A stretch of DNA of 64,000 nt from Chitinophagales bacterium (lineage in GTDB: Bacteria; Bacteroidota; Bacteroidia; Chitinophagales; Chitinophagaceae). The notes under the pieces are model-generated. The model saw only the letters and a program-made list of their open reading frames with translations, made no database searches and was not told the DNA's origin. The stretch's first letter is position 1; every line of letters begins with the position of its first letter. The position numbers and the translations under genes were made by a program. The DNA lies in the NCBI GenBank assembly GCA_025353485.1, contig JANXQO010000062.1, positions 39,299 to 103,298 on the forward strand, written 5' to 3'. Shown here piece by piece: positions 1-64,000 of the stretch.

Positions 1-929
1 TTGCTAAACAAATCAGTTTGCACAACAGTACCTTCACCAACTGCATACGCAGAATATTCTTCTCCTAAAATTCTTCTGCCAAGGGTTTTAAATTCAAGAT
101 CATTAAAAATATCTTTAAGCGCATCGTTATCGTATGCTTTAATTCTAAAATCTTCTTCATGAAATTCGCATGGAGCATTGGTAACAATAGTTGCCAGTTT
201 TTTACTCATTATTGCAAGATCTTTTCCTGCTCTTATCTTTTCTCCCAAAGCGCCCTTTATATTTTCTGCGTTGGCTAAGATATTTTCAAGTGTTCCAAAT
301 TCACCTAAAAGTTTTGATGCGGTTTTTTCTCCCACACCGGGAATACCGGGAATGTTATCCACTGCATCTCCCATCAATCCTAAAATATCAATTACCTGCG
401 ATACATCTTTTATATTCCATTTTGCACAAACTTCTTTTGCCCCCATTATTTCTACTTTACCACCCTGGTAGCCGGGTTTATAAATTTTTATTTTATCAGT
501 AACTAATTGGCCAAAATCTTTATCCGGTGTAACCATGTAAACTTCGTAACCTTGTTTTTCTGCCTGCTGTGCAAGGCCGCCAATAACATCATCTGCCTCA
601 AAGCCATCACATTCAATTACCGGTAAATTAAATCCTTTTATTATTCTTTTGATGTCATCCAAGGCCAGGATAATATCTTCCGGCGCAGCAAGCCGGTTAG
701 CTTTATAATCTACAAAATCTGTATGTCGTTCTGTTGGTGCAGCCGTATCAAATGCAACTGCAAGATGGGTAGGTTTTTCCTTGGTAATAAGTTCAAACAA
801 TGTATTTGTAAAACCAAATTGGGCGTTGGTGTTTTTTCCTTTTGATGTGATAATAGGATTTCGTATCAGTGCATAATAAGCACGATAAATAAGCGCCATT
901 GCATCCAGCAAAAACAATTTCTTTTCCAT
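1..929 (-). CDS. polA: DNA polymerase I, N-terminal part (5'-3' exonuclease domain), cut by window edge
   Basis: Translating the minus strand from the ATG at 927-929 gives MEKKLFLLDAMALIYRAYYA, the usual start of bacterial Pol I. It continues with VAFDTAAPTERH, a metal-binding CDGFEADDVIGG stretch and the helix-hairpin-helix GIPGVGEKTASKLL. These define the FEN-type 5' nuclease that removes RNA primers and damaged strands in replication and repair. About 309 codons are visible; the proofreading and polymerase domains lie outside the window. The ORF track lists only shadow frames here because the true frame runs off the edge. The product is certain at family level, but the rest of the protein cannot be judged. 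Confidence 0.95.
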   Translation of the reverse strand, partial: MEKKLFLLDAMALIYRAYYALIRNPIITSKGKNTNAQFGFTNTLFELITKEKPTHLAVAFDTAAPTERHTDFVDYKANRLAAPEDIILALDDIKRIIKGFNLPVIECDGFEADDVIGGLAQQAEKQGYEVYMVTPDKDFGQLVTDKIKIYKPGYQGGKVEIMGAKEVCAKWNIKDVSQVIDILGLMGDAVDNIPGIPGVGEKTASKLLGEFGTLENILANAENIKGALGEKIRAGKDLAIMSKKLATIVTNAPCEFHEEDFRIKAYDNDALKDIFNDLEFKTLGRRILGEEYSAYAVGEGTVVQTDLFS

Positions 930-977
930 CCTGTAAAAATAAGTGATATAAATTATGCGGATTCTGCTGCCCCGAAG

Positions 978-1045
978 GCACAAAGACAAAAAGATTCACT
1001 AAGAAAAACTTTGTGTTACTTAGCGCCTTTAAGTCTTTGCGGCTA
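978..1045. repeat. Palindromic intergenic repeat (CACAAAG / CTTTGTG type)
   Basis: Between polA and the next gene the DNA contains complementary blocks such as CACAAAG with CTTTGTG and AAAGAC with GTCTTT. It can fold into an imperfect long hairpin. Similar 'cgcaaag' and 'cgcagag' stretches lie at about 14210-14290 and 40728-40828. From the sequence these look like a dispersed non-coding element. A role in transcription termination or mRNA stability is only a guess. Confidence 0.4.
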
Positions 1046-1050
1046 AGTCT

Positions 1051-1782
1051 TTAAAATCTTGTACCTAAATAGTGCGGAAGCATTGCCAGCCAGGTAGGCC
1101 AATCGTGTTTCATATCTTCTCCCCAAATATCTAATTCATAATTTATTCCTTTGCTATCCAACACACCTGCAAATTTTCGGGATGCATCAGGGTCTTCGTA
1201 AGAGCCACTGCCACTAAGGATATGAATATGATTGCTTTTGCGGATAGTGTTTAAAATATTTTCATCTGTAAGATTAGGAACATAATGCTGGGGTGAATTA
1301 AAATACACCTGGTCATCCCAAAAACCTTTGGTGTATTCTGAAAGATCATACACGCCGCTCATGGCTATAGTTCCATTGATAAGGTCAGGGCGTTTTAAAA
1401 ACAAATTCATACTGTGCAATGCACCAAAGCTGGCACCGGAAATTATTATATCCGTTTCATTTGATGTATTCGCTTTAATAAAAGGGATCACTTCATCAAA
1501 TACATAATTATTAAATTGATTGTGGCGGATGCCTTTATGCTCCGGTACCATTTCATTATTTAGCCAGCTTTCATTATTAATGCTGTTGATGGAAAAAACT
1601 TTTACTTTTCCTCCGTTAATAAAATCCTTTAACGAATCAATTAATTGAAAGCGCTCATACTCCAAATAATCTGCTGCAGCGGTGGGCACTAATAATAATG
1701 CAAATCCATAATCCCCATACACGACAACGGGCATATCCTGCGCCAGTGAAGGGCTGTACCAGGAGGTAAGTTCTCTTTTCAT
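1051..1782 (-). CDS. Esterase-like alpha/beta hydrolase (COG4947-type)
   Basis: A 243-residue cytoplasmic protein without a signal peptide. The nucleophile elbow GASFGA places the catalytic serine at about residue 118. The following MSGVYDLSEY region and a C-terminal HDW histidine (about 226) complete an esterase D-like fold. The acidic residue is probably in the GSGSYEDPD loop. The family resembles putative esterases of the alpha/beta superfamily with unknown substrates. It lies on the same strand as the dienelactone hydrolase-like gene upstream, 57 bases away, so co-transcription is possible. Family confidence is good; substrate is unknown. Confidence 0.8.
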   Translation of the reverse strand: MKRELTSWYSPSLAQDMPVVVYGDYGFALLLVPTAAADYLEYERFQLIDSLKDFINGGKVKVFSINSINNESWLNNEMVPEHKGIRHNQFNNYVFDEVIPFIKANTSNETDIIISGASFGALHSMNLFLKRPDLINGTIAMSGVYDLSEYTKGFWDDQVYFNSPQHYVPNLTDENILNTIRKSNHIHILSGSGSYEDPDASRKFAGVLDSKGINYELDIWGEDMKHDWPTWLAMLPHYLGTRF

Positions 1783-1839
1783 ACAACATTTATTGTCTAC
1801 ACAAATTATAGAATAAACTTTTAAATGGTTAAGTGTCTA

Positions 1840-2679
1840 TTATTTTGTAAATATTTTGTTGAAGAAATCCTTCATATCATTCCACGAAGCTTTGTCCGCT
1901 GCTGCATTATATTCAATAGGCATATTGAACTTTTTACCATTTTCTGTGGCGTTTGGATTTGTAAAGGCGTGTGTGGCGTTGGGATAACTTTTAAAGGTAT
2001 ACGCCACTCCGGCAGAATCCATTGATTTTTTAAAAGGCGCTACTTCTTTATTTACAAATTCATCTGCTTCACCATGGCACACAAGTATCTGTGATTTTAT
2101 CAATTCTTTTTTTACCGGTGCACCACCAAGCCCGCCATGAAAACTAACAATACCTTTAAGATCAGCACCAAGCTTAACAGCATTTAATACAATATAGCCG
2201 CCGAAACAATAACCTATAGCTGCAATATTTGCAGCATCCACCTGCGGATATTCCTTCAATTTATTTAAAGCTGCATCCAGCCTGGTTTTTGATAATGAAG
2301 GATCGTTATAAAAGGGTGTGGCAAGATCCTGTGCAGCCTTAGGGTCCGGGCCTGTTTTACCCTCCCCAAACATATCTGTAGCCATTGCGATATACCCCAG
2401 CTCAGCTAATTGCCTTGCCCTTCCCCGTGAATAATCATTCAGGCCCCACCATTCGTGAACAACAAGCACTCCAGGCCTTTTATTTTTATTCGAAGAATCG
2501 TAAACCACATACCCTTTATAGGTCTTGCCGTCTAAAGTATAGCTTACAGCCTCTTCTTTTATTGCTGCAACAGAAGAATCTTTTTGCATTTTTGTTTCTG
2601 TATTATTGCTTTGATTATTACATGACATAGCAGCTACAGAGCTTGTAAGTATGCTCATAAGTATTAATTTAAAATTCAT
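1840..2679 (-). CDS. Dienelactone hydrolase family lipoprotein
   Basis: A 279-residue protein with a lipoprotein signal ending at AAMSC (Cys20), so it is probably anchored in the envelope facing the periplasm. The hydrolase domain spans roughly residues 45-278. The nucleophile is Cys158 in GYCFGG, with Asp206 in HGEADEF and His238 in ATHAF forming the triad typical of dienelactone hydrolases. VVHEWWGLN is the usual oxyanion-side motif. Family members hydrolyse dienelactones or other esters; the substrate here cannot be read from sequence. Secretion is common for Bacteroidota versions. No aromatic-degradation genes lie next to it. Confidence 0.88.
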   Translation of the reverse strand: MNFKLILMSILTSSVAAMSCNNQSNNTETKMQKDSSVAAIKEEAVSYTLDGKTYKGYVVYDSSNKNKRPGVLVVHEWWGLNDYSRGRARQLAELGYIAMATDMFGEGKTGPDPKAAQDLATPFYNDPSLSKTRLDAALNKLKEYPQVDAANIAAIGYCFGGYIVLNAVKLGADLKGIVSFHGGLGGAPVKKELIKSQILVCHGEADEFVNKEVAPFKKSMDSAGVAYTFKSYPNATHAFTNPNATENGKKFNMPIEYNAAADKASWNDMKDFFNKIFTK

Positions 2680-2717
2680 TTTAAATATTTAAGGAAGACA
2701 AAAGTACAGGAAAAAGA

Positions 2718-2749
2718 TTTGGACAACTTTACAAAAATGAATAGCTTTT
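2718..2749 (+). promoter_or_regulatory. Predicted Bacteroidota promoter of the ECF sigma operon
   Basis: TTTG at 2718-2721, a 20-base spacer and TAGCTTTT at 2742-2749 match the Bacteroidota primary sigma consensus (TTTG at -33, TAnnTTTG at -7) with one mismatch. The ATG used for the sigma factor follows 30 bases later. This is a pattern match only. Confidence 0.45.
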
Positions 2750-2779
2750 TACCCAACCATTTTGCTACTTTCAGCATCA

Positions 2780-3355
2780 ATGGAACAAGAACGCCTGTTA
2801 GTGGAACAAACTGCAATGCTTATTGATGGATGCATTAGAGGGGATAGACAATCCCAGAGCCACCTGTATGCTCTGCTAATGCAAAAAATGTTTGTTGTTT
2901 GCCTGCGCTACTCCAAAAACCGTGAAGAAGCTGAAGAAATATTACAGGAAGGCTTTATAAAGGTTTTTGAATTTATTCATCAATACAAATTTGCAGGCTC
3001 CTTTGAGGGATGGGTGAGAAAGATAATGGTAAACTGTGCCTTGCAGAAATACAGAAGTAAAAAACTGCACGCAGTAGTTGATATTGATATTGCTGCAATT
3101 GAAAATATAGGTAATGAAAATATTATTTCTCAATTAGGTACCAAAGAACTTTTAAAAATGGTACAACTACTTCCTCCTTCTTACCGCATGGTTTTTAACC
3201 TGTACGTTTTTGAAGGAATGAAACACAGGGAAATTGCAGCTCACTTAAAAATTTCAGAAGGCACCTCCAAATCTAATCTTTCAGATGCAAGAGCCATTCT
3301 GCAAAAGGCTGTTCATAACAGTTTACAATCATCTCAAAATATTAAACAATTATGA
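2780..3355 (+). CDS. RNA polymerase sigma-70 factor, ECF subfamily
   Basis: A 191-residue ECF sigma factor. Region 2 is visible around LRYSKNREEAEEILQEGFIK and the following FEGWVRKIMVNCALQKYR. Region 4 is the HTH around REIAAHLKISEGTSKSNLSDAR, which would read the -35 element. The ORF track begins at a TTG at 2762, but the in-frame ATG at 2780 (MEQERLL) gives a standard start and is preferred. The stop overlaps the next start as ATGA, so the downstream membrane protein is translationally coupled and is the likely anti-sigma factor. Target genes are unknown; the barrel and PepSY-like genes downstream are candidates. Confidence 0.93.
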   Translation: MEQERLLVEQTAMLIDGCIRGDRQSQSHLYALLMQKMFVVCLRYSKNREEAEEILQEGFIKVFEFIHQYKFAGSFEGWVRKIMVNCALQKYRSKKLHAVVDIDIAAIENIGNENIISQLGTKELLKMVQLLPPSYRMVFNLYVFEGMKHREIAAHLKISEGTSKSNLSDARAILQKAVHNSLQSSQNIKQL

Positions 3356-4929
3356 GTGAAAATCTACACAATATTGATGATCTGTTTAAAAAGGCAATTG
3401 ATGAGCACGGGGATACGCCTTCTTTAAAGGTGTGGGAAGCCATTGATAAAAATCTTGATAAAAAGAAAGTTGTTTCCATATCTAAAAAATATAATAAACT
3501 AAAATGGGCTGCTGCTGTTCTTTTACTGGCTTCTTTTGGAATGGCAATGTATACATGGCAAACAAGAATGAAAAATAAAGAACTGGTTAAACAAAACAAT
3601 ATTAATAAAGTATCTAAAATTAAAAATAAAACTAAAACTAAAAACAATAATAATAAAAACTTTACCCTCCCTGAAATAATAACTCCGCAAAATGAAAAGA
3701 ACAGCGACACTCAAAATAAAAAACAAATAAATTCACCACTAACTCAAACGGTTACCAACACGGATAAGCAAAAAAATCAGCAGGAAAATTTTGTACAACA
3801 AAATATTACTACAGCGCAAAAAGAAAAAAATCTGCTGCCAACTTCTTCTCAACATAATAATACTGCAAAGGATAAAGAAAAAGTTGAGCAGACGTTAGCT
3901 GCAAATCAGGATGAAAAAAAATCTGAACAATTTGATAAAAACAACAAACAGCAAAAAAATAAAAGAGTAATTATCCGGGATAACATTAAAACAAAAGTGC
4001 CTGAGAATACTATTACAACTCCCGAAAAATATATTGTTGACGCACCAATAATATTTATCAATGTGCCAAAGCCCTATGGCATTTTAGAAATACAATCAGT
4101 AAATCCTTTTTCAAATTCTCTTCCTTTTTTATCTGCTTCTGCAGAAAATATTACAGAAAAAAATAAAAACGCTTCTTCAAAAAAGAGTACTGCAAAATCA
4201 ACAAAAAGCTCTTTATTCTCAGCAACCATTTTCTTTTCACCTGAGTTTGTTTTTTCTAATGTAAAAGATGACCATCCACGTTTTAGAGAAGATAACAGGA
4301 ATGAAATTAAAAATAATGAGAAGATAATATCTTCATCAAGCTATGGCCTTTTACTGGAATATAGTGTCGGCAGTAACTGGAAACTACAATCAGGAGTAGC
4401 TGTGTTCACAAGGGTTACAGGCATTAACACCAAAATTATTTATGCCCGCCCGGATAATAACGGCAATGTAAATTACAGGCTTAGCTGCTCTGCAGGCTCT
4501 GTGTATGTTCCTCTTAAATCAGGTGCTAATCCTTCGCAGGGAGACAGCACTAAAATATTGTCAGCTAAAAACACCCTTCAGTATATAAGTATTCCGCTGG
4601 CAGTAAAATATGTTATCGGTAAGGGCAAACTAAATTTAGTTCCCGGTGTTGGTATCTCCGCAAATATTTTATCAAAGGGTAAAACTGAAACAGTGATTGC
4701 AACAACAGGTGGTAGTGAAAGCTCCGGCAGTAATAATATAGAGGGATTAAAATCCAATTACTTTAATAGCCAAATTAGTTTAGGAGCTCAATACCATTTA
4801 AGCAAAAAAATTGCATTGAATTTTACACCCACAGCAAGACTTGCTTTATCATCTATTAATAAAAATGCCGCTGTAAAAACAAAACTTAATTCTTTTGGTT
4901 TGTCTGCAGGCATTACCATCAAACTTTAA
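3352..4929 (+). CDS. Candidate dual-membrane-spanning anti-sigma factor with C-terminal beta-barrel
   Basis: A 525-residue protein in three parts. Residues 1-50 are a charged cytoplasmic segment (NIDDLFKKAIDEH, VWEAIDKNLDKKK). Residues about 52-70 form one hydrophobic helix (WAAAVLLLASFGMAMYTW). Residues 75-235 are a Lys/Asn/Gln-rich linker long enough to cross the periplasm. Residues about 285-525 alternate like outer-membrane barrel strands (FFSPEFVF, YGLLLEYSVG, YISIPLAVKYVIG) and end in GLSAGITIKL. It overlaps the ECF sigma gene by four bases. This matches the layout of dual-membrane-spanning anti-sigma factors (Dma) described in Bacteroides. The assignment as anti-sigma is inferred from position and topology, not from a recognised ASD motif. 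Confidence 0.72.
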   Translation: MSENLHNIDDLFKKAIDEHGDTPSLKVWEAIDKNLDKKKVVSISKKYNKLKWAAAVLLLASFGMAMYTWQTRMKNKELVKQNNINKVSKIKNKTKTKNNNNKNFTLPEIITPQNEKNSDTQNKKQINSPLTQTVTNTDKQKNQQENFVQQNITTAQKEKNLLPTSSQHNNTAKDKEKVEQTLAANQDEKKSEQFDKNNKQQKNKRVIIRDNIKTKVPENTITTPEKYIVDAPIIFINVPKPYGILEIQSVNPFSNSLPFLSASAENITEKNKNASSKKSTAKSTKSSLFSATIFFSPEFVFSNVKDDHPRFREDNRNEIKNNEKIISSSSYGLLLEYSVGSNWKLQSGVAVFTRVTGINTKIIYARPDNNGNVNYRLSCSAGSVYVPLKSGANPSQGDSTKILSAKNTLQYISIPLAVKYVIGKGKLNLVPGVGISANILSKGKTETVIATTGGSESSGSNNIEGLKSNYFNSQISLGAQYHLSKKIALNFTPTARLALSSINKNAAVKTKLNSFGLSAGITIKL

Positions 4930-5149
4930 TTTTAAAAGGTTCTCTTCGTTAATGTCAAATGTAAAACGTGAAAAAGATTTTTCATTTCACATTTCGCTTC
5001 TTACATTTCATTAGTTAAGATTTTCTTAAAGGAAACTTTTTGTAAAATCTTACCCAACTCTTTCAAAAGAATCAGACATCTACCTCCATGAAGTGCTTCT
5101 CAAAGCATTTAATCATCCTGAAAATTTATAACTATTAAATCTTAAAAAA

Positions 5150-6058
5150 ATGAAGTACCGCTTTAAACCACTAATTATTAATGTTGCTGTAGCCGCAGTA
5201 ATGGGCATGGCATCCTGTCAAAAAGAAGTAACAGTAAGTGCAACAGATACTGCAGCAATCCAGACTGCTGTAGCACAAACACAAGCAATCGCAGTTTCAA
5301 TAAGCGCAACAACTGCCGGCGATTCTGTGTATGTTATTAATACATGCTCTGCGCATTCCAGAAGAGATTCAGTTGCATTCGGCAGTTTGCCTTCTTCAAT
5401 AACTGATTATTTAAACACAAATTATTCCGGCTACACTTTTCAAAAAGCATTTACAATAAAAGATGCATCATCAACATTACAGGGGTATGTTGTTATAATA
5501 CAATTTAATGGTAACCCTGTAGGGTTAAAATTTGACACAGGCGGAAAGTTTGTTCAAGTGCTTGAACAACGGGAAGGCCGCGACCTTTTAGGCAGTGGCC
5601 ATCACGAAGGCGGATGCTTTCAAAACCGTGACGGAAAGCAAAGAGATACTGTGGCATTAAGTTCTTTGCCTTCTTTTATCACGACATACTTCGCTTCCAA
5701 TTATCCGCAGGATACTTTAGTTCGTGCTGCTAAAACAAGAGACAGCGGCTATATTTTGTTAAGTAAAAATAATGGATTGTTTGCAACCATTTTTAATGCT
5801 TCAGGGAGTTTTGTAAGCCGTATTGAATTGCCTGCACAAAAGGGTAAAGCAAATTCAATTGATCAAAGTGCACTGCCTGCCAACGCCCTTTCATATTTAT
5901 CAGCAACTTATCCCAACTATGTTTTTAATAAAGCATTTTCAATTACAGAGAATGGCGTAGTGCAGGGATACTGTGTGATTATTGAAGCCAACAATACAAA
6001 ATATGGGGTGCAGTTTGATGCCGCAGGAAATTTTGTAAAAGTAAAAACGATAAGATAG
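5150..6058 (+). CDS. PepSY-like repeat lipoprotein
   Basis: A 302-residue protein with a lipobox at MASCQKE. It carries three copies of a PepSY-like unit, at about residues 75-135, 165-222 and 235-302. Each starts with a variant of SLPSSITDYLNTNYSGY and continues with a central aromatic strand and a (V)KFDxxGxFV-like end. The middle copy is the most diverged, and an acidic/His-rich link (GSGHHEGGCFQNRDGK) precedes it. PepSY-like domains occur in secreted regulators and binding proteins; the ligand here is unknown. It follows the sigma/anti-sigma pair after 220 bases and may belong to its regulon, which is inference. Confidence 0.8.
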   Translation: MKYRFKPLIINVAVAAVMGMASCQKEVTVSATDTAAIQTAVAQTQAIAVSISATTAGDSVYVINTCSAHSRRDSVAFGSLPSSITDYLNTNYSGYTFQKAFTIKDASSTLQGYVVIIQFNGNPVGLKFDTGGKFVQVLEQREGRDLLGSGHHEGGCFQNRDGKQRDTVALSSLPSFITTYFASNYPQDTLVRAAKTRDSGYILLSKNNGLFATIFNASGSFVSRIELPAQKGKANSIDQSALPANALSYLSATYPNYVFNKAFSITENGVVQGYCVIIEANNTKYGVQFDAAGNFVKVKTIR

Positions 6059-6143
6059 TAGAGTTAATAAGCAATAAGGCTGTTTTTGGTAAGCCTCTGT
6101 GTTTCCACACGGAGGCAATTTTAAACTTCTAAAAAATAATAAA

Positions 6144-6413
6144 ATGAAATTATTTCACATTTATAGCGAAGACTCGATTAGATCATTTTTAAAAGAGATC
6201 TATAATACTTACCAACACCCCTTTGACCCTGCAGATGACATACAAATTTTACCCGGAGAAAGTGGTTTGCCATTTTTTAAAAATCAGGAAGGAGAATACC
6301 TGGACAGTATCATGACACAATGTTTTATTTACGGGATACTTAATGATCTTAATATTTACAGGATAGCAAACGAAGTGCAGTCGGAGATATTTAAAAATAA
6401 AGCAGTTGCATAA
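6144..6413 (+). CDS. Hypothetical 89-residue protein
   Basis: No family was recognised. The ATG at 6144 (MKLFHIYSED) follows an A-rich stretch and is preferred over the track start at 6099, which begins inside the intergenic region. The protein is small, soluble and acidic in the middle (DPADDIQILPGESG), with no signal peptide or membrane helix. Base composition is like the neighbours. It lies alone between the PepSY-like and DUF6089-like genes. Confidence 0.6.
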   Translation: MKLFHIYSEDSIRSFLKEIYNTYQHPFDPADDIQILPGESGLPFFKNQEGEYLDSIMTQCFIYGILNDLNIYRIANEVQSEIFKNKAVA

Positions 6414-6632
6414 AATAAAAAACTTACAGGCAGCGAAATCATTGAAGACACCTTCTTATTAAAACTGAATGATAATTTATCAATAAGCAGTTACTAAGTA
6501 ATAGTACCGTAATTTAAACACTCACCATATAATTGAGGTAAGGTATGAGGAAGATTTACTAATTTCTTTTGACGTTGATTTTTTATAATAAAGCAACCGT
6601 CATGAAATTATTCCTCATTAAATCTTAGTTCA

Positions 6633-7376
6633 ATGAAAACGCTTAAAGCACTTATTACCTCTGTATTTATTATCTCTTTCTCATTTGCTGCAATTGCACA
6701 GTTAAAAAGTTATCCTTATGAAGTCGGTATAAATTTAGGCGCAGAGCTTTATTCCGGGGATCTTACACCAACCTTATTAAGCCCCTATAAATCACCAGGA
6801 TTATTTTTAGGATTTAGCGGAAGTAAAAAACTAACCAATGCTTTTGCAATACAGGCAGGTCTTTCTTTTGGTAAAGTAAGAGCCAATGATGCCAATTATA
6901 AAAATCCCGAATACAGGCAGCAAAGAAATTTTAATTTTAAAACTTCAATAACGGAGCTTACTGCAAGTTTGTTATGGAATCCTTTAGGGACAGAAAGAAT
7001 TCTTTTTCCCTATTTTTTTGCCGGAGCCGGCATAAGCTTTTTAAAAGTGAGAAGAGATTACAGCAATCTTAATGCTGAATATTTCAGTAATGACCCGGCT
7101 ATTACAGATGGATTACCGCAGGATATTGCCCATCGTTTACCCCGTCTTATTCCTGTGTTGCCTGCAGGGGCAGGTATTCGTTATTTTCTCAACAAAAAAA
7201 TTTCTTTAAATCTGCAAACATCTTATCGGCTTATGTCAACTGATTATCTTGACGGTTTTAGTAAAGGAGCCAATCCATCAAAAAAAGATCACTATTATAC
7301 ACATACTATGGGGCTTATTTATTCATTTGGAGAAAGAAATACACTTTCCTGTCCTAAATTATCAGGGAAAAAATAA
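6633..7376 (+). CDS. DUF6089-like outer-membrane beta-barrel protein
   Basis: A 247-residue protein with a signal peptide cleaved near AIAQ. The mature part opens with YEVGINLGAELYSGDLTP and contains an RNFNFKTSITELTASLLWN segment, both typical of DUF6089-like small barrels of Bacteroidota. Alternating hydrophobic strands continue to a C-terminal LIYSFGERN. It probably sits in the outer membrane; function is unknown. It has its own start after a 219-base gap and is followed by a small gene on the same strand. Confidence 0.78.
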   Translation: MKTLKALITSVFIISFSFAAIAQLKSYPYEVGINLGAELYSGDLTPTLLSPYKSPGLFLGFSGSKKLTNAFAIQAGLSFGKVRANDANYKNPEYRQQRNFNFKTSITELTASLLWNPLGTERILFPYFFAGAGISFLKVRRDYSNLNAEYFSNDPAITDGLPQDIAHRLPRLIPVLPAGAGIRYFLNKKISLNLQTSYRLMSTDYLDGFSKGANPSKKDHYYTHTMGLIYSFGERNTLSCPKLSGKK

Positions 7377-7526
7377 ACATACGTTAAAAAAACGTCCTCA
7401 AACACATCATTCTGTCAAATTATGGATAATTAACCTCATTACATTATCTTTACCCATAATCAATAGCACAAACAGTATAGAGGTTACCCGAATGCTATCA
7501 CTATATAAAAATTAAAAACAGTAATA

Positions 7527-7739
7527 ATGAGAACAGGTAGACCAAGAGAAAGAGCTATAACATTAATGGATGGCTTTTACATCGAGATTAGTAACAAAGG
7601 CGAAAGCAAAGGTTTAAAAATAAGAAGCGAAACCAGAGCAGCAATGGAACTTTCCGCAAAACAATATCAAAAATACAAGGATGTAAATATTCTTGGAGAA
7701 TATAAAGGGGGCGTTAGAGTTACCGAAAAAGTGGCTTAA
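7527..7739 (+). CDS. Small basic hypothetical protein (70 aa)
   Basis: Starts MRTGRPRERAITLMDGFYIE and contains a central RSETRAAMELSAKQYQKYKD helix. No signal peptide, membrane helix or catalytic motif is visible. The arginine-rich start suggests nucleic-acid or ribosome contact, but that is speculation. The ORF does not overlap any better candidate and ends in a normal TAA. I think it is a real gene, but I do not recognise its family. Confidence 0.55.
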   Translation: MRTGRPRERAITLMDGFYIEISNKGESKGLKIRSETRAAMELSAKQYQKYKDVNILGEYKGGVRVTEKVA

Positions 7740-8025
7740 TTAATTTATATTTTAATTTAGGTAACTGCGAACTTATAATAATTCTGTTCTGCAAATATTT
7801 TTTTACGCTGAAAGATTGAATTTAAACTTCTTCTGAAATACGCAAATATCCTGCAATTTTAGCCCGTTGCATTCGCTTAAAAATATATCGGTTAAAATAC
7901 CATCCTGTAAGATGGAGGTAATTTCTATGCTATGTGTATAGTTGTTTTAGCAAGAGATTAATAAAATAATCCATTAAACTATACAATATTTTAGTGGTCT
8001 ACAAGTTACTATATCTAAATGCCAT
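7740..8025. other. Intergenic stretch without recognisable gene
   Basis: This 286-base AT-rich gap holds only a short hairpin (ACCATCCTGTAAGATGGAGGT) near 7900. No RNA gene, complete promoter or ORF could be supported. Confidence 0.4.
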
Positions 8026-8889
8026 ATGCTATTAACCAAAACTACTCTTCTCTCTTTTTTAATTTTATTAATTACTCTTTCATCAAAAGGCCAGAGCGAT
8101 ATCAATAGTGAACAGAAAAAATCATACTTCAAATTTTCCATAAGTTATTTATCCAATGCCGTGTACTATGGCCGTAAAGATTCTTTTACTTTGCCCTATA
8201 TTATCCCTTCACTTTCGTATCATGATAAAAGCGGATTATATCTTGAAGGTTCCTTGTCGTACTTCGCAAGTTCCGGACAGTCGCAGGTAGACGCAGGCTC
8301 TATTACAGCAGGATATGATTTTACCAGCGTTAATGAAAAAATTTCAGGCTCCGTTTATGCATCAAAGTATTTTACCAGCAGCAGTAGTTATTCAGTCCAT
8401 GGAGAAGTAAAAGGAGGCATCGGAAGTTCATTGTATTATAAAGCCGGTCCGGTGTCTATTAATGGCGGAGCAGATGTTTCCTTTTCCACTAAAACTGATA
8501 TAGGATTAAACCTGGGGTTATCTCATGCATTTGAATTTGGGGATGGCAGTTTTGCGATTACGCCTTCTGCCTTAGTAAATACCGGCACTCAAAATTTTTA
8601 CCAAGGATATTTTACCAACAGAAAATATTCGGCTAAAAGAAAGCGAAGACAAACTACTAACCCTAATGCCATTAAAGTAATTATTGTAGAAAAGAATTTT
8701 TCTGTATTGGATTATGAACTCTCACTTCCTGTTAATTATGATAATGCTAAATGGGGGTTATCTTTTATACCAACCTATAGTGTGCCCGTAAACGGATTTA
8801 AATATTCGATAAATAATGGACTAACCTACAGAACAGAGACATTGAGCAATACTTTTTATTTTGAAGTTGGCGGGTATATAAAATTTTAA
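8026..8889 (+). CDS. Outer-membrane beta-barrel protein, paralogue of the 57392 gene
   Basis: A 287-residue protein with a signal peptide ending near SSKGQ. The mature part contains regularly spaced strands (YYGRKDSFTLPYIIPSLSYHDKSGLYLEGSLSYF) and ends in an aromatic YFEVGGYIKF, typical of outer-membrane barrels. It aligns by eye with the product at 57392: both share a YxGR(K/T)DS block, an SGLYL/TGFYL block, a central GGADVSFS/GGDIKFS block and a late S(V/I)LDYELS/LSYEVSAP block. Function is unknown. It precedes a small charged secreted protein by 70 bases, and the second copy also sits beside a charged low-complexity protein. Confidence 0.72.
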   Translation: MLLTKTTLLSFLILLITLSSKGQSDINSEQKKSYFKFSISYLSNAVYYGRKDSFTLPYIIPSLSYHDKSGLYLEGSLSYFASSGQSQVDAGSITAGYDFTSVNEKISGSVYASKYFTSSSSYSVHGEVKGGIGSSLYYKAGPVSINGGADVSFSTKTDIGLNLGLSHAFEFGDGSFAITPSALVNTGTQNFYQGYFTNRKYSAKRKRRQTTNPNAIKVIIVEKNFSVLDYELSLPVNYDNAKWGLSFIPTYSVPVNGFKYSINNGLTYRTETLSNTFYFEVGGYIKF

Positions 8890-8959
8890 AATAAAATTTT
8901 TCCCATTAAACTAGTTCACGATATACAGGTCATACAGGTTCACTAATAAAATTTTAATC

Positions 8960-9247
8960 ATGAAAAAACTATTTTTATTGGCCTTTGCAGCCGTTATGTC
9001 AACTGCACTATTTGCGCAAACAACACCCACAAAAAAAGAAGAAAGAAAAGATTTGAAAATGGATGTTAAAGATATTAAGAAGGATCGTCATGATCTAAAA
9101 ACCGATATTAAAAATGGCGATAAGAATGCAGCAAAACTTGAAAGACAGGATATAAGAGGCGATAGAAAAGATATTAGACAGGATGCAAAAGACCTGGGAA
9201 TAAAACATCCCGGAAGGCACCCAATGCATCATCCACGCCATCATTGA
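8960..9247 (+). CDS. Small secreted charged Lys/Asp-repeat protein
   Basis: A 95-residue protein with a signal peptide ending at LFAQ. The mature chain is almost entirely Lys, Asp, Arg and Glu in a loosely repeated (K)DxKxD pattern (KDLKMDVKDIKKDRHDLK), then a His-rich tail (HPMHHPRHH). It is predicted as a charged helix in the periplasm or at the surface. The His tail could bind metals, which is inference. It lies 70 bases after the barrel gene and ends 20 bases before a clear terminator, so the two genes may form one unit. Confidence 0.75.
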   Translation: MKKLFLLAFAAVMSTALFAQTTPTKKEERKDLKMDVKDIKKDRHDLKTDIKNGDKNAAKLERQDIRGDRKDIRQDAKDLGIKHPGRHPMHHPRHH

Positions 9248-9266
9248 TTTGTAAAAACACTTAGTT

Positions 9267-9297
9267 AAGCTGCCTTTTATCGGGCAGCTTTTTTTAT
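9267..9297 (+). terminator. Rho-independent terminator after the barrel/charged-protein pair
   Basis: AGCTGCC (9268-9274) pairs with GGCAGCT (9283-9289) and is followed by a run of seven T residues. The reverse strand lacks a T tract, so it probably serves only the plus-strand genes. Confidence 0.85.
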
Positions 9298-9791
9298 TTA
9301 AATAAACCCCATTCATCTTCAAATTCATCCTTCTTAAATGTGGCTACCCATTCACTAAAAAGTTTTTGAAATTCATTCAATGATTCCTCAATTACCTTTT
9401 TGTGTTCTTCATCAGCCATGTCCATCAATACAGCAAAGCCCAGCTGTTCCATCATTTGCCTGCAATTGGTACGGATGATAGCTGCATTTTCCATTTTCAA
9501 AATATACAAATCACAGACTGCGGCTCCCATAATTTTTGGCGCCACTATCATTGCATTTTCATAAATAAAACGACTGATGGTTTGTGCATGAGATTCATGA
9601 CCATCTTCATCCGGCTCATCAGGAAGATTTTCAGCAAAGGCAATAACGAGTCCAAATACTTCCCGCCATTTTAAATACCTTGCTTTTGCTGCTTCTCTTT
9701 GAGGCGCAGTTTTCCACTCCTCACCTTCATCATCAAAATTAAATCTGTCATCTTCCCAGCCGGGAAGGAAATTGAGTTTATCTAAATCCAT
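9294..9791 (-). CDS. Hypothetical 165-residue acidic protein
   Basis: No family was recognised. The protein is soluble and acidic with a Trp/Phe-rich start (FLPGWEDDRFNFDDEG) and a long helical middle (MIVAPKIMGAAVCDLYILKMENAAIIRTNCRQMMEQLG), which suggests an all-alpha fold. It is convergent with the charged-protein gene and ends inside the terminator T tract. Upstream is the divergent Crp/Fnr gene, 104 bases away. Confidence 0.7.
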   Translation of the reverse strand: MDLDKLNFLPGWEDDRFNFDDEGEEWKTAPQREAAKARYLKWREVFGLVIAFAENLPDEPDEDGHESHAQTISRFIYENAMIVAPKIMGAAVCDLYILKMENAAIIRTNCRQMMEQLGFAVLMDMADEEHKKVIEESLNEFQKLFSEWVATFKKDEFEDEWGLFK

Positions 9792-9895
9792 ATTTTTTAA
9801 AAATTTTACTTATTGTATTCCAAATATAACTTATGGCTCCCGGTATTTTTGAATCCAATTGTATTGCCATATTTTTACGCTGACTATACACCAAC

Positions 9896-10477
9896 ATGTA
9901 CGAAATACTTATTGAAAATATTTTCAAAAAAATTGTTCTTAATAATGATGAGCAACAATTATTAAAAACTTTTTTCATTCCAAAAAAATTACGTAAAAAG
10001 CAATGCCTGCTGCAGGAAGGTGATGTTTCAAAATATCTCGCTTTTGTTGAAAAAGGAATTCTTCGCTCTTACACCGTAGATGAAAAGGGTGGGGAACATA
10101 TCGCTGAATTTGCCTTTGAGGGATGGTGGATCGGCGATCAATTTAGTTTTCTTACTGGTGAACCATCTACCTATAATATTGATGCGCTGGAAGACTGCGA
10201 ATTACTGCTGCTGACAAAGCAGGCTGAAGAACAAATGCTGGAAAAAATTCCAAAGATGGAACGCTTTTTTCGGCTGCTTTTGCAAAACCATTTAATTGCC
10301 ACACAAGGCAGATTGGTAAGTTCTCTAAGCAACTCCGCTGAAGAAAAATATAAACAACTTGTAAATGCCTGTCCTACCATTCCGCAACGTGTACCACAAC
10401 ACATGTTGGCTTCTTTTCTCGGCATTACACCTGAAACATTAAGCCGTTTACGCAAACAAATCTCTCAGCGTAAATAA
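9896..10477 (+). CDS. Crp/Fnr family transcriptional regulator
   Basis: A 193-residue regulator. Residues 20-115 form a cyclic-nucleotide-binding-like beta-roll (LLQEGDVSKYLAFVEKGILRSY, then IGDQFSFLTGEPSTYNIDALED). Residues about 145-190 contain the winged helix with recognition region LASFLGITPETLSRLRKQ. The N-terminal cysteine cluster of oxygen-sensing FNR is absent, so the signal is not an Fe-S cluster of that type. A perfect FNR/CRP-type box lies 8 bases after its stop codon and before the redox genes, which suggests that this protein or a relative controls them. The effector is unknown. Confidence 0.9.
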   Translation: MYEILIENIFKKIVLNNDEQQLLKTFFIPKKLRKKQCLLQEGDVSKYLAFVEKGILRSYTVDEKGGEHIAEFAFEGWWIGDQFSFLTGEPSTYNIDALEDCELLLLTKQAEEQMLEKIPKMERFFRLLLQNHLIATQGRLVSSLSNSAEEKYKQLVNACPTIPQRVPQHMLASFLGITPETLSRLRKQISQRK

Positions 10478-10484
10478 TTTTTTC

Positions 10485-10498
10485 TTGATATAGATCAA
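10485..10498 (+). promoter_or_regulatory. Perfect FNR/CRP-type binding site
   Basis: TTGATATAGATCAA matches TTGAT-N4-ATCAA exactly, and the arms extend to TCTTGAT/ATCAAGA. It lies between the Crp/Fnr gene and the redox genes, about 100 bases before the next start codon. Binding by the adjacent regulator is inferred. Confidence 0.7.
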
Positions 10499-10570
10499 GA
10501 GAAATAGTTATTTCAGGTCAATGTAATTTATTATCACAACTCAATGGAACAGGGCATGTTGCCGGCGTAG

Positions 10571-10594
10571 ATTTGCATTATAAAAAACGCAAAT
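10571..10594 (+). promoter_or_regulatory. Short hairpin over the ribosome-binding region
   Basis: ATTTGC (10571-10576) can pair with GCAAAT (10589-10594), one base before the ATG at 10596. The stem is only six pairs and AT-rich, so a role in translation control is uncertain. Confidence 0.3.
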
Positions 10595-10595
10595 T

Positions 10596-11258
10596 ATGGC
10601 AACAATAAAAACAATCGCAATTATCGGGGCTTCGGGTAATATGGGTTCTTCGATTGCAATAAGTCTTGCTAAAGCACCCTATAGACTATTGTTATTTGGC
10701 AAAGAGGAAAAAAAGCTTAGGTCTGTTTTTAAAGAAATCAAGCTCATAAACAAATTAGTAAATGCAGAAGTTATTGGCTGTGCTGCTGATGCAAGCTGGG
10801 AAGCAGATATAATTATTGCAGCTGTACCCTTTGCTGCTGAAAAAGAATTAGCAGAAAAAATAAAGCAAGTTGCCACGGGCAAAATTGTCATCAGCATTTC
10901 CAATCCGTTGAATGATACTTATACAGGGCTTGTAACAAATGCTGATACCAGTGCTGCTGAAGAATTACAAAATTTTTTACCTCATTCAAAAGTTATAAAG
11001 GCATTCAATACAACTTTCGCAGGTGATTTTTCACAACCTGTAATTGATGGTAAAACGGTAGATGCTTTTATTGCAGGCAATGATGAGGAAGCTTTGCAAA
11101 CAGTATCAGATGTTGTAAGAGCGGCAGGTTTTAATCCTATAAAAGCGGGTGCACTGGCGGTAAGCAGAACGTTGGAAAATATGCAGGCATTGCTTATTCA
11201 GTTAAGCATAAAAAATAATTACAACTGGGTAGCAGGCTGGAAGATATTACACAATTAA
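10596..11258 (+). CDS. NAD(P)-binding oxidoreductase, F420-dependent NADP reductase-like
   Basis: A 220-residue Rossmann protein. The dinucleotide-binding motif GASGNMGSS is at residues 11-19, followed by a second strand-helix pair and VISISNPLNDTYTG near residue 100. This matches the NADP oxidoreductase/coenzyme F420-dependent family (NPD-like), members of which transfer hydride to NADP or act as small reductases. The usual C-terminal helical part is short. It opens the FNR-box gene set, followed 49 bases later by DoxX. The electron partner cannot be predicted. Confidence 0.8.
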   Translation: MATIKTIAIIGASGNMGSSIAISLAKAPYRLLLFGKEEKKLRSVFKEIKLINKLVNAEVIGCAADASWEADIIIAAVPFAAEKELAEKIKQVATGKIVISISNPLNDTYTGLVTNADTSAAEELQNFLPHSKVIKAFNTTFAGDFSQPVIDGKTVDAFIAGNDEEALQTVSDVVRAAGFNPIKAGALAVSRTLENMQALLIQLSIKNNYNWVAGWKILHN

Positions 11259-11307
11259 AATTTCTTATAAATATTATTATAAACGTTTAAAGCAAAAATA
11301 AAAAAAA

Positions 11308-11805
11308 ATGAAAAAGTTATTAGTAACAAACTCAAACAACTGGACTGCCTTATTTGCAAGACTGGCACTCGGTATTACTATTTTTCCTCACGGCGCTCAA
11401 AAATTATTAGGCTGGTTTGGAGGATATGGGTTTACGGGTACCATGGGATTTTTAACAACGCAGGCACATCTTCCGTGGATATTGGCATTCCTGGTTATTA
11501 TAATTGAAAGCATCGGAGCATTGGCATTAATATTTGGCTTTGGTACACGTATAGCGGCTTTTGGAATACTCGCAAATTTTGTAGGCATACTTTTTACTAC
11601 ACACCTTAATAACGGGTTTTTTATGAACTGGTATGTTCAACCAGGTAAACCGGAAGGCATTGAATATTTTATTTTAGTCTTCGGTCTTGCTGTTGTTTCT
11701 CTTATTGCGGGTGGTCGTAAAGCAAGCATTGATGCTGCCTTAACAGGAAAAACAAATAAAGTGAAAAGCCCAATTTTTTCAAATGATAAAAAAGTGATGG
11801 CTTAA
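11308..11805 (+). CDS. DoxX family membrane protein
   Basis: A 165-residue integral membrane protein with four hydrophobic helices. The start ALFARLALGITIFPHGAQKLLGWFGGYG is the classic DoxX signature. Family members are linked to redox or membrane stress responses; the biochemical activity is unsettled. The gene lies in the FNR-box set and is followed by a decayed gene fragment, then YceI. Confidence 0.9.
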   Translation: MKKLLVTNSNNWTALFARLALGITIFPHGAQKLLGWFGGYGFTGTMGFLTTQAHLPWILAFLVIIIESIGALALIFGFGTRIAAFGILANFVGILFTTHLNNGFFMNWYVQPGKPEGIEYFILVFGLAVVSLIAGGRKASIDAALTGKTNKVKSPIFSNDKKVMA

Positions 11806-11829
11806 TTTATTCATCATTAAAAGAATATT

Positions 11830-11968
11830 ATGAAAGTAGAAATATGGTTAGATATAAATTGTCCTTTTTTGCTACATAGGTAAGTTATCCAGGCACCGGA
11901 CGGCTCAGTATGGTGTTAACAAATGCAAGGGATGGTGAACTATTACGCCTAACGCCTGCATCGCATTA
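11830..11968 (+). pseudogene. Remnant of a DsbA/FrnE-type oxidoreductase gene
   Basis: The ATG at 11830 reads MKVEIWLDINCPF and then falls into LLHR and a stop. Removing one T from the six-T run at 11865-11870 restores CPFCYIGK, the N-terminal CxxC active-site region of FrnE/DsbA-like thiol oxidoreductases. After that the similarity stops. A different frame stays open to a TAA at 11966-11968 (YPGTGRLSMVLTNARDGEL), which I do not recognise. It looks like a 5' scrap joined to other sequence by deletion. The homopolymer shift alone could be a sequencing error, but the missing 180 or so codons could not. Confidence 0.7.
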
Positions 11969-12024
11969 AAATTTCAAACGTTTTAAACATTCAATAAAAT
12001 AATTAATAAATAAAACAAAAAAAA

Positions 12025-12573
12025 ATGACAACAACAAAATGGTCTTTAGACCCAACACACAGCGAAATTGGATTTAAGATTAAGCACTTAATGATTTCGA
12101 ATGTATCAGGCAACTTCAACAAATTTGATGTTCAGGTAGAAACTAATGGTGATGACTTTGCTAATGCAACAGTAACTGCAAATATTGATGTAGCATCTAT
12201 CAATACAAACAACGAACAGCGTGATGCTCATCTTGCCAATGCAGATTTTTTTGAAACTGATAAGCACCCAAACATTATTTTCAAATCTACCAAAGTAGAA
12301 AAGGTGGATGAGGATACATTTAATCTTTATGGTGATCTCACAATTAAAGAAACCACTAAGCCTGTAAAGCTTTCAGTGGAATACAGTGGCATTGCAAAAG
12401 ACCCATGGGGGAATGTAAAAGCCGGGTTCACTATCAATGGTAAAATCAATCGTAAAGATTGGGGCATAAATTATAATGCAGTTTTAGAAACAGGTGGTAT
12501 AATGTTAGGTGAAGAACTCAAGGTTAATTGCGAAATACAATTAGTAAAACAAACTGAACTTCAACCTGCTTAG
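12025..12573 (+). CDS. YceI family protein (first copy)
   Basis: A 182-residue protein that begins directly with WSLDPTHSEIGFKIKHLM, the start of the YceI lipocalin-like barrel. It continues with the family's NEQRDAHL and later VKLSVEYSGIAKDPWGNVKAGF. YceI proteins bind isoprenoid-type lipids such as polyprenyl chains. No signal peptide is present, unlike periplasmic E. coli YceI, so it is probably cytoplasmic. A second copy lies beyond the pirin gene. It probably belongs to the redox/stress set begun at 10596. Confidence 0.93.
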   Translation: MTTTKWSLDPTHSEIGFKIKHLMISNVSGNFNKFDVQVETNGDDFANATVTANIDVASINTNNEQRDAHLANADFFETDKHPNIIFKSTKVEKVDEDTFNLYGDLTIKETTKPVKLSVEYSGIAKDPWGNVKAGFTINGKINRKDWGINYNAVLETGGIMLGEELKVNCEIQLVKQTELQPA

Positions 12574-12605
12574 TCTCATTTTATAAAAAGATTTAATTTC
12601 TGAAA

Positions 12606-13478
12606 ATGGCAACTAAAATAATTCAACAAATATTACCGCCGCCAGCACCGCACATGGTGGGGGATGGATTCAGGGTTCATAATTTTTTTCCTTCAGGATA
12701 TAATCTTGGTAATAACAGGATGAGCCCTTTCTTTATGATGGATTATAATTCCAAAGTTGATTTTTCTCCAAGAGAAAATCCAAGAGGAGTTGGTGTGCAT
12801 CCGCATCGTGGGTTTGAAACCGTAACAATAGCTTACCAGGGTAAAGTTGCCCATCACGACAGTACAGGTAACAGTGGTGTAATAAGTGAAGGCGATGTTC
12901 AATGGATGACTGCAGCTTCGGGCATTTTACATAAAGAATATCACGAGGAAGAGTTCAGCAAAAAAGGTGGGCCATTTCAAATGATACAGCTTTGGGTTAA
13001 TCTGCCCGCCAAAGATAAAATGAGCAAGCCTAAATACCAGGCAATAACAAACGATCAATTGGGTAAATACCATTTGGATAAAGGCGGTGTTGTTGAAGTG
13101 ATTGCAGGTGAATTTAAAGGAGTGAAAGGTGCGGCATCAACATTTACGCCTATTGAAATGTATAATGCAAAAATAAAAAAGGGTACTGCTCTCACCTTCG
13201 ATCTTCCTGAAAATTTTAATACAGGAATGCTGGTTGTGGAAGGCGCAGTAAAAGTAAACAGAGAAAAAGCGCCTGCTGATAATTTTATTCTTTTTAAAAA
13301 TGAAGGAGAAACTATTTCAGTTGAAGCGGATGAAAACAGCGTTTTATTTATAATAAGTGGTGAACCGATTAATGAACCCATTGCCGCTTATGGTCCGTTT
13401 TTAATGAATACTCACGAAGAATTAGAGCAGGCTCTTGAAGATTTTAACAAAGGAAAATTCGGATACCTCGAAGATTAA
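12606..13478 (+). CDS. Pirin family protein
   Basis: A 290-residue bicupin. The metal ligands expected for pirins are present in the N-terminal cupin: His65 and His67 in GVHPHRGFETV, then His109 and Glu111 in SGILHKEYH. This supports a metal site, and some relatives are quercetin dioxygenases. The C-terminal cupin runs over residues 170-285. The gene sits 32 bases after the first YceI gene and 45 bases before the second, so the three are likely co-transcribed. The natural substrate is unknown. Confidence 0.93.
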   Translation: MATKIIQQILPPPAPHMVGDGFRVHNFFPSGYNLGNNRMSPFFMMDYNSKVDFSPRENPRGVGVHPHRGFETVTIAYQGKVAHHDSTGNSGVISEGDVQWMTAASGILHKEYHEEEFSKKGGPFQMIQLWVNLPAKDKMSKPKYQAITNDQLGKYHLDKGGVVEVIAGEFKGVKGAASTFTPIEMYNAKIKKGTALTFDLPENFNTGMLVVEGAVKVNREKAPADNFILFKNEGETISVEADENSVLFIISGEPINEPIAAYGPFLMNTHEELEQALEDFNKGKFGYLED

Positions 13479-13523
13479 AATTATTAATGCTAAACATTTA
13501 TTCATAATCTAAAAACTAAAACA

Positions 13524-14054
13524 ATGGCAATTTCATGGAAGATTGATCCTGCACATTCAGAGATCCGGTTTAAAATACGACACCTGATGGTAACCAATGT
13601 TACCGGGTATTTTAAAAAGTTTGATCTTGTTGTTGAAACTGAAACAGATGATTTTAATACAGCCAAAAAAATTGAATTCACTGCTGACATTGATTCAATA
13701 GAAACCAACAATGAGCAAAGGGATACACACCTTAAGTCTGATGACTTTTTTAATGCTGAAAAATTTTCGCAATTAAAATTTGTAAGCAGTGATTATTCCG
13801 GAAGCGGAGATGATGCAACATTAAATGGCGATCTAACTATCAGGGATGTTACAAAATCAATTAAATTAAATGTTGAATATGGCGGAAGTGTTGTTGACCC
13901 ATACGGTCAAAGCAAAGCTGGTTTTACGGTTACCGGTAAAATAAGCAGGAAAGAATATGGGCTTTTGTGGAATGCTGTAACAGAGGCTGGGCAAGTAGTG
14001 GTTAGTGATGAAATTCGTATTCATTGTGAGATACAATTGGTAAAGCAGGCGTAA
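13524..14054 (+). CDS. YceI family protein (second copy)
   Basis: A 176-residue paralogue of the protein at 12025, with WKIDPAHSEIRFKIRHLMVTN at the start, a shared NNEQRDTHL block and a matching end (EIRIHCEIQLVKQA). It also lacks a signal peptide. The lipid-binding barrel fold is expected. The two copies are clearly related but diverged, which argues for an old duplication around pirin. The stop is followed by a palindromic hairpin and then a fragment of another gene. Confidence 0.93.
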   Translation: MAISWKIDPAHSEIRFKIRHLMVTNVTGYFKKFDLVVETETDDFNTAKKIEFTADIDSIETNNEQRDTHLKSDDFFNAEKFSQLKFVSSDYSGSGDDATLNGDLTIRDVTKSIKLNVEYGGSVVDPYGQSKAGFTVTGKISRKEYGLLWNAVTEAGQVVVSDEIRIHCEIQLVKQA

Positions 14055-14066
14055 CCTCATCCCTAA

Positions 14067-14090
14067 CCCTTCTCCACAAGTGGAGAAGGG
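14067..14090. repeat. Perfect intergenic hairpin
   Basis: CCCTTCTCCAC and GTGGAGAAGGG form an 11-pair stem with a two-base loop. The flanking text 'taacctcatccctaa' resembles the element at 21431. No T run follows, so it is better called a repeat than a terminator. Confidence 0.7.
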
Positions 14091-14100
14091 AACTCTATAG

Positions 14101-14208
14101 CAAAATAAATTTAATGCCAATGAAGGAATTTATAAGGCAGCAGAAGGAATGCTGAAAGAACTTTTGAAGTGGACTGAAACATTACAGCAAATAAGGAACA
14201 AAAAATAA
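14101..14208 (+). pseudogene. Possible C-terminal remnant of an NAD(P)H-dependent FMN reductase
   Basis: An open frame between a TAG at 14098 and a TAA at 14206 reads FNANEGIYKAAEGMLKELLK and then a WTETLQ segment. This resembles the last helix of flavodoxin-like NAD(P)H-dependent reductases, but there is no start codon and no upstream domain. FMN reductases often accompany pirin and DoxX genes, which fits the context. The similarity is by memory and short, so confidence is low. Confidence 0.35.
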
Positions 14209-14299
14209 GTTTCACGCAAATATTTGTAAGAAAGCAAAGCCGCAAAGAAAAAACTTTGGGGCTTTATTATCATTGCGCCTTTGTGTGAAAAAATTATTC

Positions 14300-16399
14300 T
14301 TAATTCTTCACCGGCAAAAAAGAATATTTTTTAGCATATTCCATCATCTGCTCATAAAAACTTGCAGGGTATTCAATTTTTACATCGGTGATTTTATCTC
14401 CACCCATTACAGCAACAAGACGTGGCTGAATAAATCCTTTATATGGTTTTACATTTAATTTTTTATAGCGCTCTAAAATTTCTTTATGTAAAGCAAGGTC
14501 TACTTTTACGCCATAATTTTCAATCAGATTTTTGCCTGCATTAAAATCTCCTTCTGATTTCACTCTTTGTATCTCACGTAATAATTGTCCAAAAAGGTTA
14601 CGCAGTTTATTGTAATCATTTATCTGCACATACGTTTTGCCATCCCTTTTTACAAACTGAACAACACTATCTCTTTTCCCTTTTTCATACACCCACCTGG
14701 CTATCATTTGCCTGTTACGCATGTGTGCTTCCTCTACCTGGTCACCTGATTTTAATCTGGTAAGCTGCGTCATTAACCCGTTCATTAAATAGCTATCGTA
14801 TTGCGTTTTAGCAACTTCAAGAGAAGGCATAACTCCAATATCAATTAGCTTTTGATCCATGATATAATACAGTGCCACAAGATCTGCACGTCCTTCTTCC
14901 AAAGCTGATGCATAATTTTTTAATGTTTTGTCAGTTGTTTCTACACCCTGATTTATTTGTCCGGATGCATGACCGATACACTCATGCATATCAGTATGAA
15001 GATCTGCCGCAAGTGCTTCCCATTTTTTCATTCGCTGTGCAACTGTATCATTCAAAGCAAACTCATCTACCATACCGCTCTTAGCACCTGCAACATTATA
15101 TGAGTAAATGATGTTACTAAGTGATACAGATTTAGAGCCATGTTCTTTTCTTATCCATTCGTTGTTGGGCAGGTTAATTCCTATTGCAGTATTGGGCGCC
15201 AGCGATCCGCTTTCAACAATAACAGTTATTGCTTTTGCAGTGATACCTTTTACATTTTTCTTTTTGTGCTCCGGCATTAGCGGCGAATTATCTTCAAACC
15301 ATTGCGCCTGGTCTGCAATAGCTTTTATGCGTTTGGTGGCCTCCATATCTTTTATAGAAACAACACTTTCATAAGTTGCTTTTTTACCAATAGGATCATC
15401 ATACACTTCAATAAATCCATTCACTACATCAATCCGGCTGTTTATATCAGCTACCCATGCAATGCTGTATTCGTCAAACTTTTTTAGATCACCGGTTTGA
15501 TAATATTCTATCAAAAGTTGCAATGCTTTTTTCTGCTGATCATTCTCAGCAACGGTTACAGCTTTTTGCAACCAGTCCACAATTTTTTCTATAGCAGGTG
15601 AATACATACCACCAACTTTCCAAACTTTTTCTGTGATCTTACCGTTCTCTTTTATTAATTTACTGTTAAGTCCCCACATTGGCGCTTCGCCCTTACTGTT
15701 GAACTTGCCGTAAAACTCTTCCACTTCTTTTTGAGTAACACCTTCATAAAAATTTCCTGACGAAGCTTTAATATTATCAATGTTGGGGCTTTGGTCAACA
15801 AGTTTTGGTTCAAACTTCAGATCATATACAATTGGTTTTATCCTGTTTAAAAATGCCTGAATACTTTCGCCTGTATCTTTTGGTATTTGGATAGAATCGC
15901 TTGCTTTTACAACAGTAGAAAAATATTCAAATGAACAGGCAGGAATAAATTTTTCATTTCCATAATGATGATGATTGCCATTGCTGAACCAAACACGTCC
16001 GCAATATTCTTCAAATTTTTTCCAGTCATCGCTGTTCTTGTCTCCGGCAAATGAGCCATAAGCGGCCTCTAGAGTTTTACGAACCAAAATATTATACTTT
16101 CCTCTTTGATCATAAGCAATTTCTCTTCCGCTAAGGGCTGCTTCGTATAAATAATAAGCAAGTTGTTTTTGCTGAAGACTTAACTGGCTAAAACCCGGCA
16201 CCTGGTAGCGAAGCACCTGGATGTCGGCAAAAGCTTCGGCTTCTACTTTAAACGTGGTGTCGTAGGAAGCGGCCGCAGTAGTATCGCTTACCTGTGTGCT
16301 ATCCTTATTTGCTGTGGAGTTTGTGCCATTATTATTGCATGAAAGCAGTACGCTAAATAATACAATGGCCGCTACAAATTGTTTTGCGGAGTTTTTCAT
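14300..16399 (-). CDS. Dipeptidyl-peptidase III family lipoprotein (M49)
   Basis: A 699-residue protein with a lipobox at VLLSCNN (Cys21). The zinc motif HECIGH starts at residue 472 and the third ligand region EEGRAD starts at 501, as in metallopeptidase family M49 (HExxxH...EExxA(D/E)). These enzymes release dipeptides from peptide N-termini. Length fits the family. Lipidation suggests a periplasmic or surface-facing role in peptide use. The gene stands alone, convergent with the redox set and divergent from the next gene. Confidence 0.92.
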   Translation of the reverse strand: MKNSAKQFVAAIVLFSVLLSCNNNGTNSTANKDSTQVSDTTAAASYDTTFKVEAEAFADIQVLRYQVPGFSQLSLQQKQLAYYLYEAALSGREIAYDQRGKYNILVRKTLEAAYGSFAGDKNSDDWKKFEEYCGRVWFSNGNHHHYGNEKFIPACSFEYFSTVVKASDSIQIPKDTGESIQAFLNRIKPIVYDLKFEPKLVDQSPNIDNIKASSGNFYEGVTQKEVEEFYGKFNSKGEAPMWGLNSKLIKENGKITEKVWKVGGMYSPAIEKIVDWLQKAVTVAENDQQKKALQLLIEYYQTGDLKKFDEYSIAWVADINSRIDVVNGFIEVYDDPIGKKATYESVVSIKDMEATKRIKAIADQAQWFEDNSPLMPEHKKKNVKGITAKAITVIVESGSLAPNTAIGINLPNNEWIRKEHGSKSVSLSNIIYSYNVAGAKSGMVDEFALNDTVAQRMKKWEALAADLHTDMHECIGHASGQINQGVETTDKTLKNYASALEEGRADLVALYYIMDQKLIDIGVMPSLEVAKTQYDSYLMNGLMTQLTRLKSGDQVEEAHMRNRQMIARWVYEKGKRDSVVQFVKRDGKTYVQINDYNKLRNLFGQLLREIQRVKSEGDFNAGKNLIENYGVKVDLALHKEILERYKKLNVKPYKGFIQPRLVAVMGGDKITDVKIEYPASFYEQMMEYAKKYSFLPVKN

Positions 16400-16536
16400 T
16401 ATAAAAAAAATTTAAGGGGATAAAAATAAGTTATTACAAAGAAATGTTAGCAGGAATATTAGCACATTAACAAATGCTTTGGCATAAACGTTGCGTGCAT
16501 TAAGAGTAATTATAAATAAAATTTAAAAAATAAATT

Positions 16537-17328
16537 ATGGTACTTAGATCTTTATTATCGCTTGCTTTTTTAACAGTGATAATTTTTTCTGTAGAATCAC
16601 AAAACCTGAAAGTAAAGCGCAAAGGAGTTACACCATTGGATGTTACTAAAAATGCACCGGACAATAACTACCTGTATACGCTGAATCAATTTGCTGGAAA
16701 ATGGCAGGAAGTGAATCGCACTGACAGCAAAAATTCTTCTATAGCTTTTAAGGATACATTGTTTTATAATTTTTCAGGGAAGAATGTATTTAGCAGGGAT
16801 GGGGTTAACATGAGTTTAAAAGGAGAGGCAGCAATAGAACCCGGCAATGTATTGGTGGCAGCAGCAGATGTGTTTACTATAAGATCAATGAATAACAACC
16901 AGGTTGTTTTAGATGATGGTGATTACCTGCATACATTGGTAAGAAAAAAAGAGTTTTGGTATGAAACATTACCTACCAATTATGTAGTGCCTGAAAAAAA
17001 TATAACTCCTGTTTCTGTAAATGCATCTGCGCTTTTTGGCAAATGGAAAGTATATAGAAGGGATGCTAAACCGGGAAGTGAAAATCACAGGATACTTATT
17101 AGAATTCTTAATGTTACCGAAATAAAAGATGAGCATACAGCTATCGGTGAAGTAACTTTTTATCAAACTGAAAAACTGGAAATACTTCCCTGTACCATTA
17201 CGCTTAGCGGCGAAAGAATACATATCGCAACTTCAAAAGGTTCGTGGAATATGAATGTATATAAAGCGGATGGAAAAGACCTCGTATTTGGTGATGCTTC
17301 TCTTATGTATTATTGTAAGCCCTTATAA
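16537..17328 (+). CDS. Secreted protein with two lipocalin-like repeats
   Basis: A 263-residue protein with a signal peptide ending near VESQ. Two similar halves are visible, one starting at FAGKWQEVNR (about residue 52) and one at LFGKWKVYRR (about 168). The G-x-W start is a lipocalin-like feature. A late CTITLSGERIHI and a C-terminal YYCKP contain the only two cysteines of the mature part, possibly a disulfide. No enzyme motif was seen. Family and ligand are unknown. Confidence 0.65.
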   Translation: MVLRSLLSLAFLTVIIFSVESQNLKVKRKGVTPLDVTKNAPDNNYLYTLNQFAGKWQEVNRTDSKNSSIAFKDTLFYNFSGKNVFSRDGVNMSLKGEAAIEPGNVLVAAADVFTIRSMNNNQVVLDDGDYLHTLVRKKEFWYETLPTNYVVPEKNITPVSVNASALFGKWKVYRRDAKPGSENHRILIRILNVTEIKDEHTAIGEVTFYQTEKLEILPCTITLSGERIHIATSKGSWNMNVYKADGKDLVFGDASLMYYCKPL

Positions 17329-17401
17329 ACCCTTGAGGAGCTGACCTAAAAAAAAGGCTATTCTTGAAAAAAAATAAAAGTTCTGCCGGTAGAAATAAAC
17401 G

Positions 17402-17428
17402 AGGAAGGTTTTTAACACCTTCCTGGTT
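17402..17428. terminator. Likely bidirectional terminator between convergent genes
   Basis: AGGAAGG (17402-17408) pairs with CCTTCCT (17418-17424), with GGTTTT after it on the plus strand and an A/T-rich run on the minus strand. It lies between the convergent lipocalin-like gene and arsC. Confidence 0.5.
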
Positions 17429-17842
17429 TTATAAAATTTCAGCAACAAACTGCTTACAGAAATTTTTAATCTCATCTCTTACTTTTCTAAATTGCTGCGT
17501 TATTTCATCTTCAGTACCTTTTGCTTTTGCAGGATCAGGAAAGTTGTGATGAAACTGTTTTGCTGTTGATGGAAATACAGGACATTGTTCTTTTGCATTA
17601 TCACAAACCGTTATCACAAAATCAAAATTGATGTTGCGGTATTCATCAACATTGTTAGAAGTGTGCTTTGAAATATCAATCCCATCTTCTTTCATTACAA
17701 CAATGGCTTTAGGATTAACTCCATGCGTTTCTATTCCTGCACTGTACACTTCTGCTTTATCTTTTGCAAAATGTTGTAAATAACCCTCGGCTATCTGGCT
17801 TCTGCAACTGTTGCCTGTACACAATACTAAAATGCGTTTCAT
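17429..17842 (-). CDS. arsC: Arsenate reductase, thioredoxin-coupled (LMW phosphatase fold)
   Basis: A 137-residue enzyme with the P-loop CTGNSCRS at Cys8 and the redox pair Cys80 and Cys87 in VCDNAKEQCPVF. This three-cysteine layout is that of the thioredoxin-linked ArsC of the pI258 type, which reduces arsenate to arsenite. The track start is a TTG nine bases upstream; the ATG at 17842 (MKRILVLC) fits the family better. It lies apart from the other arsenic genes, separated by a fructosidase and a sugar transporter. No arsenite pump gene is in the window. Confidence 0.92.
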   Translation of the reverse strand: MKRILVLCTGNSCRSQIAEGYLQHFAKDKAEVYSAGIETHGVNPKAIVVMKEDGIDISKHTSNNVDEYRNINFDFVITVCDNAKEQCPVFPSTAKQFHHNFPDPAKAKGTEDEITQQFRKVRDEIKNFCKQFVAEIL

Positions 17843-17884
17843 ATCTAACAAGATTCTTAATTTATTATTATTGAAAATGAATCA

Positions 17885-19375
17885 TTACCAAATTGATTTC
17901 ATTTTCCAAAGCGTTGACTTTAGCAGTTTAGATTTCCCACTGGAATTGAATAGCTCAATGCCATTATCAGATTCGCCGGGAAAAATTTGAGCCGTTAAAA
18001 CGACCTCACCATTATTGGCAAATACTTCCACAATACTATGGTCGAAAAATATATGCAGTTGAAGTTGCCTGTTATGTAATGCAAGAGTTGTTTCAAACCT
18101 GCTACGCTTTTCAAAAGCTTTATTAAAAGAACGAACACCACTTTTACTTCTGTCAACGTATAATAATTGTTTTGCTGCATCATAACCTATTTCAAAAAAA
18201 CTATTTCCTGATTTTGCAATTCGTACACCACTGGTTGATAAAGCAGAAGGCTCAATCATTATTTCCATTTCAAACTGCTGGCTTTTTACGGGCAATAATT
18301 TTGTTTCGTTAATAGTTTCATTTTTAAACTCCCATTCTTTTGTGCGCAAAGTTTGTAATGCAGCAACCGGCTTTTGCAGCAACACCCATTCATTGTTTAT
18401 CTTTTTTACACTCATATTTCTTGGCAGCGACATAGCTCCTTTCCAGGGTGTGGTTGGTATGTCATTGGCATAGTTCCAGTTGTTAAGCCACCCGATAGAT
18501 GTTGGCAAATGTGCTGCGGGTAGTTGGTTGTACGCAATGGCTGCATAATAATCCGGACCGTAATCCGGACGGACAATTTTATTCACCGGGTTTTCATTGG
18601 TAAATGTTGTCCCATCAAACTCTCCTACAAAATATTGCATGGAACCGTTTTGCGAAGTTTGCAAAACCCATTTCTTTTTTCCGGGCATACCTTCAACAGT
18701 CACTTGTGTAAGATCAGGGCATTCCCATACACCAGTTGTATCACCTGCGGGACTAAAGTCACTTAAATGATTCCATTCTTTTAAATTTTTTGAAGAATAG
18801 AATTGCACAAAATGTTCAACCGGAAACATCAATGCCATCACCCAAAACTTTTTAGGTTCGCACCAGAAAATTTTTGGATCACGGAAATCTTTTTTACCAA
18901 GATCAAGAACCGGGTTCCTGTTATACTTTGTCCAGGTAATTCCATTGTCTAAACTATATGCAATGTGTTGCGATTGATTTACATTTTCAATGTGCCCCGT
19001 ATAAACAGCCACCATAGGCACTTTCCCGTTCTTGCCAAAGCCACTGGTATTATTTTTATCAACCACACAGGTGCCTGAAAATATCATGATACCATTTTCT
19101 TCCGGTATGGCTATGGGCAGGTGTTTCCAATACACGAGGTCTTTACTCACTGCATGGGCCCATGTCATGTGGCCCCATACATTACCAAACGGATTGTGCT
19201 GATAAAATAAATGATACGTTCCATTATTATAGACAAGACCATTAGGATCATTGCACCAATTAATTGCAGGAGAAAAATGAAATCGTGGACGGTATTGTTC
19301 TTTATAAGAAGAATTTGTTTGGCCGAAGGCGCAAAAAGAAAAAGCAAAGCATAAAGAAAAAATTAAAACTCTCAT
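17885..19375 (-). CDS. Glycoside hydrolase family 32 fructosidase
   Basis: A 496-residue secreted enzyme with a signal peptide ending at AFGQ. The GH32 catalytic set is complete: nucleophile Asp43 in NWCNDPNG, transition-state stabiliser Asp166 in FRDPK, and acid/base Glu218 in WECPDL. The five-bladed propeller is followed by a beta-sandwich from about residue 345. It should release fructose from sucrose, levan or inulin. The sugar-porter gene ends the upstream side 24 bases away on the same strand, so uptake of the released sugar is likely. Confidence 0.94.
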   Translation of the reverse strand: MRVLIFSLCFAFSFCAFGQTNSSYKEQYRPRFHFSPAINWCNDPNGLVYNNGTYHLFYQHNPFGNVWGHMTWAHAVSKDLVYWKHLPIAIPEENGIMIFSGTCVVDKNNTSGFGKNGKVPMVAVYTGHIENVNQSQHIAYSLDNGITWTKYNRNPVLDLGKKDFRDPKIFWCEPKKFWVMALMFPVEHFVQFYSSKNLKEWNHLSDFSPAGDTTGVWECPDLTQVTVEGMPGKKKWVLQTSQNGSMQYFVGEFDGTTFTNENPVNKIVRPDYGPDYYAAIAYNQLPAAHLPTSIGWLNNWNYANDIPTTPWKGAMSLPRNMSVKKINNEWVLLQKPVAALQTLRTKEWEFKNETINETKLLPVKSQQFEMEIMIEPSALSTSGVRIAKSGNSFFEIGYDAAKQLLYVDRSKSGVRSFNKAFEKRSRFETTLALHNRQLQLHIFFDHSIVEVFANNGEVVLTAQIFPGESDNGIELFNSSGKSKLLKSTLWKMKSIW

Positions 19376-19398
19376 CAGCTTTTTTTTTAAATAAAAAA

Positions 19399-20751
19399 TT
19401 ATTCTACGATTAATTTTTTTTCTAATTCTTCCAATGATACACCCTTGGTTTCAGGAACCTTTGTTAATACCCAGATCAATTGCAATACCATCATAAAAGC
19501 AAAGAAGGCAAAAATGGGCCAGGGGTTGTCTTTAAAAATTCCATTCTTTTCATCCAGAAAAAAAGGTGTGATCAATGTTATGATGCCCGCAAATACCCAA
19601 TGCACACTGGCGCCAAAAGATTGGCCCATGGCCCGGATTTTATTAGGAAAAATTTCAGAAAGAAAAACCCAGATAACGGCTCCCTGCCCTATAGCATGTG
19701 AGGCAATAAAGAGTAATAAGAAAGTCATTAAAAACGCAGGGCTTGCATGCGAAGAAAAAGACCAGGCAACTATAGAAAGACTAAGGATATATCCTATGGA
19801 GCCAATAATGAGTAGTGTTCTTCGTCCAATTCTGTCTATCAGATAAAGGCCTACAAACGTAAAGATTAAATTAGTGCCCCCGATAGCAATTGAATTAAGC
19901 AAAGATTCTTTTGCTCCCAATCCGCTTCTCGAAAGTATTTCGGGAGCATAATAAAGAATAAAGTTGATGCCGGAAAGCTGATTAAAAAAGGCGATCATAA
20001 AAGCCAGCCAGATAATTATACTATGCTTTGAGCTAAAAAAATTAGAGGCCTTTCCTGCTAACGCTTCGTGTTGATTGCTTGTAATGATAGATGAAACTTC
20101 TTCTTCCACATTGGCAACACCTATCTGGGATAAGATTTTTTTTGCAGCAGCCTGGTCATTCTTTTTTGTAATTAACCAACGTGGGCTTTCGGGTACACCC
20201 ATCACCATCAAAGTATAAATTATAGAAGGCACAGCTAACACACCCAGCATCCATCGCCAGTCATTAGCGCCACCAACACCATGTAAAAAATAATTGGAAA
20301 GAAAAGCGATCAATATTCCAAACACAATATTGAATTGGTACAGCGCTCCCAAACGGCCTCTTGTAGAAGGAGTTGAAATTTCTGAAATATAAGTAGGCGC
20401 TACTACCGATGAAACGCCAATACCAATTCCGCCAATAAACCGAAAGGCCGAAAATGTATATGGGTCCTGTGCTAACGCAGAGCCTAATGCAGAAACAGCA
20501 AACAGCACTCCTATCCAAAGCAATACTTTTTTTCTTCCAAATCTATCAGCCGGAATACTGCCCAATAAGGCTCCCGCAACAGTCCCCCACAATGCCATAG
20601 ACATAATAAAAATGCCATGAAATAATGTTGAGGTATGCCAAAGTTCTTTTATGGGTTGATTAGCGCCGGAAATAACTACTGTATCAAAGCCGAAAATAAA
20701 ACCCGCCAATGCCGCAACGATTGACCAGTTCAAAAGCTTGTTCTTATTCAT
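19399..20751 (-). CDS. MFS sugar porter
   Basis: A 450-residue transporter with twelve hydrophobic segments. Sugar-porter signatures are present: DRFGRKKVLL between helices 2 and 3, GGIGIGVSS, PESPRWL after helix 6, DRIGRR between helices 8 and 9, and PETKG near the end. It is probably a proton-sugar symporter for fructose, glucose or a similar hexose in the inner membrane. It is paired with the GH32 gene just downstream. The exact sugar cannot be assigned. Confidence 0.92.
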   Translation of the reverse strand: MNKNKLLNWSIVAALAGFIFGFDTVVISGANQPIKELWHTSTLFHGIFIMSMALWGTVAGALLGSIPADRFGRKKVLLWIGVLFAVSALGSALAQDPYTFSAFRFIGGIGIGVSSVVAPTYISEISTPSTRGRLGALYQFNIVFGILIAFLSNYFLHGVGGANDWRWMLGVLAVPSIIYTLMVMGVPESPRWLITKKNDQAAAKKILSQIGVANVEEEVSSIITSNQHEALAGKASNFFSSKHSIIIWLAFMIAFFNQLSGINFILYYAPEILSRSGLGAKESLLNSIAIGGTNLIFTFVGLYLIDRIGRRTLLIIGSIGYILSLSIVAWSFSSHASPAFLMTFLLLFIASHAIGQGAVIWVFLSEIFPNKIRAMGQSFGASVHWVFAGIITLITPFFLDEKNGIFKDNPWPIFAFFAFMMVLQLIWVLTKVPETKGVSLEELEKKLIVE

Positions 20752-20899
20752 AATCAGTGATGCATTAATAAAGAAAGATAAGAAACAAAATTAAAATTGC
20801 GGCTATCTGAAGGTAGTCAGCAATGGGTTATGCTGAATCATGTAGCATCATCCTGTGCAGAATAACAATAACTCTTATGGTACCAATTTGTATCATACC

Positions 20900-21394
20900 T
20901 TATTTTACTCCCACAACAGAACTTCTTCTTTCCATAAGAACTGTATCTCTCCAAACGCCATTCATCTGCCCGATCTTTTCTCTATAACCAACAATTCTAA
21001 ATCCATTTGCTTCATGAATTTTTATGCTGCCATTATTTTCCGTAAATATTCCTGCCTGCAGCGTCCATATATTATTTGCTTCGCTTTCTTTTATCAATTG
21101 CTGCAATAATGCATTACCAATTTTTTGTCCCCGGAATTTTTCGCCAACATATACACTCACTTCTCCAACACCTGCGTAAACACATCTGCCGGAAACCGCT
21201 GTAAGTGCAGCCCATCCGGCAATTTCATTATCAGCTTCTGCAACAACTCTGCTGTGGGCAAGATGAGTGTTGTTCCATTCTTCCCATTTAGGTGCACTCT
21301 GTTGAAAAGTTGCATTGCCTGTTTTTATGCCTTCTTCATAAATTGATCTTACTGATTGCCAATGTTCCGGCAATAATGGTGAAAAGGTTATCAT
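20900..21394 (-). CDS. GNAT acetyltransferase, phosphinothricin acetyltransferase-like (ArsN candidate)
   Basis: A 164-residue GNAT enzyme of the PAT/bar type. The start SIYEEGIKTGNATFQQSAP, the central EVSVYVGEKFRGQKIGNALL (acetyl-CoA pyrophosphate loop) and the end ANGFRIVGYREKIG match that family. Family members acetylate amino groups of phosphinothricin, methionine sulfoximine or, for ArsN1, arsinothricin. The position next to arsM and arsR makes the ArsN role attractive, but this rests on context. A nested palindrome separates it from arsM. Confidence 0.85.
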   Translation of the reverse strand: MITFSPLLPEHWQSVRSIYEEGIKTGNATFQQSAPKWEEWNNTHLAHSRVVAEADNEIAGWAALTAVSGRCVYAGVGEVSVYVGEKFRGQKIGNALLQQLIKESEANNIWTLQAGIFTENNGSIKIHEANGFRIVGYREKIGQMNGVWRDTVLMERRSSVVGVK

Positions 21395-21430
21395 TACTTT
21401 TATATTTATAACAAAACAATTTGTTCTTCA

Positions 21431-21534
21431 CCTCACCCCACGAACTGATTTATTTTTTTAGAGACATTCTGCCCCTCTCCATATGGAGAGGGGTCGAAGG
21501 TTTCTTCAATTTGAATTAACATTGTGGGGTGAGG
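21431..21534. repeat. Nested palindromic element
   Basis: Outer arms CCTCACCCCA (21431-21440) and TGGGGTGAGG (21525-21534) enclose a perfect 22-base palindrome CCCCTCTCCATATGGAGAGGGG at 21472-21493. The 104-base element fills the gap between arsM and the GNAT gene. It looks like a small non-autonomous repeat. Confidence 0.75.
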
Positions 21535-21538
21535 TTAC

Positions 21539-22387
21539 TCAGTTGCAGCAATCAGGACCACAGCAAGCACCTTTTTCTGTACCTGGTTTTTCTGCATAAA
21601 CAGTAACGCTGAATATTCCTGTACCTGATTGTTTAAAAGAAGCAATTTGTTCTGCGGATAAGTAATTGCTTAGAATATCATCAGGAACAGTGATCACTTT
21701 CTCTTTTTGCAGGGTTATATTTTTAAATCCATTGGATTCTATCAATTGCAGATATTCATTTTTTTGAATAGCGCCTGCAACACAGCCTGCATACATTTCT
21801 GCAGCGTTTTTAATATTTAGCGGAAGCTCCCCAACCAATACAATATCCGAAATACTAAAGTGGCCGCCGGGTTTTAATACTCTTAAAATTTCTTTGAACA
21901 CACCATCTTTATTAGGAACAAGATTTAAAACACAGTTGCTAACAATTACATCAGCAGTGTTTGCAGTAACAGGCATCTTTTCAATATCACCCTGCCTGAA
22001 CTCAACATTATTATAACCTCTTACTTCTGCATTTTTTCTTGACTTGTCGATCATCGCCGGAGTGAAATCAATACCAATAACTTTTCCGTTTTCTCCTGTT
22101 TCATGCCGTGCAATAAAAGCATCATTGCCTGCTCCGCTTCCAAGATCAATTACCACATCACCCTTTTTTATTTTGGCAAATTGGGTTGGTAAGCCACAGC
22201 CTAAACCAAGGTCTGCATCAGGGTTGTAGCCCTGCAATTGGTTATAATCTTCTGACATAATATTGTACACTTCATCACTACAACATCCCGAACCGCAGCA
22301 TGAAGCTGCATTGGTTTCTTTATCCTGTAAAGCAATCTCTGAATATTTTTGCTTTACCATTTCTTTTACTTTGTCTTGAGTTTGCAT
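21539..22387 (-). CDS. arsM: Arsenite S-adenosylmethionine methyltransferase
   Basis: A 282-residue class I methyltransferase. SAM motif I is DLGSGAGNDAF at about residue 81. The arsenite-binding cysteines expected for ArsM are at Cys64 (GLGCGLP), Cys152 (SNCVLNL) and Cys202 (AGCVAGA). Extra Cys pairs lie near the N-terminus (SCCGSGCC) and at the C-terminus (CCGPDCC). It should convert As(III) to methylated arsenicals. It lies just after arsR on the same strand and is probably regulated by it. Confidence 0.95.
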   Translation of the reverse strand: MQTQDKVKEMVKQKYSEIALQDKETNAASCCGSGCCSDEVYNIMSEDYNQLQGYNPDADLGLGCGLPTQFAKIKKGDVVIDLGSGAGNDAFIARHETGENGKVIGIDFTPAMIDKSRKNAEVRGYNNVEFRQGDIEKMPVTANTADVIVSNCVLNLVPNKDGVFKEILRVLKPGGHFSISDIVLVGELPLNIKNAAEMYAGCVAGAIQKNEYLQLIESNGFKNITLQKEKVITVPDDILSNYLSAEQIASFKQSGTGIFSVTVYAEKPGTEKGACCGPDCCN

Positions 22388-22410
22388 TGTATTTATATTT
22401 AATAGTTATA

Positions 22411-22440
22411 CCCTCTAAATCTCCCTAAAGGGAGACTTGC
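22411..22440. repeat. Hairpin of the CTCCC/GGGAG family
   Basis: CCCTCTAAAT is followed by the palindrome TCTCCCTAAAGGGAGA (22420-22435) and CTTGCC. It shares the order of parts with the elements at 24181 and 56447. It lies between arsR and arsM. Confidence 0.7.
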
Positions 22441-22487
22441 CATCCGCACAAAATCCCTGGCACACGGATTAGCATAGTAAATTAATA

Positions 22488-22811
22488 TCAGCAACAGCTT
22501 CCTTTAAAAGAATCAAAAAGCTTATTGAGAGATTGCTGTGCGGCCTTCCATTCTTTCTCATCTATGCAATAACAAACCTTTGCACCATCAATATCGCCTT
22601 TAATTAAGCCTGCATCTTTTAATTCTTTTAAATGTTGCGAAACGGTACTTTGCGAAAGCGGTAATTCATCTACAATATCCCCACAGATGCAGGTTTGCTT
22701 TTTAGCTAATAATTGTAAAATAGAAATGCGTGCAGGATGCGCAAGTGCTTTTGCATATTTTGCAAGGCTGTTGTGCTTAACTGTAAACTCCAATGATTTT
22801 GTTGCTCCCAT
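22488..22811 (-). CDS. arsR: ArsR-family metalloregulator
   Basis: A 107-residue winged-helix repressor. The recognition helix is in [16 protein letters not shown] (about 49-64). Cys41 and Cys43 in TCICGD fit the As(III) site of classical ArsR at the start of the same helix region, and a C-terminal GSCC could give further ligands. Arsenite binding would release DNA. Its own promoter carries an 18-base palindrome six bases before the start codon. arsM follows downstream on the same strand. Confidence 0.92.
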
Positions 22812-22816
22812 AATCG

Positions 22817-22834
22817 TATCGCAATATTACGATA
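22817..22834 (-). promoter_or_regulatory. ArsR operator
   Basis: TATCGCAATATTACGATA is palindromic except at one pair. It lies six bases before the arsR start codon and covers the predicted -7 box, so bound repressor would block transcription. Confidence 0.7.
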
Positions 22835-22852
22835 AGTTTTCAGAACAACAAA
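22822..22852 (-). promoter_or_regulatory. arsR promoter
   Basis: On the minus strand TTTG (22849-22852), a 19-base spacer and TAATATTG (22822-22829) match the Bacteroidota consensus with one mismatch. Transcription would start within a few bases of the ATG, giving a very short leader. Confidence 0.55.
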
Positions 22853-22890
22853 TTTTTTGAAAGAATTTTATAAAATTTTTTATTGGATAG

Positions 22891-24159
22891 TTATGTTCGC
22901 ATCACGCCGATCTTACTTCCATTCCAGCCCGGGAACAAAACTTTATCGTTATTTATTTTAAGATGTTTATCTGCAACTTCGCTGAAAACACTTCTGAAGT
23001 CAGTTGTTACAGGAAGATCTCTGCCATCTTCAAGATTTTCTACAGCCAAAGGTTTCATGTTATTATATACAGTGCCGCCGTTAACATCGTTACCCAAAAT
23101 AAAGTTGCAGGAAGCTCTTCCATGATCAGTTCCTCCTGTTCCATTTTGATGTACTGTTCGTCCGAATTCAGTCATTGTCATAAGCGTAACATCATCCTGA
23201 TAGGTTGATCCCATATCATTCCAGAAAGCAGTTATACTTCCGCTAAGATCATTTGCATTGCGGGCAAAAACGCCCAGTTCTGTTCCCTGGTTAAAGTGTG
23301 TATCCCATCCGCCGGATTCAGCAAACGCAACTTCTAACCCAACATCCATTTTTATTAATTGTGCAACCTGCTTTAATGCATTGCCAAGTGCAGTGGCCGT
23401 ATACACAACATTATTTTCAGGTTTATAATTTCGCACATCAAATTTCTTAAGCATCTTCACCGCATCAAAACTTTCTTTGCCTGTTTCTTTTAATAATCCT
23501 GAAGAGGTTTGGTCATACAGATCTTCAAAACTTTTTGCGGCCATATTTGCACCCATAGGATTTCCCTTTAACTGGATAGCAAAATCCTGCAAATTATTTA
23601 TTGCAATAGAAGGATTATCACCATAAAAAGAACGTGGCATTGAAGACGTAAGACTTACTGCTCTGAATGGTGTTGCATCATGCCCCATTAATCCCACTGC
23701 ACGGTTAAGCCAGCCACTACCTGTGCCTTTATCAAAAGGAGTTCCTGATTCCATATAATCCTGCGCATCAAAATGTGAACGTGTATTATTAGGAGAACCA
23801 ATGCCATGAACAATTGCAAGCTGTTTGCTGCGGAACATTGATTCAAAAGATTTCATTCCCGGATGGAGACCAAACTTACCATCAAGATCAATTAAGGGAG
23901 TTGTCTTACTGTCTTTTGCAGCAGACATAAATAACGTTGGTCTTGCTGCCTGCAAATATGTATCAGTAAAAGGTGTTACTGCCATCAGTCCATCCATAGC
24001 ACCCCGCTGAAAAATACATACCAGGACTTTTTTCTTTTTGTATGGACTGAATTGTTTACTGCTGTTTGCAGCACGAGCCATAAATGTTGGAACACCGCCA
24101 ATGCCAATTCCAAACATTGCAAGTCCGCCGCCTTTTAAAAAACCTCTTCTTGATACCAT
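22891..24159 (-). CDS. DUF1501 domain-containing protein with Tat signal
   Basis: A 422-residue protein that begins MVSRRGFLKGGG, a twin-arginine signal, so it is exported folded. The body matches DUF1501 (LVCIFQRGAMDGL, GIGSPNNTRSHFDAQDYME, GWDTHFNQG, MTEFGRTVHQNG, DHGRA), a sulfatase-like fold. The paired upstream gene encodes a DUF1800 protein, a common partnership in bacteria. The function of the pair is not established; metal-dependent hydrolysis is suspected from the fold. A composite hairpin element separates the two genes. Confidence 0.93.
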   Translation of the reverse strand: MVSRRGFLKGGGLAMFGIGIGGVPTFMARAANSSKQFSPYKKKKVLVCIFQRGAMDGLMAVTPFTDTYLQAARPTLFMSAAKDSKTTPLIDLDGKFGLHPGMKSFESMFRSKQLAIVHGIGSPNNTRSHFDAQDYMESGTPFDKGTGSGWLNRAVGLMGHDATPFRAVSLTSSMPRSFYGDNPSIAINNLQDFAIQLKGNPMGANMAAKSFEDLYDQTSSGLLKETGKESFDAVKMLKKFDVRNYKPENNVVYTATALGNALKQVAQLIKMDVGLEVAFAESGGWDTHFNQGTELGVFARNANDLSGSITAFWNDMGSTYQDDVTLMTMTEFGRTVHQNGTGGTDHGRASCNFILGNDVNGGTVYNNMKPLAVENLEDGRDLPVTTDFRSVFSEVADKHLKINNDKVLFPGWNGSKIGVMRT

Positions 24160-24180
24160 GGTTGAAATGTTTTAAGAAGC

Positions 24181-24220
24181 CCCCTCTAAATCTCCCCCGG
24201 TGGGGGAGACTTCCGAAGCT
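24181..24220. repeat. Hairpin element, left half of a composite pair
   Basis: CCCCTCTAAA then TCTCCCCC-GGT-GGGGGAGA (24191-24209) and CTTCC. A matching element in inverted orientation lies at 24336-24371, so the two enclose about 190 bases. Confidence 0.75.
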
Positions 24221-24335
24221 TTATTTTGAATGAATTTCTTTTATTTAATTTGTTATTTTTAATTAATATATTTTAAAAAACAGTCAAATCTTTTTCATTT
24301 CAAAAAGTTCTTATACACGGCCCAAATGAAGCATT

Positions 24336-24371
24336 AGCAAGCCTCCCCCACCGGGGGAGGTTGGAGGGGCT
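24336..24371. repeat. Hairpin element, right half of a composite pair
   Basis: CCTCCCCC-ACC-GGGGGAGG (24342-24360) is followed by TTGGAGGGGC. It is the inverted counterpart of the 24181 element and abuts the stop codon of the DUF1800 gene. Confidence 0.75.
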
Positions 24372-26366
24372 TTACTTCCTTTGAAATTCCGGTGAGCCAA
24401 TAATTATTCCTACCACCTGCGATAGCATTGAATTATTGCCTGCAACTGTTTGCAATGTGTTATTTCCTTTCTTTAAACCTTTTAATCCTTTGCCGCCTTT
24501 ATTGCCAACACCATCATCATCCCGATAGCTATCGGGATCATTCATTACAACCCCATTGTTAACCATACTTGTTTGTGGTGCAGTATTTTTATCAGCAGCA
24601 TCATTAATTTTTTTTACAAGTTCCGGATCATTGAGCATTGGCGTTAATCTTTTTACTGTTTCATCAAGATTGCGTTCGGGCATGATGAGTTTGCCATAAG
24701 TTAGCAACGCCGCCGTAGCGCTTTCAGGCTCGTGACGATTGTTCAATGAAAGCAGGTCAAGTTTTGTACCTGCGATTCTTTGCGATGCAATCGCCAATCC
24801 AAAATTCATACGGTTAAGCAAGGCCCCGGTGTTTATCCAGTATTGTCCTTTATCAGGAAAGCCCGTAGGCGCCTGATAGAAGTACATCTTCTGTCCCATT
24901 TTATCTGCCCATACAAATATTTGATAAGGTTGTTTTATATCAACATTAAGTGCACGCACTGCACTTATTGCAAGCTCGAAAGGTGATTTTGTTTTTGCTC
25001 TTATCACCTCTTTATTCCAGAATTCAGGAGCTGTTGCCATTGTTATTAATACCTCTTTTATATCGCCATCTTTTTCAGTAAAAGTTTTAGCCATTTTATC
25101 AATGAGACTTTGTGGAGGATTATCACTTACAAAACGCACTGCTATTTTTTTACAAATAAATTTTGCTGTAGAAGGATGATGCGCAAGCATTTTTAAAAGC
25201 TGTACACCTTCTTCATAACCGCCATTAGCGGCAAAGTTTTTTCCCAACACAGTTTTTTCTTTATTATCATGCCGGTTGATAGCGAATAAAAAATCACCTT
25301 CATGTACAAAACCATGTTCACTAAGTTTATCTTCTCCAAATTTTTCTATAACTTTTTTTATTGCATTGCCCCATCCATTATCCCCCATTGGATAAATTGT
25401 CCAACCTGTAAGTACCCGTGCAGCCTGTGTTACGTCCTGCTGTGTGTAGCCACCATCAACACCTAATGTATGCAGCTCCATTACTTCTCTTGCATAATTC
25501 TCATTTAAACCCTGTGCTTTTTTTGCATTTTGTAATTTTTTAAGTTGATTTTTTTGTGCTGAATCTGTCATCATTCCTTCCTGCTTCTGCGGAATCATTT
25601 GACGCAGTTTTTGATTTTGCTGAAGACTGGCATTTGTATTTTCGCCGGAGCTGCTGAAGTTATCAAGATATAAAAGCATCGCCGGTGATTTGGCTGTTCC
25701 CAACAAAAGATTTTCAAATTTTCCAAACACATTCGGACGGATAACATCCCTTTCATAATCAGGAATAAACTGGGCACAATCATTTTTTGTAATGGAAACA
25801 TTAAAATGATTGAACCAGAAATCAGTAAGCATTTCCTGTAACTGGTTGTTGCTGTATGCTGCTCTTAAAACTTTTTGATTGATGAACTGACGGAAGAGTT
25901 CCTGCTGTGGCCGTAAATTATTTTGCTGCATGTACGCCTGTAACTGTTCACGGTATTCTTTCTTATCTGTCTTAACTGAGTCCTTATCAACCTTACCATC
26001 TTTTACAGCCATGCGAAGTATCTGCCCCGGTTTAGGGAAAGCATTTGCAATTTGCTCATTACTTAATTTTAATGCATCATAACCACTTAACTTTTGATTG
26101 AGAGAATCATCGGCAAGCGTACCATTCAGTTGCTGCTCAAACCATTTTTCCAAACCCATGTTAACCACTTCATCTATTTGCCCGGGAGTAGCACCATAAG
26201 TAAACCGGTTTAATAAATGCGCTGCAGCTTCACGCTCAGTAAGCCCTGCTTTTTTATAAGGAAAACTAAAATGCTGTTTATACGTGGGTATTTGAAAGAA
26301 AGAAAGAAGAAAGAAACTGGCAGAGAAAATTAGAAGTTTAGCAACTTGCCTTATCCTGTTTTGCAT
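24372..26366 (-). CDS. DUF1800 domain-containing protein
   Basis: A 664-residue protein with an N-terminal hydrophobic segment (LLIFSASFFLLSFF) acting as a signal. DUF1800 features are LLNRFTYGATPGQID near residue 50, MLTDFWFNHFNVS, NENYAREVMELHTLGVDGGYTQ and a VARVLTGW-like block. The gene partners the DUF1501 gene downstream. Its function is unknown. Near the C-terminus, codons for NDPDSYRDDD contain a perfect 20-base palindrome (24519-24538), apparently a repeat inserted in a low-constraint linker. Confidence 0.92.
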   Translation of the reverse strand: MQNRIRQVAKLLIFSASFFLLSFFQIPTYKQHFSFPYKKAGLTEREAAAHLLNRFTYGATPGQIDEVVNMGLEKWFEQQLNGTLADDSLNQKLSGYDALKLSNEQIANAFPKPGQILRMAVKDGKVDKDSVKTDKKEYREQLQAYMQQNNLRPQQELFRQFINQKVLRAAYSNNQLQEMLTDFWFNHFNVSITKNDCAQFIPDYERDVIRPNVFGKFENLLLGTAKSPAMLLYLDNFSSSGENTNASLQQNQKLRQMIPQKQEGMMTDSAQKNQLKKLQNAKKAQGLNENYAREVMELHTLGVDGGYTQQDVTQAARVLTGWTIYPMGDNGWGNAIKKVIEKFGEDKLSEHGFVHEGDFLFAINRHDNKEKTVLGKNFAANGGYEEGVQLLKMLAHHPSTAKFICKKIAVRFVSDNPPQSLIDKMAKTFTEKDGDIKEVLITMATAPEFWNKEVIRAKTKSPFELAISAVRALNVDIKQPYQIFVWADKMGQKMYFYQAPTGFPDKGQYWINTGALLNRMNFGLAIASQRIAGTKLDLLSLNNRHEPESATAALLTYGKLIMPERNLDETVKRLTPMLNDPELVKKINDAADKNTAPQTSMVNNGVVMNDPDSYRDDDGVGNKGGKGLKGLKKGNNTLQTVAGNNSMLSQVVGIIIGSPEFQRK
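24519..24538. repeat. 20-base perfect palindrome inside the DUF1800 coding region
   Basis: ATCCCGATAGCTATCGGGAT is self-complementary over its full length and in frame, adding residues in a Gly/Asp-rich linker. Palindromes of this kind normally lie between genes. Confidence 0.8.
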
Positions 26367-26441
26367 ATTAAGATTTTAAGATTGTTAGTGCCCCGTATAG
26401 GACTACAGGAATTACCAAAAGTTTAAATGATTTTTTTTAGC

Positions 26442-26657
26442 TCATGGACATTTACCTTTTGTCCAGCTTGTGAGTCCTTCGCATTTGGCCTCGCAATCAT
26501 TGCCATATGTTTTTCCATCGCAGCCACACACGGGATCATATATTGCAGGGCAGATACATGAGGGAATAGCCAGTCCTTTACAGGATATTGTATTTTTTGT
26601 ACAGGAGGCAAAAAAAATAATTATAAAAATTGTAGTAGCTGAGAATAAATTTTTCAT
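26442..26657 (-). CDS. Kazal-type protease inhibitor-like lipoprotein
   Basis: A 71-residue protein beginning MKNLFSATTIFIIIFFASC, a lipoprotein signal. The mature part holds the Kazal pattern CICPAIYDPVCGCDGKTYGN followed by DCEAKCEG and KGKC. It would be anchored in the envelope and may inhibit serine proteases; other Kazal-like bacterial proteins lack proof of this. The track joins it in frame to a Doc-like fragment upstream, but the ATG at 26657 with a signal peptide marks the real start. Its start overlaps the stop of the restored Doc frame. Confidence 0.82.
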   Translation of the reverse strand: MKNLFSATTIFIIIFFASCTKNTISCKGLAIPSCICPAIYDPVCGCDGKTYGNDCEAKCEGLTSWTKGKCP

Positions 26658-26858
26658 AGCTGTCGGTTGATGATAAGGCTTTCCGCGATCGCTGCTGCTT
26701 TCTCTATTGTGGAAGCATATAAATCCTCCCCGCCAAAAGTTTTGAAAAGGTCTTGCTATTGCTGAATCCAGTAATCCCTCCTCTCTTACGCCAAGTGAAC
26801 CTCCATATTTTTGAATAGACAATTCATGTAGCTTAAGAATTTCGGCTTTCAAAATCAT
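26654..26858 (-). pseudogene. Truncated Doc-type (death-on-curing) toxin remnant
   Basis: The ATG at 26858 reads LHELSIQKYGGSLGVREEGL and DSAIARPFQ, the N-terminal half of Doc/Fic-family toxins. At CAAAACTTTTGG one extra A shifts the frame. Deleting it restores QTFGGEDLYASTIEKAAAIA and ESLIIN. The frame then ends NRQL-stop instead of the expected HPFxxGNKR, so the catalytic motif is lost. The presumed antitoxin gene lies directly upstream with a four-base overlap. The remnant cannot be an active toxin. Confidence 0.82.
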
Positions 26859-27046
26859 TGAGCTAATTTTTGCAATACATTACCGTATTTTGAAACAACC
26901 TCCTTAAAAAATAATTCTGCATCAAACTTTAATTCCTTTCCTTCACTGTCAGCTTTTTCAATTATTTTAAAAATAACTTTTAACTGATCTTCATTTAAGC
27001 TATCCATTTTTTGATTTATTGCTTTTTTCATTTCTTCTACACTCAT
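26855..27046 (-). CDS. Presumed antitoxin of the decayed Doc toxin
   Basis: A 63-residue acidic-basic helical protein (MSVEEMKKAINQKMDSLNED, then ELFFKEVVSKYGNVLQKLAQ). It overlaps the Doc-like start by four bases as ATGA, the usual layout of a type II toxin-antitoxin pair. Sequence resembles the helical antitoxins often found before Doc, but no DNA-binding motif is clear. With the toxin truncated it may be a leftover or act on another toxin. Confidence 0.6.
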   Translation of the reverse strand: MSVEEMKKAINQKMDSLNEDQLKVIFKIIEKADSEGKELKFDAELFFKEVVSKYGNVLQKLAQ

Positions 27047-27109
27047 AACATATTTTTATTCCCAAATTTAATAAATCTTACCCGTAGATTCTGTTAAGAT
27101 AACTATAGC

Positions 27110-27117
27110 TAATTTTG
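27110..27117 (+). promoter_or_regulatory. -7 box before paaZ
   Basis: TAATTTTG matches TAnnTTTG and lies 16 bases before the ATG at 27134. No convincing -33 TTTG was seen at the expected distance. Confidence 0.4.
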
Positions 27118-27133
27118 AATTTTAAAACGACTG

Positions 27134-29215
27134 ATGGATAAACTGGCGAATTATATAACAGGCAAATGGATTGAAGGTGATGGAGTGGGACAAACACTTT
27201 TTAATGCTGTTAACGGAGAAACAATAACAAATGCAACCACACAAGGATTGGATTTTACCTCCATGCTTGAATATGGAAGAACAGTGGGCAGCCCTGCATT
27301 ACGCAATATGACCTTTCAGGAAAGAGGAAGAATGTTGAGAGCTTTGGCATTACATCTTACAGAAAAAAAAGAACCCTTTTATACCATCAGTTATAAAACA
27401 GGTGCTACAAGAGCAGACAGTTGGGTAGATATTGAAGGCGGTATTGGCAATTTATTTTCCAATGCTTCATTAAGAAGAAGGCTACCCGATGATATTTTTT
27501 GCATGGATGGCGAAGGGATAGGATTGAGCAAGGGCGGCACTTTTATGGGGCAACATATTTTAGTTCCTAAAGAAGGAGTTGCCATTCATATCAATGCATT
27601 TAATTTTCCGGTGTGGGGAATGCTTGAAAAAATTGCTGTGAATTTATTGGCGGGTGTTGCAGCAATTGTAAAACCTGCATCTGTTACCTGTTACCTTACG
27701 CAGGCTGTTGTAAAAGAAATTATTGCTTCCAAAATTTTACCGGAAGGAGCATTGCAATTGCTTTGCGGCGGTGTGGGAGATCTTTTAGACCACGTTACTT
27801 CACAGGATGTAATCACTTTTACAGGTTCCGCCTCTACTGGGTTAAAATTAAAAGCGCATCCAACTATTTTAGATGAAAATGTTCCTTTTAATTTAGAAGC
27901 AGACTCTTTAAACTGTATTGTTTTGGGAGAAGATGTAACTCCGGAAAAACCCGAGTGGGATATTTTTATAAAAGAAGTTAGAAAAGAAATGACAGCAAAG
28001 GCTGGTCAAAAGTGTACTGCCATCCGTAGAATTTTTGTTCCTGAAAATAAAATGGAAGACGTTTGGAATGCCATCAGCAAATCTTTATCTCAAACAACAA
28101 TCGGCAATCCTGAAAATGAAAAAGTTAGAATGGGATCGCTTGCCGGGCAAACGCAACGGGATGAAGTAAAATCGCAGGTACAAAAGCTTTTGGCATCATC
28201 ACAAATAATTTATGGCAGCCTCGATAGCGTAGAAGTGATTGATGCAGATGCAAACAAAGGAGCTTTTATAAGTCCGCTTTTATTATTGAACGATAAACCT
28301 TTTGTTGGTGAAGAAGCCCATAACGTTGAGGCTTTTGGACCGGTGAGTACGATCATGCCTTATAAAAATTTAGACGAAGCAATTGAATTATCAAAAAAAG
28401 GAAAAGGTTCTTTGTGCAGTTCTATAGTAACTGCTGATACAACAATTGCAAGGGAATATGTGATCAATGCAGGCACTCATCATGGAAGAATTTTGGTATT
28501 GAATAATGAATGTGCCAAAGAAAGTACAGGGCATGGCTCGCCATTGCCTTTGCTGGTACATGGCGGCCCTGGCAGAGCCGGTGGTGGTGAAGAAATGGGA
28601 GGATTGCGTGGCGTAAAACATTATATGCAAAGAGTTGCAGTGCAGGGTTCACCCACAATGCTAACCGCTATCACAAATGTTTATCATGCAAATGCAAAAG
28701 GAAATATTACCGGTATTCATCCCTTTAAAAAATATTTTGAAGAATTACAAATAGGTGATCAACTAATTACAGAGAAAAGAAAAATTACCGGTGAAGACAT
28801 TGATAAGTTTGCCGAATTAAGTGGCGATCATTTTTATGCTCATATAAAAACAACTGATTTTTCTGATACAATGTTTGAGCAACAGGTAGCACACGGATAT
28901 TTTATTATGAGTATAGCCGCAGGACTTTTTGTTGACAGCTATGAAAAAAATCCTGTGCTTTTAAATTATGGAATTGATGAATTGCGTTTTACCAAACCTG
29001 TTTATGCCGGTCACGAAATTTATATCCGGTTTACCTGCAAAGAAAAAATTGAACAGGAATTAAAACCCCGGGAAAAAAACCCTGATGTTACTTTTATAAA
29101 AGGAAGTGATATACCGAAAGGAATTGTAAAATGGTATGTTGAAATTTTAGACGAAAGCGAAGAGCCTGTTGTAGGCGTGGCAACGATATTAACCATGGTG
29201 GCTAAGAAATATTAA
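27134..29215 (+). CDS. paaZ: Bifunctional aldehyde dehydrogenase/MaoC-like hydratase, phenylacetate pathway
   Basis: A 693-residue fusion. Residues 1-520 are an aldehyde dehydrogenase with active Glu255 in FNLEADSLN and nucleophile Cys294 in AGQKCTAIRR. Residues about 550-690 are a MaoC-like hotdog hydratase (ELSGDHFYAHI). This layout is that of PaaZ, which opens the oxepin-CoA ring and oxidises the resulting semialdehyde in phenylacetate degradation. The paaABCDE oxygenase genes are not in the window, so the pathway is only partly visible. An enoyl-CoA hydratase gene follows after a GxxExxY gene. Confidence 0.93.
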   Translation: MDKLANYITGKWIEGDGVGQTLFNAVNGETITNATTQGLDFTSMLEYGRTVGSPALRNMTFQERGRMLRALALHLTEKKEPFYTISYKTGATRADSWVDIEGGIGNLFSNASLRRRLPDDIFCMDGEGIGLSKGGTFMGQHILVPKEGVAIHINAFNFPVWGMLEKIAVNLLAGVAAIVKPASVTCYLTQAVVKEIIASKILPEGALQLLCGGVGDLLDHVTSQDVITFTGSASTGLKLKAHPTILDENVPFNLEADSLNCIVLGEDVTPEKPEWDIFIKEVRKEMTAKAGQKCTAIRRIFVPENKMEDVWNAISKSLSQTTIGNPENEKVRMGSLAGQTQRDEVKSQVQKLLASSQIIYGSLDSVEVIDADANKGAFISPLLLLNDKPFVGEEAHNVEAFGPVSTIMPYKNLDEAIELSKKGKGSLCSSIVTADTTIAREYVINAGTHHGRILVLNNECAKESTGHGSPLPLLVHGGPGRAGGGEEMGGLRGVKHYMQRVAVQGSPTMLTAITNVYHANAKGNITGIHPFKKYFEELQIGDQLITEKRKITGEDIDKFAELSGDHFYAHIKTTDFSDTMFEQQVAHGYFIMSIAAGLFVDSYEKNPVLLNYGIDELRFTKPVYAGHEIYIRFTCKEKIEQELKPREKNPDVTFIKGSDIPKGIVKWYVEILDESEEPVVGVATILTMVAKKY

Positions 29216-29237
29216 CTTTAAAAAGAAATAGCATAGG

Positions 29238-29252
29238 CACATAGATACATAG
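29238..29252. repeat. Left inverted repeat flanking the GxxExxY gene
   Basis: CACATAGATACATAG ends directly at the start codon of the next gene. The right copy at 29667-29689 is its reverse complement with eight extra bases. Confidence 0.6.
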
Positions 29253-29666
29253 ATGATAACACAGAAATATTTAGATGATTTAACCTATCAACTGATAGGA
29301 GCCGCTATTGAGGTACACAAAGAATTAGGTCCCGGATTATTAGAGAGTGTATATGATAAATGTTTTAAAAGCGAAATAGCACGTAAAGGCTTACAATATC
29401 AATCGCAATTATATGTACCTGTAGTTTATAAAAATTTACAGTTAGACACTGAATTAAGACTTGATTTCTTAGTAGAAGAATTAATTGTAGTTGAATTAAA
29501 AGCTACCGAATTCATTCATCCTTTGTATGAAGCACAGCTATTGACATATATGAAACTGCTACAAAAGCCAAAAGGTTTATTAATTAATTTCAATTGCACA
29601 AATATTTTTAAAGAAGGACAAAGAACAAGAGTAAATGAACTGTATTCTTCTTTGCCTAAAACTTAA
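29253..29666 (+). CDS. GxxExxY protein (PDDEXK-like family)
   Basis: A 137-residue protein with the family signature GPGLLESVY (GxxExxY) preceded by AAIEVHKELG. The middle has acidic and Lys residues in the order RLDFLVEELIVVELK, consistent with a PDDEXK-type nuclease fold (D-xn-ExK). Function is not established; many Bacteroidota carry several copies. The gene sits between paaZ and an enoyl-CoA hydratase and is flanked by imperfect inverted repeats, which suggests it arrived as a unit. Confidence 0.88.
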   Translation: MITQKYLDDLTYQLIGAAIEVHKELGPGLLESVYDKCFKSEIARKGLQYQSQLYVPVVYKNLQLDTELRLDFLVEELIVVELKATEFIHPLYEAQLLTYMKLLQKPKGLLINFNCTNIFKEGQRTRVNELYSSLPKT

Positions 29667-29689
29667 CTATGTATCTCTGTACCTATGTG
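29667..29689. repeat. Right inverted repeat flanking the GxxExxY gene
   Basis: CTATGTATCTCTGTACCTATGTG starts right after the stop codon. Its reverse complement matches the left copy except for an eight-base insert. Confidence 0.6.
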
Positions 29690-29706
29690 GTAAAAAATAA
29701 AAAATT

Positions 29707-30474
29707 ATGCTTCAAACTCCTTACGTAAAATCTCACAACGAACACGGTATAACAACCATTGAATTTTTTCATTCGCAGAGTAATTCATTGCCGGCAAAAA
29801 TATTAGAGCAGCTTGCACATGAAATTCATTTTGCAGGAACGCATGAAGAAACAAAAGTTATTATTCTGCGCAGTGCAGGTGATGGTGCATTTTGCGCCGG
29901 TGCCAGCTTTGATGAACTTATTGCTATCAACAATGAAACCGAAGGGTTAAAATTTTTTAGTGGATTTGCTAATGTTATTAATGCAATAAGAAAGTGTAAA
30001 AAAATAATCATTGGGAGAATCCATGGTAAATGTGTTGGTGGCGGTGTAGGGCTGGCAGCATCTGTTGATTATGCGATTGCAGTAGATAAAGCAGAAATTA
30101 AATTAAGTGAACTGGCAATGGGAATCGGGCCATTTGTAGTAGGTCCTGCGATAGAAAGAAAGATCGGAACATCGGCATTTAGCCAGTTGGCAATTGATTC
30201 ATCGCTTTGGCGAAATGCAGAATGGGCAAAGCACAAAGGATTGTTTGCAGAAGTATATAATTCAATTGAGAATATGGATGAATCAGTTTACCGGCTTGCA
30301 AATTCTTTAGCACATTCCAACCCTGAGGCAATGATAGAAATGAAAAAAATATTCTGGAAAGGAACTGAACATTGGGATGAACTTTTAAAAGAGAGAGCGG
30401 CGATTAGTGGTAAACTTATATTAAGTGAGTATTCTAAAAATGCGATTAATGAATTTAAAGCGAAGAAAAGTTGA
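29707..30474 (+). CDS. Enoyl-CoA hydratase/isomerase family protein
   Basis: A 255-residue crotonase-fold protein. The oxyanion-hole parts are GAFCAGASFDEL and KCVGGGVGLAASVDYAIA. A SELAMGIGPFVVGPAIERK segment follows, where the first crotonase glutamate is kept. The second glutamate position seems to be Gln (SQLAIDSS) by eye, so hydratase activity is not certain and isomerase or other activity is possible. With paaZ upstream it probably acts in phenylacetate or related acyl-CoA breakdown, similar to PaaF or PaaG. Confidence 0.85.
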   Translation: MLQTPYVKSHNEHGITTIEFFHSQSNSLPAKILEQLAHEIHFAGTHEETKVIILRSAGDGAFCAGASFDELIAINNETEGLKFFSGFANVINAIRKCKKIIIGRIHGKCVGGGVGLAASVDYAIAVDKAEIKLSELAMGIGPFVVGPAIERKIGTSAFSQLAIDSSLWRNAEWAKHKGLFAEVYNSIENMDESVYRLANSLAHSNPEAMIEMKKIFWKGTEHWDELLKERAAISGKLILSEYSKNAINEFKAKKS

Positions 30475-30559
30475 GCAATGAATTTTCATAATGGGGTTTA
30501 AAAGACGGGGATTCAACGATGCTGAATTACTGGTTTTATTTTATTAAATTTGGTTTGCT

Positions 30560-30784
30560 ATGCATAATTATAAAATTTTATTACAAAAGGAACCCGAAGG
30601 CGGCTTTACAGTTACAGTTCCCGCTTTGCCCGGCTGTATTACATACGGCGAAAATCTGGATGAAGCAATTGCGATGGCAAAAGAAGCAATTGAGCTTTAT
30701 ATTGAAGAACTTCGGGAACGTGGTGATGAAATCCCTGATAATAATAATACACTTGAATACTCTTTAAACTTAGAACATGCATGA
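30560..30784 (+). CDS. hicB: HicB-family antitoxin (short form)
   Basis: A 74-residue protein with the HicB partial RNase H-like fold: LLQKEPEGGFTVTVPALPGC, then TYGENLDEAIAMAKEAIELY. It lacks a C-terminal DNA-binding domain, so autoregulation would need another surface. The overlapping ORF at 30519 is a shadow. The stop overlaps the hicA start by four bases (ATGA), and the antitoxin gene comes first. Confidence 0.92.
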   Translation: MHNYKILLQKEPEGGFTVTVPALPGCITYGENLDEAIAMAKEAIELYIEELRERGDEIPDNNNTLEYSLNLEHA

Positions 30785-30981
30785 ACCTTTCGCCAAAGTA
30801 CTTGATAAAATTGCTTGAGCAAAACGGTTTTATTTTTAAACGTTCAAAAGGTTCTCACCATCTTTATTTTAATTCCGAAAAAAATATAACTGTTACTGTT
30901 CCTTTGCATGGAAATAAAGACATGGCAAAAGGAACTTTTATGGCAATACTTAAACAGGCTGGTATTGAAATAAAAAGGTAA
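30781..30981 (+). CDS. hicA: HicA-family mRNA interferase toxin
   Basis: A 66-residue protein of the dsRBD-like HicA fold. The catalytic region RSKGSHHLYF contains the expected histidine (His26 or His27), and VPLHGNKDMAKGTFMAILKQAG is the usual C-terminal half. It should cleave mRNA when not bound by HicB. Both genes appear complete. Confidence 0.93.
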   Translation: MNLSPKYLIKLLEQNGFIFKRSKGSHHLYFNSEKNITVTVPLHGNKDMAKGTFMAILKQAGIEIKR

Positions 30982-30994
30982 TTATTAAGTAAAC

Positions 30995-31002
30995 TATTTT
31001 TG
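30995..31002 (+). promoter_or_regulatory. -7 box before pnuC
   Basis: TATTTTTG matches TAnnTTTG and lies 17 bases before the TTG start at 31020, which fits a short leader. Confidence 0.4.
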
Positions 31003-31019
31003 TCCCTAATCTTTTTAAT

Positions 31020-31658
31020 TTGGATCCATCAGAAATACTCCACGCATTTATTGAGGGAATGAAAACAACTACCTGGCTTGAATATGTAGGTGTCTTCTTC
31101 GGCATTGCAAGCGTTTGGCTTTCCAGGAAAGAAAATATTTTAGTGTATCCCATTGGTTTAATAAATACTATTATCTACATCTACATAAGTTTTAAAGGAA
31201 GCCTGTTAGGCGAAGCAACGGTTAATTTATATTATACCATCATGAGCATTTATGGATGGATGCTATGGACACGAAAGGACAGGCAGCAACATCATGTAGT
31301 AGTAATTACCTGGAGCAATAAAAAAGAATGGATTAACGAACTTCTTTTTTTCTCAGCATTTTATATTGCCATTTATGTGGCACTTACTTATTTAAAAAAA
31401 GATTTTGCTCCCGGCGCAATTCCCTGGGCGGATGCATTTGCAAGTGCCACCGCATTTACCGGCATGTGGCTGATGGCAAAGAAAAAAGTGGAGAGCTGGT
31501 ATTGGTGGATAGCAACTAATATTGCATCCATCCCATTATATTTTGTAAAGCATTATGTTTTTACAAGCGTGTATTATGTTGTGTTGCTTATTATGGCTGT
31601 ATGGGGTTTGCTGGAGTGGATGAGAAGAGCAAACAAAGAAAAAATATTGATTAAGTGA
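31020..31658 (+). CDS. pnuC: Nicotinamide riboside transporter PnuC
   Basis: A 212-residue membrane protein with about seven hydrophobic segments. FFGIASVWLSRKENILVYPIGLINT and the later W-rich helices (SWYWWIATN) are typical of PnuC. It imports nicotinamide riboside, which is trapped by phosphorylation. The next gene encodes the kinase NadR, 47 bases on, so the two form a salvage unit. The start is a TTG with N-terminus MDPSEILHAFIEGM; the next option is ATG at 31059, which would trim a conserved part. Confidence 0.92.
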   Translation: MDPSEILHAFIEGMKTTTWLEYVGVFFGIASVWLSRKENILVYPIGLINTIIYIYISFKGSLLGEATVNLYYTIMSIYGWMLWTRKDRQQHHVVVITWSNKKEWINELLFFSAFYIAIYVALTYLKKDFAPGAIPWADAFASATAFTGMWLMAKKKVESWYWWIATNIASIPLYFVKHYVFTSVYYVVLLIMAVWGLLEWMRRANKEKILIK

Positions 31659-31678
31659 CCTACACTTTAAAGTGTAGG
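31659..31678. repeat. 20-base perfect palindrome between pnuC and nadR
   Basis: CCTACACTTTAAAGTGTAGG is fully self-complementary. An A run, not a T run, follows downstream, so termination is not obvious. It may be a dispersed repeat or attenuate nadR expression. Confidence 0.6.
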
Positions 31679-31705
31679 ACATTTCGTTAAAAAAAAAATC
31701 GCTTA

Positions 31706-32230
31706 ATGAGCATGAAAAAAATTGTTGTCATAGGTCCTGAGTCCACAGGTAAAAGCACGTTATGTTTACAGCTTGCGGAACATTATAAAACATTGTGGTG
31801 CCCCGAATATGCAAGAGAATATTTAGAAAAAAATGGAAGAGACTACGATTATGACAACCTGCTCACTATCGCAAAAGGCCAAATTGATTTAGAAGTAAAA
31901 TATATTAGTTCAACATCAAACATTCTTTTTATAGATACGGATATGTACGTGATGAAAGTTTGGTGTGAGTTTGCTTTTGGTAAATGTCATAGCTGGATAT
32001 TAAATCAAATTGCAACAAGAAAATATGATCTGTATCTTCTCTGTAATGTTGATCTGCCCTGGATAAAAGATGATCTGAGAGAATATCCGGATAAGGGAAC
32101 AAGAAATAAACTGTATCATTATTACAAAGACATTATGGTGAATCAATCCGTTCCCTGGGTTGATATAAGTGGTAATTATGATGAAAGACTGCAGGTAGCA
32201 ATTAATACTGTTGATGAATTAGATATTTAG
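31706..32230 (+). CDS. nadR: NadR-type ribosylnicotinamide kinase
   Basis: A 174-residue P-loop protein with Walker A GPESTGKST at residues 9-17 and WCPEYAREYLEKNGRDY, as in the kinase domain of NadR. The N-terminal repressor and adenylyltransferase domains of enterobacterial NadR are absent, so only phosphorylation of nicotinamide riboside is expected. Pairing with pnuC supports this. The end overlaps the convergent mtgA stop by four bases. Confidence 0.88.
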   Translation: MSMKKIVVIGPESTGKSTLCLQLAEHYKTLWCPEYAREYLEKNGRDYDYDNLLTIAKGQIDLEVKYISSTSNILFIDTDMYVMKVWCEFAFGKCHSWILNQIATRKYDLYLLCNVDLPWIKDDLREYPDKGTRNKLYHYYKDIMVNQSVPWVDISGNYDERLQVAINTVDELDI

Positions 32231-32952
32231 TGTATCAGCTTTTGTATATCCGTGTCTCCTTCTAAATGCGCCATTTGTTTTAATATCCACGGATACCTTG
32301 CTGCAACATGCACAGACAAAGGTTTTACAGTATAGCCTTTAGGATTTGGTAAACAGGCCGCTATCATTGCTGCTTCTGTTCTGCTTAAATTTTTTGCAGA
32401 TTTATTAAAATATTTTTTTGATGCCGCTTCTGCACCAAAAACTCCTTCGCCCATTTCGGCAACATTTAAATACATCTCCAGTATTCTTTTTTTACTCCAC
32501 AAGTGTTCAATCATAAAAGTAAAATACACTTCCAGGCCTTTTCTAAAGTAGCCTCCATGCTGCCAGAGAAAAACATTTTTTGCAACCTGCTGGCTTATTG
32601 TACTTGCCCCTCTTAGTGATCTGCTTTTTTGATTGTGCTTCATCGCTTTTTCAATACTCTTAAAATCAAATCCATTATGATCAGGAAACAATTGGTCCTC
32701 TGAACTCATTACTGCCAGTTTAATATTTGGGCTCATTTCATCAAGATCAACATAATCTCTGTTCAATCCGTGTCCAAATAAAACGCTGCTTAATTGTGTG
32801 ATGGTTATCGGCGGGTTTATCCATTTACAAAATAAAATAGAAAAGATAGAAAAGAGAAAACCATACAGCAAAACCTTTTTAAAAATTCGCCACGTTTTTA
32901 AAAACAGGCTTCTTCGTTTTGGTTGTGATTTACGTTTTAGGTTCATATCCAT
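32227..32952 (-). CDS. mtgA: Monofunctional peptidoglycan glycosyltransferase
   Basis: A 241-residue family GT51 enzyme with one N-terminal membrane helix (about 28-46). Catalytic and conserved blocks are SSEDQLFPDHNGFD (Glu of the EDxxFxxHxG motif), GASTISQQVAKN, RKGLEVYFTFMIE and KKRILEMYLN. It polymerises lipid II into glycan strands in the periplasm. No transpeptidase domain follows. It is convergent with nadR and stands alone. Confidence 0.94.
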   Translation of the reverse strand: MDMNLKRKSQPKRRSLFLKTWRIFKKVLLYGFLFSIFSILFCKWINPPITITQLSSVLFGHGLNRDYVDLDEMSPNIKLAVMSSEDQLFPDHNGFDFKSIEKAMKHNQKSRSLRGASTISQQVAKNVFLWQHGGYFRKGLEVYFTFMIEHLWSKKRILEMYLNVAEMGEGVFGAEAASKKYFNKSAKNLSRTEAAMIAACLPNPKGYTVKPLSVHVAARYPWILKQMAHLEGDTDIQKLIH

Positions 32953-32993
32953 TTTCTAAAAACCACTTTAGGGCAATGTCATTAAGTTAACAC

Positions 32994-33056
32994 AAACCAA
33001 GAAGGTTTATTTCTATTCTTAAAATTTAAACCTCCGCAAAAAAACCTTCTTGGTTT
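32994..33056. repeat. Inverted repeat with 15-base arms
   Basis: AAACCAAGAAGGTTT (32994-33008) and AAACCTTCTTGGTTT (33042-33056) are exact reverse complements separated by 33 bases, between two genes on the minus strand. Confidence 0.75.
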
Positions 33057-33102
33057 TGTATTTTAAATCCTTAACTAATTACACCCCTTTAGGGGATGGG
33101 AG

Positions 33103-33657
33103 TTATTTCACTTTTATATATTCCAGTTGATACTTTTTACCAATGGCATAATTAGAGTTGCTTGATTTCAATAATAAATAACCAACACCGGCCAAAGCGG
33201 CGCCGCTGATAACGAGTGCAGGGCTTGCATGATATTGTGTTCCCGGTTTAGTAAATATCCATGTTCCAAGTCCCACCGCAGTTATTAAAATTCCGCCACC
33301 TAAAAGACTTCCGCCACTGGCGGCCCAGCTAAAACCTTTTCTTTTTTGATTTTCCATTTTAATAATTTCTTTATAATTAAAAGCAAGCCTGTAAGTTGCT
33401 ACAGTATCTATTACATATACTCCAAGATTTGTTGGCACCTGTCTTATATCATACTCTTCAATAAATAGAGAATCTTTTTTAACGGATACTATCTTACCTG
33501 AATAATAACCATTGGCTGTTTGAAAACTAATATTGCTTCCGGCAAAAAAATTTTTTATTGTTCGCTGATCTTTTTTTAAAACTATAAAATCAGAAGGCTG
33601 TGATAAACAGGAAGCATAAATAAAAGAGGAAATAAAAAAGAGAAGGGCACTTTTCAT
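33103..33657 (-). CDS. Secreted hypothetical protein with C-terminal membrane helices
   Basis: A 184-residue protein with a signal peptide ending near SCLSQ. The middle part (GYYSGKIVSVKKDSLFIEEYDIR) resembles a small beta domain. Two hydrophobic stretches near residues 115-160 (GGSLLGGGILITAVGLG, ALVISGAALAGVGYLLL) could be membrane helices. No family was recognised. It is ten bases from the LysE gene and probably co-transcribed. Confidence 0.65.
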   Translation of the reverse strand: MKSALLFFISSFIYASCLSQPSDFIVLKKDQRTIKNFFAGSNISFQTANGYYSGKIVSVKKDSLFIEEYDIRQVPTNLGVYVIDTVATYRLAFNYKEIIKMENQKRKGFSWAASGGSLLGGGILITAVGLGTWIFTKPGTQYHASPALVISGAALAGVGYLLLKSSNSNYAIGKKYQLEYIKVK

Positions 33658-33667
33658 TTTTAAAGTA

Positions 33668-34315
33668 CTATTGATGTTTCTTCATAAAAAATACTACACC
33701 CATAAATAAAAACGTTCCAAAACAAAGCAGTATAAATCCTGAGATGCGGTTTATCAATCTTATGTTATGTATAGTAAGTTTTGATCTGAGCTTTCCTGCA
33801 AGTACAACTTTGCCAACATCTGCGCTCATATTAATGATAAGACAGGTGCCGAAAATTATTATTCTTTCTTTTATGGTATGCGTTATTGCAATTGCGGTAA
33901 CTGATGTTAGCCAAAAAGCGATAACACCGGGGTTAAGTGTATTAACCAAAAAACCCTGTAATGCAAGTTTTAAATGGTCGCTTCCCTGCAGGGGAGGCAA
34001 GTTAATATCCTGCGGGTGAAGCTTTACCTTTTTAAAAAATAAATAGAAAACACCCATGCTTATTAAAAAAACACTTCCTGCAATGCCAATGGGTTTTTTA
34101 AAATCAAGAAGGGTTGTTACAAACTCAGAAAACAAATTGCTCAACATCACCCACACCAGGTCGCTAACCCAAACACCGGCAACAAAACTAAACCCGCCCT
34201 CCTTACCATTATTAATGCTTTGTTTTATTATAGTAAAAATTACAGGCCCTACAGAAATAACCAGCAACAGCCCCATAAGAAATCCTTTTATAACCGCCTG
34301 TATTATATCTGCCAT
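33668..34315 (-). CDS. LysE family translocator
   Basis: A 215-residue membrane protein with about six hydrophobic segments. IKGFLMGLLLVISVGPVIFT at the start and GFLVNTLNPGVIAFWL in the middle are the LysE/RhtB signatures. It is probably an inner-membrane exporter of amino acids or analogues. The substrate cannot be assigned. It lies in the same direction as the downstream hypothetical gene. Confidence 0.9.
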   Translation of the reverse strand: MADIIQAVIKGFLMGLLLVISVGPVIFTIIKQSINNGKEGGFSFVAGVWVSDLVWVMLSNLFSEFVTTLLDFKKPIGIAGSVFLISMGVFYLFFKKVKLHPQDINLPPLQGSDHLKLALQGFLVNTLNPGVIAFWLTSVTAIAITHTIKERIIIFGTCLIINMSADVGKVVLAGKLRSKLTIHNIRLINRISGFILLCFGTFLFMGVVFFMKKHQ

Positions 34316-34405
34316 TGTAAACTTTTAAAATAAAAAATGCCGCTGTTTAAAACTACAATTTAAATGATAAAATTATTTGCAGTTTTAGCTTTGCGGCACA
34401 CACTA

Positions 34406-35938
34406 TTATTTAACAGCAACGCCATTTAAAAATTTTTTCCAGTTTTCCAGCATCTTGCCTTTTAAAACTCTTGGAAATTTATTCTGCCCACCAAGTTTTC
34501 CTTCTGCCTTCATAAAATTCATAAATGTTTGCTCGCTTAGCACATCAACAAAAACTTCTTTCAGGGCATGCTTTCGTTCTACTTCATAATCATCATTCAA
34601 CTCTTTTAATTTATTGTCAATTCTTATTTTAAGATCTTCGCTGTTTACTTTATCATCTGTTGCAATATACCATTGGTGAGCAAAGAACGAGCCGTAAGGC
34701 ACACCGGCAACAGTAAATTCAGGAATAGATATTTTTAATTCTTCGCTCACCAGTTCAATTGCTTTGTTCATATTATCTACACTTAAATGCTCGCCAACAA
34801 GGCTTAAGAAATGCTTTGTTCTGCCGGTGATTATTATTTCGCTTTTATCAATATCAACAAAGCGCACTGTATCTCCAATCAAATATCTCCAGGTTCCTGC
34901 ATTGGTGCTTATTAATATTGCATAATCTTTTCCTTCTTCCACCTCATGTATCATTAATGCATTGGGGTTATCAACCATATTGCCTTCGCTGTCAAAATTT
35001 TCATCATCAAAGGGAACAAATTCAAAAAAAATATTATTATTGAGAGCAAGTTTCAACCCTTTTGTATCCTGCCTGTTTTGGTAGGCTAAAAACCCCTCGC
35101 TTGCAAGGTATGTTTCTATATAGGTGATTGGTTTGCCAAGCAATTTTGTAAATCCTCTTTTATAAGGCTCCATCGCAACTCCGCCATGAACATAAAAAGC
35201 AAGGTTGGGCCACATCTCATGAATATTTTTTAGATCATAGCGCTCGATAATTTTTTCCATGCAGAGTTGCACCCATGCCGGCACACCAACCACAAAGGCA
35301 ATATCCCACTGCGGCGCCTTCTCAACAATTTCATCCAGTTTTTTTGCCCAGTCCTTTTCCTTTGATATTTTTTTTCCGGGTTTGTATAAACCCTGAAACC
35401 AGAAGGGAAGATTTTTTGCCTGAATACCACTTAGGTCTCCGGCAAAGTAGGTAGCTGTTTTTTGTAATTGTGTACTGCCTCCCAATAACAACCAGCCTTT
35501 ACTAAAAGAAGATCTTTTTGGAACATTTGAATACGTTGCCAGCGTTAACAGGTGGCGAATGCTGGTAATGTTATTGGAACGGATAAGATCTTTTGTTATG
35601 GGAATATATTTACTTGAAGAATCGCTGGTACCGCTGCTTAGCGCAAAAAGTTTTATTACTCCGGGCCAGCAAATATCAGGCTTGCCTTCTAATGTTTTGT
35701 ACCACCATTCTTTAAAAATTTTGCTGTAATCATATGTGGGAACCACTTCCTGAAATAATTTGCCGACGTGCCTGCTCAACAGTATTTCATCAAACATATA
35801 TTTTTGACCAAATTCAGTAAAGCGTGCCTTTCTCAACATCTTCCTCAGAACTTTTAATTGTTGTCGCCTGGGTGAACTTACCGGTAAGTTAAGGGCCCGG
35901 GCAATAGATTTTGGAAGCTTAATATCAATCAGCGCCAT
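34406..35938 (-). CDS. GH3-family acyl-adenylate enzyme (first copy)
   Basis: A 510-residue protein of the GH3 auxin-responsive family within the adenylate-forming superfamily. The ATP-binding motif is ALSSGTSDSSSKYIP near residue 100, followed by HGGVAMEPYKRGF, YLASEGFLAYQ, NAGTWRYLIGDTVRF and a C-terminal KLGGQNKFPRVL. GH3 proteins join acyl acids to amino acids in plants; bacterial substrates are unknown. A paralogue at 54165 has the same length and motifs. This copy is not next to fatty-acid genes. Confidence 0.9.
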   Translation of the reverse strand: MALIDIKLPKSIARALNLPVSSPRRQQLKVLRKMLRKARFTEFGQKYMFDEILLSRHVGKLFQEVVPTYDYSKIFKEWWYKTLEGKPDICWPGVIKLFALSSGTSDSSSKYIPITKDLIRSNNITSIRHLLTLATYSNVPKRSSFSKGWLLLGGSTQLQKTATYFAGDLSGIQAKNLPFWFQGLYKPGKKISKEKDWAKKLDEIVEKAPQWDIAFVVGVPAWVQLCMEKIIERYDLKNIHEMWPNLAFYVHGGVAMEPYKRGFTKLLGKPITYIETYLASEGFLAYQNRQDTKGLKLALNNNIFFEFVPFDDENFDSEGNMVDNPNALMIHEVEEGKDYAILISTNAGTWRYLIGDTVRFVDIDKSEIIITGRTKHFLSLVGEHLSVDNMNKAIELVSEELKISIPEFTVAGVPYGSFFAHQWYIATDDKVNSEDLKIRIDNKLKELNDDYEVERKHALKEVFVDVLSEQTFMNFMKAEGKLGGQNKFPRVLKGKMLENWKKFLNGVAVK

Positions 35939-36065
35939 TAAAAGTAAGATTGGTTAAGGACAACAAATTTACTGAATACCTGAGCCAAATACATCAAATT
36001 TTTACAAGAGGTAAATACAAAAAAATATTGGTTCTTGCTTTTCAAATCATTGTTTAGTAAACCTT

Positions 36066-37970
36066 TTAATTTAAACCTGACTTCTGCGGATTCTTTAAAT
36101 ATTTATCTAAAAATTTCAATGTTGTTTCTGCAGCTTTCATTTGATTTTCTTTCTTTATAAAACCGTGTCCTTCATCGGGGAATAAAACATATTCAACCGG
36201 CGTTCCGTTCTTTTTAGCGCCGGCAACAATTTCGTCGCTTTCTTTTTGCAATACTCTTGGGTCGTTAGTGCCTTGCAAAACCAACAACGGTGTTTTTATT
36301 TTTTCGGTATTAAACAGGGGAGAAATGTTTCGTAATCTTACTGAGTCAGCACTATAGGGATCACCCATTTCCCGGTACAAGGCTTTGCGAAAACTTTCCC
36401 AGTAGGGTGGTATACTTTTTAATGTTCGTGGCCAGTTGGCAACCCCATAAAGATCTACGCCAATTTTAAATTCGTTTGGATATTGAATGATACCTGCCAG
36501 AGACATAAAGCCTCCATAACTTCCGCCATAGATCCCGATTTTTGTTGAGTCAATATTCTCCTGTTTTGCAAGCCATCTTTTTCCATACACACAATCCATC
36601 AGATCTTTATCACCATGATCACGATCGTCCATAGCATGAAAAGTTTTCCCATAGCCGCTGCTGCCGCGGTTGTTTACCATCAAAATTGCATAGCCATGAT
36701 TTAAAAAATATTGAGCGCTTTGCGAATAACCGACTCTTGATTGTCCGCCGGGGCCGCCATGCACCCACACCAATGCAGGAACGGGTTTATCTTTTGATGC
36801 CGTTAAGGGGTGATAATAAATTGCCGGCACATCTACGCCATCAAATGATTTAAAACGAATCACTTCTGACTTTGCAAGATCATCACTATTAATTTCCGGA
36901 TTTAGTGTGTTGGTTACCTGCTTTAGTTTTTGGGTTTCAAAATTATACAGCCATAAATTATTGGGGCTTTTATCGCTGCCAACAGTTAGTATCATATTCT
37001 TTTCACTATTGCTGATGTTTACTCCCTGCACATCACCATCAGGTATTTCAGGAAATTTTATTTGGGTGCCTGTTGCATGATCAAAAAGCAATACTTTATT
37101 TCTTCCATCTTCATTTATTCCCACTACCCTGTATTTACCATTCTCACTCAGGTACATGTAGGCTACATCCCAATTGGTTTCAAAGAGTTTTTCTTTTTGG
37201 CCGCCGGCAATATTGTATTTCACTAAATACTCAAATTCCTTTCCTTCGTTGGTTGTATAATAAAAAGAAGAATCATTTAGGTCAAAAGTGGCAGGATTAT
37301 AAGTGCCCCCGGCATCTGCTGATAATTTTTTCATTTGTTTTGAGGCCATATCAAATAAATACATTTCATTTTCATCGGTAGTAATTGTTTTGGTTAAAAG
37401 CAGGTATTGCTCATTAAAAGAAATATTGCTTACGTCGTATCCGCTGTCATTTTTGTAGATCATATTGGATGTCCATGATGCGGTATCCATTTTATACAAA
37501 TCAAAATATTTTGGATCTCTTTTATTACTTGTATAATATAATATGGTTCTGGCTTTGTTCCAGCCAAAAAATTGTGTCTTTTCTTTCGCTCCCGGAGTAA
37601 GGTCTTTAGCGCTGTCACCTGGATGCAACAGGTACATATGGCTGTTTTCATTTCCGCCCTGGTCTGCAGAATAAATAATATTATCAGTACCGGCAACATA
37701 ATCATTTACAAAAAAAGATTCTTTGGCAGAATTTGTTATGGGTTTCATTCCTGTATCCGAAAGATTAATTTCATACACATTATAAATACCCGTTTCGTTA
37801 TTGTTAACCGCAATTTTAGTTTCATCCTTATTGAATATACCACCGCCAATATTTTTTGTTTTATAGAATTGCTCAATGGTGTACTGCTTCACTTCTTTTT
37901 TTACAGATGTCTCATTGTTTTTACAGGAGTGAAAAATTAAAGCTGATGCCAGCACAAAAAAGTATCTCAT
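36066..37970 (-). CDS. S9 family prolyl oligopeptidase-type peptidase, lipoprotein
   Basis: A 634-residue protein from the ATG at 37970 (MRYFFVLASALIFHSC, lipobox), preferred over the track start which includes 56 unlikely residues overlapping the divergent DinB gene. Residues 40-370 form a beta-propeller. The catalytic domain has the serine in GGSYGGFMS, Asp in QGTNDPRV and His in EGHGF. It cleaves short peptides, probably in the periplasm. It is divergent from the DinB gene. Confidence 0.92.
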   Translation of the reverse strand: MRYFFVLASALIFHSCKNNETSVKKEVKQYTIEQFYKTKNIGGGIFNKDETKIAVNNNETGIYNVYEINLSDTGMKPITNSAKESFFVNDYVAGTDNIIYSADQGGNENSHMYLLHPGDSAKDLTPGAKEKTQFFGWNKARTILYYTSNKRDPKYFDLYKMDTASWTSNMIYKNDSGYDVSNISFNEQYLLLTKTITTDENEMYLFDMASKQMKKLSADAGGTYNPATFDLNDSSFYYTTNEGKEFEYLVKYNIAGGQKEKLFETNWDVAYMYLSENGKYRVVGINEDGRNKVLLFDHATGTQIKFPEIPDGDVQGVNISNSEKNMILTVGSDKSPNNLWLYNFETQKLKQVTNTLNPEINSDDLAKSEVIRFKSFDGVDVPAIYYHPLTASKDKPVPALVWVHGGPGGQSRVGYSQSAQYFLNHGYAILMVNNRGSSGYGKTFHAMDDRDHGDKDLMDCVYGKRWLAKQENIDSTKIGIYGGSYGGFMSLAGIIQYPNEFKIGVDLYGVANWPRTLKSIPPYWESFRKALYREMGDPYSADSVRLRNISPLFNTEKIKTPLLVLQGTNDPRVLQKESDEIVAGAKKNGTPVEYVLFPDEGHGFIKKENQMKAAETTLKFLDKYLKNPQKSGLN

Positions 37971-38037
37971 AAAGTTTATTTTAGTAGTAGTAAATGTAGA
38001 ATAAACTATATACAAATAATTTATTTTAGAAATAAAA

Positions 38038-38556
38038 ATGCTTTTCGATCTTAATAAAACAGTAGAGGTGTTGGAAAGAACGCCCCAAATTTTGCAGAAA
38101 TTACTTTCCGGAGTTTCGGATGAGTGGACAATGAACAATGAAGGCGACGATACATGGAGCCCTTATGATATTGTTGGTCACCTCATCCAGGGAGAACGTA
38201 CTGATTGGATGCGAAGACTTGAAATTATTTTACACAAAGGCGATAAAAAATTTATTCCCTTCGACAGGTTTGAACAGTTTAAAGAAAGCGAAGGAAAAAA
38301 TTTACAACAACTTTTATCAGTGTTTGCAGCATTGAGAAAAGAAAATTTACAAAAATTAAAAAGCCTTCGGCTAACTGATGACGATCTTTATAAAACCGGT
38401 ATCCATCCTGAATTTGGAGAAGTTACTCTAAGGCAATTATTATCTACCTGGACGGTGCATGATCTTACGCATATTGCACAAATTACAAGAGTAATGGCCA
38501 GGCAATATAAAGAAGTAATTGGCCCATGGATAAAATATTTCAGGGTAATTCAATAA
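38038..38556 (+). CDS. DinB-like four-helix metalloprotein
   Basis: A 172-residue helical-bundle protein. The expected metal ligands are the His in DIVGHLIQGE and two in VHDLTHIAQI, the triad usual for DinB/YfiT proteins. Relatives act as thiol transferases or are of unknown role. The start is the ATG at 38038, 68 bases from the divergent S9 peptidase start. It is followed by an unrelated membrane protein. Confidence 0.9.
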   Translation: MLFDLNKTVEVLERTPQILQKLLSGVSDEWTMNNEGDDTWSPYDIVGHLIQGERTDWMRRLEIILHKGDKKFIPFDRFEQFKESEGKNLQQLLSVFAALRKENLQKLKSLRLTDDDLYKTGIHPEFGEVTLRQLLSTWTVHDLTHIAQITRVMARQYKEVIGPWIKYFRVIQ

Positions 38557-38647
38557 GACAACATATAATGTAGGAAGTTTTTTTTATTTAATTATTTGTT
38601 TTATAGGGAATGTAAAGTATATTTGACGTTAAATAAACTTTACATCT

Positions 38648-39055
38648 ATGAAACTAAGACTCTTGCCCAATTATTTTAAAAAAATTTCATTAATAATTAT
38701 TCTACTTGTAATAACCTTTTTAATATTTATGAAAATAAGTGATCCGAATATTCCAAAAGGGTTTATTACGCCACTTGTTAAAGTGTCGCTTATTCTTGCC
38801 GGATATTTCTTTATTATGTCAAAAGAAAAAATAGAAGATGAATTTATTCAAAGTGTTAGATTAACATCATATGCTATAGCTTTTAGCTTTCTAATTATTC
38901 AGTATTTAATTACTGAAAGTCAGATATTGAGTTTTTTACATAAAGATGATCCCAGTGCATTTAGATATATATTTAACTCAATCCTTTTTTATATCTTTTT
39001 TTTCTATCTTCTTAAATACAGAGTAATAAAACTAAAATGTGAAAAACAATCTTAA
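38648..39055 (+). CDS. Small membrane protein paired with an XRE regulator
   Basis: A 135-residue protein with four hydrophobic segments (ISLIIILLVITFLIFM, SLILAGYFFIMS, IAFSFLIIQYLI, ILFYIFFFYLL). A charged EKIEDEFIQSVRLTSYA loop lies between the second and third. Such proteins often precede a YozG-type regulator, as here, with the genes overlapping by 17 bases. The pair may act as a membrane sensor and regulator; that is inferred. Confidence 0.72.
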   Translation: MKLRLLPNYFKKISLIIILLVITFLIFMKISDPNIPKGFITPLVKVSLILAGYFFIMSKEKIEDEFIQSVRLTSYAIAFSFLIIQYLITESQILSFLHKDDPSAFRYIFNSILFYIFFFYLLKYRVIKLKCEKQS

Positions 39056-39245
39056 AGAACTTAGAGAAGCAAATGGTTTAACTCAAGAGAGTCTTGCAAA
39101 CCTAGTATTTGTAAGCAGGCAAACAATTATTTCAATTGAAAAAGAATATTATGTTCCTACAACACCTCTTGCTTTAAAGCTTGCGGAAATATTAAAAACA
39201 AAAGTGGAAGATATTTTTACGCTGGAAAAAAAAGATTGGAAATAA
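39039..39245 (+). CDS. XRE-family (Cro/CI-type) small regulator
   Basis: A 68-residue single-domain helix-turn-helix protein: LKELREANGLTQESLANLVFVSRQTIISIEK, then LALKLAEILKTKVEDIF. It starts at a GTG inside the end of the membrane-protein gene, which indicates coupling. Similar to YozG-type regulators. Target DNA is unknown. Confidence 0.9.
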   Translation: MKNNLKELREANGLTQESLANLVFVSRQTIISIEKEYYVPTTPLALKLAEILKTKVEDIFTLEKKDWK

Positions 39246-39275
39246 TATATTCAAATCACCCTTCCATCAATATCA

Positions 39276-39283
39276 TAGCTTTG
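39276..39283 (+). promoter_or_regulatory. -7 box before the NYN/LOTUS gene
   Basis: TAGCTTTG matches TAnnTTTG and sits 18 bases before the ATG at 39302. No matching -33 element was found. Confidence 0.4.
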
Positions 39284-39301
39284 TAAGACAATATTTTTTT
39301 T

Positions 39302-40015
39302 ATGGAAAATAAAATGAACAGAATTGCTTTACTTGTTGACGGTGATAATGCACAACCACGTTTGCTCAACCTTGTTTTGGAAGAAGCATCAAAGTACGGC
39401 AAGGTCACAATCCGCAGAGTATATGGCGACTGGACAACGCCGCACATGAACTCATGGAAAGCACAATTGAATGAAATGGCATTTAATCCTATTCAAAAAT
39501 TTTCTTACACTGCAGGGAAAAACTCCACTGACAGTGCATTGATAATTGATGCCATGGATATTTTGCATGATAATTTAGTGGATGGTTTTTGCATTGTAAG
39601 CAGCGACAGTGATTATACAGGCCTCGCAAAACGCATAAGAGAAGATGGAATTTTTGTTATGGGGATTGGGGAGAAAAAAACGCCCAATGCATTTGTAAAA
39701 TCGTGTGAGATATTTACGCATGTTGAAAACCTGGAACCCAAAGTTGAGCAGGAAGAAAAAAAAGTGATTCATAAAAAAGAAAGAGTTACGGTTGATACAA
39801 GGCTTATCAATAAAGCTTTTGATATGAGCGCCAATGAAAGCAACGAAGTGTACGTTTCCACAATGGGATTGGCTTTAAGAAAATTAGATCCAAGTTTTGA
39901 TTCAAGAACATTTGGTTTTAAAACACTAACGCAATTGTTCAGTAAGCTTAGAGATTTTATTGTTGTTGATAATATTGTGAACGGATTGAACAACCCTTTG
40001 ATAAGAAGAAAATAA
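39302..40015 (+). CDS. NYN domain protein with C-terminal LOTUS/OST-HTH domain
   Basis: A 237-residue protein. The N-terminal NYN (PIN-like) nuclease domain has LLVDGDNAQ, DSALIIDAMD and SSDSDYTGLAKRIRE, supplying the acidic metal ligands. Residues about 165-235 match an OST-HTH/LOTUS RNA-binding domain (SNEVYVSTMGLALRKLDPSF, FGFKTLTQLFSKL). Such proteins are LabA/DUF88-like and probably act on RNA. No operon partner is visible. Confidence 0.88.
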   Translation: MENKMNRIALLVDGDNAQPRLLNLVLEEASKYGKVTIRRVYGDWTTPHMNSWKAQLNEMAFNPIQKFSYTAGKNSTDSALIIDAMDILHDNLVDGFCIVSSDSDYTGLAKRIREDGIFVMGIGEKKTPNAFVKSCEIFTHVENLEPKVEQEEKKVIHKKERVTVDTRLINKAFDMSANESNEVYVSTMGLALRKLDPSFDSRTFGFKTLTQLFSKLRDFIVVDNIVNGLNNPLIRRK

Positions 40016-40018
40016 TTG

Positions 40019-40112
40019 GTAAGAGAACAAGGAGATAAAAGAGTAAAAGAGATTTTTTATCTCATGTGATCTTTGCTATTACTCTTTATCTCTTTCAACT
40101 CTTTTGTCTCTT
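40019..40112. repeat. Imperfect long inverted repeat (AAGAGAT/ATCTCTT type)
   Basis: The plus strand reads AGATAAAAGAGT on the left and ACTCTTTATCTCT on the right, giving a loose hairpin over the whole gap. It resembles other palindromic gaps in the window. Confidence 0.45.
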
Positions 40113-40707
40113 AGCTATCCTTCCATCCCCACAAATACCTGCAGGCATACGTACGATAAGGAGACCATTTAGAGGAGATATCTAACATCTTTTCTTTCAT
40201 TGCTTTTTTATCAGTCGCATCTAATGTATATAATTTAGTAATTGCCTGTTGAATACCCAAATCATCAACAGCAAAAACATCTTCTCGTCCGAGAGTGAAC
40301 ATCAATATCATTTCTACCGTCCATTTCCCAACTCCTTTTATTTGTGTAAGAAGATCAATTACTTCTTCATTACTCATTTTATGTAAGCGTGTGTCAGTAA
40401 GATTCTTCTCAACAAAAAATTTGCAGACATTATGAACGTAGCTGGCTTTGGCATTGGAGAACCCTATGCTGCGAAATTTCTCAACAGGTATTTCCAATAT
40501 TTCTTTTGCAGTAGGTTCCTTCCTTCCAAACAAAGCTAAAAAACGTTTAAATATTACTTTAGCAACCTTTGTACTTAATTGCTGGCTGATAATAGAAGAA
40601 CATAAATACAGGTAAACTTTTTTACGTGGCTGCAATACAAATGGCTCCTGCAGTTCAAGAATTTTTTTAAACTTTTTATCTTTTGATAAATGTAAAATGT
40701 GTTCCAT
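40111..40707 (-). CDS. DNA-3-methyladenine glycosylase II, AlkA type
   Basis: A 198-residue HhH-GPD protein. The hairpin GVGKWTVEMIL (about 125) is followed by the catalytic aspartate in AVDDLGIQQ (148-149). It removes alkylated purines such as 3-methyladenine. No Fe-S cluster cysteines follow, so it is AlkA-like rather than MutY-like. The N-terminal DNA-recognition domain of E. coli AlkA is absent, as is common in short forms. Confidence 0.9.
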   Translation of the reverse strand: MEHILHLSKDKKFKKILELQEPFVLQPRKKVYLYLCSSIISQQLSTKVAKVIFKRFLALFGRKEPTAKEILEIPVEKFRSIGFSNAKASYVHNVCKFFVEKNLTDTRLHKMSNEEVIDLLTQIKGVGKWTVEMILMFTLGREDVFAVDDLGIQQAITKLYTLDATDKKAMKEKMLDISSKWSPYRTYACRYLWGWKDS

Positions 40708-40727
40708 ACAGCTCTTTTAAAAAATTT

Positions 40728-40828
40728 ACCGCAGAGAGCAGAGTTAGATGAGTTCACGCAGAGAATTTTTAAAATCTCTTTCTTATTATTTCTCTCTGCG
40801 TAAACTTTGTTTCTCTTTTCTCTGCGGT
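40728..40828. repeat. Nested palindromic repeat (CGCAGAGA / TCTCTGCG)
   Basis: ACCGCAGAGA (40728-40737) pairs with TCTCTGCGGT (40819-40828), and an inner ACGCAGAGA pairs with TCTCTGCGT. It fills the gap between the glycosylase and cysS and its end overlaps the cysS stop codon. Confidence 0.7.
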
Positions 40829-42339
40829 TAAAGTATTTCCCAACTTATGTTCCCGTTCTTTTTATCTTTTAATAATATACCTGCCTTATTCAATTGATTC
40901 CTTATCTTATCAGATGTTGCAAAATCTTTATTTTCCCTTGATTCTTTTCTTATCTCTATCAACAATTCCATAACACTGTTTAATACTGGGTTATTTTCTT
41001 TTGGATTTTTTAATCCAAGAATATCTTCCAGCCAGAGTTTAAAAGATGTTTTCATTAATTGAAAAGTGTTGGAAGAAAGTGCATCCATACTTATATGGCC
41101 ATCTTTAATTCCGTTGATGAAGGGAACCATTTCAAAAAAATTAGCCAACACTTTTGCCGTATTAAAATCATCATTCATAAAATCATCTAATTCTGCCAAG
41201 AGCTTTGAGCATTGAGCTTCGAGGTCTTTATCGGCTGCCGGTTGCCGGTTGCCGGTTACTGGTAACCGGATACTTGTACCAGGTAACTTCTGCAGCACTT
41301 CATATCCTTCCCACAAACGCTTCAATCCTTTTTCTGCTGCCACCAATGCTTCACTGCTAAAATCCTGTGTGCTGCGGTAATGTGTTTGCAAAATAAAAAA
41401 ACGAACGGTCATTGGTGTGAATGCCTGCGTAAGCAATGGATGATTACCGCTGAACATTTCAGTAAGCTTAATAACATTATTATAACTCTTACCCATTTTT
41501 TTGCCGCCAATCGTTATCATATTATTATGCAGCCAATATTTTGCCGGTGTGTGATGATTACAGATGGTGCTTTGGGCTATTTCACTTTCATGATGAGGAA
41601 ATAAAAGGTCCATCCCTCCTCCATGAATATCGAATTCAACACCTAAATATTTTGTTGCCATAGCAGAGCATTCAATATGCCATCCGGGAAAACCTTCTCC
41701 CCACGGGCTTTTCCAGCGCATGATATGTTGCGGCGGTGCAGCTTTCCATAATGCAAAGTCTGCTTTGTCTCTTTTCTCATCCTGACCATCAAGGTGTCTG
41801 GTGGTTTCTAAAAGATCTTCAATAACTCTTCCGCTCAATTTTCCATAGTCATGTGTAGCTGCATATTTTTTTACATCAAAATAAACTGAGCCATTGGAAA
41901 CATAAGCATAACCTGCTTCAATGATTTTTTCGATCATGGTTATTTGTTCCACAATATGCCCGGTTGCGGTGGGTTCAATATTTGGATCAAGTATATTAAA
42001 TTCCTTCATCGCCCAATGAAAAAGGTTGGTGTATTTCTGCACCAGTTCCATGGGTTCAATTTTTTCAAGCTGTGCTTTTTTAGATATCTTATCTTCTGCT
42101 TCCCTGCCTTCTTCTTCAAAATGTCCTGCATCGGTTATGTTGCGTACATACCGCACTTTGTAACCCAGGTACAATAAATACCGGTTCACAATATCAAAAG
42201 TTATATAAGGCCGTGCATGCCCTAAATGGCTTTCACCACTCACTGTGGGGCCGCATACATACATACCTACATGACCTTTTGTTATGGGTTTAAACTCTTC
42301 TTTTTTCCTTGAAAGGGAATTATATACTTTAAGAGACAT
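40828..42339 (-). CDS. cysS: Cysteinyl-tRNA synthetase
   Basis: A 503-residue class I synthetase. The HIGH motif is HLGHARPY, the zinc and cysteine site includes MYVCGPTV, WHIECSAMA and FPHHESE, and KMSKS appears as KMGKS. The enzyme charges tRNA-Cys. In the linker before the C-terminal helical domain, codons for SIRLPVTGNRQPAADKD hold a tandem and palindromic repeat (41235-41269), which seems an insertion tolerated in frame. Otherwise the gene is normal. Confidence 0.95.
   Translation of the reverse strand: MSLKVYNSLSRKKEEFKPITKGHVGMYVCGPTVSGESHLGHARPYITFDIVNRYLLYLGYKVRYVRNITDAGHFEEEGREAEDKISKKAQLEKIEPMELVQKYTNLFHWAMKEFNILDPNIEPTATGHIVEQITMIEKIIEAGYAYVSNGSVYFDVKKYAATHDYGKLSGRVIEDLLETTRHLDGQDEKRDKADFALWKAAPPQHIMRWKSPWGEGFPGWHIECSAMATKYLGVEFDIHGGGMDLLFPHHESEIAQSTICNHHTPAKYWLHNNMITIGGKKMGKSYNNVIKLTEMFSGNHPLLTQAFTPMTVRFFILQTHYRSTQDFSSEALVAAEKGLKRLWEGYEVLQKLPGTSIRLPVTGNRQPAADKDLEAQCSKLLAELDDFMNDDFNTAKVLANFFEMVPFINGIKDGHISMDALSSNTFQLMKTSFKLWLEDILGLKNPKENNPVLNSVMELLIEIRKESRENKDFATSDKIRNQLNKAGILLKDKKNGNISWEIL
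41235..41269. repeat. Tandem and palindromic repeat inside cysS
   Basis: Three copies of GCCGGTT in a row (41237-41257) merge into the hairpin CCGGTTAC-TG-GTAACCGG (41252-41269). The segment keeps the reading frame. Confidence 0.7.
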
Positions 42340-42350
42340 ATGGTAAAATT

Positions 42351-42401
42351 AGAAATAAGAAATGAAACCTGCCTGCCGACAGGCAGGTAAGAAATAAGAA
42401 A
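42351..42401. repeat. Palindrome ACCTGCCTG-CCGA-CAGGCAGGT between 12-base direct repeats
   Basis: The 22-base hairpin (42367-42388) is flanked by AGAAATAAGAAA on both sides (42351-42362 and 42390-42401). The direct repeats look like a target duplication or a slippage product. Confidence 0.7.
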
Positions 42402-42480
42402 ATTTATTTGCCGGATGTGCACAGGCAACATTTGCAGATGTGATATAGTATAACGTTATTCATCTTTATAAAGATAAAAT

Positions 42481-43611
42481 TTATTTATTTATGTGCAAAC
42501 TAACATCAGCAATAATAGGAAAATGATCGCTTAAGTTTTTAGGGATTCTTGTAAACTGCTGTATGGTAAATTTTTTATCCGCAAAAATATTATCTATCCT
42601 TAACGTTGGGGAAATACCGGAAAATGTTCTTCCAAATCCTATTCCTTTTTCAACAAAAGCATTTTGCAATCCATCACCAATTTTACAATAGGCGTAAGAG
42701 TTTGGCACATCGTTAAAATCGCCGCACACAATAATAGGGTAAGGGCTTTTGTCCACTTCTTCTTTTACTTTTTCAGATTGTACTTTCCGTTTAAGAAATC
42801 CACGTTTTAGTTTGCTGATAATACTTTTTGATTCTGACAGCGCTGTATCCGTATTGATTCCGGGGTTATCTAAATATTTTAAATTATCCTGGGTAAATTT
42901 TAATGATTGTAAATGAATATTAAATATCCTTATGGTATCACTGCCGGCTATTACATCAGTGTATTGAAAAGTTGAATTGTAATCGTGTGGCGGTGAGCTG
43001 ATGGTTTGTTTATTTACAATAGGAAATTTTGAAAATGTAATTATCCCGAAATGATGCACCCTGTCAAAATCAAACCGGTTTTCGTAAGAATAAAAATAAC
43101 CCGTGAATTCCATCCTTCGTTTAAAATCTCCCAGGTAATTTATCGCCTTATCATCATCACCGCCAACCATCTCCTGAAAACAGGCAATATCAGGCTGGTA
43201 TTGTTCTACCAGCTTTATCATGGCTTCTTTTTTTTCAGGATGGGTCTTATATTCCAGAATATCAAAGTGCTCAACATTCCAGCTCATCACACGAATATTA
43301 TTCAATAATTTTTCCTGTTTAAATGTTGATGAAAGATGTAATGGAAAAATATTTTGCACTGCCTTCCAGCAAAAAGCAATGGCTAACAGCGATACTAACA
43401 TCCACATTTTTTTAGCAAAAAGCCAGCAGAAAAAAAAGAGGAGAAGGGTAATTAAAATATAGGGCAGGCTTAGTGTGAGCAACCCGATAAACCACCAGCG
43501 ATCAGGATTAAAAAATTTTACATAGCTGCCCAATACAAAGCAAACAGCAGCCACAATATTGCAGATAATAAAAAAATTTTTGGTAACCCTTCTGAAAAAT
43601 GGTTTTGCCAT
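42481..43611 (-). CDS. Endonuclease/exonuclease/phosphatase family membrane protein
   Basis: A 376-residue protein with three N-terminal hydrophobic segments (about 15-90), then an EEP domain. Its motifs are MSWNVEHFD, IACFQEM, IVCGDFNDVPNSYAY and SDHFPI, the metal-binding and catalytic set. Substrate could be nucleic acid or a phospholipid/phosphoester; relatives in Bacteroidota are unassigned. The catalytic domain would lie in the periplasm if the helices are counted as three. Confidence 0.88.
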   Translation of the reverse strand: MAKPFFRRVTKNFFIICNIVAAVCFVLGSYVKFFNPDRWWFIGLLTLSLPYILITLLLFFFCWLFAKKMWMLVSLLAIAFCWKAVQNIFPLHLSSTFKQEKLLNNIRVMSWNVEHFDILEYKTHPEKKEAMIKLVEQYQPDIACFQEMVGGDDDKAINYLGDFKRRMEFTGYFYSYENRFDFDRVHHFGIITFSKFPIVNKQTISSPPHDYNSTFQYTDVIAGSDTIRIFNIHLQSLKFTQDNLKYLDNPGINTDTALSESKSIISKLKRGFLKRKVQSEKVKEEVDKSPYPIIVCGDFNDVPNSYAYCKIGDGLQNAFVEKGIGFGRTFSGISPTLRIDNIFADKKFTIQQFTRIPKNLSDHFPIIADVSLHINK

Positions 43612-43663
43612 TGGCAGTAAGCCGGATTAAGTTAGTATTGATTAAGTTACGGTATCAAAATAA

Positions 43664-44602
43664 TTAAAGATCCGCTTCCCCGGCTCTTTTTAAAATATTC
43701 TTTTCTTCTTCACTTAATAAATGATACCCTTTCTGATTTATTTTATCAAGTATCTCATCTATTCTTTGCTGCGTTATATTTGAGTTTTTTGTAAAAGGTT
43801 TTTGATTTCCTGTTTTATAAAAAACCTTTTCTTTAATTCTTATTTGTGTTGCTGCTTTCTTTTTATCAGGATTAAAAAGATTAATGAACCAGCCGTAAAA
43901 ATTATTCATCCACAGGCTCCAGTCTCTGCCCCTGCGCAAACTAAATACAAACATAAACCCGGTAAAAGCGCCTGCAAGATGTGAAATATTATATGCCGCA
44001 CTGGCGCCTGATACACCGGCAAAATCAATAATAACATACAATAAGGTAAGTACCCAGATAGGTATGCCGCCATTAAGCATTTTAAAAAAACGATAATCCG
44101 GAGCCAATGCTGTTGTGGCTACAGCAATAGCCATAGTGGCTGCATTGGCGCCATGTATAAAGGAAGAATTTATAGTTGGTTGCAATTGAGGTAATAAATA
44201 ATTAGCTGCTACAAATGCTACTGCCCCGGCTATGCCTCCGTAAATGTAAACAGGAATTAATTTTCGGTTGCCGGTGATGCTTTGTAAAATTGAACCGAAA
44301 GCCCAAAGCCAAAGCATATTTGTAATTACAGTAAGCACACGTATATGAACGAACATGTAAGTAAAAACTGTCCATGGTTTTTGCGCTAATGCAGATAGTT
44401 TAGCCGGCATAATGAACCATGGCAATACATTTCCTTCAAAACTGCCGGAAGGTGATTGTATGATATAATAAATGATCTGGAGAAACCATACGGCAATAAA
44501 AAAAACAGCATTAATACTGATCAAGATCATCAGGGCATTTCCATCTGCCCCCAGGGAAATTTTGCGTTTTTGATAACCAAGGTATCTTTCAGATTCACTC
44601 AT
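43664..44602 (-). CDS. Rhomboid-like protein lacking the catalytic serine
   Basis: A 312-residue membrane protein with the rhomboid fold and a C-terminal helical tail (RIDEILDKINQKGYHLLSEEE, DUF6576-like). The catalytic site that should read GxSx reads HGANAATMAIA, so Ser is Asn153 (AAT, one base from AGT). His208 in NISHLAG is kept. A proteolytic role is therefore unlikely; like iRhoms it could act in binding or quality control. It lies 67 bases downstream of an intact rhomboid gene. Confidence 0.85.
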   Translation of the reverse strand: MSESERYLGYQKRKISLGADGNALMILISINAVFFIAVWFLQIIYYIIQSPSGSFEGNVLPWFIMPAKLSALAQKPWTVFTYMFVHIRVLTVITNMLWLWAFGSILQSITGNRKLIPVYIYGGIAGAVAFVAANYLLPQLQPTINSSFIHGANAATMAIAVATTALAPDYRFFKMLNGGIPIWVLTLLYVIIDFAGVSGASAAYNISHLAGAFTGFMFVFSLRRGRDWSLWMNNFYGWFINLFNPDKKKAATQIRIKEKVFYKTGNQKPFTKNSNITQQRIDEILDKINQKGYHLLSEEEKNILKRAGEADL

Positions 44603-44669
44603 ACTACTTAAGATGGTTATAAAGTTACATTAATAAACCACCCCTCCGGTTACAGAAAGTTAAGTTTTA

Positions 44670-45266
44670 CTAAAATGTTTTTGTGTTTGTTTTGCCCCAG
44701 ATTATAACCAGTATAAACCCCATGACCATACCGCCCAAATGGGCAAAGTGTGCAATGTTATCGGCAGCGCCGGGGTGAAGGCCGCCGAACAGATCAATTG
44801 CTGCGTAAATTGCCACCATAAATTTTGCTTTTATAGGAAAAGGAAACGGAAGAATATAAAATTTTGTATCAGGAAATAAATAGGCAAATGCTGCAAGCAA
44901 ACCCATAATAGCACCGGAAGCGCCTACAGCAGATCCATTTATATTCATCGTAAACATTTGCGCTATACCTGCTGCCAACCCACATACAAGATAAAAGATC
45001 AAAAATTTCTTTGGTCCCCAAACCCTCTCCAGCACTGCACCAAACATCCACAGGGCATACATATTAAAAAGTATGTGAAAGAAATTTCCGGGATCATGGG
45101 CAAACATGTGCGTTACCAATTGGTAAGGTTTAAAATTTTCACTTTGATAAGAGTATAGAGCAATGTAATTGGTAAGCCCAGTTGTTTTGTCCATTATCAT
45201 TTGTGCTACATATACCAAAGCATTAATGATGATAAGATTTAAAACTATCGATGTTGTTTTCTGCAT
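44670..45266 (-). CDS. Rhomboid family intramembrane serine protease
   Basis: A 198-residue integral membrane protease with six segments. The catalytic serine is Ser117 in GASGAIMG and the catalytic histidine is His176 in AHLGG, so it should be active. The HILFNMYALWMFG segment is also typical. It is followed by the serine-less paralogue on the same strand, suggesting a functional pair. The physiological substrate is unknown. Confidence 0.93.
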   Translation of the reverse strand: MQKTTSIVLNLIIINALVYVAQMIMDKTTGLTNYIALYSYQSENFKPYQLVTHMFAHDPGNFFHILFNMYALWMFGAVLERVWGPKKFLIFYLVCGLAAGIAQMFTMNINGSAVGASGAIMGLLAAFAYLFPDTKFYILPFPFPIKAKFMVAIYAAIDLFGGLHPGAADNIAHFAHLGGMVMGFILVIIWGKTNTKTF

Positions 45267-45312
45267 TTAATTTCCGTATTGAACTATTAATAGATTTTAT
45301 TTATGGTGCAAT

Positions 45313-46716
45313 TTACTGCTTCAATTGTAATAGCACCACACATTCTATATGATGGGTATGAGGGAACATATCCAGCGGTTGAATTTTTTCAACTTTATAT
45401 TTTTCGCTTAGCAGATTTATATCTCTTGCCTGGGTGGCTACATTACAACTTACATACACAATTTTAGGCGCCGAAATTTCCAGTAATTTGGTAATTAATT
45501 TGCTGTGCATGCCTGCCCTTGGCGGATCTGTGATAATCACATCAGGCTTTCCGTGTTGTGTAAAAAAAGCTTCGTCGCAAATTTCAATTACATCTCCCGT
45601 AAAAAAATTCGCATGCTCAATATTATTTAATACAGCATTTTCTTTTGCATCTTTAATTGATTCTTCAATTACATCTACACCAATAACTTTTTTTACCTGT
45701 TTGCTTAAAAAGATACCAATGCTTCCTGTGCCGCAATAAAGATCGTATACAATTTCATTACCGGTAAGTGCTGCAAAACTTTTGGCAACCTCATACAATT
45801 GTTCTGCCTGTTTAGTGTTGGTTTGAAAAAATGATTTTGGAGAAATCTTAAATTTAAATTCGCCAAGGATTTCTGTTATGTATCCTTTTCCAAAATAAAC
45901 CTGTGGATCAAGATCGTAAATACTGTCATTCCATTTTACATTGATAGTGTATAGCAATGTGGTGACGGAAGGGGTTTTTTCTAATAAATAATCCAGCAGT
46001 TTTTTAATTTCTTCTTCGTTATCATTACCAAAAACAAAATTTATCATCAACTCTCCTGTGGTGCAATAGCGTATAATAATGTTTCGCAAAAAACCTTTGT
46101 GCTCCCGTATGTCGTAATAAGAAAGGTTATTTTCAACTGCATAAGCACGAATGGTATTGCGGATAAGATTATTTATATCATCCATCAGCCAGCATTCCTG
46201 TATATCAATTATTTTATCAAAAATTCCGGGGGCATGATAGCCCAGCGCATTTTCCTGTGAAATTTTTTCAGACTTATTTATTTCGTCGTTGGTGAGATAG
46301 CGCCTGTTACTAAAAGTAAATTCTAATTTATTGCGGTAATAAATTGTTTTATCAGAGCCAATGATGGGTAATATCTCCGGCATCTGAGCTTTGCCAATTC
46401 TTTTTAAAATTTGTTCTGCTTCCTGCTGTTTATATTGCAATTGTTTTTCATAAGGAAGCATCTGCCATTTACAACCTCCGCATATACCAAAGTGAATGCA
46501 AAATGGTTCCGTTCTTTCTTTTGAATATTCTGTAAAGCTTATTGCCTTCCCTTCTGCCCAATCCTTTTTAGTTTTTGTAATAAAGATATCGGCTACATCT
46601 CCCGGCACTGCGCCTTCAACAAAAATCACTTTCCCTTCAATCCTTCCAAGTGATTTGCCTTCTGAAGCATAATCCGTAATGGCAAGGTCTTTAATAACAA
46701 ATTTTTTCTTCCGCAT
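45313..46716 (-). CDS. rlmD: 23S rRNA (uracil-C5)-methyltransferase, RlmD/TrmA family
   Basis: A 467-residue enzyme. An N-terminal TRAM-like domain (residues 1-60) precedes the Fe-S cysteines in CIHFGICGGCKWQ. The methyltransferase has DLYCGTGSIGIFL, DPPRAGMH and the catalytic cysteine in VSCNVATQARD. It methylates a uracil in 23S rRNA, U1939 in E. coli. The exact target (RlmD or RlmCD) cannot be fixed from sequence. Confidence 0.88.
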   Translation of the reverse strand: MRKKKFVIKDLAITDYASEGKSLGRIEGKVIFVEGAVPGDVADIFITKTKKDWAEGKAISFTEYSKERTEPFCIHFGICGGCKWQMLPYEKQLQYKQQEAEQILKRIGKAQMPEILPIIGSDKTIYYRNKLEFTFSNRRYLTNDEINKSEKISQENALGYHAPGIFDKIIDIQECWLMDDINNLIRNTIRAYAVENNLSYYDIREHKGFLRNIIIRYCTTGELMINFVFGNDNEEEIKKLLDYLLEKTPSVTTLLYTINVKWNDSIYDLDPQVYFGKGYITEILGEFKFKISPKSFFQTNTKQAEQLYEVAKSFAALTGNEIVYDLYCGTGSIGIFLSKQVKKVIGVDVIEESIKDAKENAVLNNIEHANFFTGDVIEICDEAFFTQHGKPDVIITDPPRAGMHSKLITKLLEISAPKIVYVSCNVATQARDINLLSEKYKVEKIQPLDMFPHTHHIECVVLLQLKQ

Positions 46717-46818
46717 CGTCTTTTCTAAGGCGGCAAAAATACTTTATAACTCAGTAAGTGCGTTATTGATAAAATGTTAAGGATTTTATATGGCATATAC
46801 TTTTTCGCTTGGTTTAGA

Positions 46819-46826
46819 TATTTTTG
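46819..46826 (+). promoter_or_regulatory. -7 box before the TlpA-like gene
   Basis: TATTTTTG matches TAnnTTTG and overlaps the TTG start suggested by the ORF track at 46824, which supports the ATG at 46845 as the true start. Confidence 0.45.
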
Positions 46827-46844
46827 CCACCATTATTTAAGCTG

Positions 46845-48272
46845 ATGAAAAGATCTTTAATTACCCTTATTTTAATTATAGTAGCCTGTGCAGCTAAAAG
46901 CCAATACCGGATAACCCTGCAAACGCCAAATTATAAAAGTGGCCTTGCCTATCTTACGTATTATTATGGAAAAAATATTAATGTAGAGGATTCGGCATTA
47001 GTAAATAATAAAGGCATTGCAATTTTTAAAAAGAATCAAAAATTACAGCCGGGCATCTACTCAATTGTTTTCCCCGGCAAAAATAAACTGATTGATTTTT
47101 TAGCAGACCAGGAACAAATAATCACTGTTAAATCAGATACAACAGATCTTCTGAATAAAACAATTGTTACAGGATCAAAGGAAAATAACCTCTTTCAGCA
47201 GTATCAAAAGTATATAGCAATAAAAGGCAAACAACTGCAGGCAGAACAGCAGGCTTATAGTAACAGTAAAACAAAAAGTGATTCTGTTTTGCATGAAAAT
47301 AATTACCAGCACTACAATAAAGAACTTAATCAATACAGGGAGAATATCATAAACCAACATCCGCAATCTATGCTGGCAACTTTATTTAAAAGCATGAAGG
47401 AACCCGGATTTCCTATTGCACACCCTTTAACAAAACAGGATTCTATAACTAACTATCAATTCTACAAAAAACATTATTGGGATGGAATAAGTTTTATGGA
47501 TAACAGGATCATCCGTACGCCGTTTTTTTTGCCAAAAGTTGAAAGATATTTCAGAGACATTTTAGTTCCTGCTGCTGATACAATAATTAAAGAATCAGAT
47601 TATTTATTGCTGCTGGCACGCACCAATACAGAGATGTATAAATTTTTATTGAACTGGTTAACGGATGAATATATCTATCCAAAATACATGGGACAGGATG
47701 CAGTGTTTGTTCACCTGTTTGAAAATTATCATTCCAAAGGTGTTTCAAACTGGCTGAACGAAAAACAATTAACCGCAATCTCTAACAGGGCATACATGGT
47801 TATGTCTAATTTAATTGGTGAGAAAGCCGCAGACCTTGATATGGTTGACAATACAGGAAAGCCAACGCCGCTGTATGGTGTAAATGCCGAATTTACTGTT
47901 GTTTGTTTTTGGGACCCCACCTGCAGCCATTGTCGTGAAGAAGTGCCAAAGCTTGATTCCTTATACCAGGCAAAATGGAAACAACAGGGAGTAAAAATTT
48001 ATGGCGTATTAAGTGAAAATGAAAAAGTAAAATGGATACAATTCATCAAAGAAAATAATTTAAAAGACTGGATACATGTTTACCAAACGGAAGAAACAAA
48101 AAAAACTATAGCGGATTCTCAAAAGCCAGGCTATAAACAACTCTACGATATAACCCAAACACCTACACTATATTTGCTGGACAAAGAAAAACGCATCATA
48201 GCAAAAAAATTAACGCTGCAACAAATGGATGACCTTCTTCAAACCAAACTAAAAAATAAACCCGCTAATTAA
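46845..48272 (+). CDS. Secreted TlpA-like thioredoxin-fold protein with DUF5106-like region
   Basis: A 475-residue protein from the ATG at 46845 with a signal peptide ending at AAKSQ. Residues 20-130 resemble DUF4369-type beta domains, the middle is helical (DUF5106-like), and residues about 340-470 are thioredoxin-fold with active site CFWDPTCSHCREE (CSHC). It probably works as a periplasmic thiol reductase. The next gene, a parvulin isomerase, is nine bases away, so both may help fold exported proteins. Confidence 0.85.
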   Translation: MKRSLITLILIIVACAAKSQYRITLQTPNYKSGLAYLTYYYGKNINVEDSALVNNKGIAIFKKNQKLQPGIYSIVFPGKNKLIDFLADQEQIITVKSDTTDLLNKTIVTGSKENNLFQQYQKYIAIKGKQLQAEQQAYSNSKTKSDSVLHENNYQHYNKELNQYRENIINQHPQSMLATLFKSMKEPGFPIAHPLTKQDSITNYQFYKKHYWDGISFMDNRIIRTPFFLPKVERYFRDILVPAADTIIKESDYLLLLARTNTEMYKFLLNWLTDEYIYPKYMGQDAVFVHLFENYHSKGVSNWLNEKQLTAISNRAYMVMSNLIGEKAADLDMVDNTGKPTPLYGVNAEFTVVCFWDPTCSHCREEVPKLDSLYQAKWKQQGVKIYGVLSENEKVKWIQFIKENNLKDWIHVYQTEETKKTIADSQKPGYKQLYDITQTPTLYLLDKEKRIIAKKLTLQQMDDLLQTKLKNKPAN

Positions 48273-48281
48273 TTCTATCAA

Positions 48282-50129
48282 ATGAAACGGTTTTTTTTAT
48301 TTTTCATTTTTGCCTGTTTTACCACATCCATTTATTCTCAACCCTTATTTACTTATGGCAGTAACACGGTTAGTAAAGATGAATTTTTAAGAGCTTACAA
48401 TAAAAACAAAACTGCCGTTACCGATAAAGCAATGGCATTGCGTGAATACCTTGATCTTTACATAAAATTTAAGCTGAAAGTAAAGGCAGCTAAGGATATG
48501 CGGATAGATACTTTAGGCTCGCTGGCTAATGACCTGCAAAATTTTCGCACACAAATTGAAGAAAGTTACCTTACTGATGAGAGCCAGGTGAATGCATTAG
48601 TACAGCAGGCATTTGAGAGGAGCCAAAAAGATATTCATGTTGGTTACCTGTTATATCCGCTAAAAGATTATCCTGATTCGATTTCCGTCTCCAGAAAACA
48701 TTCGGTAACAAAATTGATGTGGAATGACCTGGGTTTTGTTACTGTTTTTAACCTGCCATACCAAATGGAAAATGTTGTATATAAATTAAAACCAGGAGAA
48801 GAGAGTAAACCGTTGCCGGCTAAAAATGGTTATTATATTTTTAAAAATATGGAAGAAAGAAAAGCTGTTGGTAAAATAAAAGCTGCACAAATATTAATTG
48901 CAATTCCCGAAGGGGCTAAGGAAGAAGATAAAATTTCTGCCGGTAAAATTGCTGATTCACTTTACCACGCATTACAGTCTGGTACTGACTTTGGAGAGCT
49001 GGCGAAAGAATTTAGTAATGATAAGATGACGTATATGGCGGGTGGTGTAATGCCCGAATTTGGAGTGGGCAGGTATGATCCGTTTTTTGAAAATAAAGTT
49101 TTTGCCTTACAGAAAGATGGCGATATCACTCCCCCATTTAAAACTCAATTTGGTTACCATATTGTAAAAAGATTATCACGCTTACAAACCCCGCAGGATA
49201 AAACCAATGACAGCTATTTGTTTATTTTGAAGCAACAGGTTCTTCAGGACAGCAGGGTAACATCTGCCAAAGAAAAATTTTTAAGTGATGTTTTAAAGAA
49301 ATTAAGTTATAAAAAAAATATAGCTATTAAAGAAAATGATCTTTGGAAATTAACAGACAGTTTTTTGGTTAGTAATAAGGTGTCAGGCCATTACAATGGC
49401 CAGACACCTTTGTTCTCTATTAATAACCAGAACATAAAAGTTAGTGACTGGCTAACATTCATTAAAGATTATAAAGCTGCCGGCTCAAACAATGAGGAAT
49501 CAGACAGTGTATTAATGAATAAATTTATTTCAAAAACTGCTCTGGAAAATTATAAAAAAAGGTTACCGGATTTTAGCCCTGCATTTAAATACCAGTTGCA
49601 GGAATTTAAGGATGGCAATATGTTGTTTGAAGTGATGGAAAGAAATGTTTGGACCAAAGCATCGAACGACTCTGCCGGATTAAGAAATTATTACAGTCAG
49701 CACAAAACAAAATATACCTGGAACGAAAGTGCTGATGCAGTTTTACTTTCTGCTTCTAATGAAAAAACCGCAAAAGATGTTGCAGAGCAAATTAAAAAAG
49801 GTAAAAGCCGGGAACAGGTAGCAGAAGAAAATACAGCACAAATACAAACTGACTCCGGCAGGTATGAGATTACTCAAATACCCGCAAAGCCAAATACAAA
49901 ATTTGTTGAAGGAATGATAACAGAACCTTTGGTTAATGAAAATGATGGCACGGCAACCTTTGTAAAAATTATAAAAATATATCCCTCCAATCAGCAACGT
50001 AATTTTGAAGAAGCCCGTGGACTTGTAATAAATGATTACCAAAATTTTTTAGAAGAAAAATGGATAGAACAATTAAAAAAGAAATATCCTGTTAAGGTTA
50101 ATGAAAAAGTTTTTCAATCGCTGCTTTGA
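48282..50129 (+). CDS. Periplasmic parvulin-type peptidyl-prolyl isomerase
   Basis: A 615-residue SurA/PpiC-like chaperone with a signal peptide ending at IYSQ. A first parvulin-like region near residues 110-190 precedes a clear second one (AAQILIAIPEGAKEEDK, DFGELAKEFSND, GGVMPEFGVGRYDP, KTQFGYHIVKR). It assists folding of outer-membrane proteins. The gene is nearly contiguous with the TlpA-like gene. Confidence 0.9.
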   Translation: MKRFFLFFIFACFTTSIYSQPLFTYGSNTVSKDEFLRAYNKNKTAVTDKAMALREYLDLYIKFKLKVKAAKDMRIDTLGSLANDLQNFRTQIEESYLTDESQVNALVQQAFERSQKDIHVGYLLYPLKDYPDSISVSRKHSVTKLMWNDLGFVTVFNLPYQMENVVYKLKPGEESKPLPAKNGYYIFKNMEERKAVGKIKAAQILIAIPEGAKEEDKISAGKIADSLYHALQSGTDFGELAKEFSNDKMTYMAGGVMPEFGVGRYDPFFENKVFALQKDGDITPPFKTQFGYHIVKRLSRLQTPQDKTNDSYLFILKQQVLQDSRVTSAKEKFLSDVLKKLSYKKNIAIKENDLWKLTDSFLVSNKVSGHYNGQTPLFSINNQNIKVSDWLTFIKDYKAAGSNNEESDSVLMNKFISKTALENYKKRLPDFSPAFKYQLQEFKDGNMLFEVMERNVWTKASNDSAGLRNYYSQHKTKYTWNESADAVLLSASNEKTAKDVAEQIKKGKSREQVAEENTAQIQTDSGRYEITQIPAKPNTKFVEGMITEPLVNENDGTATFVKIIKIYPSNQQRNFEEARGLVINDYQNFLEEKWIEQLKKKYPVKVNEKVFQSLL

Positions 50130-50266
50130 TTTTTAAGTACTCCCGTAAACATATCTGTTTAAAATTTTCCTTTATTTTTTTATCACAGGGCCGCTTGGCA
50201 AAGTTTTTGCCTTACTGATGAAACTTAATTATTAACCTCATCATTAACAAGAAAACTAAACCAAAA

Positions 50267-50962
50267 ATGAAAAAATTATTAGTTGCAGCATTTGCTATGG
50301 CAATGCTCACAAGTACAAAAGCGCAGGTATATATCCAGGGAGGCGTAAACCTTGCCAACATTACTAAAACCACCAGCGGGCAAACGGAAGACAATAATAT
50401 GCTCACCACTTTTAATGCCGGCATATTGGGGCGTTTTGGTTTATCAAAAGTTGTTGACCTTGAAAGCGGCCTGTTGTTTACAGGCAAAGGTTCCAAAGCA
50501 AATACGTATTATACCTCCGGCAACACCTCAGACAATTATGTAAAAACAAAATTTAATCCTTTCTACATCGAGGTTCCTTTAAATGTTGTTGTAAGAGTTC
50601 CGTTGCAAAAAACACATGGCCTTTTCTTCCATGCAGGCCCTTATGCAGCTATTGGTGTTGCAGGTAAATCAACAACAGATCAAAAAATTATCGGGATAAG
50701 CAGCCATTCTGAAAATACTATTCAGTATGCAAATGACAATCCTTTTACTTCCCGTCAGGAAGATGCTGCTTACTATAAATTGAAGCGTTTTGATTTTGGT
50801 ATAAATATTGGCGGAGGATTTGATCTTGGAAAAATATTATTGAAAGCTAATTATGGTTATGGCTTAACAAAGATCAATTCTACTGAAAGCAATAATGCAT
50901 CAGATGATAAAAATAAATACCGCACATTAAGTTTTTCTGTAGGCGTGCCCATCGGAAAATAA
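50267..50962 (+). CDS. PorT-like outer-membrane beta-barrel protein
   Basis: A 231-residue protein with a signal peptide ending at TKAQ. The body is an OMP_b-brl-type small barrel: YIQGGVNLANI, LGRFGLSKVVDLESGLLFTGKG, YIEVPLNVVVRVP, HAGPYAAIGVAG and the C-terminal LSFSVGVPIGK. Function is unknown. A terminator follows 20 bases after the stop. Confidence 0.83.
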   Translation: MKKLLVAAFAMAMLTSTKAQVYIQGGVNLANITKTTSGQTEDNNMLTTFNAGILGRFGLSKVVDLESGLLFTGKGSKANTYYTSGNTSDNYVKTKFNPFYIEVPLNVVVRVPLQKTHGLFFHAGPYAAIGVAGKSTTDQKIIGISSHSENTIQYANDNPFTSRQEDAAYYKLKRFDFGINIGGGFDLGKILLKANYGYGLTKINSTESNNASDDKNKYRTLSFSVGVPIGK

Positions 50963-50979
50963 TTCTCTGCATAACTACA

Positions 50980-51014
50980 AAAAAGCTGTTCAAAATTTGA
51001 GCAGCTTTTTTTTT
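50980..51014 (+). terminator. Rho-independent terminator
   Basis: AGCTGTTCAAA pairs with TTTGAGCAGCT with one mismatch and is followed by nine T residues. It ends the barrel gene transcript. Confidence 0.8.
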
Positions 51015-51068
51015 AAAATTTTTTATTAAGGCCCTCTCTTGTTAGTATCGCCGCCAGTCAATACCAAA

Positions 51069-52022
51069 CTATACAATTTGCTTTACTGCATTAACTATTA
51101 CATGAGGCTTGCCCAGCGTATAATAATGCAGGATAGGCACTCCGGATTTTTTTAATTCTTTTGATTGCATCAAAAGCCATTCGGTACCCACTACTTCTAC
51201 ATCTTTATCATCTTTGCATTTTAAAATTTCGGTGCTGAGTTCTGTAGGAATATCAACATGGAAGGTTCTTGGCAAAACCGATAATTGCTTTTTTGAAGTG
51301 ATAGGTTTTAATCCGGGTATTATGGGAACATCAATTCCCGTTTCTTTACATGCTTTTACAAAATCAAAATATTTTTTATTATCAAAAAACATTTGAGTGG
51401 TAACATACTCAGCGCCTGCATCCACTTTTGCTTTTAAATATTTCAGGTCGGTCTGCAGATTTGGCGCTTCAAAATGTTTTTCCGGATAGCCGGCAACACC
51501 AATACAGAATTGCGTTTTAGAGCCATCTCTTATATCTTCTTCTAAATAAATTCCATTATTAAGATCAACAGCCTGTTTTAAAAGATCAATAGCATACCGG
51601 TGCCCGTTTTGTTCCGGCTCAAATAGTGTTTCATTTTTGGCTGCATCGCCACGCAGCACCAAAACATTATCTATTCCTAAAAAAGCAAGGTCAATTAAAG
51701 CACTTTCTGTTTCCTGCTTGCTAAAGCCGCCGCATATCAAATGCGGTACAGCATCCACTTTATAATGATTCATTATAGCGGCACAAATTCCAACAGTACC
51801 TGGTCTTTTTCTTACTTCTACTTTATCAAAAGTTCCATCCGCTTTCTTTTTAAAAACCTGTTCGCTGCGGTGATACGTTACATTGATGAATGCAGGATTA
51901 AATTCCATCAGCGGATCAAGATGATCGTAAATGGAATTAATTGTTTTCCCCTTAAGTGGTGGTAAAATTTCAAAAGATATTACTATATCCTTTCCAGCTT
52001 TTATGTGATCGGTGACTTTCAT
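51069..52022 (-). CDS. metF: Methylenetetrahydrofolate reductase
   Basis: A 317-residue TIM-barrel flavoenzyme. Recognisable parts are ISFEILPPLKGKTI with the catalytic Glu, FINVTYHRSEQ, HLICGGFSKQE, DNVLVLRGD and YVTTQMFFDNKKY. It reduces 5,10-methylene- to 5-methyl-tetrahydrofolate for methionine synthesis. A -7 box precedes it. The gene stands alone. Confidence 0.95.
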   Translation of the reverse strand: MKVTDHIKAGKDIVISFEILPPLKGKTINSIYDHLDPLMEFNPAFINVTYHRSEQVFKKKADGTFDKVEVRKRPGTVGICAAIMNHYKVDAVPHLICGGFSKQETESALIDLAFLGIDNVLVLRGDAAKNETLFEPEQNGHRYAIDLLKQAVDLNNGIYLEEDIRDGSKTQFCIGVAGYPEKHFEAPNLQTDLKYLKAKVDAGAEYVTTQMFFDNKKYFDFVKACKETGIDVPIIPGLKPITSKKQLSVLPRTFHVDIPTELSTEILKCKDDKDVEVVGTEWLLMQSKELKKSGVPILHYYTLGKPHVIVNAVKQIV

Positions 52023-52038
52023 TATTAAAAATTGAGTG

Positions 52039-52046
52039 CAAACTTA
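52039..52046 (-). promoter_or_regulatory. -7 box before metF
   Basis: The minus strand reads TAAGTTTG, a full TAnnTTTG match, 17 bases before the start codon. Confidence 0.4.
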
Positions 52047-52162
52047 AACAACTGTTTTGTAAAAAAAGAAATGCACAGGTGTACAAGTGAGTTTCCAAAG
52101 GCTTAGGAGACAAAACGATGCTGATAGAAGCGCTATTGTTTGGGCAAATTTTTTTTTATTCT

Positions 52163-53200
52163 TTATTGTTTAATACCTTGTAAATTACCAGGTCTATACT
52201 TTTCATTTGCATTATATCTTTCCCAAACACTTTCATCAATTGACTGGTTGGAATTATCATTCAAAGTAATTTTTCTTTGGCAGGGTAGCCAGAACCAATA
52301 CGTTGGTGTATATGAATTGCGAAGTTCTCCTGAATAATCCGGTTTAATTTCTTTCAGGCGATCATCATCATAGCACAAGCCAACATCTTTTGCTTTTTCT
52401 ATCAGCCAGTTTAATGCAACATCGCTTAAGCCAGAATCGGCATAGCCTCCTCCAATATTTGAATGAACGCCCGCAAACCAGCGCTGCTCCATATGTTGCG
52501 GGTCATTAGGATTGCCTGTAGCTTTCTTACTTTTTTCCCATAACGTGGGTTTAAACAAAAATCTTTTTTCATTTATCGCTAATGCATGGTACGCATTGCC
52601 AACAGTGCTGCTTAATGTTACATCGTGAAACTTGTAACGGTTTTTATTTTTGAATTTGTACCACGGCAAAGGAATGCCGAGACTGCCTACTGTATCCCAC
52701 ACACCAATAAATTTTGTGTGTGTTATATTTTCAAAACAATAATTTTTTCTGAAAGATGTCATCAGGTCAGAATCAGGCGTGCTGTAATCGTTCTTGTTTC
52801 TGTACAATTCAAATGCCTTATTAACAAGATGAATATATTGTGGTTTCAGCACTCCGCAATTTCTTATAAAACCTGCAATGCTCCTTGCTGTATAAGCCCC
52901 CCTGCTGAATCCAAATAAAAATATGTGATCGCCCGGTTGATAATTTAATGCAATAAAAGTATACATATCCTGAATGTGCTTATCAAGACCGTGCCCTGTG
53001 AGTCCTCCGGTAATTTTATCTCTTTCGGAATAACCCGTGCCAACACCTTCATCATAAATTTTGCATTGTTGAATACCATCAGTGCCGGACGAACATATTG
53101 TATTGAACATTTTTTCTACGTTGGTTTTTACAACAGTTCTCCTGTCAGTAGTGCCTGGCTTGTTCCATGTGCCGTCGCTGCATGTTATAATTCTTTTCAT
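52163..53200 (-). CDS. DUF2235 alpha/beta hydrolase
   Basis: A 345-residue protein with the DUF2235 start IITCSDGTWNKPGTTDRRT and the nucleophile motif FGFSRGAYTARSIAGFI near residue 100. The late GGGYADSGLSDVALNWL segment belongs to the same family. Members include type VI secretion phospholipase effectors, but no such genes are near, so a different lipid or ester role is likely. No signal peptide is visible. Confidence 0.88.
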   Translation of the reverse strand: MKRIITCSDGTWNKPGTTDRRTVVKTNVEKMFNTICSSGTDGIQQCKIYDEGVGTGYSERDKITGGLTGHGLDKHIQDMYTFIALNYQPGDHIFLFGFSRGAYTARSIAGFIRNCGVLKPQYIHLVNKAFELYRNKNDYSTPDSDLMTSFRKNYCFENITHTKFIGVWDTVGSLGIPLPWYKFKNKNRYKFHDVTLSSTVGNAYHALAINEKRFLFKPTLWEKSKKATGNPNDPQHMEQRWFAGVHSNIGGGYADSGLSDVALNWLIEKAKDVGLCYDDDRLKEIKPDYSGELRNSYTPTYWFWLPCQRKITLNDNSNQSIDESVWERYNANEKYRPGNLQGIKQ

Positions 53201-53283
53201 TTAATTATAGTTGTCACAAACATAAGCTGTAATATAAAACTTATTATAACATTTCTTCCACTGCTTTTTAAATTCCATTCTCT

Positions 53284-53291
53284 TATTTTTG
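53284..53291 (+). promoter_or_regulatory. -7 box before lptB
   Basis: TATTTTTG matches TAnnTTTG and overlaps the TTG proposed by the track at 53289, arguing for a later start at 53307. Confidence 0.45.
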
Positions 53292-53306
53292 TTTAAACAC
53301 ATTGTT

Positions 53307-54056
53307 TTGAATCAAACTATTTACGCAAAAGATATTGTAAAGCATTACGGCAGAAGGGCTGTTGTAAATCATGTTTCATTCCATGTACAGCAGGGAGAGA
53401 TTGTTGGCTTATTAGGACCAAATGGTGCAGGAAAAACAACAAGCTTTTACCAGGTTGTAGGTTTAATAAGGCCTGATAAAGGTGATATTTTTTTGAATGA
53501 TCTTAATATAACTAAACTGCCCATGTACAAAAGAGCAAAGATGGGCATTGGCTATTTACCGCAGGAAGCAAGTGTTTTTAGAAAGCTTAGTGTAGAAGAT
53601 AATATTGCTGCCGTTTTGGAAATGAGTAGCTATAATAAAAAACAACAAAAAGAAAAATTAGAATCGCTGATAGAAGAATTGAGATTAAGCCATGTACGCA
53701 AAAGCAATGGTGATGTACTTAGCGGCGGCGAAAGAAGAAGAACAGAAATAGCAAGAGCGCTGGCAGTGGATCCTAAATTTATTTTATTAGATGAACCATT
53801 TGCCGGTATAGATCCTATTGCTGTTGAGGATATTCAGTCGATAGTAAATAAATTAAAATTTAAGAACATCGGAATTCTAATTACTGATCACAATGTAAAT
53901 GAAACCTTGTCTATCTGCGACAGGGCTTATCTTTTGATAGAAGGAAAAATTTTTAAACATGGTACGGCCGAAGAGCTTGCAGATGATGAACACGTAAGAA
54001 GATTATATCTCGGAAGAAATTTTGAATTAAAGAGAAAAGATTTTTTACAGGCATAA
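53307..54056 (+). CDS. lptB: LPS export ABC transporter ATP-binding protein
   Basis: A 249-residue ATPase. Walker A is GPNGAGKTT, the signature LSGGERRR, Walker [13 protein letters not shown] and the switch [23 protein letters not shown] is specific for LptB. It powers lipopolysaccharide export by the LptFG complex. The TTG start at 53307 ([15 protein letters not shown]) is preferred over the track start. A GH3 gene follows after an inverted repeat. Confidence 0.9.
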
Positions 54057-54058
54057 AG

Positions 54059-54139
54059 ACGTGAAACGTAAAAGGTGAAACGTAAATAAATTTTAAAGTT
54101 TGAATCTTCTATTTCACGGCTGACGTGTCACGTTTCACG
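54059..54139. repeat. Inverted repeat between lptB and the GH3 gene
   Basis: ACGTGAAACGT on the left and ACGTTTCACG (54130-54139) on the right are reverse complements, with further CACG/CGTG blocks between. Confidence 0.6.
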
Positions 54140-54164
54140 AAATAAAATCCTACTTTGCTTATCA

Positions 54165-55685
54165 ATGAAACTGCTTAGTCCTGCCATATCACGTTTAGCA
54201 AGGTTAAGATTGTGGCGTATAGAGAACTGGGTGTGTGATCCCATCGCCGCACAACGGGAGGTTTTACAACACCTGATAACTTCTGCGCAATACACTGAGT
54301 TTGGGCGTAAGTATAATTTTGAAAAATTATTTTCAATCAGTGAATACAAAAAAAATGTTCCCATCCATGAGTACGATGATATAAAACCTTACATCTTACG
54401 CATGATGAACGGAGAAGAAAATATTCTTTGGAACACCCCTGTAAACTGGTTTGCAAAAAGCAGCGGCACCACTTCAGATAAAAGCAAGTTCATTCCCATC
54501 AGTGATGAAAGCTTTACTGACATGCACTTTAAGGCCTCCAAAGATGTACTTACAAATTATTATAACAATTTTCCTGAAAGCGATTTACTCACAGGAAAAA
54601 GTTTAGTTGTTGGTGGAAGCCACCAGGTGCACCAGGTAAATGAAGACATTCATTATGGTGATCTGAGCGCTGTTCTTATACAGAATACTCCTTTTTGGGG
54701 CCACTGGATCCGTACTCCCGAACTAAGTGTTGCATTGCTTGATGAATGGGAAAATAAAATTGAGAAGCTTGCCCATATCACCATAAATGAAAATGTTACT
54801 TCACTGGCTGGGGTACCTACATGGACCATCGTTTTAATAAAAAGAGTTTTAGAACTATCAGGCAAACAATATTTAAAAGAAGTATGGCCAAACCTTGAAT
54901 TATATATTCATGGAGGTGTTTCATTTGTGCCGTACCGTGAGCAGTTAGACCGGTTAATTGGTAAGCCTATAAACTATCTTGAAATATATAATGCAAGCGA
55001 AGGGTTTATTGCAGGCCAGGATAAACTAAATGATGACGGAATGCTGTTGTTTACTGATCATGGAATTTTTTATGAGTTTATGCCTGTTGATGAATATGGA
55101 AAAGATAATCCGGAAACGATCGGTTTAAAAGATGTAGTGCTGAATAAAAATTATGCGCTGGTAATAAGCACCAATGGAGGTTTATGGAGATATTTAATTG
55201 GCGATACTATTCAATTTACATCGCTGCGGCCTTACAAAATAAAAGTCACAGGCAGGCTTAAACATTATATAAATGCTTTTGGCGAAGAAATAATTGTTGA
55301 CAATTCTGACAACGCAATAACCATTGCGTCTGAAAAAACCGGGGCCGTTGTTATTGATTACACGGCAGCTCCTGTATATTTCAGCGATAACAACAACGGC
55401 GCTCATGAATGGCTTATTGAATTTGATAAAGAGCCTGACGATCTTAATACCTTTACATTTGAATTGGACAGCGCATTAAAATCCATCAACAGTGATTACG
55501 AGGCAAAGCGGCATAAAAACATTGCACTTCGTATGCCCATTGTTTATGCAGTAAAAAAAGGAACCTTTACAGAATGGCTGCGAAGCAAAGGAAAACTTGG
55601 TGGACAACATAAAGTACCAAGATTAAGCAATGAAAGAAATTTGCTGGAGGAAATAAAACTGATAAGTAAAAAAGAAATTGAGTAG
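54165..55685 (+). CDS. GH3-family acyl-adenylate enzyme (second copy)
   Basis: A 506-residue paralogue of the protein at 34406. ATP-binding FAKSSGTTSDKSKFIP, HGGVSFVPYREQLD, YNASEGFIAGQD, STNGGLWRYLIGDTIQF and SKGKLGGQHKVPRL correspond block by block. fabG starts two bases after its stop codon, so the two are one transcription unit. This suggests acyl-chain metabolism. The bacterial substrate is unknown. Confidence 0.9.
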   Translation: MKLLSPAISRLARLRLWRIENWVCDPIAAQREVLQHLITSAQYTEFGRKYNFEKLFSISEYKKNVPIHEYDDIKPYILRMMNGEENILWNTPVNWFAKSSGTTSDKSKFIPISDESFTDMHFKASKDVLTNYYNNFPESDLLTGKSLVVGGSHQVHQVNEDIHYGDLSAVLIQNTPFWGHWIRTPELSVALLDEWENKIEKLAHITINENVTSLAGVPTWTIVLIKRVLELSGKQYLKEVWPNLELYIHGGVSFVPYREQLDRLIGKPINYLEIYNASEGFIAGQDKLNDDGMLLFTDHGIFYEFMPVDEYGKDNPETIGLKDVVLNKNYALVISTNGGLWRYLIGDTIQFTSLRPYKIKVTGRLKHYINAFGEEIIVDNSDNAITIASEKTGAVVIDYTAAPVYFSDNNNGAHEWLIEFDKEPDDLNTFTFELDSALKSINSDYEAKRHKNIALRMPIVYAVKKGTFTEWLRSKGKLGGQHKVPRLSNERNLLEEIKLISKKEIE

Positions 55686-55687
55686 TT

Positions 55688-56437
55688 ATGAAACTTCTTG
55701 AAAATAAAGTAGCTATTATAACCGGCGCCAGCCGTGGCATTGGTGAAGGCATTGCATTAAAACTGGCAGAGCATGGCGCACATATTGCCTTCACTTATTT
55801 GAGCAGTGATGAAAAAGCAATGTCGTTGAAAGAAAGATTACAATCTTATGGTGTAAAAGCAAAAGCTTACAAAAGCAATGCTGCTATTTATGATTATGCA
55901 GAATCAACTGTGAATGATGTGGTGAAAGAATTTGGCGGTGTAGATATTTGTGTAAACAACGCAGGCATCTCAAAAGATAATTTATTGCTGCGCATGACAC
56001 CCGAGCAATGGGATGAAGTGATAACTACTAATTTAAAAAGCGTTTTCAACATGACAAAGCAGGTTATCCGCCCGATGATGAAAGCAAGAAAAGGAAGTAT
56101 CATCAACATGAGTTCGATAGTTGGTATGCGGGGAAATGCAGGCCAGAGCAGCTATGCAGCAAGTAAAGCAGGCATCATTGGTTTTACAAAATCAATTGCA
56201 GCAGAATTGGGAAGCCGAAATGTTAGATGCAATGCAATTGCCCCTGGTTTTGTAGAAACTGATATGACGGGTTATTTAAAAGATGGCGAAGGCGCCGATA
56301 AATACAAAGCCAATATTCCTTTGGGAAGATTTGGAACTGTAGAAGATATTGCCAATGTTACATTGTTTTTAGCAAGCGATATGAGTAGCTATGTAACAGG
56401 ACAAACCATAAGTGTTTGCGGTGGGCTAAATATGTAA
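55688..56437 (+). CDS. fabG: 3-oxoacyl-ACP reductase (SDR family)
   Basis: A 249-residue short-chain dehydrogenase with NADP motif TGASRGIGEG, VNNAGIS, catalytic Ser in MSSIVG and YAASK motif (SYAASKAGIIGFTK). The VTGQTISVCGGLNM end is typical of FabG. It reduces 3-oxoacyl-ACP in fatty-acid synthesis. It is coupled to the GH3 gene upstream. Confidence 0.93.
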   Translation: MKLLENKVAIITGASRGIGEGIALKLAEHGAHIAFTYLSSDEKAMSLKERLQSYGVKAKAYKSNAAIYDYAESTVNDVVKEFGGVDICVNNAGISKDNLLLRMTPEQWDEVITTNLKSVFNMTKQVIRPMMKARKGSIINMSSIVGMRGNAGQSSYAASKAGIIGFTKSIAAELGSRNVRCNAIAPGFVETDMTGYLKDGEGADKYKANIPLGRFGTVEDIANVTLFLASDMSSYVTGQTISVCGGLNM

Positions 56438-56446
56438 AACCAGAAA

Positions 56447-56487
56447 TCCCTCTACCCTCCTAAATCCTCCCTAAAGGGAGGACTTGG
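56447..56487. repeat. Hairpin element, left half of a composite pair
   Basis: CCCTCTACCC, CCTAAA and TCCTCCCTAAAGGGAGGA (56465-56482) followed by CTTGG. Its inverted partner is at 56641-56676. Confidence 0.75.
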
Positions 56488-56640
56488 TTACGCTAAAATT
56501 TTTCTGAAATTTCTATGATGCTAAACATTATGCGGATGAAGTGATTGCGACACAACGATGATGCTCTGAAATACTAAAGCTGGGGTTAAAAAATAAACTG
56601 CGGTAAATAAATATTTGAAATTCCCTACAGCGGAATCTTT

Positions 56641-56676
56641 TGGAAGTCTCCCCTTTGGGGAGATTTAGAGGGGCTG
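56641..56676. repeat. Hairpin element, right half of a composite pair
   Basis: GGAAG, TCTCCCCTTTGGGGAGA (56647-56663), then TTTAGAGGGGCT: the inverse order of the left element. The pair encloses about 150 bases of non-coding DNA. Confidence 0.75.
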
Positions 56677-56682
56677 TGTTTT

Positions 56683-57282
56683 CTACTCCGCTTCCGCTAC
56701 AACTTCCTTCACCTCAGGGATCATTCTCTTCATCATCCCTTCAATGCCGGCTTTTAAAGTTATCATGGAAGAAGGGCAGCCAGAGCAACTTCCCTGCAAC
56801 ATAAGATTTACTTTACCATCTTCGTAGCTTCTGAATTGTATAGCGCCGCCATCCATTTCCACGGCAGGTTTTACATAATTTTCGAGCAATTCTTTTATAC
56901 GTTTTACTACATCTTCATCATCAGCACTTACTTCGTTGCTGCTTTCTGATTTCATGTTGGCAACATCTTCTTCGTTTACAACAGGCTTGCCCTCTTCTAA
57001 ATATTCTTTTAAAAATTGCTTGATAGAAGGAATAACATCCTGCCAGTCTTCTGTTTCATTTGTTTTAGTAAGCGTAACAAAATTGCTTGCTATAAAAACT
57101 GATTTTATAAAAGGGAAACTAAAAAGTTCTGTAGCTAAAGGTGATGGTGAGGCACTTGCATCATCCTGAAAGTCAATGCTCTTTCCCGGATACAATAATT
57201 TGTTGGCAACAAATTTCATTGTCTCAGGGTTAGGGGTCATTTCGGTGTATATGCTGATTACGGGGTTACCTGTTTTTATCAT
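56683..57282 (-). CDS. nfuA: NifU-like Fe-S scaffold protein (Nfu)
   Basis: A 199-residue protein. The N-terminal Nfu_N domain (EMTPNPETMKFVANKLLYPG) is followed by the NifU domain from about 120 with Fe-S cysteines in GSCSGCPSSMITLKAGIE. It delivers clusters to target proteins. No isc or suf genes are adjacent. A -7 box TAACTTTG lies on the minus strand at 57303-57310. Confidence 0.9.
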   Translation of the reverse strand: MIKTGNPVISIYTEMTPNPETMKFVANKLLYPGKSIDFQDDASASPSPLATELFSFPFIKSVFIASNFVTLTKTNETEDWQDVIPSIKQFLKEYLEEGKPVVNEEDVANMKSESSNEVSADDEDVVKRIKELLENYVKPAVEMDGGAIQFRSYEDGKVNLMLQGSCSGCPSSMITLKAGIEGMMKRMIPEVKEVVAEAE

Positions 57283-57302
57283 AACAAAAAATTTAACTAT
57301 CC

Positions 57303-57310
57303 CAAAGTTA
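57303..57310 (-). promoter_or_regulatory. -7 box before the Nfu gene
   Basis: The minus strand reads TAACTTTG, a full TAnnTTTG match 20 bases before the start codon. Confidence 0.4.
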
Positions 57311-57391
57311 ATAAGTTTGCGCCCTAATACATCATCGGGTAGTATATAACAGAGTTAAATAACCAAGATTTTTCTTTTCTCGAAAACTAAA

Positions 57392-58237
57392 CTATAGCCT
57401 TACCCCAACTCCTGCAGAAAAATAGAAAAGATCACTGCCTCTTTCAGAAAGATCAGGTCTGCTATTAACTGTAACCAGATTTTGAGGCATGACATAGGCG
57501 GGAGAAATATATGCATTGAATTTTCCTTTAACTAAAACCATAGGTGCAGATACTTCATAAGAAAGAATAGTAAATTGTTTTGCCTGTTCTATAGAAGAAC
57601 TATTGTTTGCTAATAATGGCAGGCCATTGTTCTTCTTTACATTTTTAAAATAAGTGTGTGTACCCGAATAAATATATGCGGATGGATTAACTGCAAGCAC
57701 TGCATTATTAATAATATTTCTAAAAAGAAAAAGTTTATCCAGTCCTGCCGTCAGTCCAAAATCTGTTTGGCCATTACTAAACTTAATATCACCTCCAACA
57801 TTTACATTCACAATTTTATTATTGTAAATTATATTTACTCCGGCCTGTCCTTTTAATGCTGATTGCACTAAAACGCTTTTATCCTGGTAGAGAAAATGAT
57901 CGTAATAAATATTGCCGGAAAAATTTTTACTGTAAGGAAAACGATAGCCACCTTCCAGTATAGTGCCTGTATAATTTAATGGTGTAGCAGCATTCTGTAT
58001 AAAAATAAATGTGGAATTAAGATAAAAGCCTGTTTTGCTTTTTAACCCGATAACAGGAAAAAGGCCGCTGCTTTTTAAACTATCTGTTCTTCCCAGGTAA
58101 TGAAGTTTTGATTGATAATTTACACTTGCTGTTAATTCGTTCTTTGCGCTGTCACGGATGTTTTGAGAATCTGCACTAAAAAAAACCAGCAACCCTATAA
58201 CTATTAAGGATATACTTTTAATTTTTGTATAAGGCAT
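57392..58237 (-). CDS. Outer-membrane beta-barrel protein, paralogue of the 8026 gene
   Basis: A 281-residue protein with a signal peptide ending near ADSQ and a barrel-like mature chain. Matching blocks with the 8026 product include HYLGRTDSLKSSGLFPVIGL, a TGFYL strand and NVGGDIKFSNGQTDFGLTAGL. The C-terminus FYFSAGVGVRL fits an outer-membrane signal. It lies downstream of a low-complexity secreted protein, so the barrel plus charged-protein pair exists twice in this window. Function is unknown. Confidence 0.75.
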   Translation of the reverse strand: MPYTKIKSISLIVIGLLVFFSADSQNIRDSAKNELTASVNYQSKLHYLGRTDSLKSSGLFPVIGLKSKTGFYLNSTFIFIQNAATPLNYTGTILEGGYRFPYSKNFSGNIYYDHFLYQDKSVLVQSALKGQAGVNIIYNNKIVNVNVGGDIKFSNGQTDFGLTAGLDKLFLFRNIINNAVLAVNPSAYIYSGTHTYFKNVKKNNGLPLLANNSSSIEQAKQFTILSYEVSAPMVLVKGKFNAYISPAYVMPQNLVTVNSRPDLSERGSDLFYFSAGVGVRL

Positions 58238-58276
58238 AGTTATAAGGTTGCGGTTAAAAAAATTGGGCTATGTTTA

Positions 58277-58864
58277 TTATTGTTTCTTCACATCAGCTTT
58301 TACTTTTGTTTCAGAAGAAATATTTACATTAGCTTTTGAATCTTTTATTTTATCCTTAACCTTTGTAACGTTGTCTTTTGTTTTTTCCTTAGTCTTATCA
58401 GCACCGTCTTTTACTTTTGTTTTTGTTTCCTGTACTGCGTCAGTGGTATTTTGTGTTGACACATTTCCTGATACAGTTGCATCTGTTTGAGATGAGGTAA
58501 GAATACTTGTTCCATTTTCTAAATTTCCATTTCCGTTTGATTGGTTTCCTGAATTGTTGTTTGAAGAATTAACCTGCGTAGCCGTGTTTACACCTGCATT
58601 AGCTTTTACAGCCGGTTCAGGTTTAGCATTATTTACTTTTGTAACTGCTGTTGTTGAAACCTGTGTAGCCTTAGTTACAGCTGTGTTGGTGGCTGTTCTT
58701 GTTGTAGAAACGGTTTTGCTTACAGCACTGTTAACGGCTGCAGCGTTAACTGTTGTTGTAGCTTTTGTAGCAGAGTTAACTCCTACGTTTAATTGGGCAA
58801 AAGAAAAATGTGAAATTAAAATAAATGCAGCGCTGGCTAAAAATCCAAAGATTTTCTTTTTCAT
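58277..58864 (-). CDS. Secreted low-complexity Thr/Ala/Lys-rich protein
   Basis: A 195-residue protein from the ATG at 58864 (MKKKIFGFLASAAFILISHF, signal ending at SFAQ). The middle is rich in Thr, Ala, Val and Asn with repeated ATK(A/V)T-like steps, and the end is a Lys/Asp repeat (KVKDGADKTKEKTKDNVTKV). The end resembles the charged protein at 8960. No domain was recognised. It lies just upstream of the paralogous barrel gene. Confidence 0.72.
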   Translation of the reverse strand: MKKKIFGFLASAAFILISHFSFAQLNVGVNSATKATTTVNAAAVNSAVSKTVSTTRTATNTAVTKATQVSTTAVTKVNNAKPEPAVKANAGVNTATQVNSSNNNSGNQSNGNGNLENGTSILTSSQTDATVSGNVSTQNTTDAVQETKTKVKDGADKTKEKTKDNVTKVKDKIKDSKANVNISSETKVKADVKKQ

Positions 58865-59004
58865 AAAGTTGTAATTTTTCAAGTGAATAAATGAGGTTCG
58901 CTGTTATGATGCCAAAACTTATGCCAACGCTGTCTTAAAATGAATCGTAAAAATATTTCACGACTAAAATTTTTTTCTGATAACAAATCTTTAACAAGAA
59001 AAGG

Positions 59005-61314
59005 TCAATCAGTTATAACACGCAGTTTGGCATAATTCAACATTATTTTTTTTTCGCCATTGTGCTCAAACTTAACTGTAGCAATAGGATTGTGTGCAGC
59101 GCCTTCCATTTTTATTACTTCACCAAAGCCAAATTTTTGATGCTCTACCTTTGCGCCTTCCTGTAAATCACTGGTATCACTTGGCGCAAAATTAACTGAA
59201 GGTGTATGTTCTTTTATTTTTATGGCAGCAGTGGTTACATAAGCAGGTTTATCAGTATAGCGTGGGCGCTCATCAGTTGGGCCTTTGATAGCAGATTTTA
59301 TTTTTTCGAAAGGATTCCAGTGAGAGGTTTGGTTGTTGCGCATATTACCGCCGGCAAACGCACGGTCTAAATATTTTTCAGGCAGCTCATCAATAAACCT
59401 GCTCGGCTCATTTTGTGTAAGGTTACCAAAACGGTAACGGGTGTTTGCATACGTGAGATAAAGTTTTGCTTTTGCTCTTGTAACGGCAACATAAAATAAT
59501 CTTCGCTCTTCTTCCAGTTCTTCCTTTGTATTAATTGACATTGAATTGGGGAACAAAGTTTCTTCCAGTCCACCAACAAATATTACAGAAAATTCCAAAC
59601 CCTTTGCAGCATGTATCGTCATTAATTTTACCACATCGCTTTCGCCTTTATCATCATCGGCATCAGTTAATAAAGTTATTTGCTGAAGATAACTGCCAAG
59701 GCTTTTATCCAGCAGCTCACCATCTTCTGTTGGTGTTTCAGTAAACTCTTTTATTGAGTTAAGCAATTCCTGTATGTTCTCATATCTTGCTAAACCTTCA
59801 GTTGTTTTATCATTGAACAGATCTTTTATTATGCCTGTGCTTTTGCCCACAATTGTCGCCAGATCGTATGCATTTTTTTTCTGCAATTCACTTTGAAACA
59901 TTTTTATCATGGTTACAAAGTTGTTAATCACTTCCAGCGTATTTGCCCTGTAACCAAATTCTGCAGCACGTTCCAGCACATTCCAAAAGGAGATATTATT
60001 TTCATTCGCAAACAGGATCGCTTTTTCAACAGTGGTTTTTCCAACCCCTCTTGCCGGAAAATTAATGATGCGTTTCAATGCCTCTTCATCACCCGGATTT
60101 AAAACAATTCTTAAATAGCTTAAGAAATCTTTTATCTCTTTTCTCTGATAAAAACTTATGCCGCCGTAGATGCGGTAAGCAATATTCATACGGCGCAGAC
60201 TTTCCTCAAAGCTCCTGCTCTGTGCATTGGTGCGGTATAAAATAGCAAAATCATTATTGCGAAAATGATTGCGGAGCTTCTGCTCCTGTATGGCATCAGC
60301 CACATATTTTCCTTCATCATTATCCGTTGCTGTACGAACGAGTTTTATTTTTTCACCTTCATCATTTGCTGTCCATAATGTTTTTGGCAACTGACCTTTG
60401 TTGTTGGCAATAATATCGTTGGCAACATGCAGAATACTTTGTGAGCTGCGATAATTTTGTTCAAGCATTACAATTTTTACTTCATCATAATCTTTCTGAA
60501 ACTGTAAAATGTTTTCAATAGTGGCGCCACGAAAACTGTAAATGCTTTGTGCATCATCACCAACCACAGCAACGTTCTCATGCATGGCACCGAGTAGTTT
60601 TATAATTTGATATTGTGCCGGGTTCGTATCCTGGTACTCATCAATCATTATGTATTTAAACTTGCGCTGGTACTTACTCAGGCTTTCAGGATGTGTGCTT
60701 AGTAATAAATAAAATTTTAAAAGAAGATCATCAAAATCCATTGCACCATTTTTAAAACAGCGCTTGCAATACGCATCAAATATTTGTCCCAGCATCGGGC
60801 GGTTGGCTCTTACGTCTTCCTGTTGCAATGCATAATCATTCATGTATTCTGCGGCGGTTATCAACCCATTCTTGGCTGCTGAAATACGGTTGTACACTAC
60901 ATTTGGTTTGTACTGTTTATCATCAAGACCAAGTTCATTAACAACCGTTTTTACAACACTCTTTGCATCATCAGTATCATAAATGGTAAAGTTGCGGGGG
61001 TAGCCAAGCTTGTCAGCCTCGGCCCGTAAAATTCTTGCGAACACAGAGTGAAAAGTACCTATGTATAAATTTCTTGCTTCGTTATTACCAAGAATTCTTT
61101 CAACCCTTTCCTTCATTTCTGCGGCAGCCTTGTTGGTAAAGGTTAATGCAAGAATATTAAAGGCATCTACACCATTAGCCATCAGGTGGGCAACACGGGT
61201 GGTAAGCACTTTTGTTTTACCGCTTCCTGCGCCGGCAACAATCATGATAGGTCCGTCACGGTGCAGCACCGCCTCACGTTGCGGTTCATTCAATCCCTGT
61301 AAATATTCCTGCAT
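59005..61314 (-). CDS. pcrA: ATP-dependent DNA helicase, UvrD/PcrA type
   Basis: A 769-residue superfamily 1A helicase. Motifs: GLNEPQREAVLH (Q), VAGAGSGKTKVL (I), TFTNKAAAEMKER (Ia), DEYQDTNPAQ (II), VVGDDAQSIYSFRGA (III), LEQNYRSSQSI (IV), TIHAAKGLEFSVIFVGGLEE (V) and VAVTRAKAKLYL (VI). It unwinds DNA in repair and replication restart. A Tudor-like C-terminal end (VEHQKFGFGEVIK) is normal for PcrA. The gene stands alone. Confidence 0.95.
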   Translation of the reverse strand: MQEYLQGLNEPQREAVLHRDGPIMIVAGAGSGKTKVLTTRVAHLMANGVDAFNILALTFTNKAAAEMKERVERILGNNEARNLYIGTFHSVFARILRAEADKLGYPRNFTIYDTDDAKSVVKTVVNELGLDDKQYKPNVVYNRISAAKNGLITAAEYMNDYALQQEDVRANRPMLGQIFDAYCKRCFKNGAMDFDDLLLKFYLLLSTHPESLSKYQRKFKYIMIDEYQDTNPAQYQIIKLLGAMHENVAVVGDDAQSIYSFRGATIENILQFQKDYDEVKIVMLEQNYRSSQSILHVANDIIANNKGQLPKTLWTANDEGEKIKLVRTATDNDEGKYVADAIQEQKLRNHFRNNDFAILYRTNAQSRSFEESLRRMNIAYRIYGGISFYQRKEIKDFLSYLRIVLNPGDEEALKRIINFPARGVGKTTVEKAILFANENNISFWNVLERAAEFGYRANTLEVINNFVTMIKMFQSELQKKNAYDLATIVGKSTGIIKDLFNDKTTEGLARYENIQELLNSIKEFTETPTEDGELLDKSLGSYLQQITLLTDADDDKGESDVVKLMTIHAAKGLEFSVIFVGGLEETLFPNSMSINTKEELEEERRLFYVAVTRAKAKLYLTYANTRYRFGNLTQNEPSRFIDELPEKYLDRAFAGGNMRNNQTSHWNPFEKIKSAIKGPTDERPRYTDKPAYVTTAAIKIKEHTPSVNFAPSDTSDLQEGAKVEHQKFGFGEVIKMEGAAHNPIATVKFEHNGEKKIMLNYAKLRVITD

Positions 61315-61524
61315 GGTGTAAAGTTACGAAATGAGAAAGAGGGTAATAGGGTTGTTAGGAAATATTTAGGGAAGGTTTTTTAAAAAAATCTTTAGTTACG
61401 AGAATTTGTTTTTTTAAAGTCCCCAACTTCAGAGTTGTGTCACTCACTTGAACTTGCAGATTTCTTTACTTAGCTTTATTGAAGCGATAAAAATGAAAAA
61501 TATAAAGCGCTTGCTTAACTATTA

Positions 61525-62013
61525 TTAAATAAATAATTTACCTAAAGTTTGAGTTAAGGAAATATTTAAATCAATAAATTTTACTTGTAAAAGATTTGCA
61601 TCATTCAATGGAGTTATGTATTGCTTAAAACTATTTAAGTCTTTCGAAATAATTCCTTCAATTCTTTTAGTTTGAATTTGAGCTAAGATTTTTACATCAT
61701 TTGCTATTACTCTCCGATTATAACCTTGGATATTTTCTTGATTCCCTTTTAAGTGAGCATGAAATAAACCGGCATTTTTACCATCTATAAAGTCGAAGGA
61801 CTCAATTTGTAAATTATTCAAGGGTAAGTTAAGCGGATCATCGCCTACAGAATACTCGGCAATTACAATTGTAGAAACATGTATGGTAATTTTTTCTTCT
61901 AAAAAATATTTATAATATTCCAAAGCGTTTTGATGCAAGCTATCAGTTTTATCCATTAACCTTATGCAAAATGAGGTATCTAGCATAACACTATTAATCC
62001 CCAAATTATTCAT
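61525..62013 (-). CDS. PIN-domain protein
   Basis: A 162-residue PIN-fold protein with four acidic residues placed as in active PIN nucleases: Asp12 in VMLDTSF, Glu53 in IAEYS, Asp106 in ANDVK and Asp125 in SKDLN. It may cleave RNA. It overlaps the upstream gene by eight bases, so both are coupled. The partner is not a recognised VapB-type antitoxin, so calling this VapC would be premature. Confidence 0.75.
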   Translation of the reverse strand: MNNLGINSVMLDTSFCIRLMDKTDSLHQNALEYYKYFLEEKITIHVSTIVIAEYSVGDDPLNLPLNNLQIESFDFIDGKNAGLFHAHLKGNQENIQGYNRRVIANDVKILAQIQTKRIEGIISKDLNSFKQYITPLNDANLLQVKFIDLNISLTQTLGKLFI

Positions 62014-62788
62014 TTGCGCCTCCTCTAATTTCTTCTAACCAAACATCCTTGTTTTGAATTTTTTTCCAATTTTCTGATGCTTTATCAATCAGTTTGTTCA
62101 AAACTAATTCATCATAATTAGTTTGATAATTGAGAAAGTCAATCAATTCTAAATCTTTCAGAAAACCGGATTGTAAATTTTGTTTTCCTTTTACCCATAA
62201 TCCATAAACTTGAAAGAGTTTATTGGCTCCTGAAGTAAGTTGTTCTTCACTTGCATCAACTACCAATTTTCCATATCTATCAGTCAGAAAATGAAGGTTT
62301 ACTTTATTCAATCCCCCTTCTTCAAAAATTTTTCCATATAAATATAGATTAATATTCACCCAATCAGTCTGGGGAGCAATGAATTCTGATTCTTTATTGA
62401 TTGTCACAAAAGCTTGATCAGGCGAAATAGAAGATGTAATAAAATATTCCCGGCCTGTAGTATAAGATTTTCTTTGCCATTTATCAATAATAGCAGCCGC
62501 TTTTGGTTCAAGTAAATCTGTATTTCTTTGAATCCCAACTTCCGTCATCAAAGCAGTAAACATTATAGCCTTCGCAGCGGGAACAAAAAACATATTTTTT
62601 ACTGAACCTTCTTTTACCTCGTAAGAAACTTTTGGACGTTCTTCTTTTTCGGTTTTAGATGGAAAAAGTAAGGTTTCAACATCCGTAAGAAGTTCCTTTG
62701 TTTCTGAGATATCAATATCCTTTGGATTTAAATTACCATTCGAAGTTTTACCAGAAATCGTTATTGATATATGACCTGTCGTTTCCAT
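62006..62788 (-). CDS. Unknown 260-residue partner of the PIN protein
   Basis: No family was recognised. The chain has a beta-rich start (HISITISGKTSNGNLNP), a central region with KVSYEVKEGSVKNMFFVPAAKA, and an acidic/aromatic end (NKDVWLEEIRGG). No helix-turn-helix or membrane helix is visible. It overlaps the PIN gene by eight bases, so it may control or guide the PIN nuclease. Size and content differ from known antitoxins. Confidence 0.7.
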   Translation of the reverse strand: METTGHISITISGKTSNGNLNPKDIDISETKELLTDVETLLFPSKTEKEERPKVSYEVKEGSVKNMFFVPAAKAIMFTALMTEVGIQRNTDLLEPKAAAIIDKWQRKSYTTGREYFITSSISPDQAFVTINKESEFIAPQTDWVNINLYLYGKIFEEGGLNKVNLHFLTDRYGKLVVDASEEQLTSGANKLFQVYGLWVKGKQNLQSGFLKDLELIDFLNYQTNYDELVLNKLIDKASENWKKIQNKDVWLEEIRGGANE

Positions 62789-63066
62789 GAATATAAAACA
62801 AATTTATGTTTTCTCATGTAAAGTCTAATAAGATTTTCTCAATATGATTATAAAATTATCAACCTTTATCGGGTAGTTCGATCCCGTTGGCCGGAGACCA
62901 ACCGGTACGATCTGCATAGGAAATATTTTTGCAATGATAGGTGTTCTTCTAATAATTTATAACCTCAGAGCCACAGCAATGAGTGCCGCCATTTAGTCTC
63001 TCTTGTCTTATAAATAATTTCCGGTAAATGAGGATACTGAAATAGCTTTACACACAATCTTTTTTA

Positions 63067-63684
63067 ATGAAATCAAAATCCTCCATCACTACCATCTTCA
63101 CTGATCTTGGCGGTGTATTGCTTACCAATGGCTGGGACCGCGGCAGCCGCAGAAAAGCTATTGATCTTTTTAAACTTGACCCTGAAGAAACAGAAGAACG
63201 CCATCACCTCACCTTTGATACCTACGAGGTTGGCAAAATAACCCTTGATGAATATCTTGACCGTGTAGTATTTTATAAAAAACAAGCTTTTAGCCGCACA
63301 CAGTTTCGGGAGTTTATGTTTGGGCAGTCAAAACCTTTTCCCGAGATGATCGCATTGGTTAGGCAATTAAAAAAGAAGCATAATTTAAATGTTGCAGTAG
63401 TAAGTAATGAAGGAAGGGAGCTGGCAGAGTACCGCATTAAAAAGTTTATGCTGAATGATTTTGTCGATTTTTTTATTGTCTCCAGTTTTGTTCATTTTAG
63501 AAAACCCGATGCTGATATTTTTCGCATTGCGCTGGATACAGCGCAGGTAAGTGCAAAGCAGGTGGTATATATTGAAGACCGCCCTATGTTTGTACAGGTT
63601 GCTGAAACCCTTGGTATCCGTGGCCTTCATCATATTGATCACGCAACCACTTTAAGCAAACTGCAAAAGTTTGGTATTAAATAA
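63067..63684 (+). CDS. HAD-superfamily phosphatase (YihX-like)
   Basis: A 205-residue HAD protein. Motif I is FTDLGGVLLTNG (nucleophile Asp), motif II VAVVSNEGRELAEY, motif III/IV HFRKPDADIF and VYIEDRPMFVQVAE. The second Asp of classical DxD is Gly, as in some YihX-like phosphatases. It probably dephosphorylates a sugar phosphate. rpiB follows 42 bases later on the same strand. Confidence 0.87.
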   Translation: MKSKSSITTIFTDLGGVLLTNGWDRGSRRKAIDLFKLDPEETEERHHLTFDTYEVGKITLDEYLDRVVFYKKQAFSRTQFREFMFGQSKPFPEMIALVRQLKKKHNLNVAVVSNEGRELAEYRIKKFMLNDFVDFFIVSSFVHFRKPDADIFRIALDTAQVSAKQVVYIEDRPMFVQVAETLGIRGLHHIDHATTLSKLQKFGIK

Positions 63685-63726
63685 TTCTATCTTTTTAGTT
63701 TATAAAATTTCAGCAAAAAAATAATT

Positions 63727-64000
63727 ATGAAAATCATTATTGCTTCTGACCATGCAGGATTTAATTATAAAACTTTGTTGCTAAAAGATATTCAGCAGCA
63801 GGGTTACGATGTAAATGATCTTGGCGCTTTTAGTACTGATGCTGATGATTATCCCGATCATGCTGCTGATGTTGCCAATGCTATTCTTAAAAAAGAGGGA
63901 GAGAGGGGGATTATTATTTGCGGAAGTGGTGTGGGTGTAAGTGTTGCTGCCAATAAATTTAAAGGGATACGGGCAGGTGTTTGTCATGATACATACTCAG
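63727..64000 (+). CDS. rpiB: Ribose-5-phosphate isomerase B, N-terminal part, cut by window edge
   Basis: From the ATG at 63727 the frame reads MKIIIASDHAGFNYKTLLLK and continues with DLGAFSTDADDYPDHAADVA and CGSGVGVSVAANKFKGIRAG, the catalytic cysteine loop of RpiB/LacAB enzymes. It interconverts ribose-5-phosphate and ribulose-5-phosphate. 91 codons are visible and the gene continues past the edge. The track shows only a shadow on the other strand. The phosphatase upstream suggests a sugar-phosphate theme. Confidence 0.93.
   Translation, partial: MKIIIASDHAGFNYKTLLLKDIQQQGYDVNDLGAFSTDADDYPDHAADVANAILKKEGERGIIICGSGVGVSVAANKFKGIRAGVCHDTYS

Follow-up and report, generated by a model that had tools for sequence, protein, structure and literature searches.

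The Dma proteins are defined by four parts in one chain adjoining an ECF21 sigma factor (PMC13088901), and the same four parts are predicted in the protein described here. This architecture, together with derepression on loss of the anti-sigma factor, has been reported in Bacteroides and Phocaeicola (PMC13088901, PMC9308784, PMC13114119). Inducers of the published relatives are the toxin BcpT and bacteroidetocin A, a BamA inhibitor, and sensing of outer-membrane stress has been proposed for them (PMC9308784, PMC13114119). According to a survey in 2020, only 6% of the ECF factors of Bacteroidetes have a class I anti-sigma domain beside them, and the question of which classes dominate there was left open (PMC7406223). 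Here we describe a locus from a Chitinophagaceae bacterium, located in a stretch of 64,000 nucleotides referred to as the window. Its architecture is already known from Dma1, Dma2 and Reo, and the locus would be a further Dma-type case. What this analysis appears to add is the head delimited as a class-wide module that Pfam lacks, its near-universal pairing with one sigma group, mapped head-sigma couplings, tandem and barrel-less variants and a candidate promoter.

We read the locus, with a probability of roughly 0.8, as a Dma-type brake: a head clamps the sigma factor, the chain spans to a barrel in the outer membrane, and failure of the barrel or the membrane frees the sigma factor for an autoregulated operon. 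The mechanism would run as follows. In the unstressed cell, a two-helix cytoplasmic head would clamp the sigma factor, with helix 1 placed against sigma4 (Asp9 at Arg171, which belongs to the -35-binding region) and helix 2 against regions 2.1/2.2, the RNA-polymerase-binding face. A single helix would anchor the head in the inner membrane, with the tether crossing the periplasm and the barrel seated in the outer membrane. The likeliest signal would be faulty assembly or anchoring of the barrel, or damage to the outer membrane, upon which the anti-sigma factor would be lost, probably being proteolysed in the periplasm or the membrane. Once free, the sigma factor would transcribe its own operon from its CCCAACC-N15-GCATC promoter, resynthesising its brake, and probably also the downstream gene for a PepSY-like lipoprotein. 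Computation supports the gene pair, its architecture and topology, the coupling of head and sigma factor, and the promoter; inhibition of the sigma factor by the 525-residue chain, the outer-membrane signal and proteolytic release are inferred.

The ECF sigma factor gene (2780..3355, on the forward strand like every feature given here by window position) was identified by sigma alignments and by Pfam (Sigma70_r2, E 3e-10; Sigma70_r4_2, E 1e-14). The position 2718 quoted in a first-pass annotation is not a sigma start codon; the in-frame start codons are TTG 2762, which gives the longest frame, then ATG 2780 and GTG 2801. The candidate ECF-type promoter (2752..2778) consists of CAAC at 2754-2757 and CATC at 2775-2778 with a spacer of 17. 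Its -10 element ends at 2778, two bases 5' of ATG 2780, so this ATG would precede the transcript start; the sigma start of an orthologue (L004) aligns at GTG 2801. Judged from the promoter position and this alignment, GTG 2801 is the likeliest start. Sigma residues are nevertheless numbered here from ATG 2780, Arg171 being R177 in TTG-based numbering. Orthologous sigma genes from several genera retain the promoter element upstream. Of 198 members of the sigma group, 63 have CAAC-N14-18-CATC ahead of the sigma gene (51 of them with a spacing of 17), against a single occurrence in a reversed control, so that autoregulation of the sigma operon is probable for many members throughout the class. 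The sigma gene closes with TTA-TGA at 3355, and the ATG of the following ORF is at 3352, which gives the overlap of four bases, ATGA (3352..3355), noted in the first-pass annotation.

The second gene (3352..4929) encodes 525 residues, taken as a Dma-type anti-sigma factor from the ORF, Pfam, homologues and AlphaFold2 (AF2). The AF2 model, made from an alignment of 43 rows, has helices at residues 8-17, 25-34 and 37-84, the last of which contains the membrane helix. A head of about 45 residues precedes this single hydrophobic segment, the predicted inner-membrane helix (residues about 50-68; 3499..3555), identified by hydropathy and by charge bias: in 203 proteins, K+R number 4.8 in the 15 residues that precede the helix and 1.7 in the 15 that follow it (p = 5e-32), and because of this positive-inside bias the head is placed in the cytoplasm. 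Then follows a disordered Lys/Asn-rich stretch of about 190 residues, the predicted periplasmic tether (residues about 90-280; 3619..4191; 15% K, 15% N, 9% Q), with AF2 pLDDT mostly below 50 over residues 113-261. The C-terminal part (residues 289-525; 4216..4926) is modelled as an outer-membrane barrel of eight main strands (about residues 289-524), with pLDDT of 90-98 over residues 321-525 and most of 289-320, and Foldseek matches it to the small outer-membrane barrels OmpT, Pla, Ail, OmpA, OmpW and OmpX. Pfam by itself would have missed the barrel, OMP_b-brl (PF13505) being below threshold on the chain (E 6e-4); OMP_b-brl_2 matches 37 of 43 homologues. A C-terminal Phe, expected for substrates of the barrel-assembly machinery, ends 69 of 108 barrels. 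Sub-threshold Pfam matches to Myb and Dapper and the NCBIfam match MrtP on the same chain were rejected as compositional noise. Hydropathy, composition, AF2 and Foldseek thus agree with the layout first read from the sequence, namely a head, one inner-membrane helix, a Lys/Asn/Gln-rich linker and a C-terminal barrel, and structure prediction of the full chain, the check proposed for it, returned the barrel with confidence.

How general is this pairing? The family-wide alignment of Dma proteins was too divergent for a contig scan, and the sigma factor alignment was used instead. Scanning the named genomes gave 80 loci in Chitinophagales, Bacteroidales, Sphingobacteriales, Flavobacteriales and others, in almost all of which a partner gene lies directly downstream of the sigma gene. 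Addition of further genome loci brought the set to 221 sigma-partner pairs across Bacteroidia; a head HMM matches 203 of the 221 partners and a barrel HMM 114. Of the 18 partners with no head match, most have an N-terminus that looks, by eye, alike though diverged, and at least three (L139, L210, L301) appear to be wrongly chosen ORFs. The spacing between the two genes is exactly -4 in 46 of 203 pairs, the genes overlap in 144, and the gap is 30 bases or less in 188. The sigma group is present in 73 of the 74 same-class genomes of a phylum sample, in 1-10 copies each. The plasmid sequences searched gave no match, and viral contigs gave two distant sigma matches only, neither with a head-bearing partner. 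An accidental pair, in which an ECF gene happens to stand beside an unrelated porin gene, would suit the weak porin match that is all Pfam reports; the conserved head, the gene overlap, the pairing in 203 of 221 cases and the coevolution described below contradict it, and we give it next to no credence. The search of sigma-adjacent genes suggested at the outset has therefore found the pair conserved throughout the class.

The host genome holds eight sigma/partner pairs, seven with long partners and one with a short one, plus a ninth, more distant pair (L031). The partners at L031 (C166) and at L032 (C77), 186 and 217 residues long, have a similar head and are barrel-less. The second sigma/barrel pair of the closest kind (L002/L003, G000:C114:20523-21917) encodes a protein 27% identical to that of the window; it has Gly at the aligned head position 9 and Lys in the sigma factor, and the Asp-Arg contact seems to be absent from it.

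The conserved part of the head comprises residues 7-37 (3370..3462), delimited by the head HMM, AF2 and coevolution. It covers the first two AF2 helices and bears the motif xxxIDxLFxxxLxxxExxPPxxVWxxIxxxL, with the Asp9 codon at 3376-3378. In Pfam the head has no match, class I anti-sigma domains included; a PDB search with the head profile gave no anti-sigma match and no similarity to solved anti-sigma domains, nor did a PDB sequence search with the whole chain give an anti-sigma match. The head contains no Cys, and the zinc motif is absent. The earlier statement that the protein lacks a recognisable anti-sigma domain thus holds for Pfam and fails in so far as a conserved head module can be recognised in 203 of 221 partners. 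This short unannotated head is very probably the part that grips the sigma factor, and we regard it as a candidate anti-sigma domain.

The partners are modular: besides those with a barrel, there are 78 among the 221 that are short and lack it, and tandem heads, two or more per protein, occur in 17. Such modular use suggests that it is the head that stays constant and is directed at the sigma factor, and the many barrel-less relatives suggest that the barrel is dispensable for anti-sigma function as such. The tandem-head partners have two to four heads and one membrane helix and are barrel-less (L077, L082, L097, L103, L105, L110, L116, L117, L118, L126, L128, L133, L176, L179, L181, L187 and L279); with several heads, one partner might bind more than one sigma molecule, or the number of heads might set a dose. 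These partners are short, from which the partner at L023 (G017:C134) differs in being long; it is incomplete at the contig end and has the head motif twice in tandem.

The abundance of head-only partners and the tether sequence, which is unconserved among homologues, would also fit a chain cut soon after export into a classical anti-sigma factor and an unrelated small porin, the two being fused at the gene level only. Yet the fusion of head and barrel is retained in 114 of 221 partners across Bacteroidia, and the tether has at least 107 residues in every case (median 211), lengths that fit the requirement to cross the periplasm. We therefore consider early cleavage improbable and retain the reading of one continuous brake.

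The evidence that the head meets the sigma factor comes from mean-field coevolution over 203 sigma-head pairs (effective number 150). The top coupling, with a score of 4.1, joins sigma R171 (codon 3290..3292) to head D9; 40 full shuffles reached at most 1.69, and 40 shuffles confined to clusters of similar sigmas at most 2.82. The two positions combine as R-D in 116 pairs, K-E in 34, R-E in 25 and K-D in 2. Residues I31, N34, L35 and D36 of head helix 2 couple more weakly to sigma regions 2.1/2.2, and these couplings are individually modest. On the same 87 barrel proteins, the top barrel-sigma couplings reach 1.98 and 1.65 against 3.11 for the head, with residual phylogenetic signal in both. 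In an alignment with the RpoE-like chain 8z6g_B, sigma R171 falls on the Arg of 'RAREAI', which we take, from the E. coli sequence, to be RpoE R178. RseA D11 couples to this RpoE R178, and D11H abolishes RseA activity (PMC7406223). By alignment, then, D9-R171 would occupy the same position as the RseA D11-RpoE R178 contact. From these couplings, the contact of the head with sigma4 appears well supported and that with sigma2 likely. A relative whose two genes are in frame (L129), read through the stop as one chain, gave a low-confidence AF2 model with pTM 0.46 and head pLDDT of about 60-70, and the alignments of this model by Foldseek with sigma factors bound to anti-sigma factors are weakly supportive.

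Coevolution shows contact and not the sign of its effect, and the head might instead act on the sigma factor as a chaperone or an activator, as the N-terminus of FecR does. Against this, the coupled surfaces are those that inhibitory anti-sigma domains block (PMC7406223), in Bacteroides and Phocaeicola the sigma regulon is switched on when proteins with this architecture are lost (PMC13088901, PMC9308784), and an operon that its sigma factor apparently autoregulates calls for a brake. An activating head is thus very improbable, and inhibition is preferred. The N-terminal residues, expected from the outset to touch the sigma factor, do covary with it at two surfaces relevant to inhibition. The proposal that one chain joins control of RNA polymerase to the outer membrane accordingly gains support from the barrel, the conserved pair, the head-sigma covariation and the positive-inside topology.

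Which other genes would the freed sigma factor reach? A second candidate promoter-like element (CCCAAC...CATC, spacer 18; 5053..5080), a motif match with weaker evidence, is also present in a close relative (L059). It lies upstream of a candidate target (5150..6058), a lipoprotein gene with three PepSY-like repeats (Pfam PF11396). About ten loci in Chitinophagaceae have a PepSY-like gene next to such a pair, among them that of the C114 pair of the host genome, where the PepSY-like gene follows the pair. Genome-wide, the strict motif has four sites in the host genome, one of them inside a coding gene, against one in the reversed control; the evidence for a regulon beyond the sigma operon is weak. 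Two of the strict host sites lie 30 bases before a gene for a thioredoxin-like secreted protein (L141, C37:10757-10783) and 94 bases before one for an S41-protease-like lipoprotein (L142, C56:6320-6346), both identified by eye, and possibly these are envelope-repair targets. In two genera another kind of ECF sigma gene, of one type in both, has the motif in front of it (L147, G005:C1:351105-351131; L168, G078:C35:80111-80138), suggesting a sigma cascade. Further downstream in the window (6633-7376) lies another small outer-membrane barrel gene (DUF6089/OMP_b-brl), also found downstream of the L059 pair.

As to what the barrel reports, it could serve as the receptor of one particular ligand outside the cell, such as a glycan, whose binding is passed along the chain to free the sigma factor. 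Glycan sensing was proposed by the authors of Dma2 (PMC13088901), and the eight pairs of the host genome and the divergence of the barrels (mean column identity 23%) would suit different ligands. However, it is not obvious how an eight-strand barrel of the size of OmpX, OmpA or OmpW could transmit a conformational signal mechanically through 190 disordered residues, Reo responds to toxins that target the outer membrane, and no glycan-use locus lies beside the window pair within the genes examined. Ligand sensing is on balance unlikely; sensing of barrel assembly or of outer-membrane integrity is preferred to it, as a tentative choice somewhat short of even odds. We would be about as cautious with a broader proposal: that the two-helix head is a minimal anti-sigma domain missing from Pfam, that it is the dominant brake of one ECF group throughout Bacteroidia, combined with varied sensors (the outer-membrane barrel or short periplasmic parts) and in some lineages present in two to four repeats, and that in the barrel form the barrel is an assembly sentinel.

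A head of about 35 residues, unmarked in the domain libraries searched, would be one concrete answer to the question raised by the 2020 survey, for one large sigma group; if so, some of the many ECF factors of Bacteroidota without a class I anti-sigma factor would be explained by the head family. If the barrel is an assembly sentinel, the cell would read its own capacity for outer-membrane assembly through one chain, and this is now a testable hypothesis. The head-sigma contact is reduced to single testable residues, D9 and R171, and the candidate promoter can be used for finding targets. Dma-type control, described in gut Bacteroidales, would thereby reach Chitinophagaceae of the environment and other Bacteroidia as well.

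Among known systems, FecA-FecR-FecI employs a large TonB-dependent transducer and a separate FecR, whereas here an eight-strand barrel and the head share one chain. The contact of an Asp in helix 1 with an Arg of sigma4, and a second, here coupling-based, interface on sigma2, are shared with RseA-RpoE and class I (PMC7406223); unlike class I domains, the head has two helices (about 30-45 residues) instead of four, and has neither the Hx3Cx2C zinc motif nor a profile match. The head would thus work like a class I domain at the Asp-Arg contact and not be a member of the class. In class II, CnrY of Cupriavidus has two helices, the first on sigma4 and the second on sigma2 (PMC7406223), with which the coupling pattern of the head agrees; CnrY differs in having no barrel, and no sequence similarity between it and the head was found. 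EcfO-Reo of Bacteroides fragilis and Phocaeicola vulgatus is likewise a pair whose anti-sigma factor reaches from the cytoplasm to the outer membrane, a proposed sensor of outer-membrane stress whose sigma gene is strongly induced together with its regulon (PMC9308784, PMC13114119); that regulon has nigD genes, where the motif points here to the PepSY-like lipoprotein gene and two other candidate genes. The reference systems for likeness are Dma1/Das1 and Dma2/Das2 of Bacteroides thetaiotaomicron (PMC13088901; Pardue 2024, as cited there). The present pair differs from them in its Chitinophagaceae host and in its neighbour, a PepSY-like lipoprotein gene in place of BT_1555-1557 or NigD. Like them, it sets an ECF sigma factor beside an N-terminal anti-sigma part, one membrane helix, a disordered tether and a C-terminal barrel, and the likeness to Bacteroides Dma rests on this architecture and on homologous pairs in other Bacteroidales genomes.
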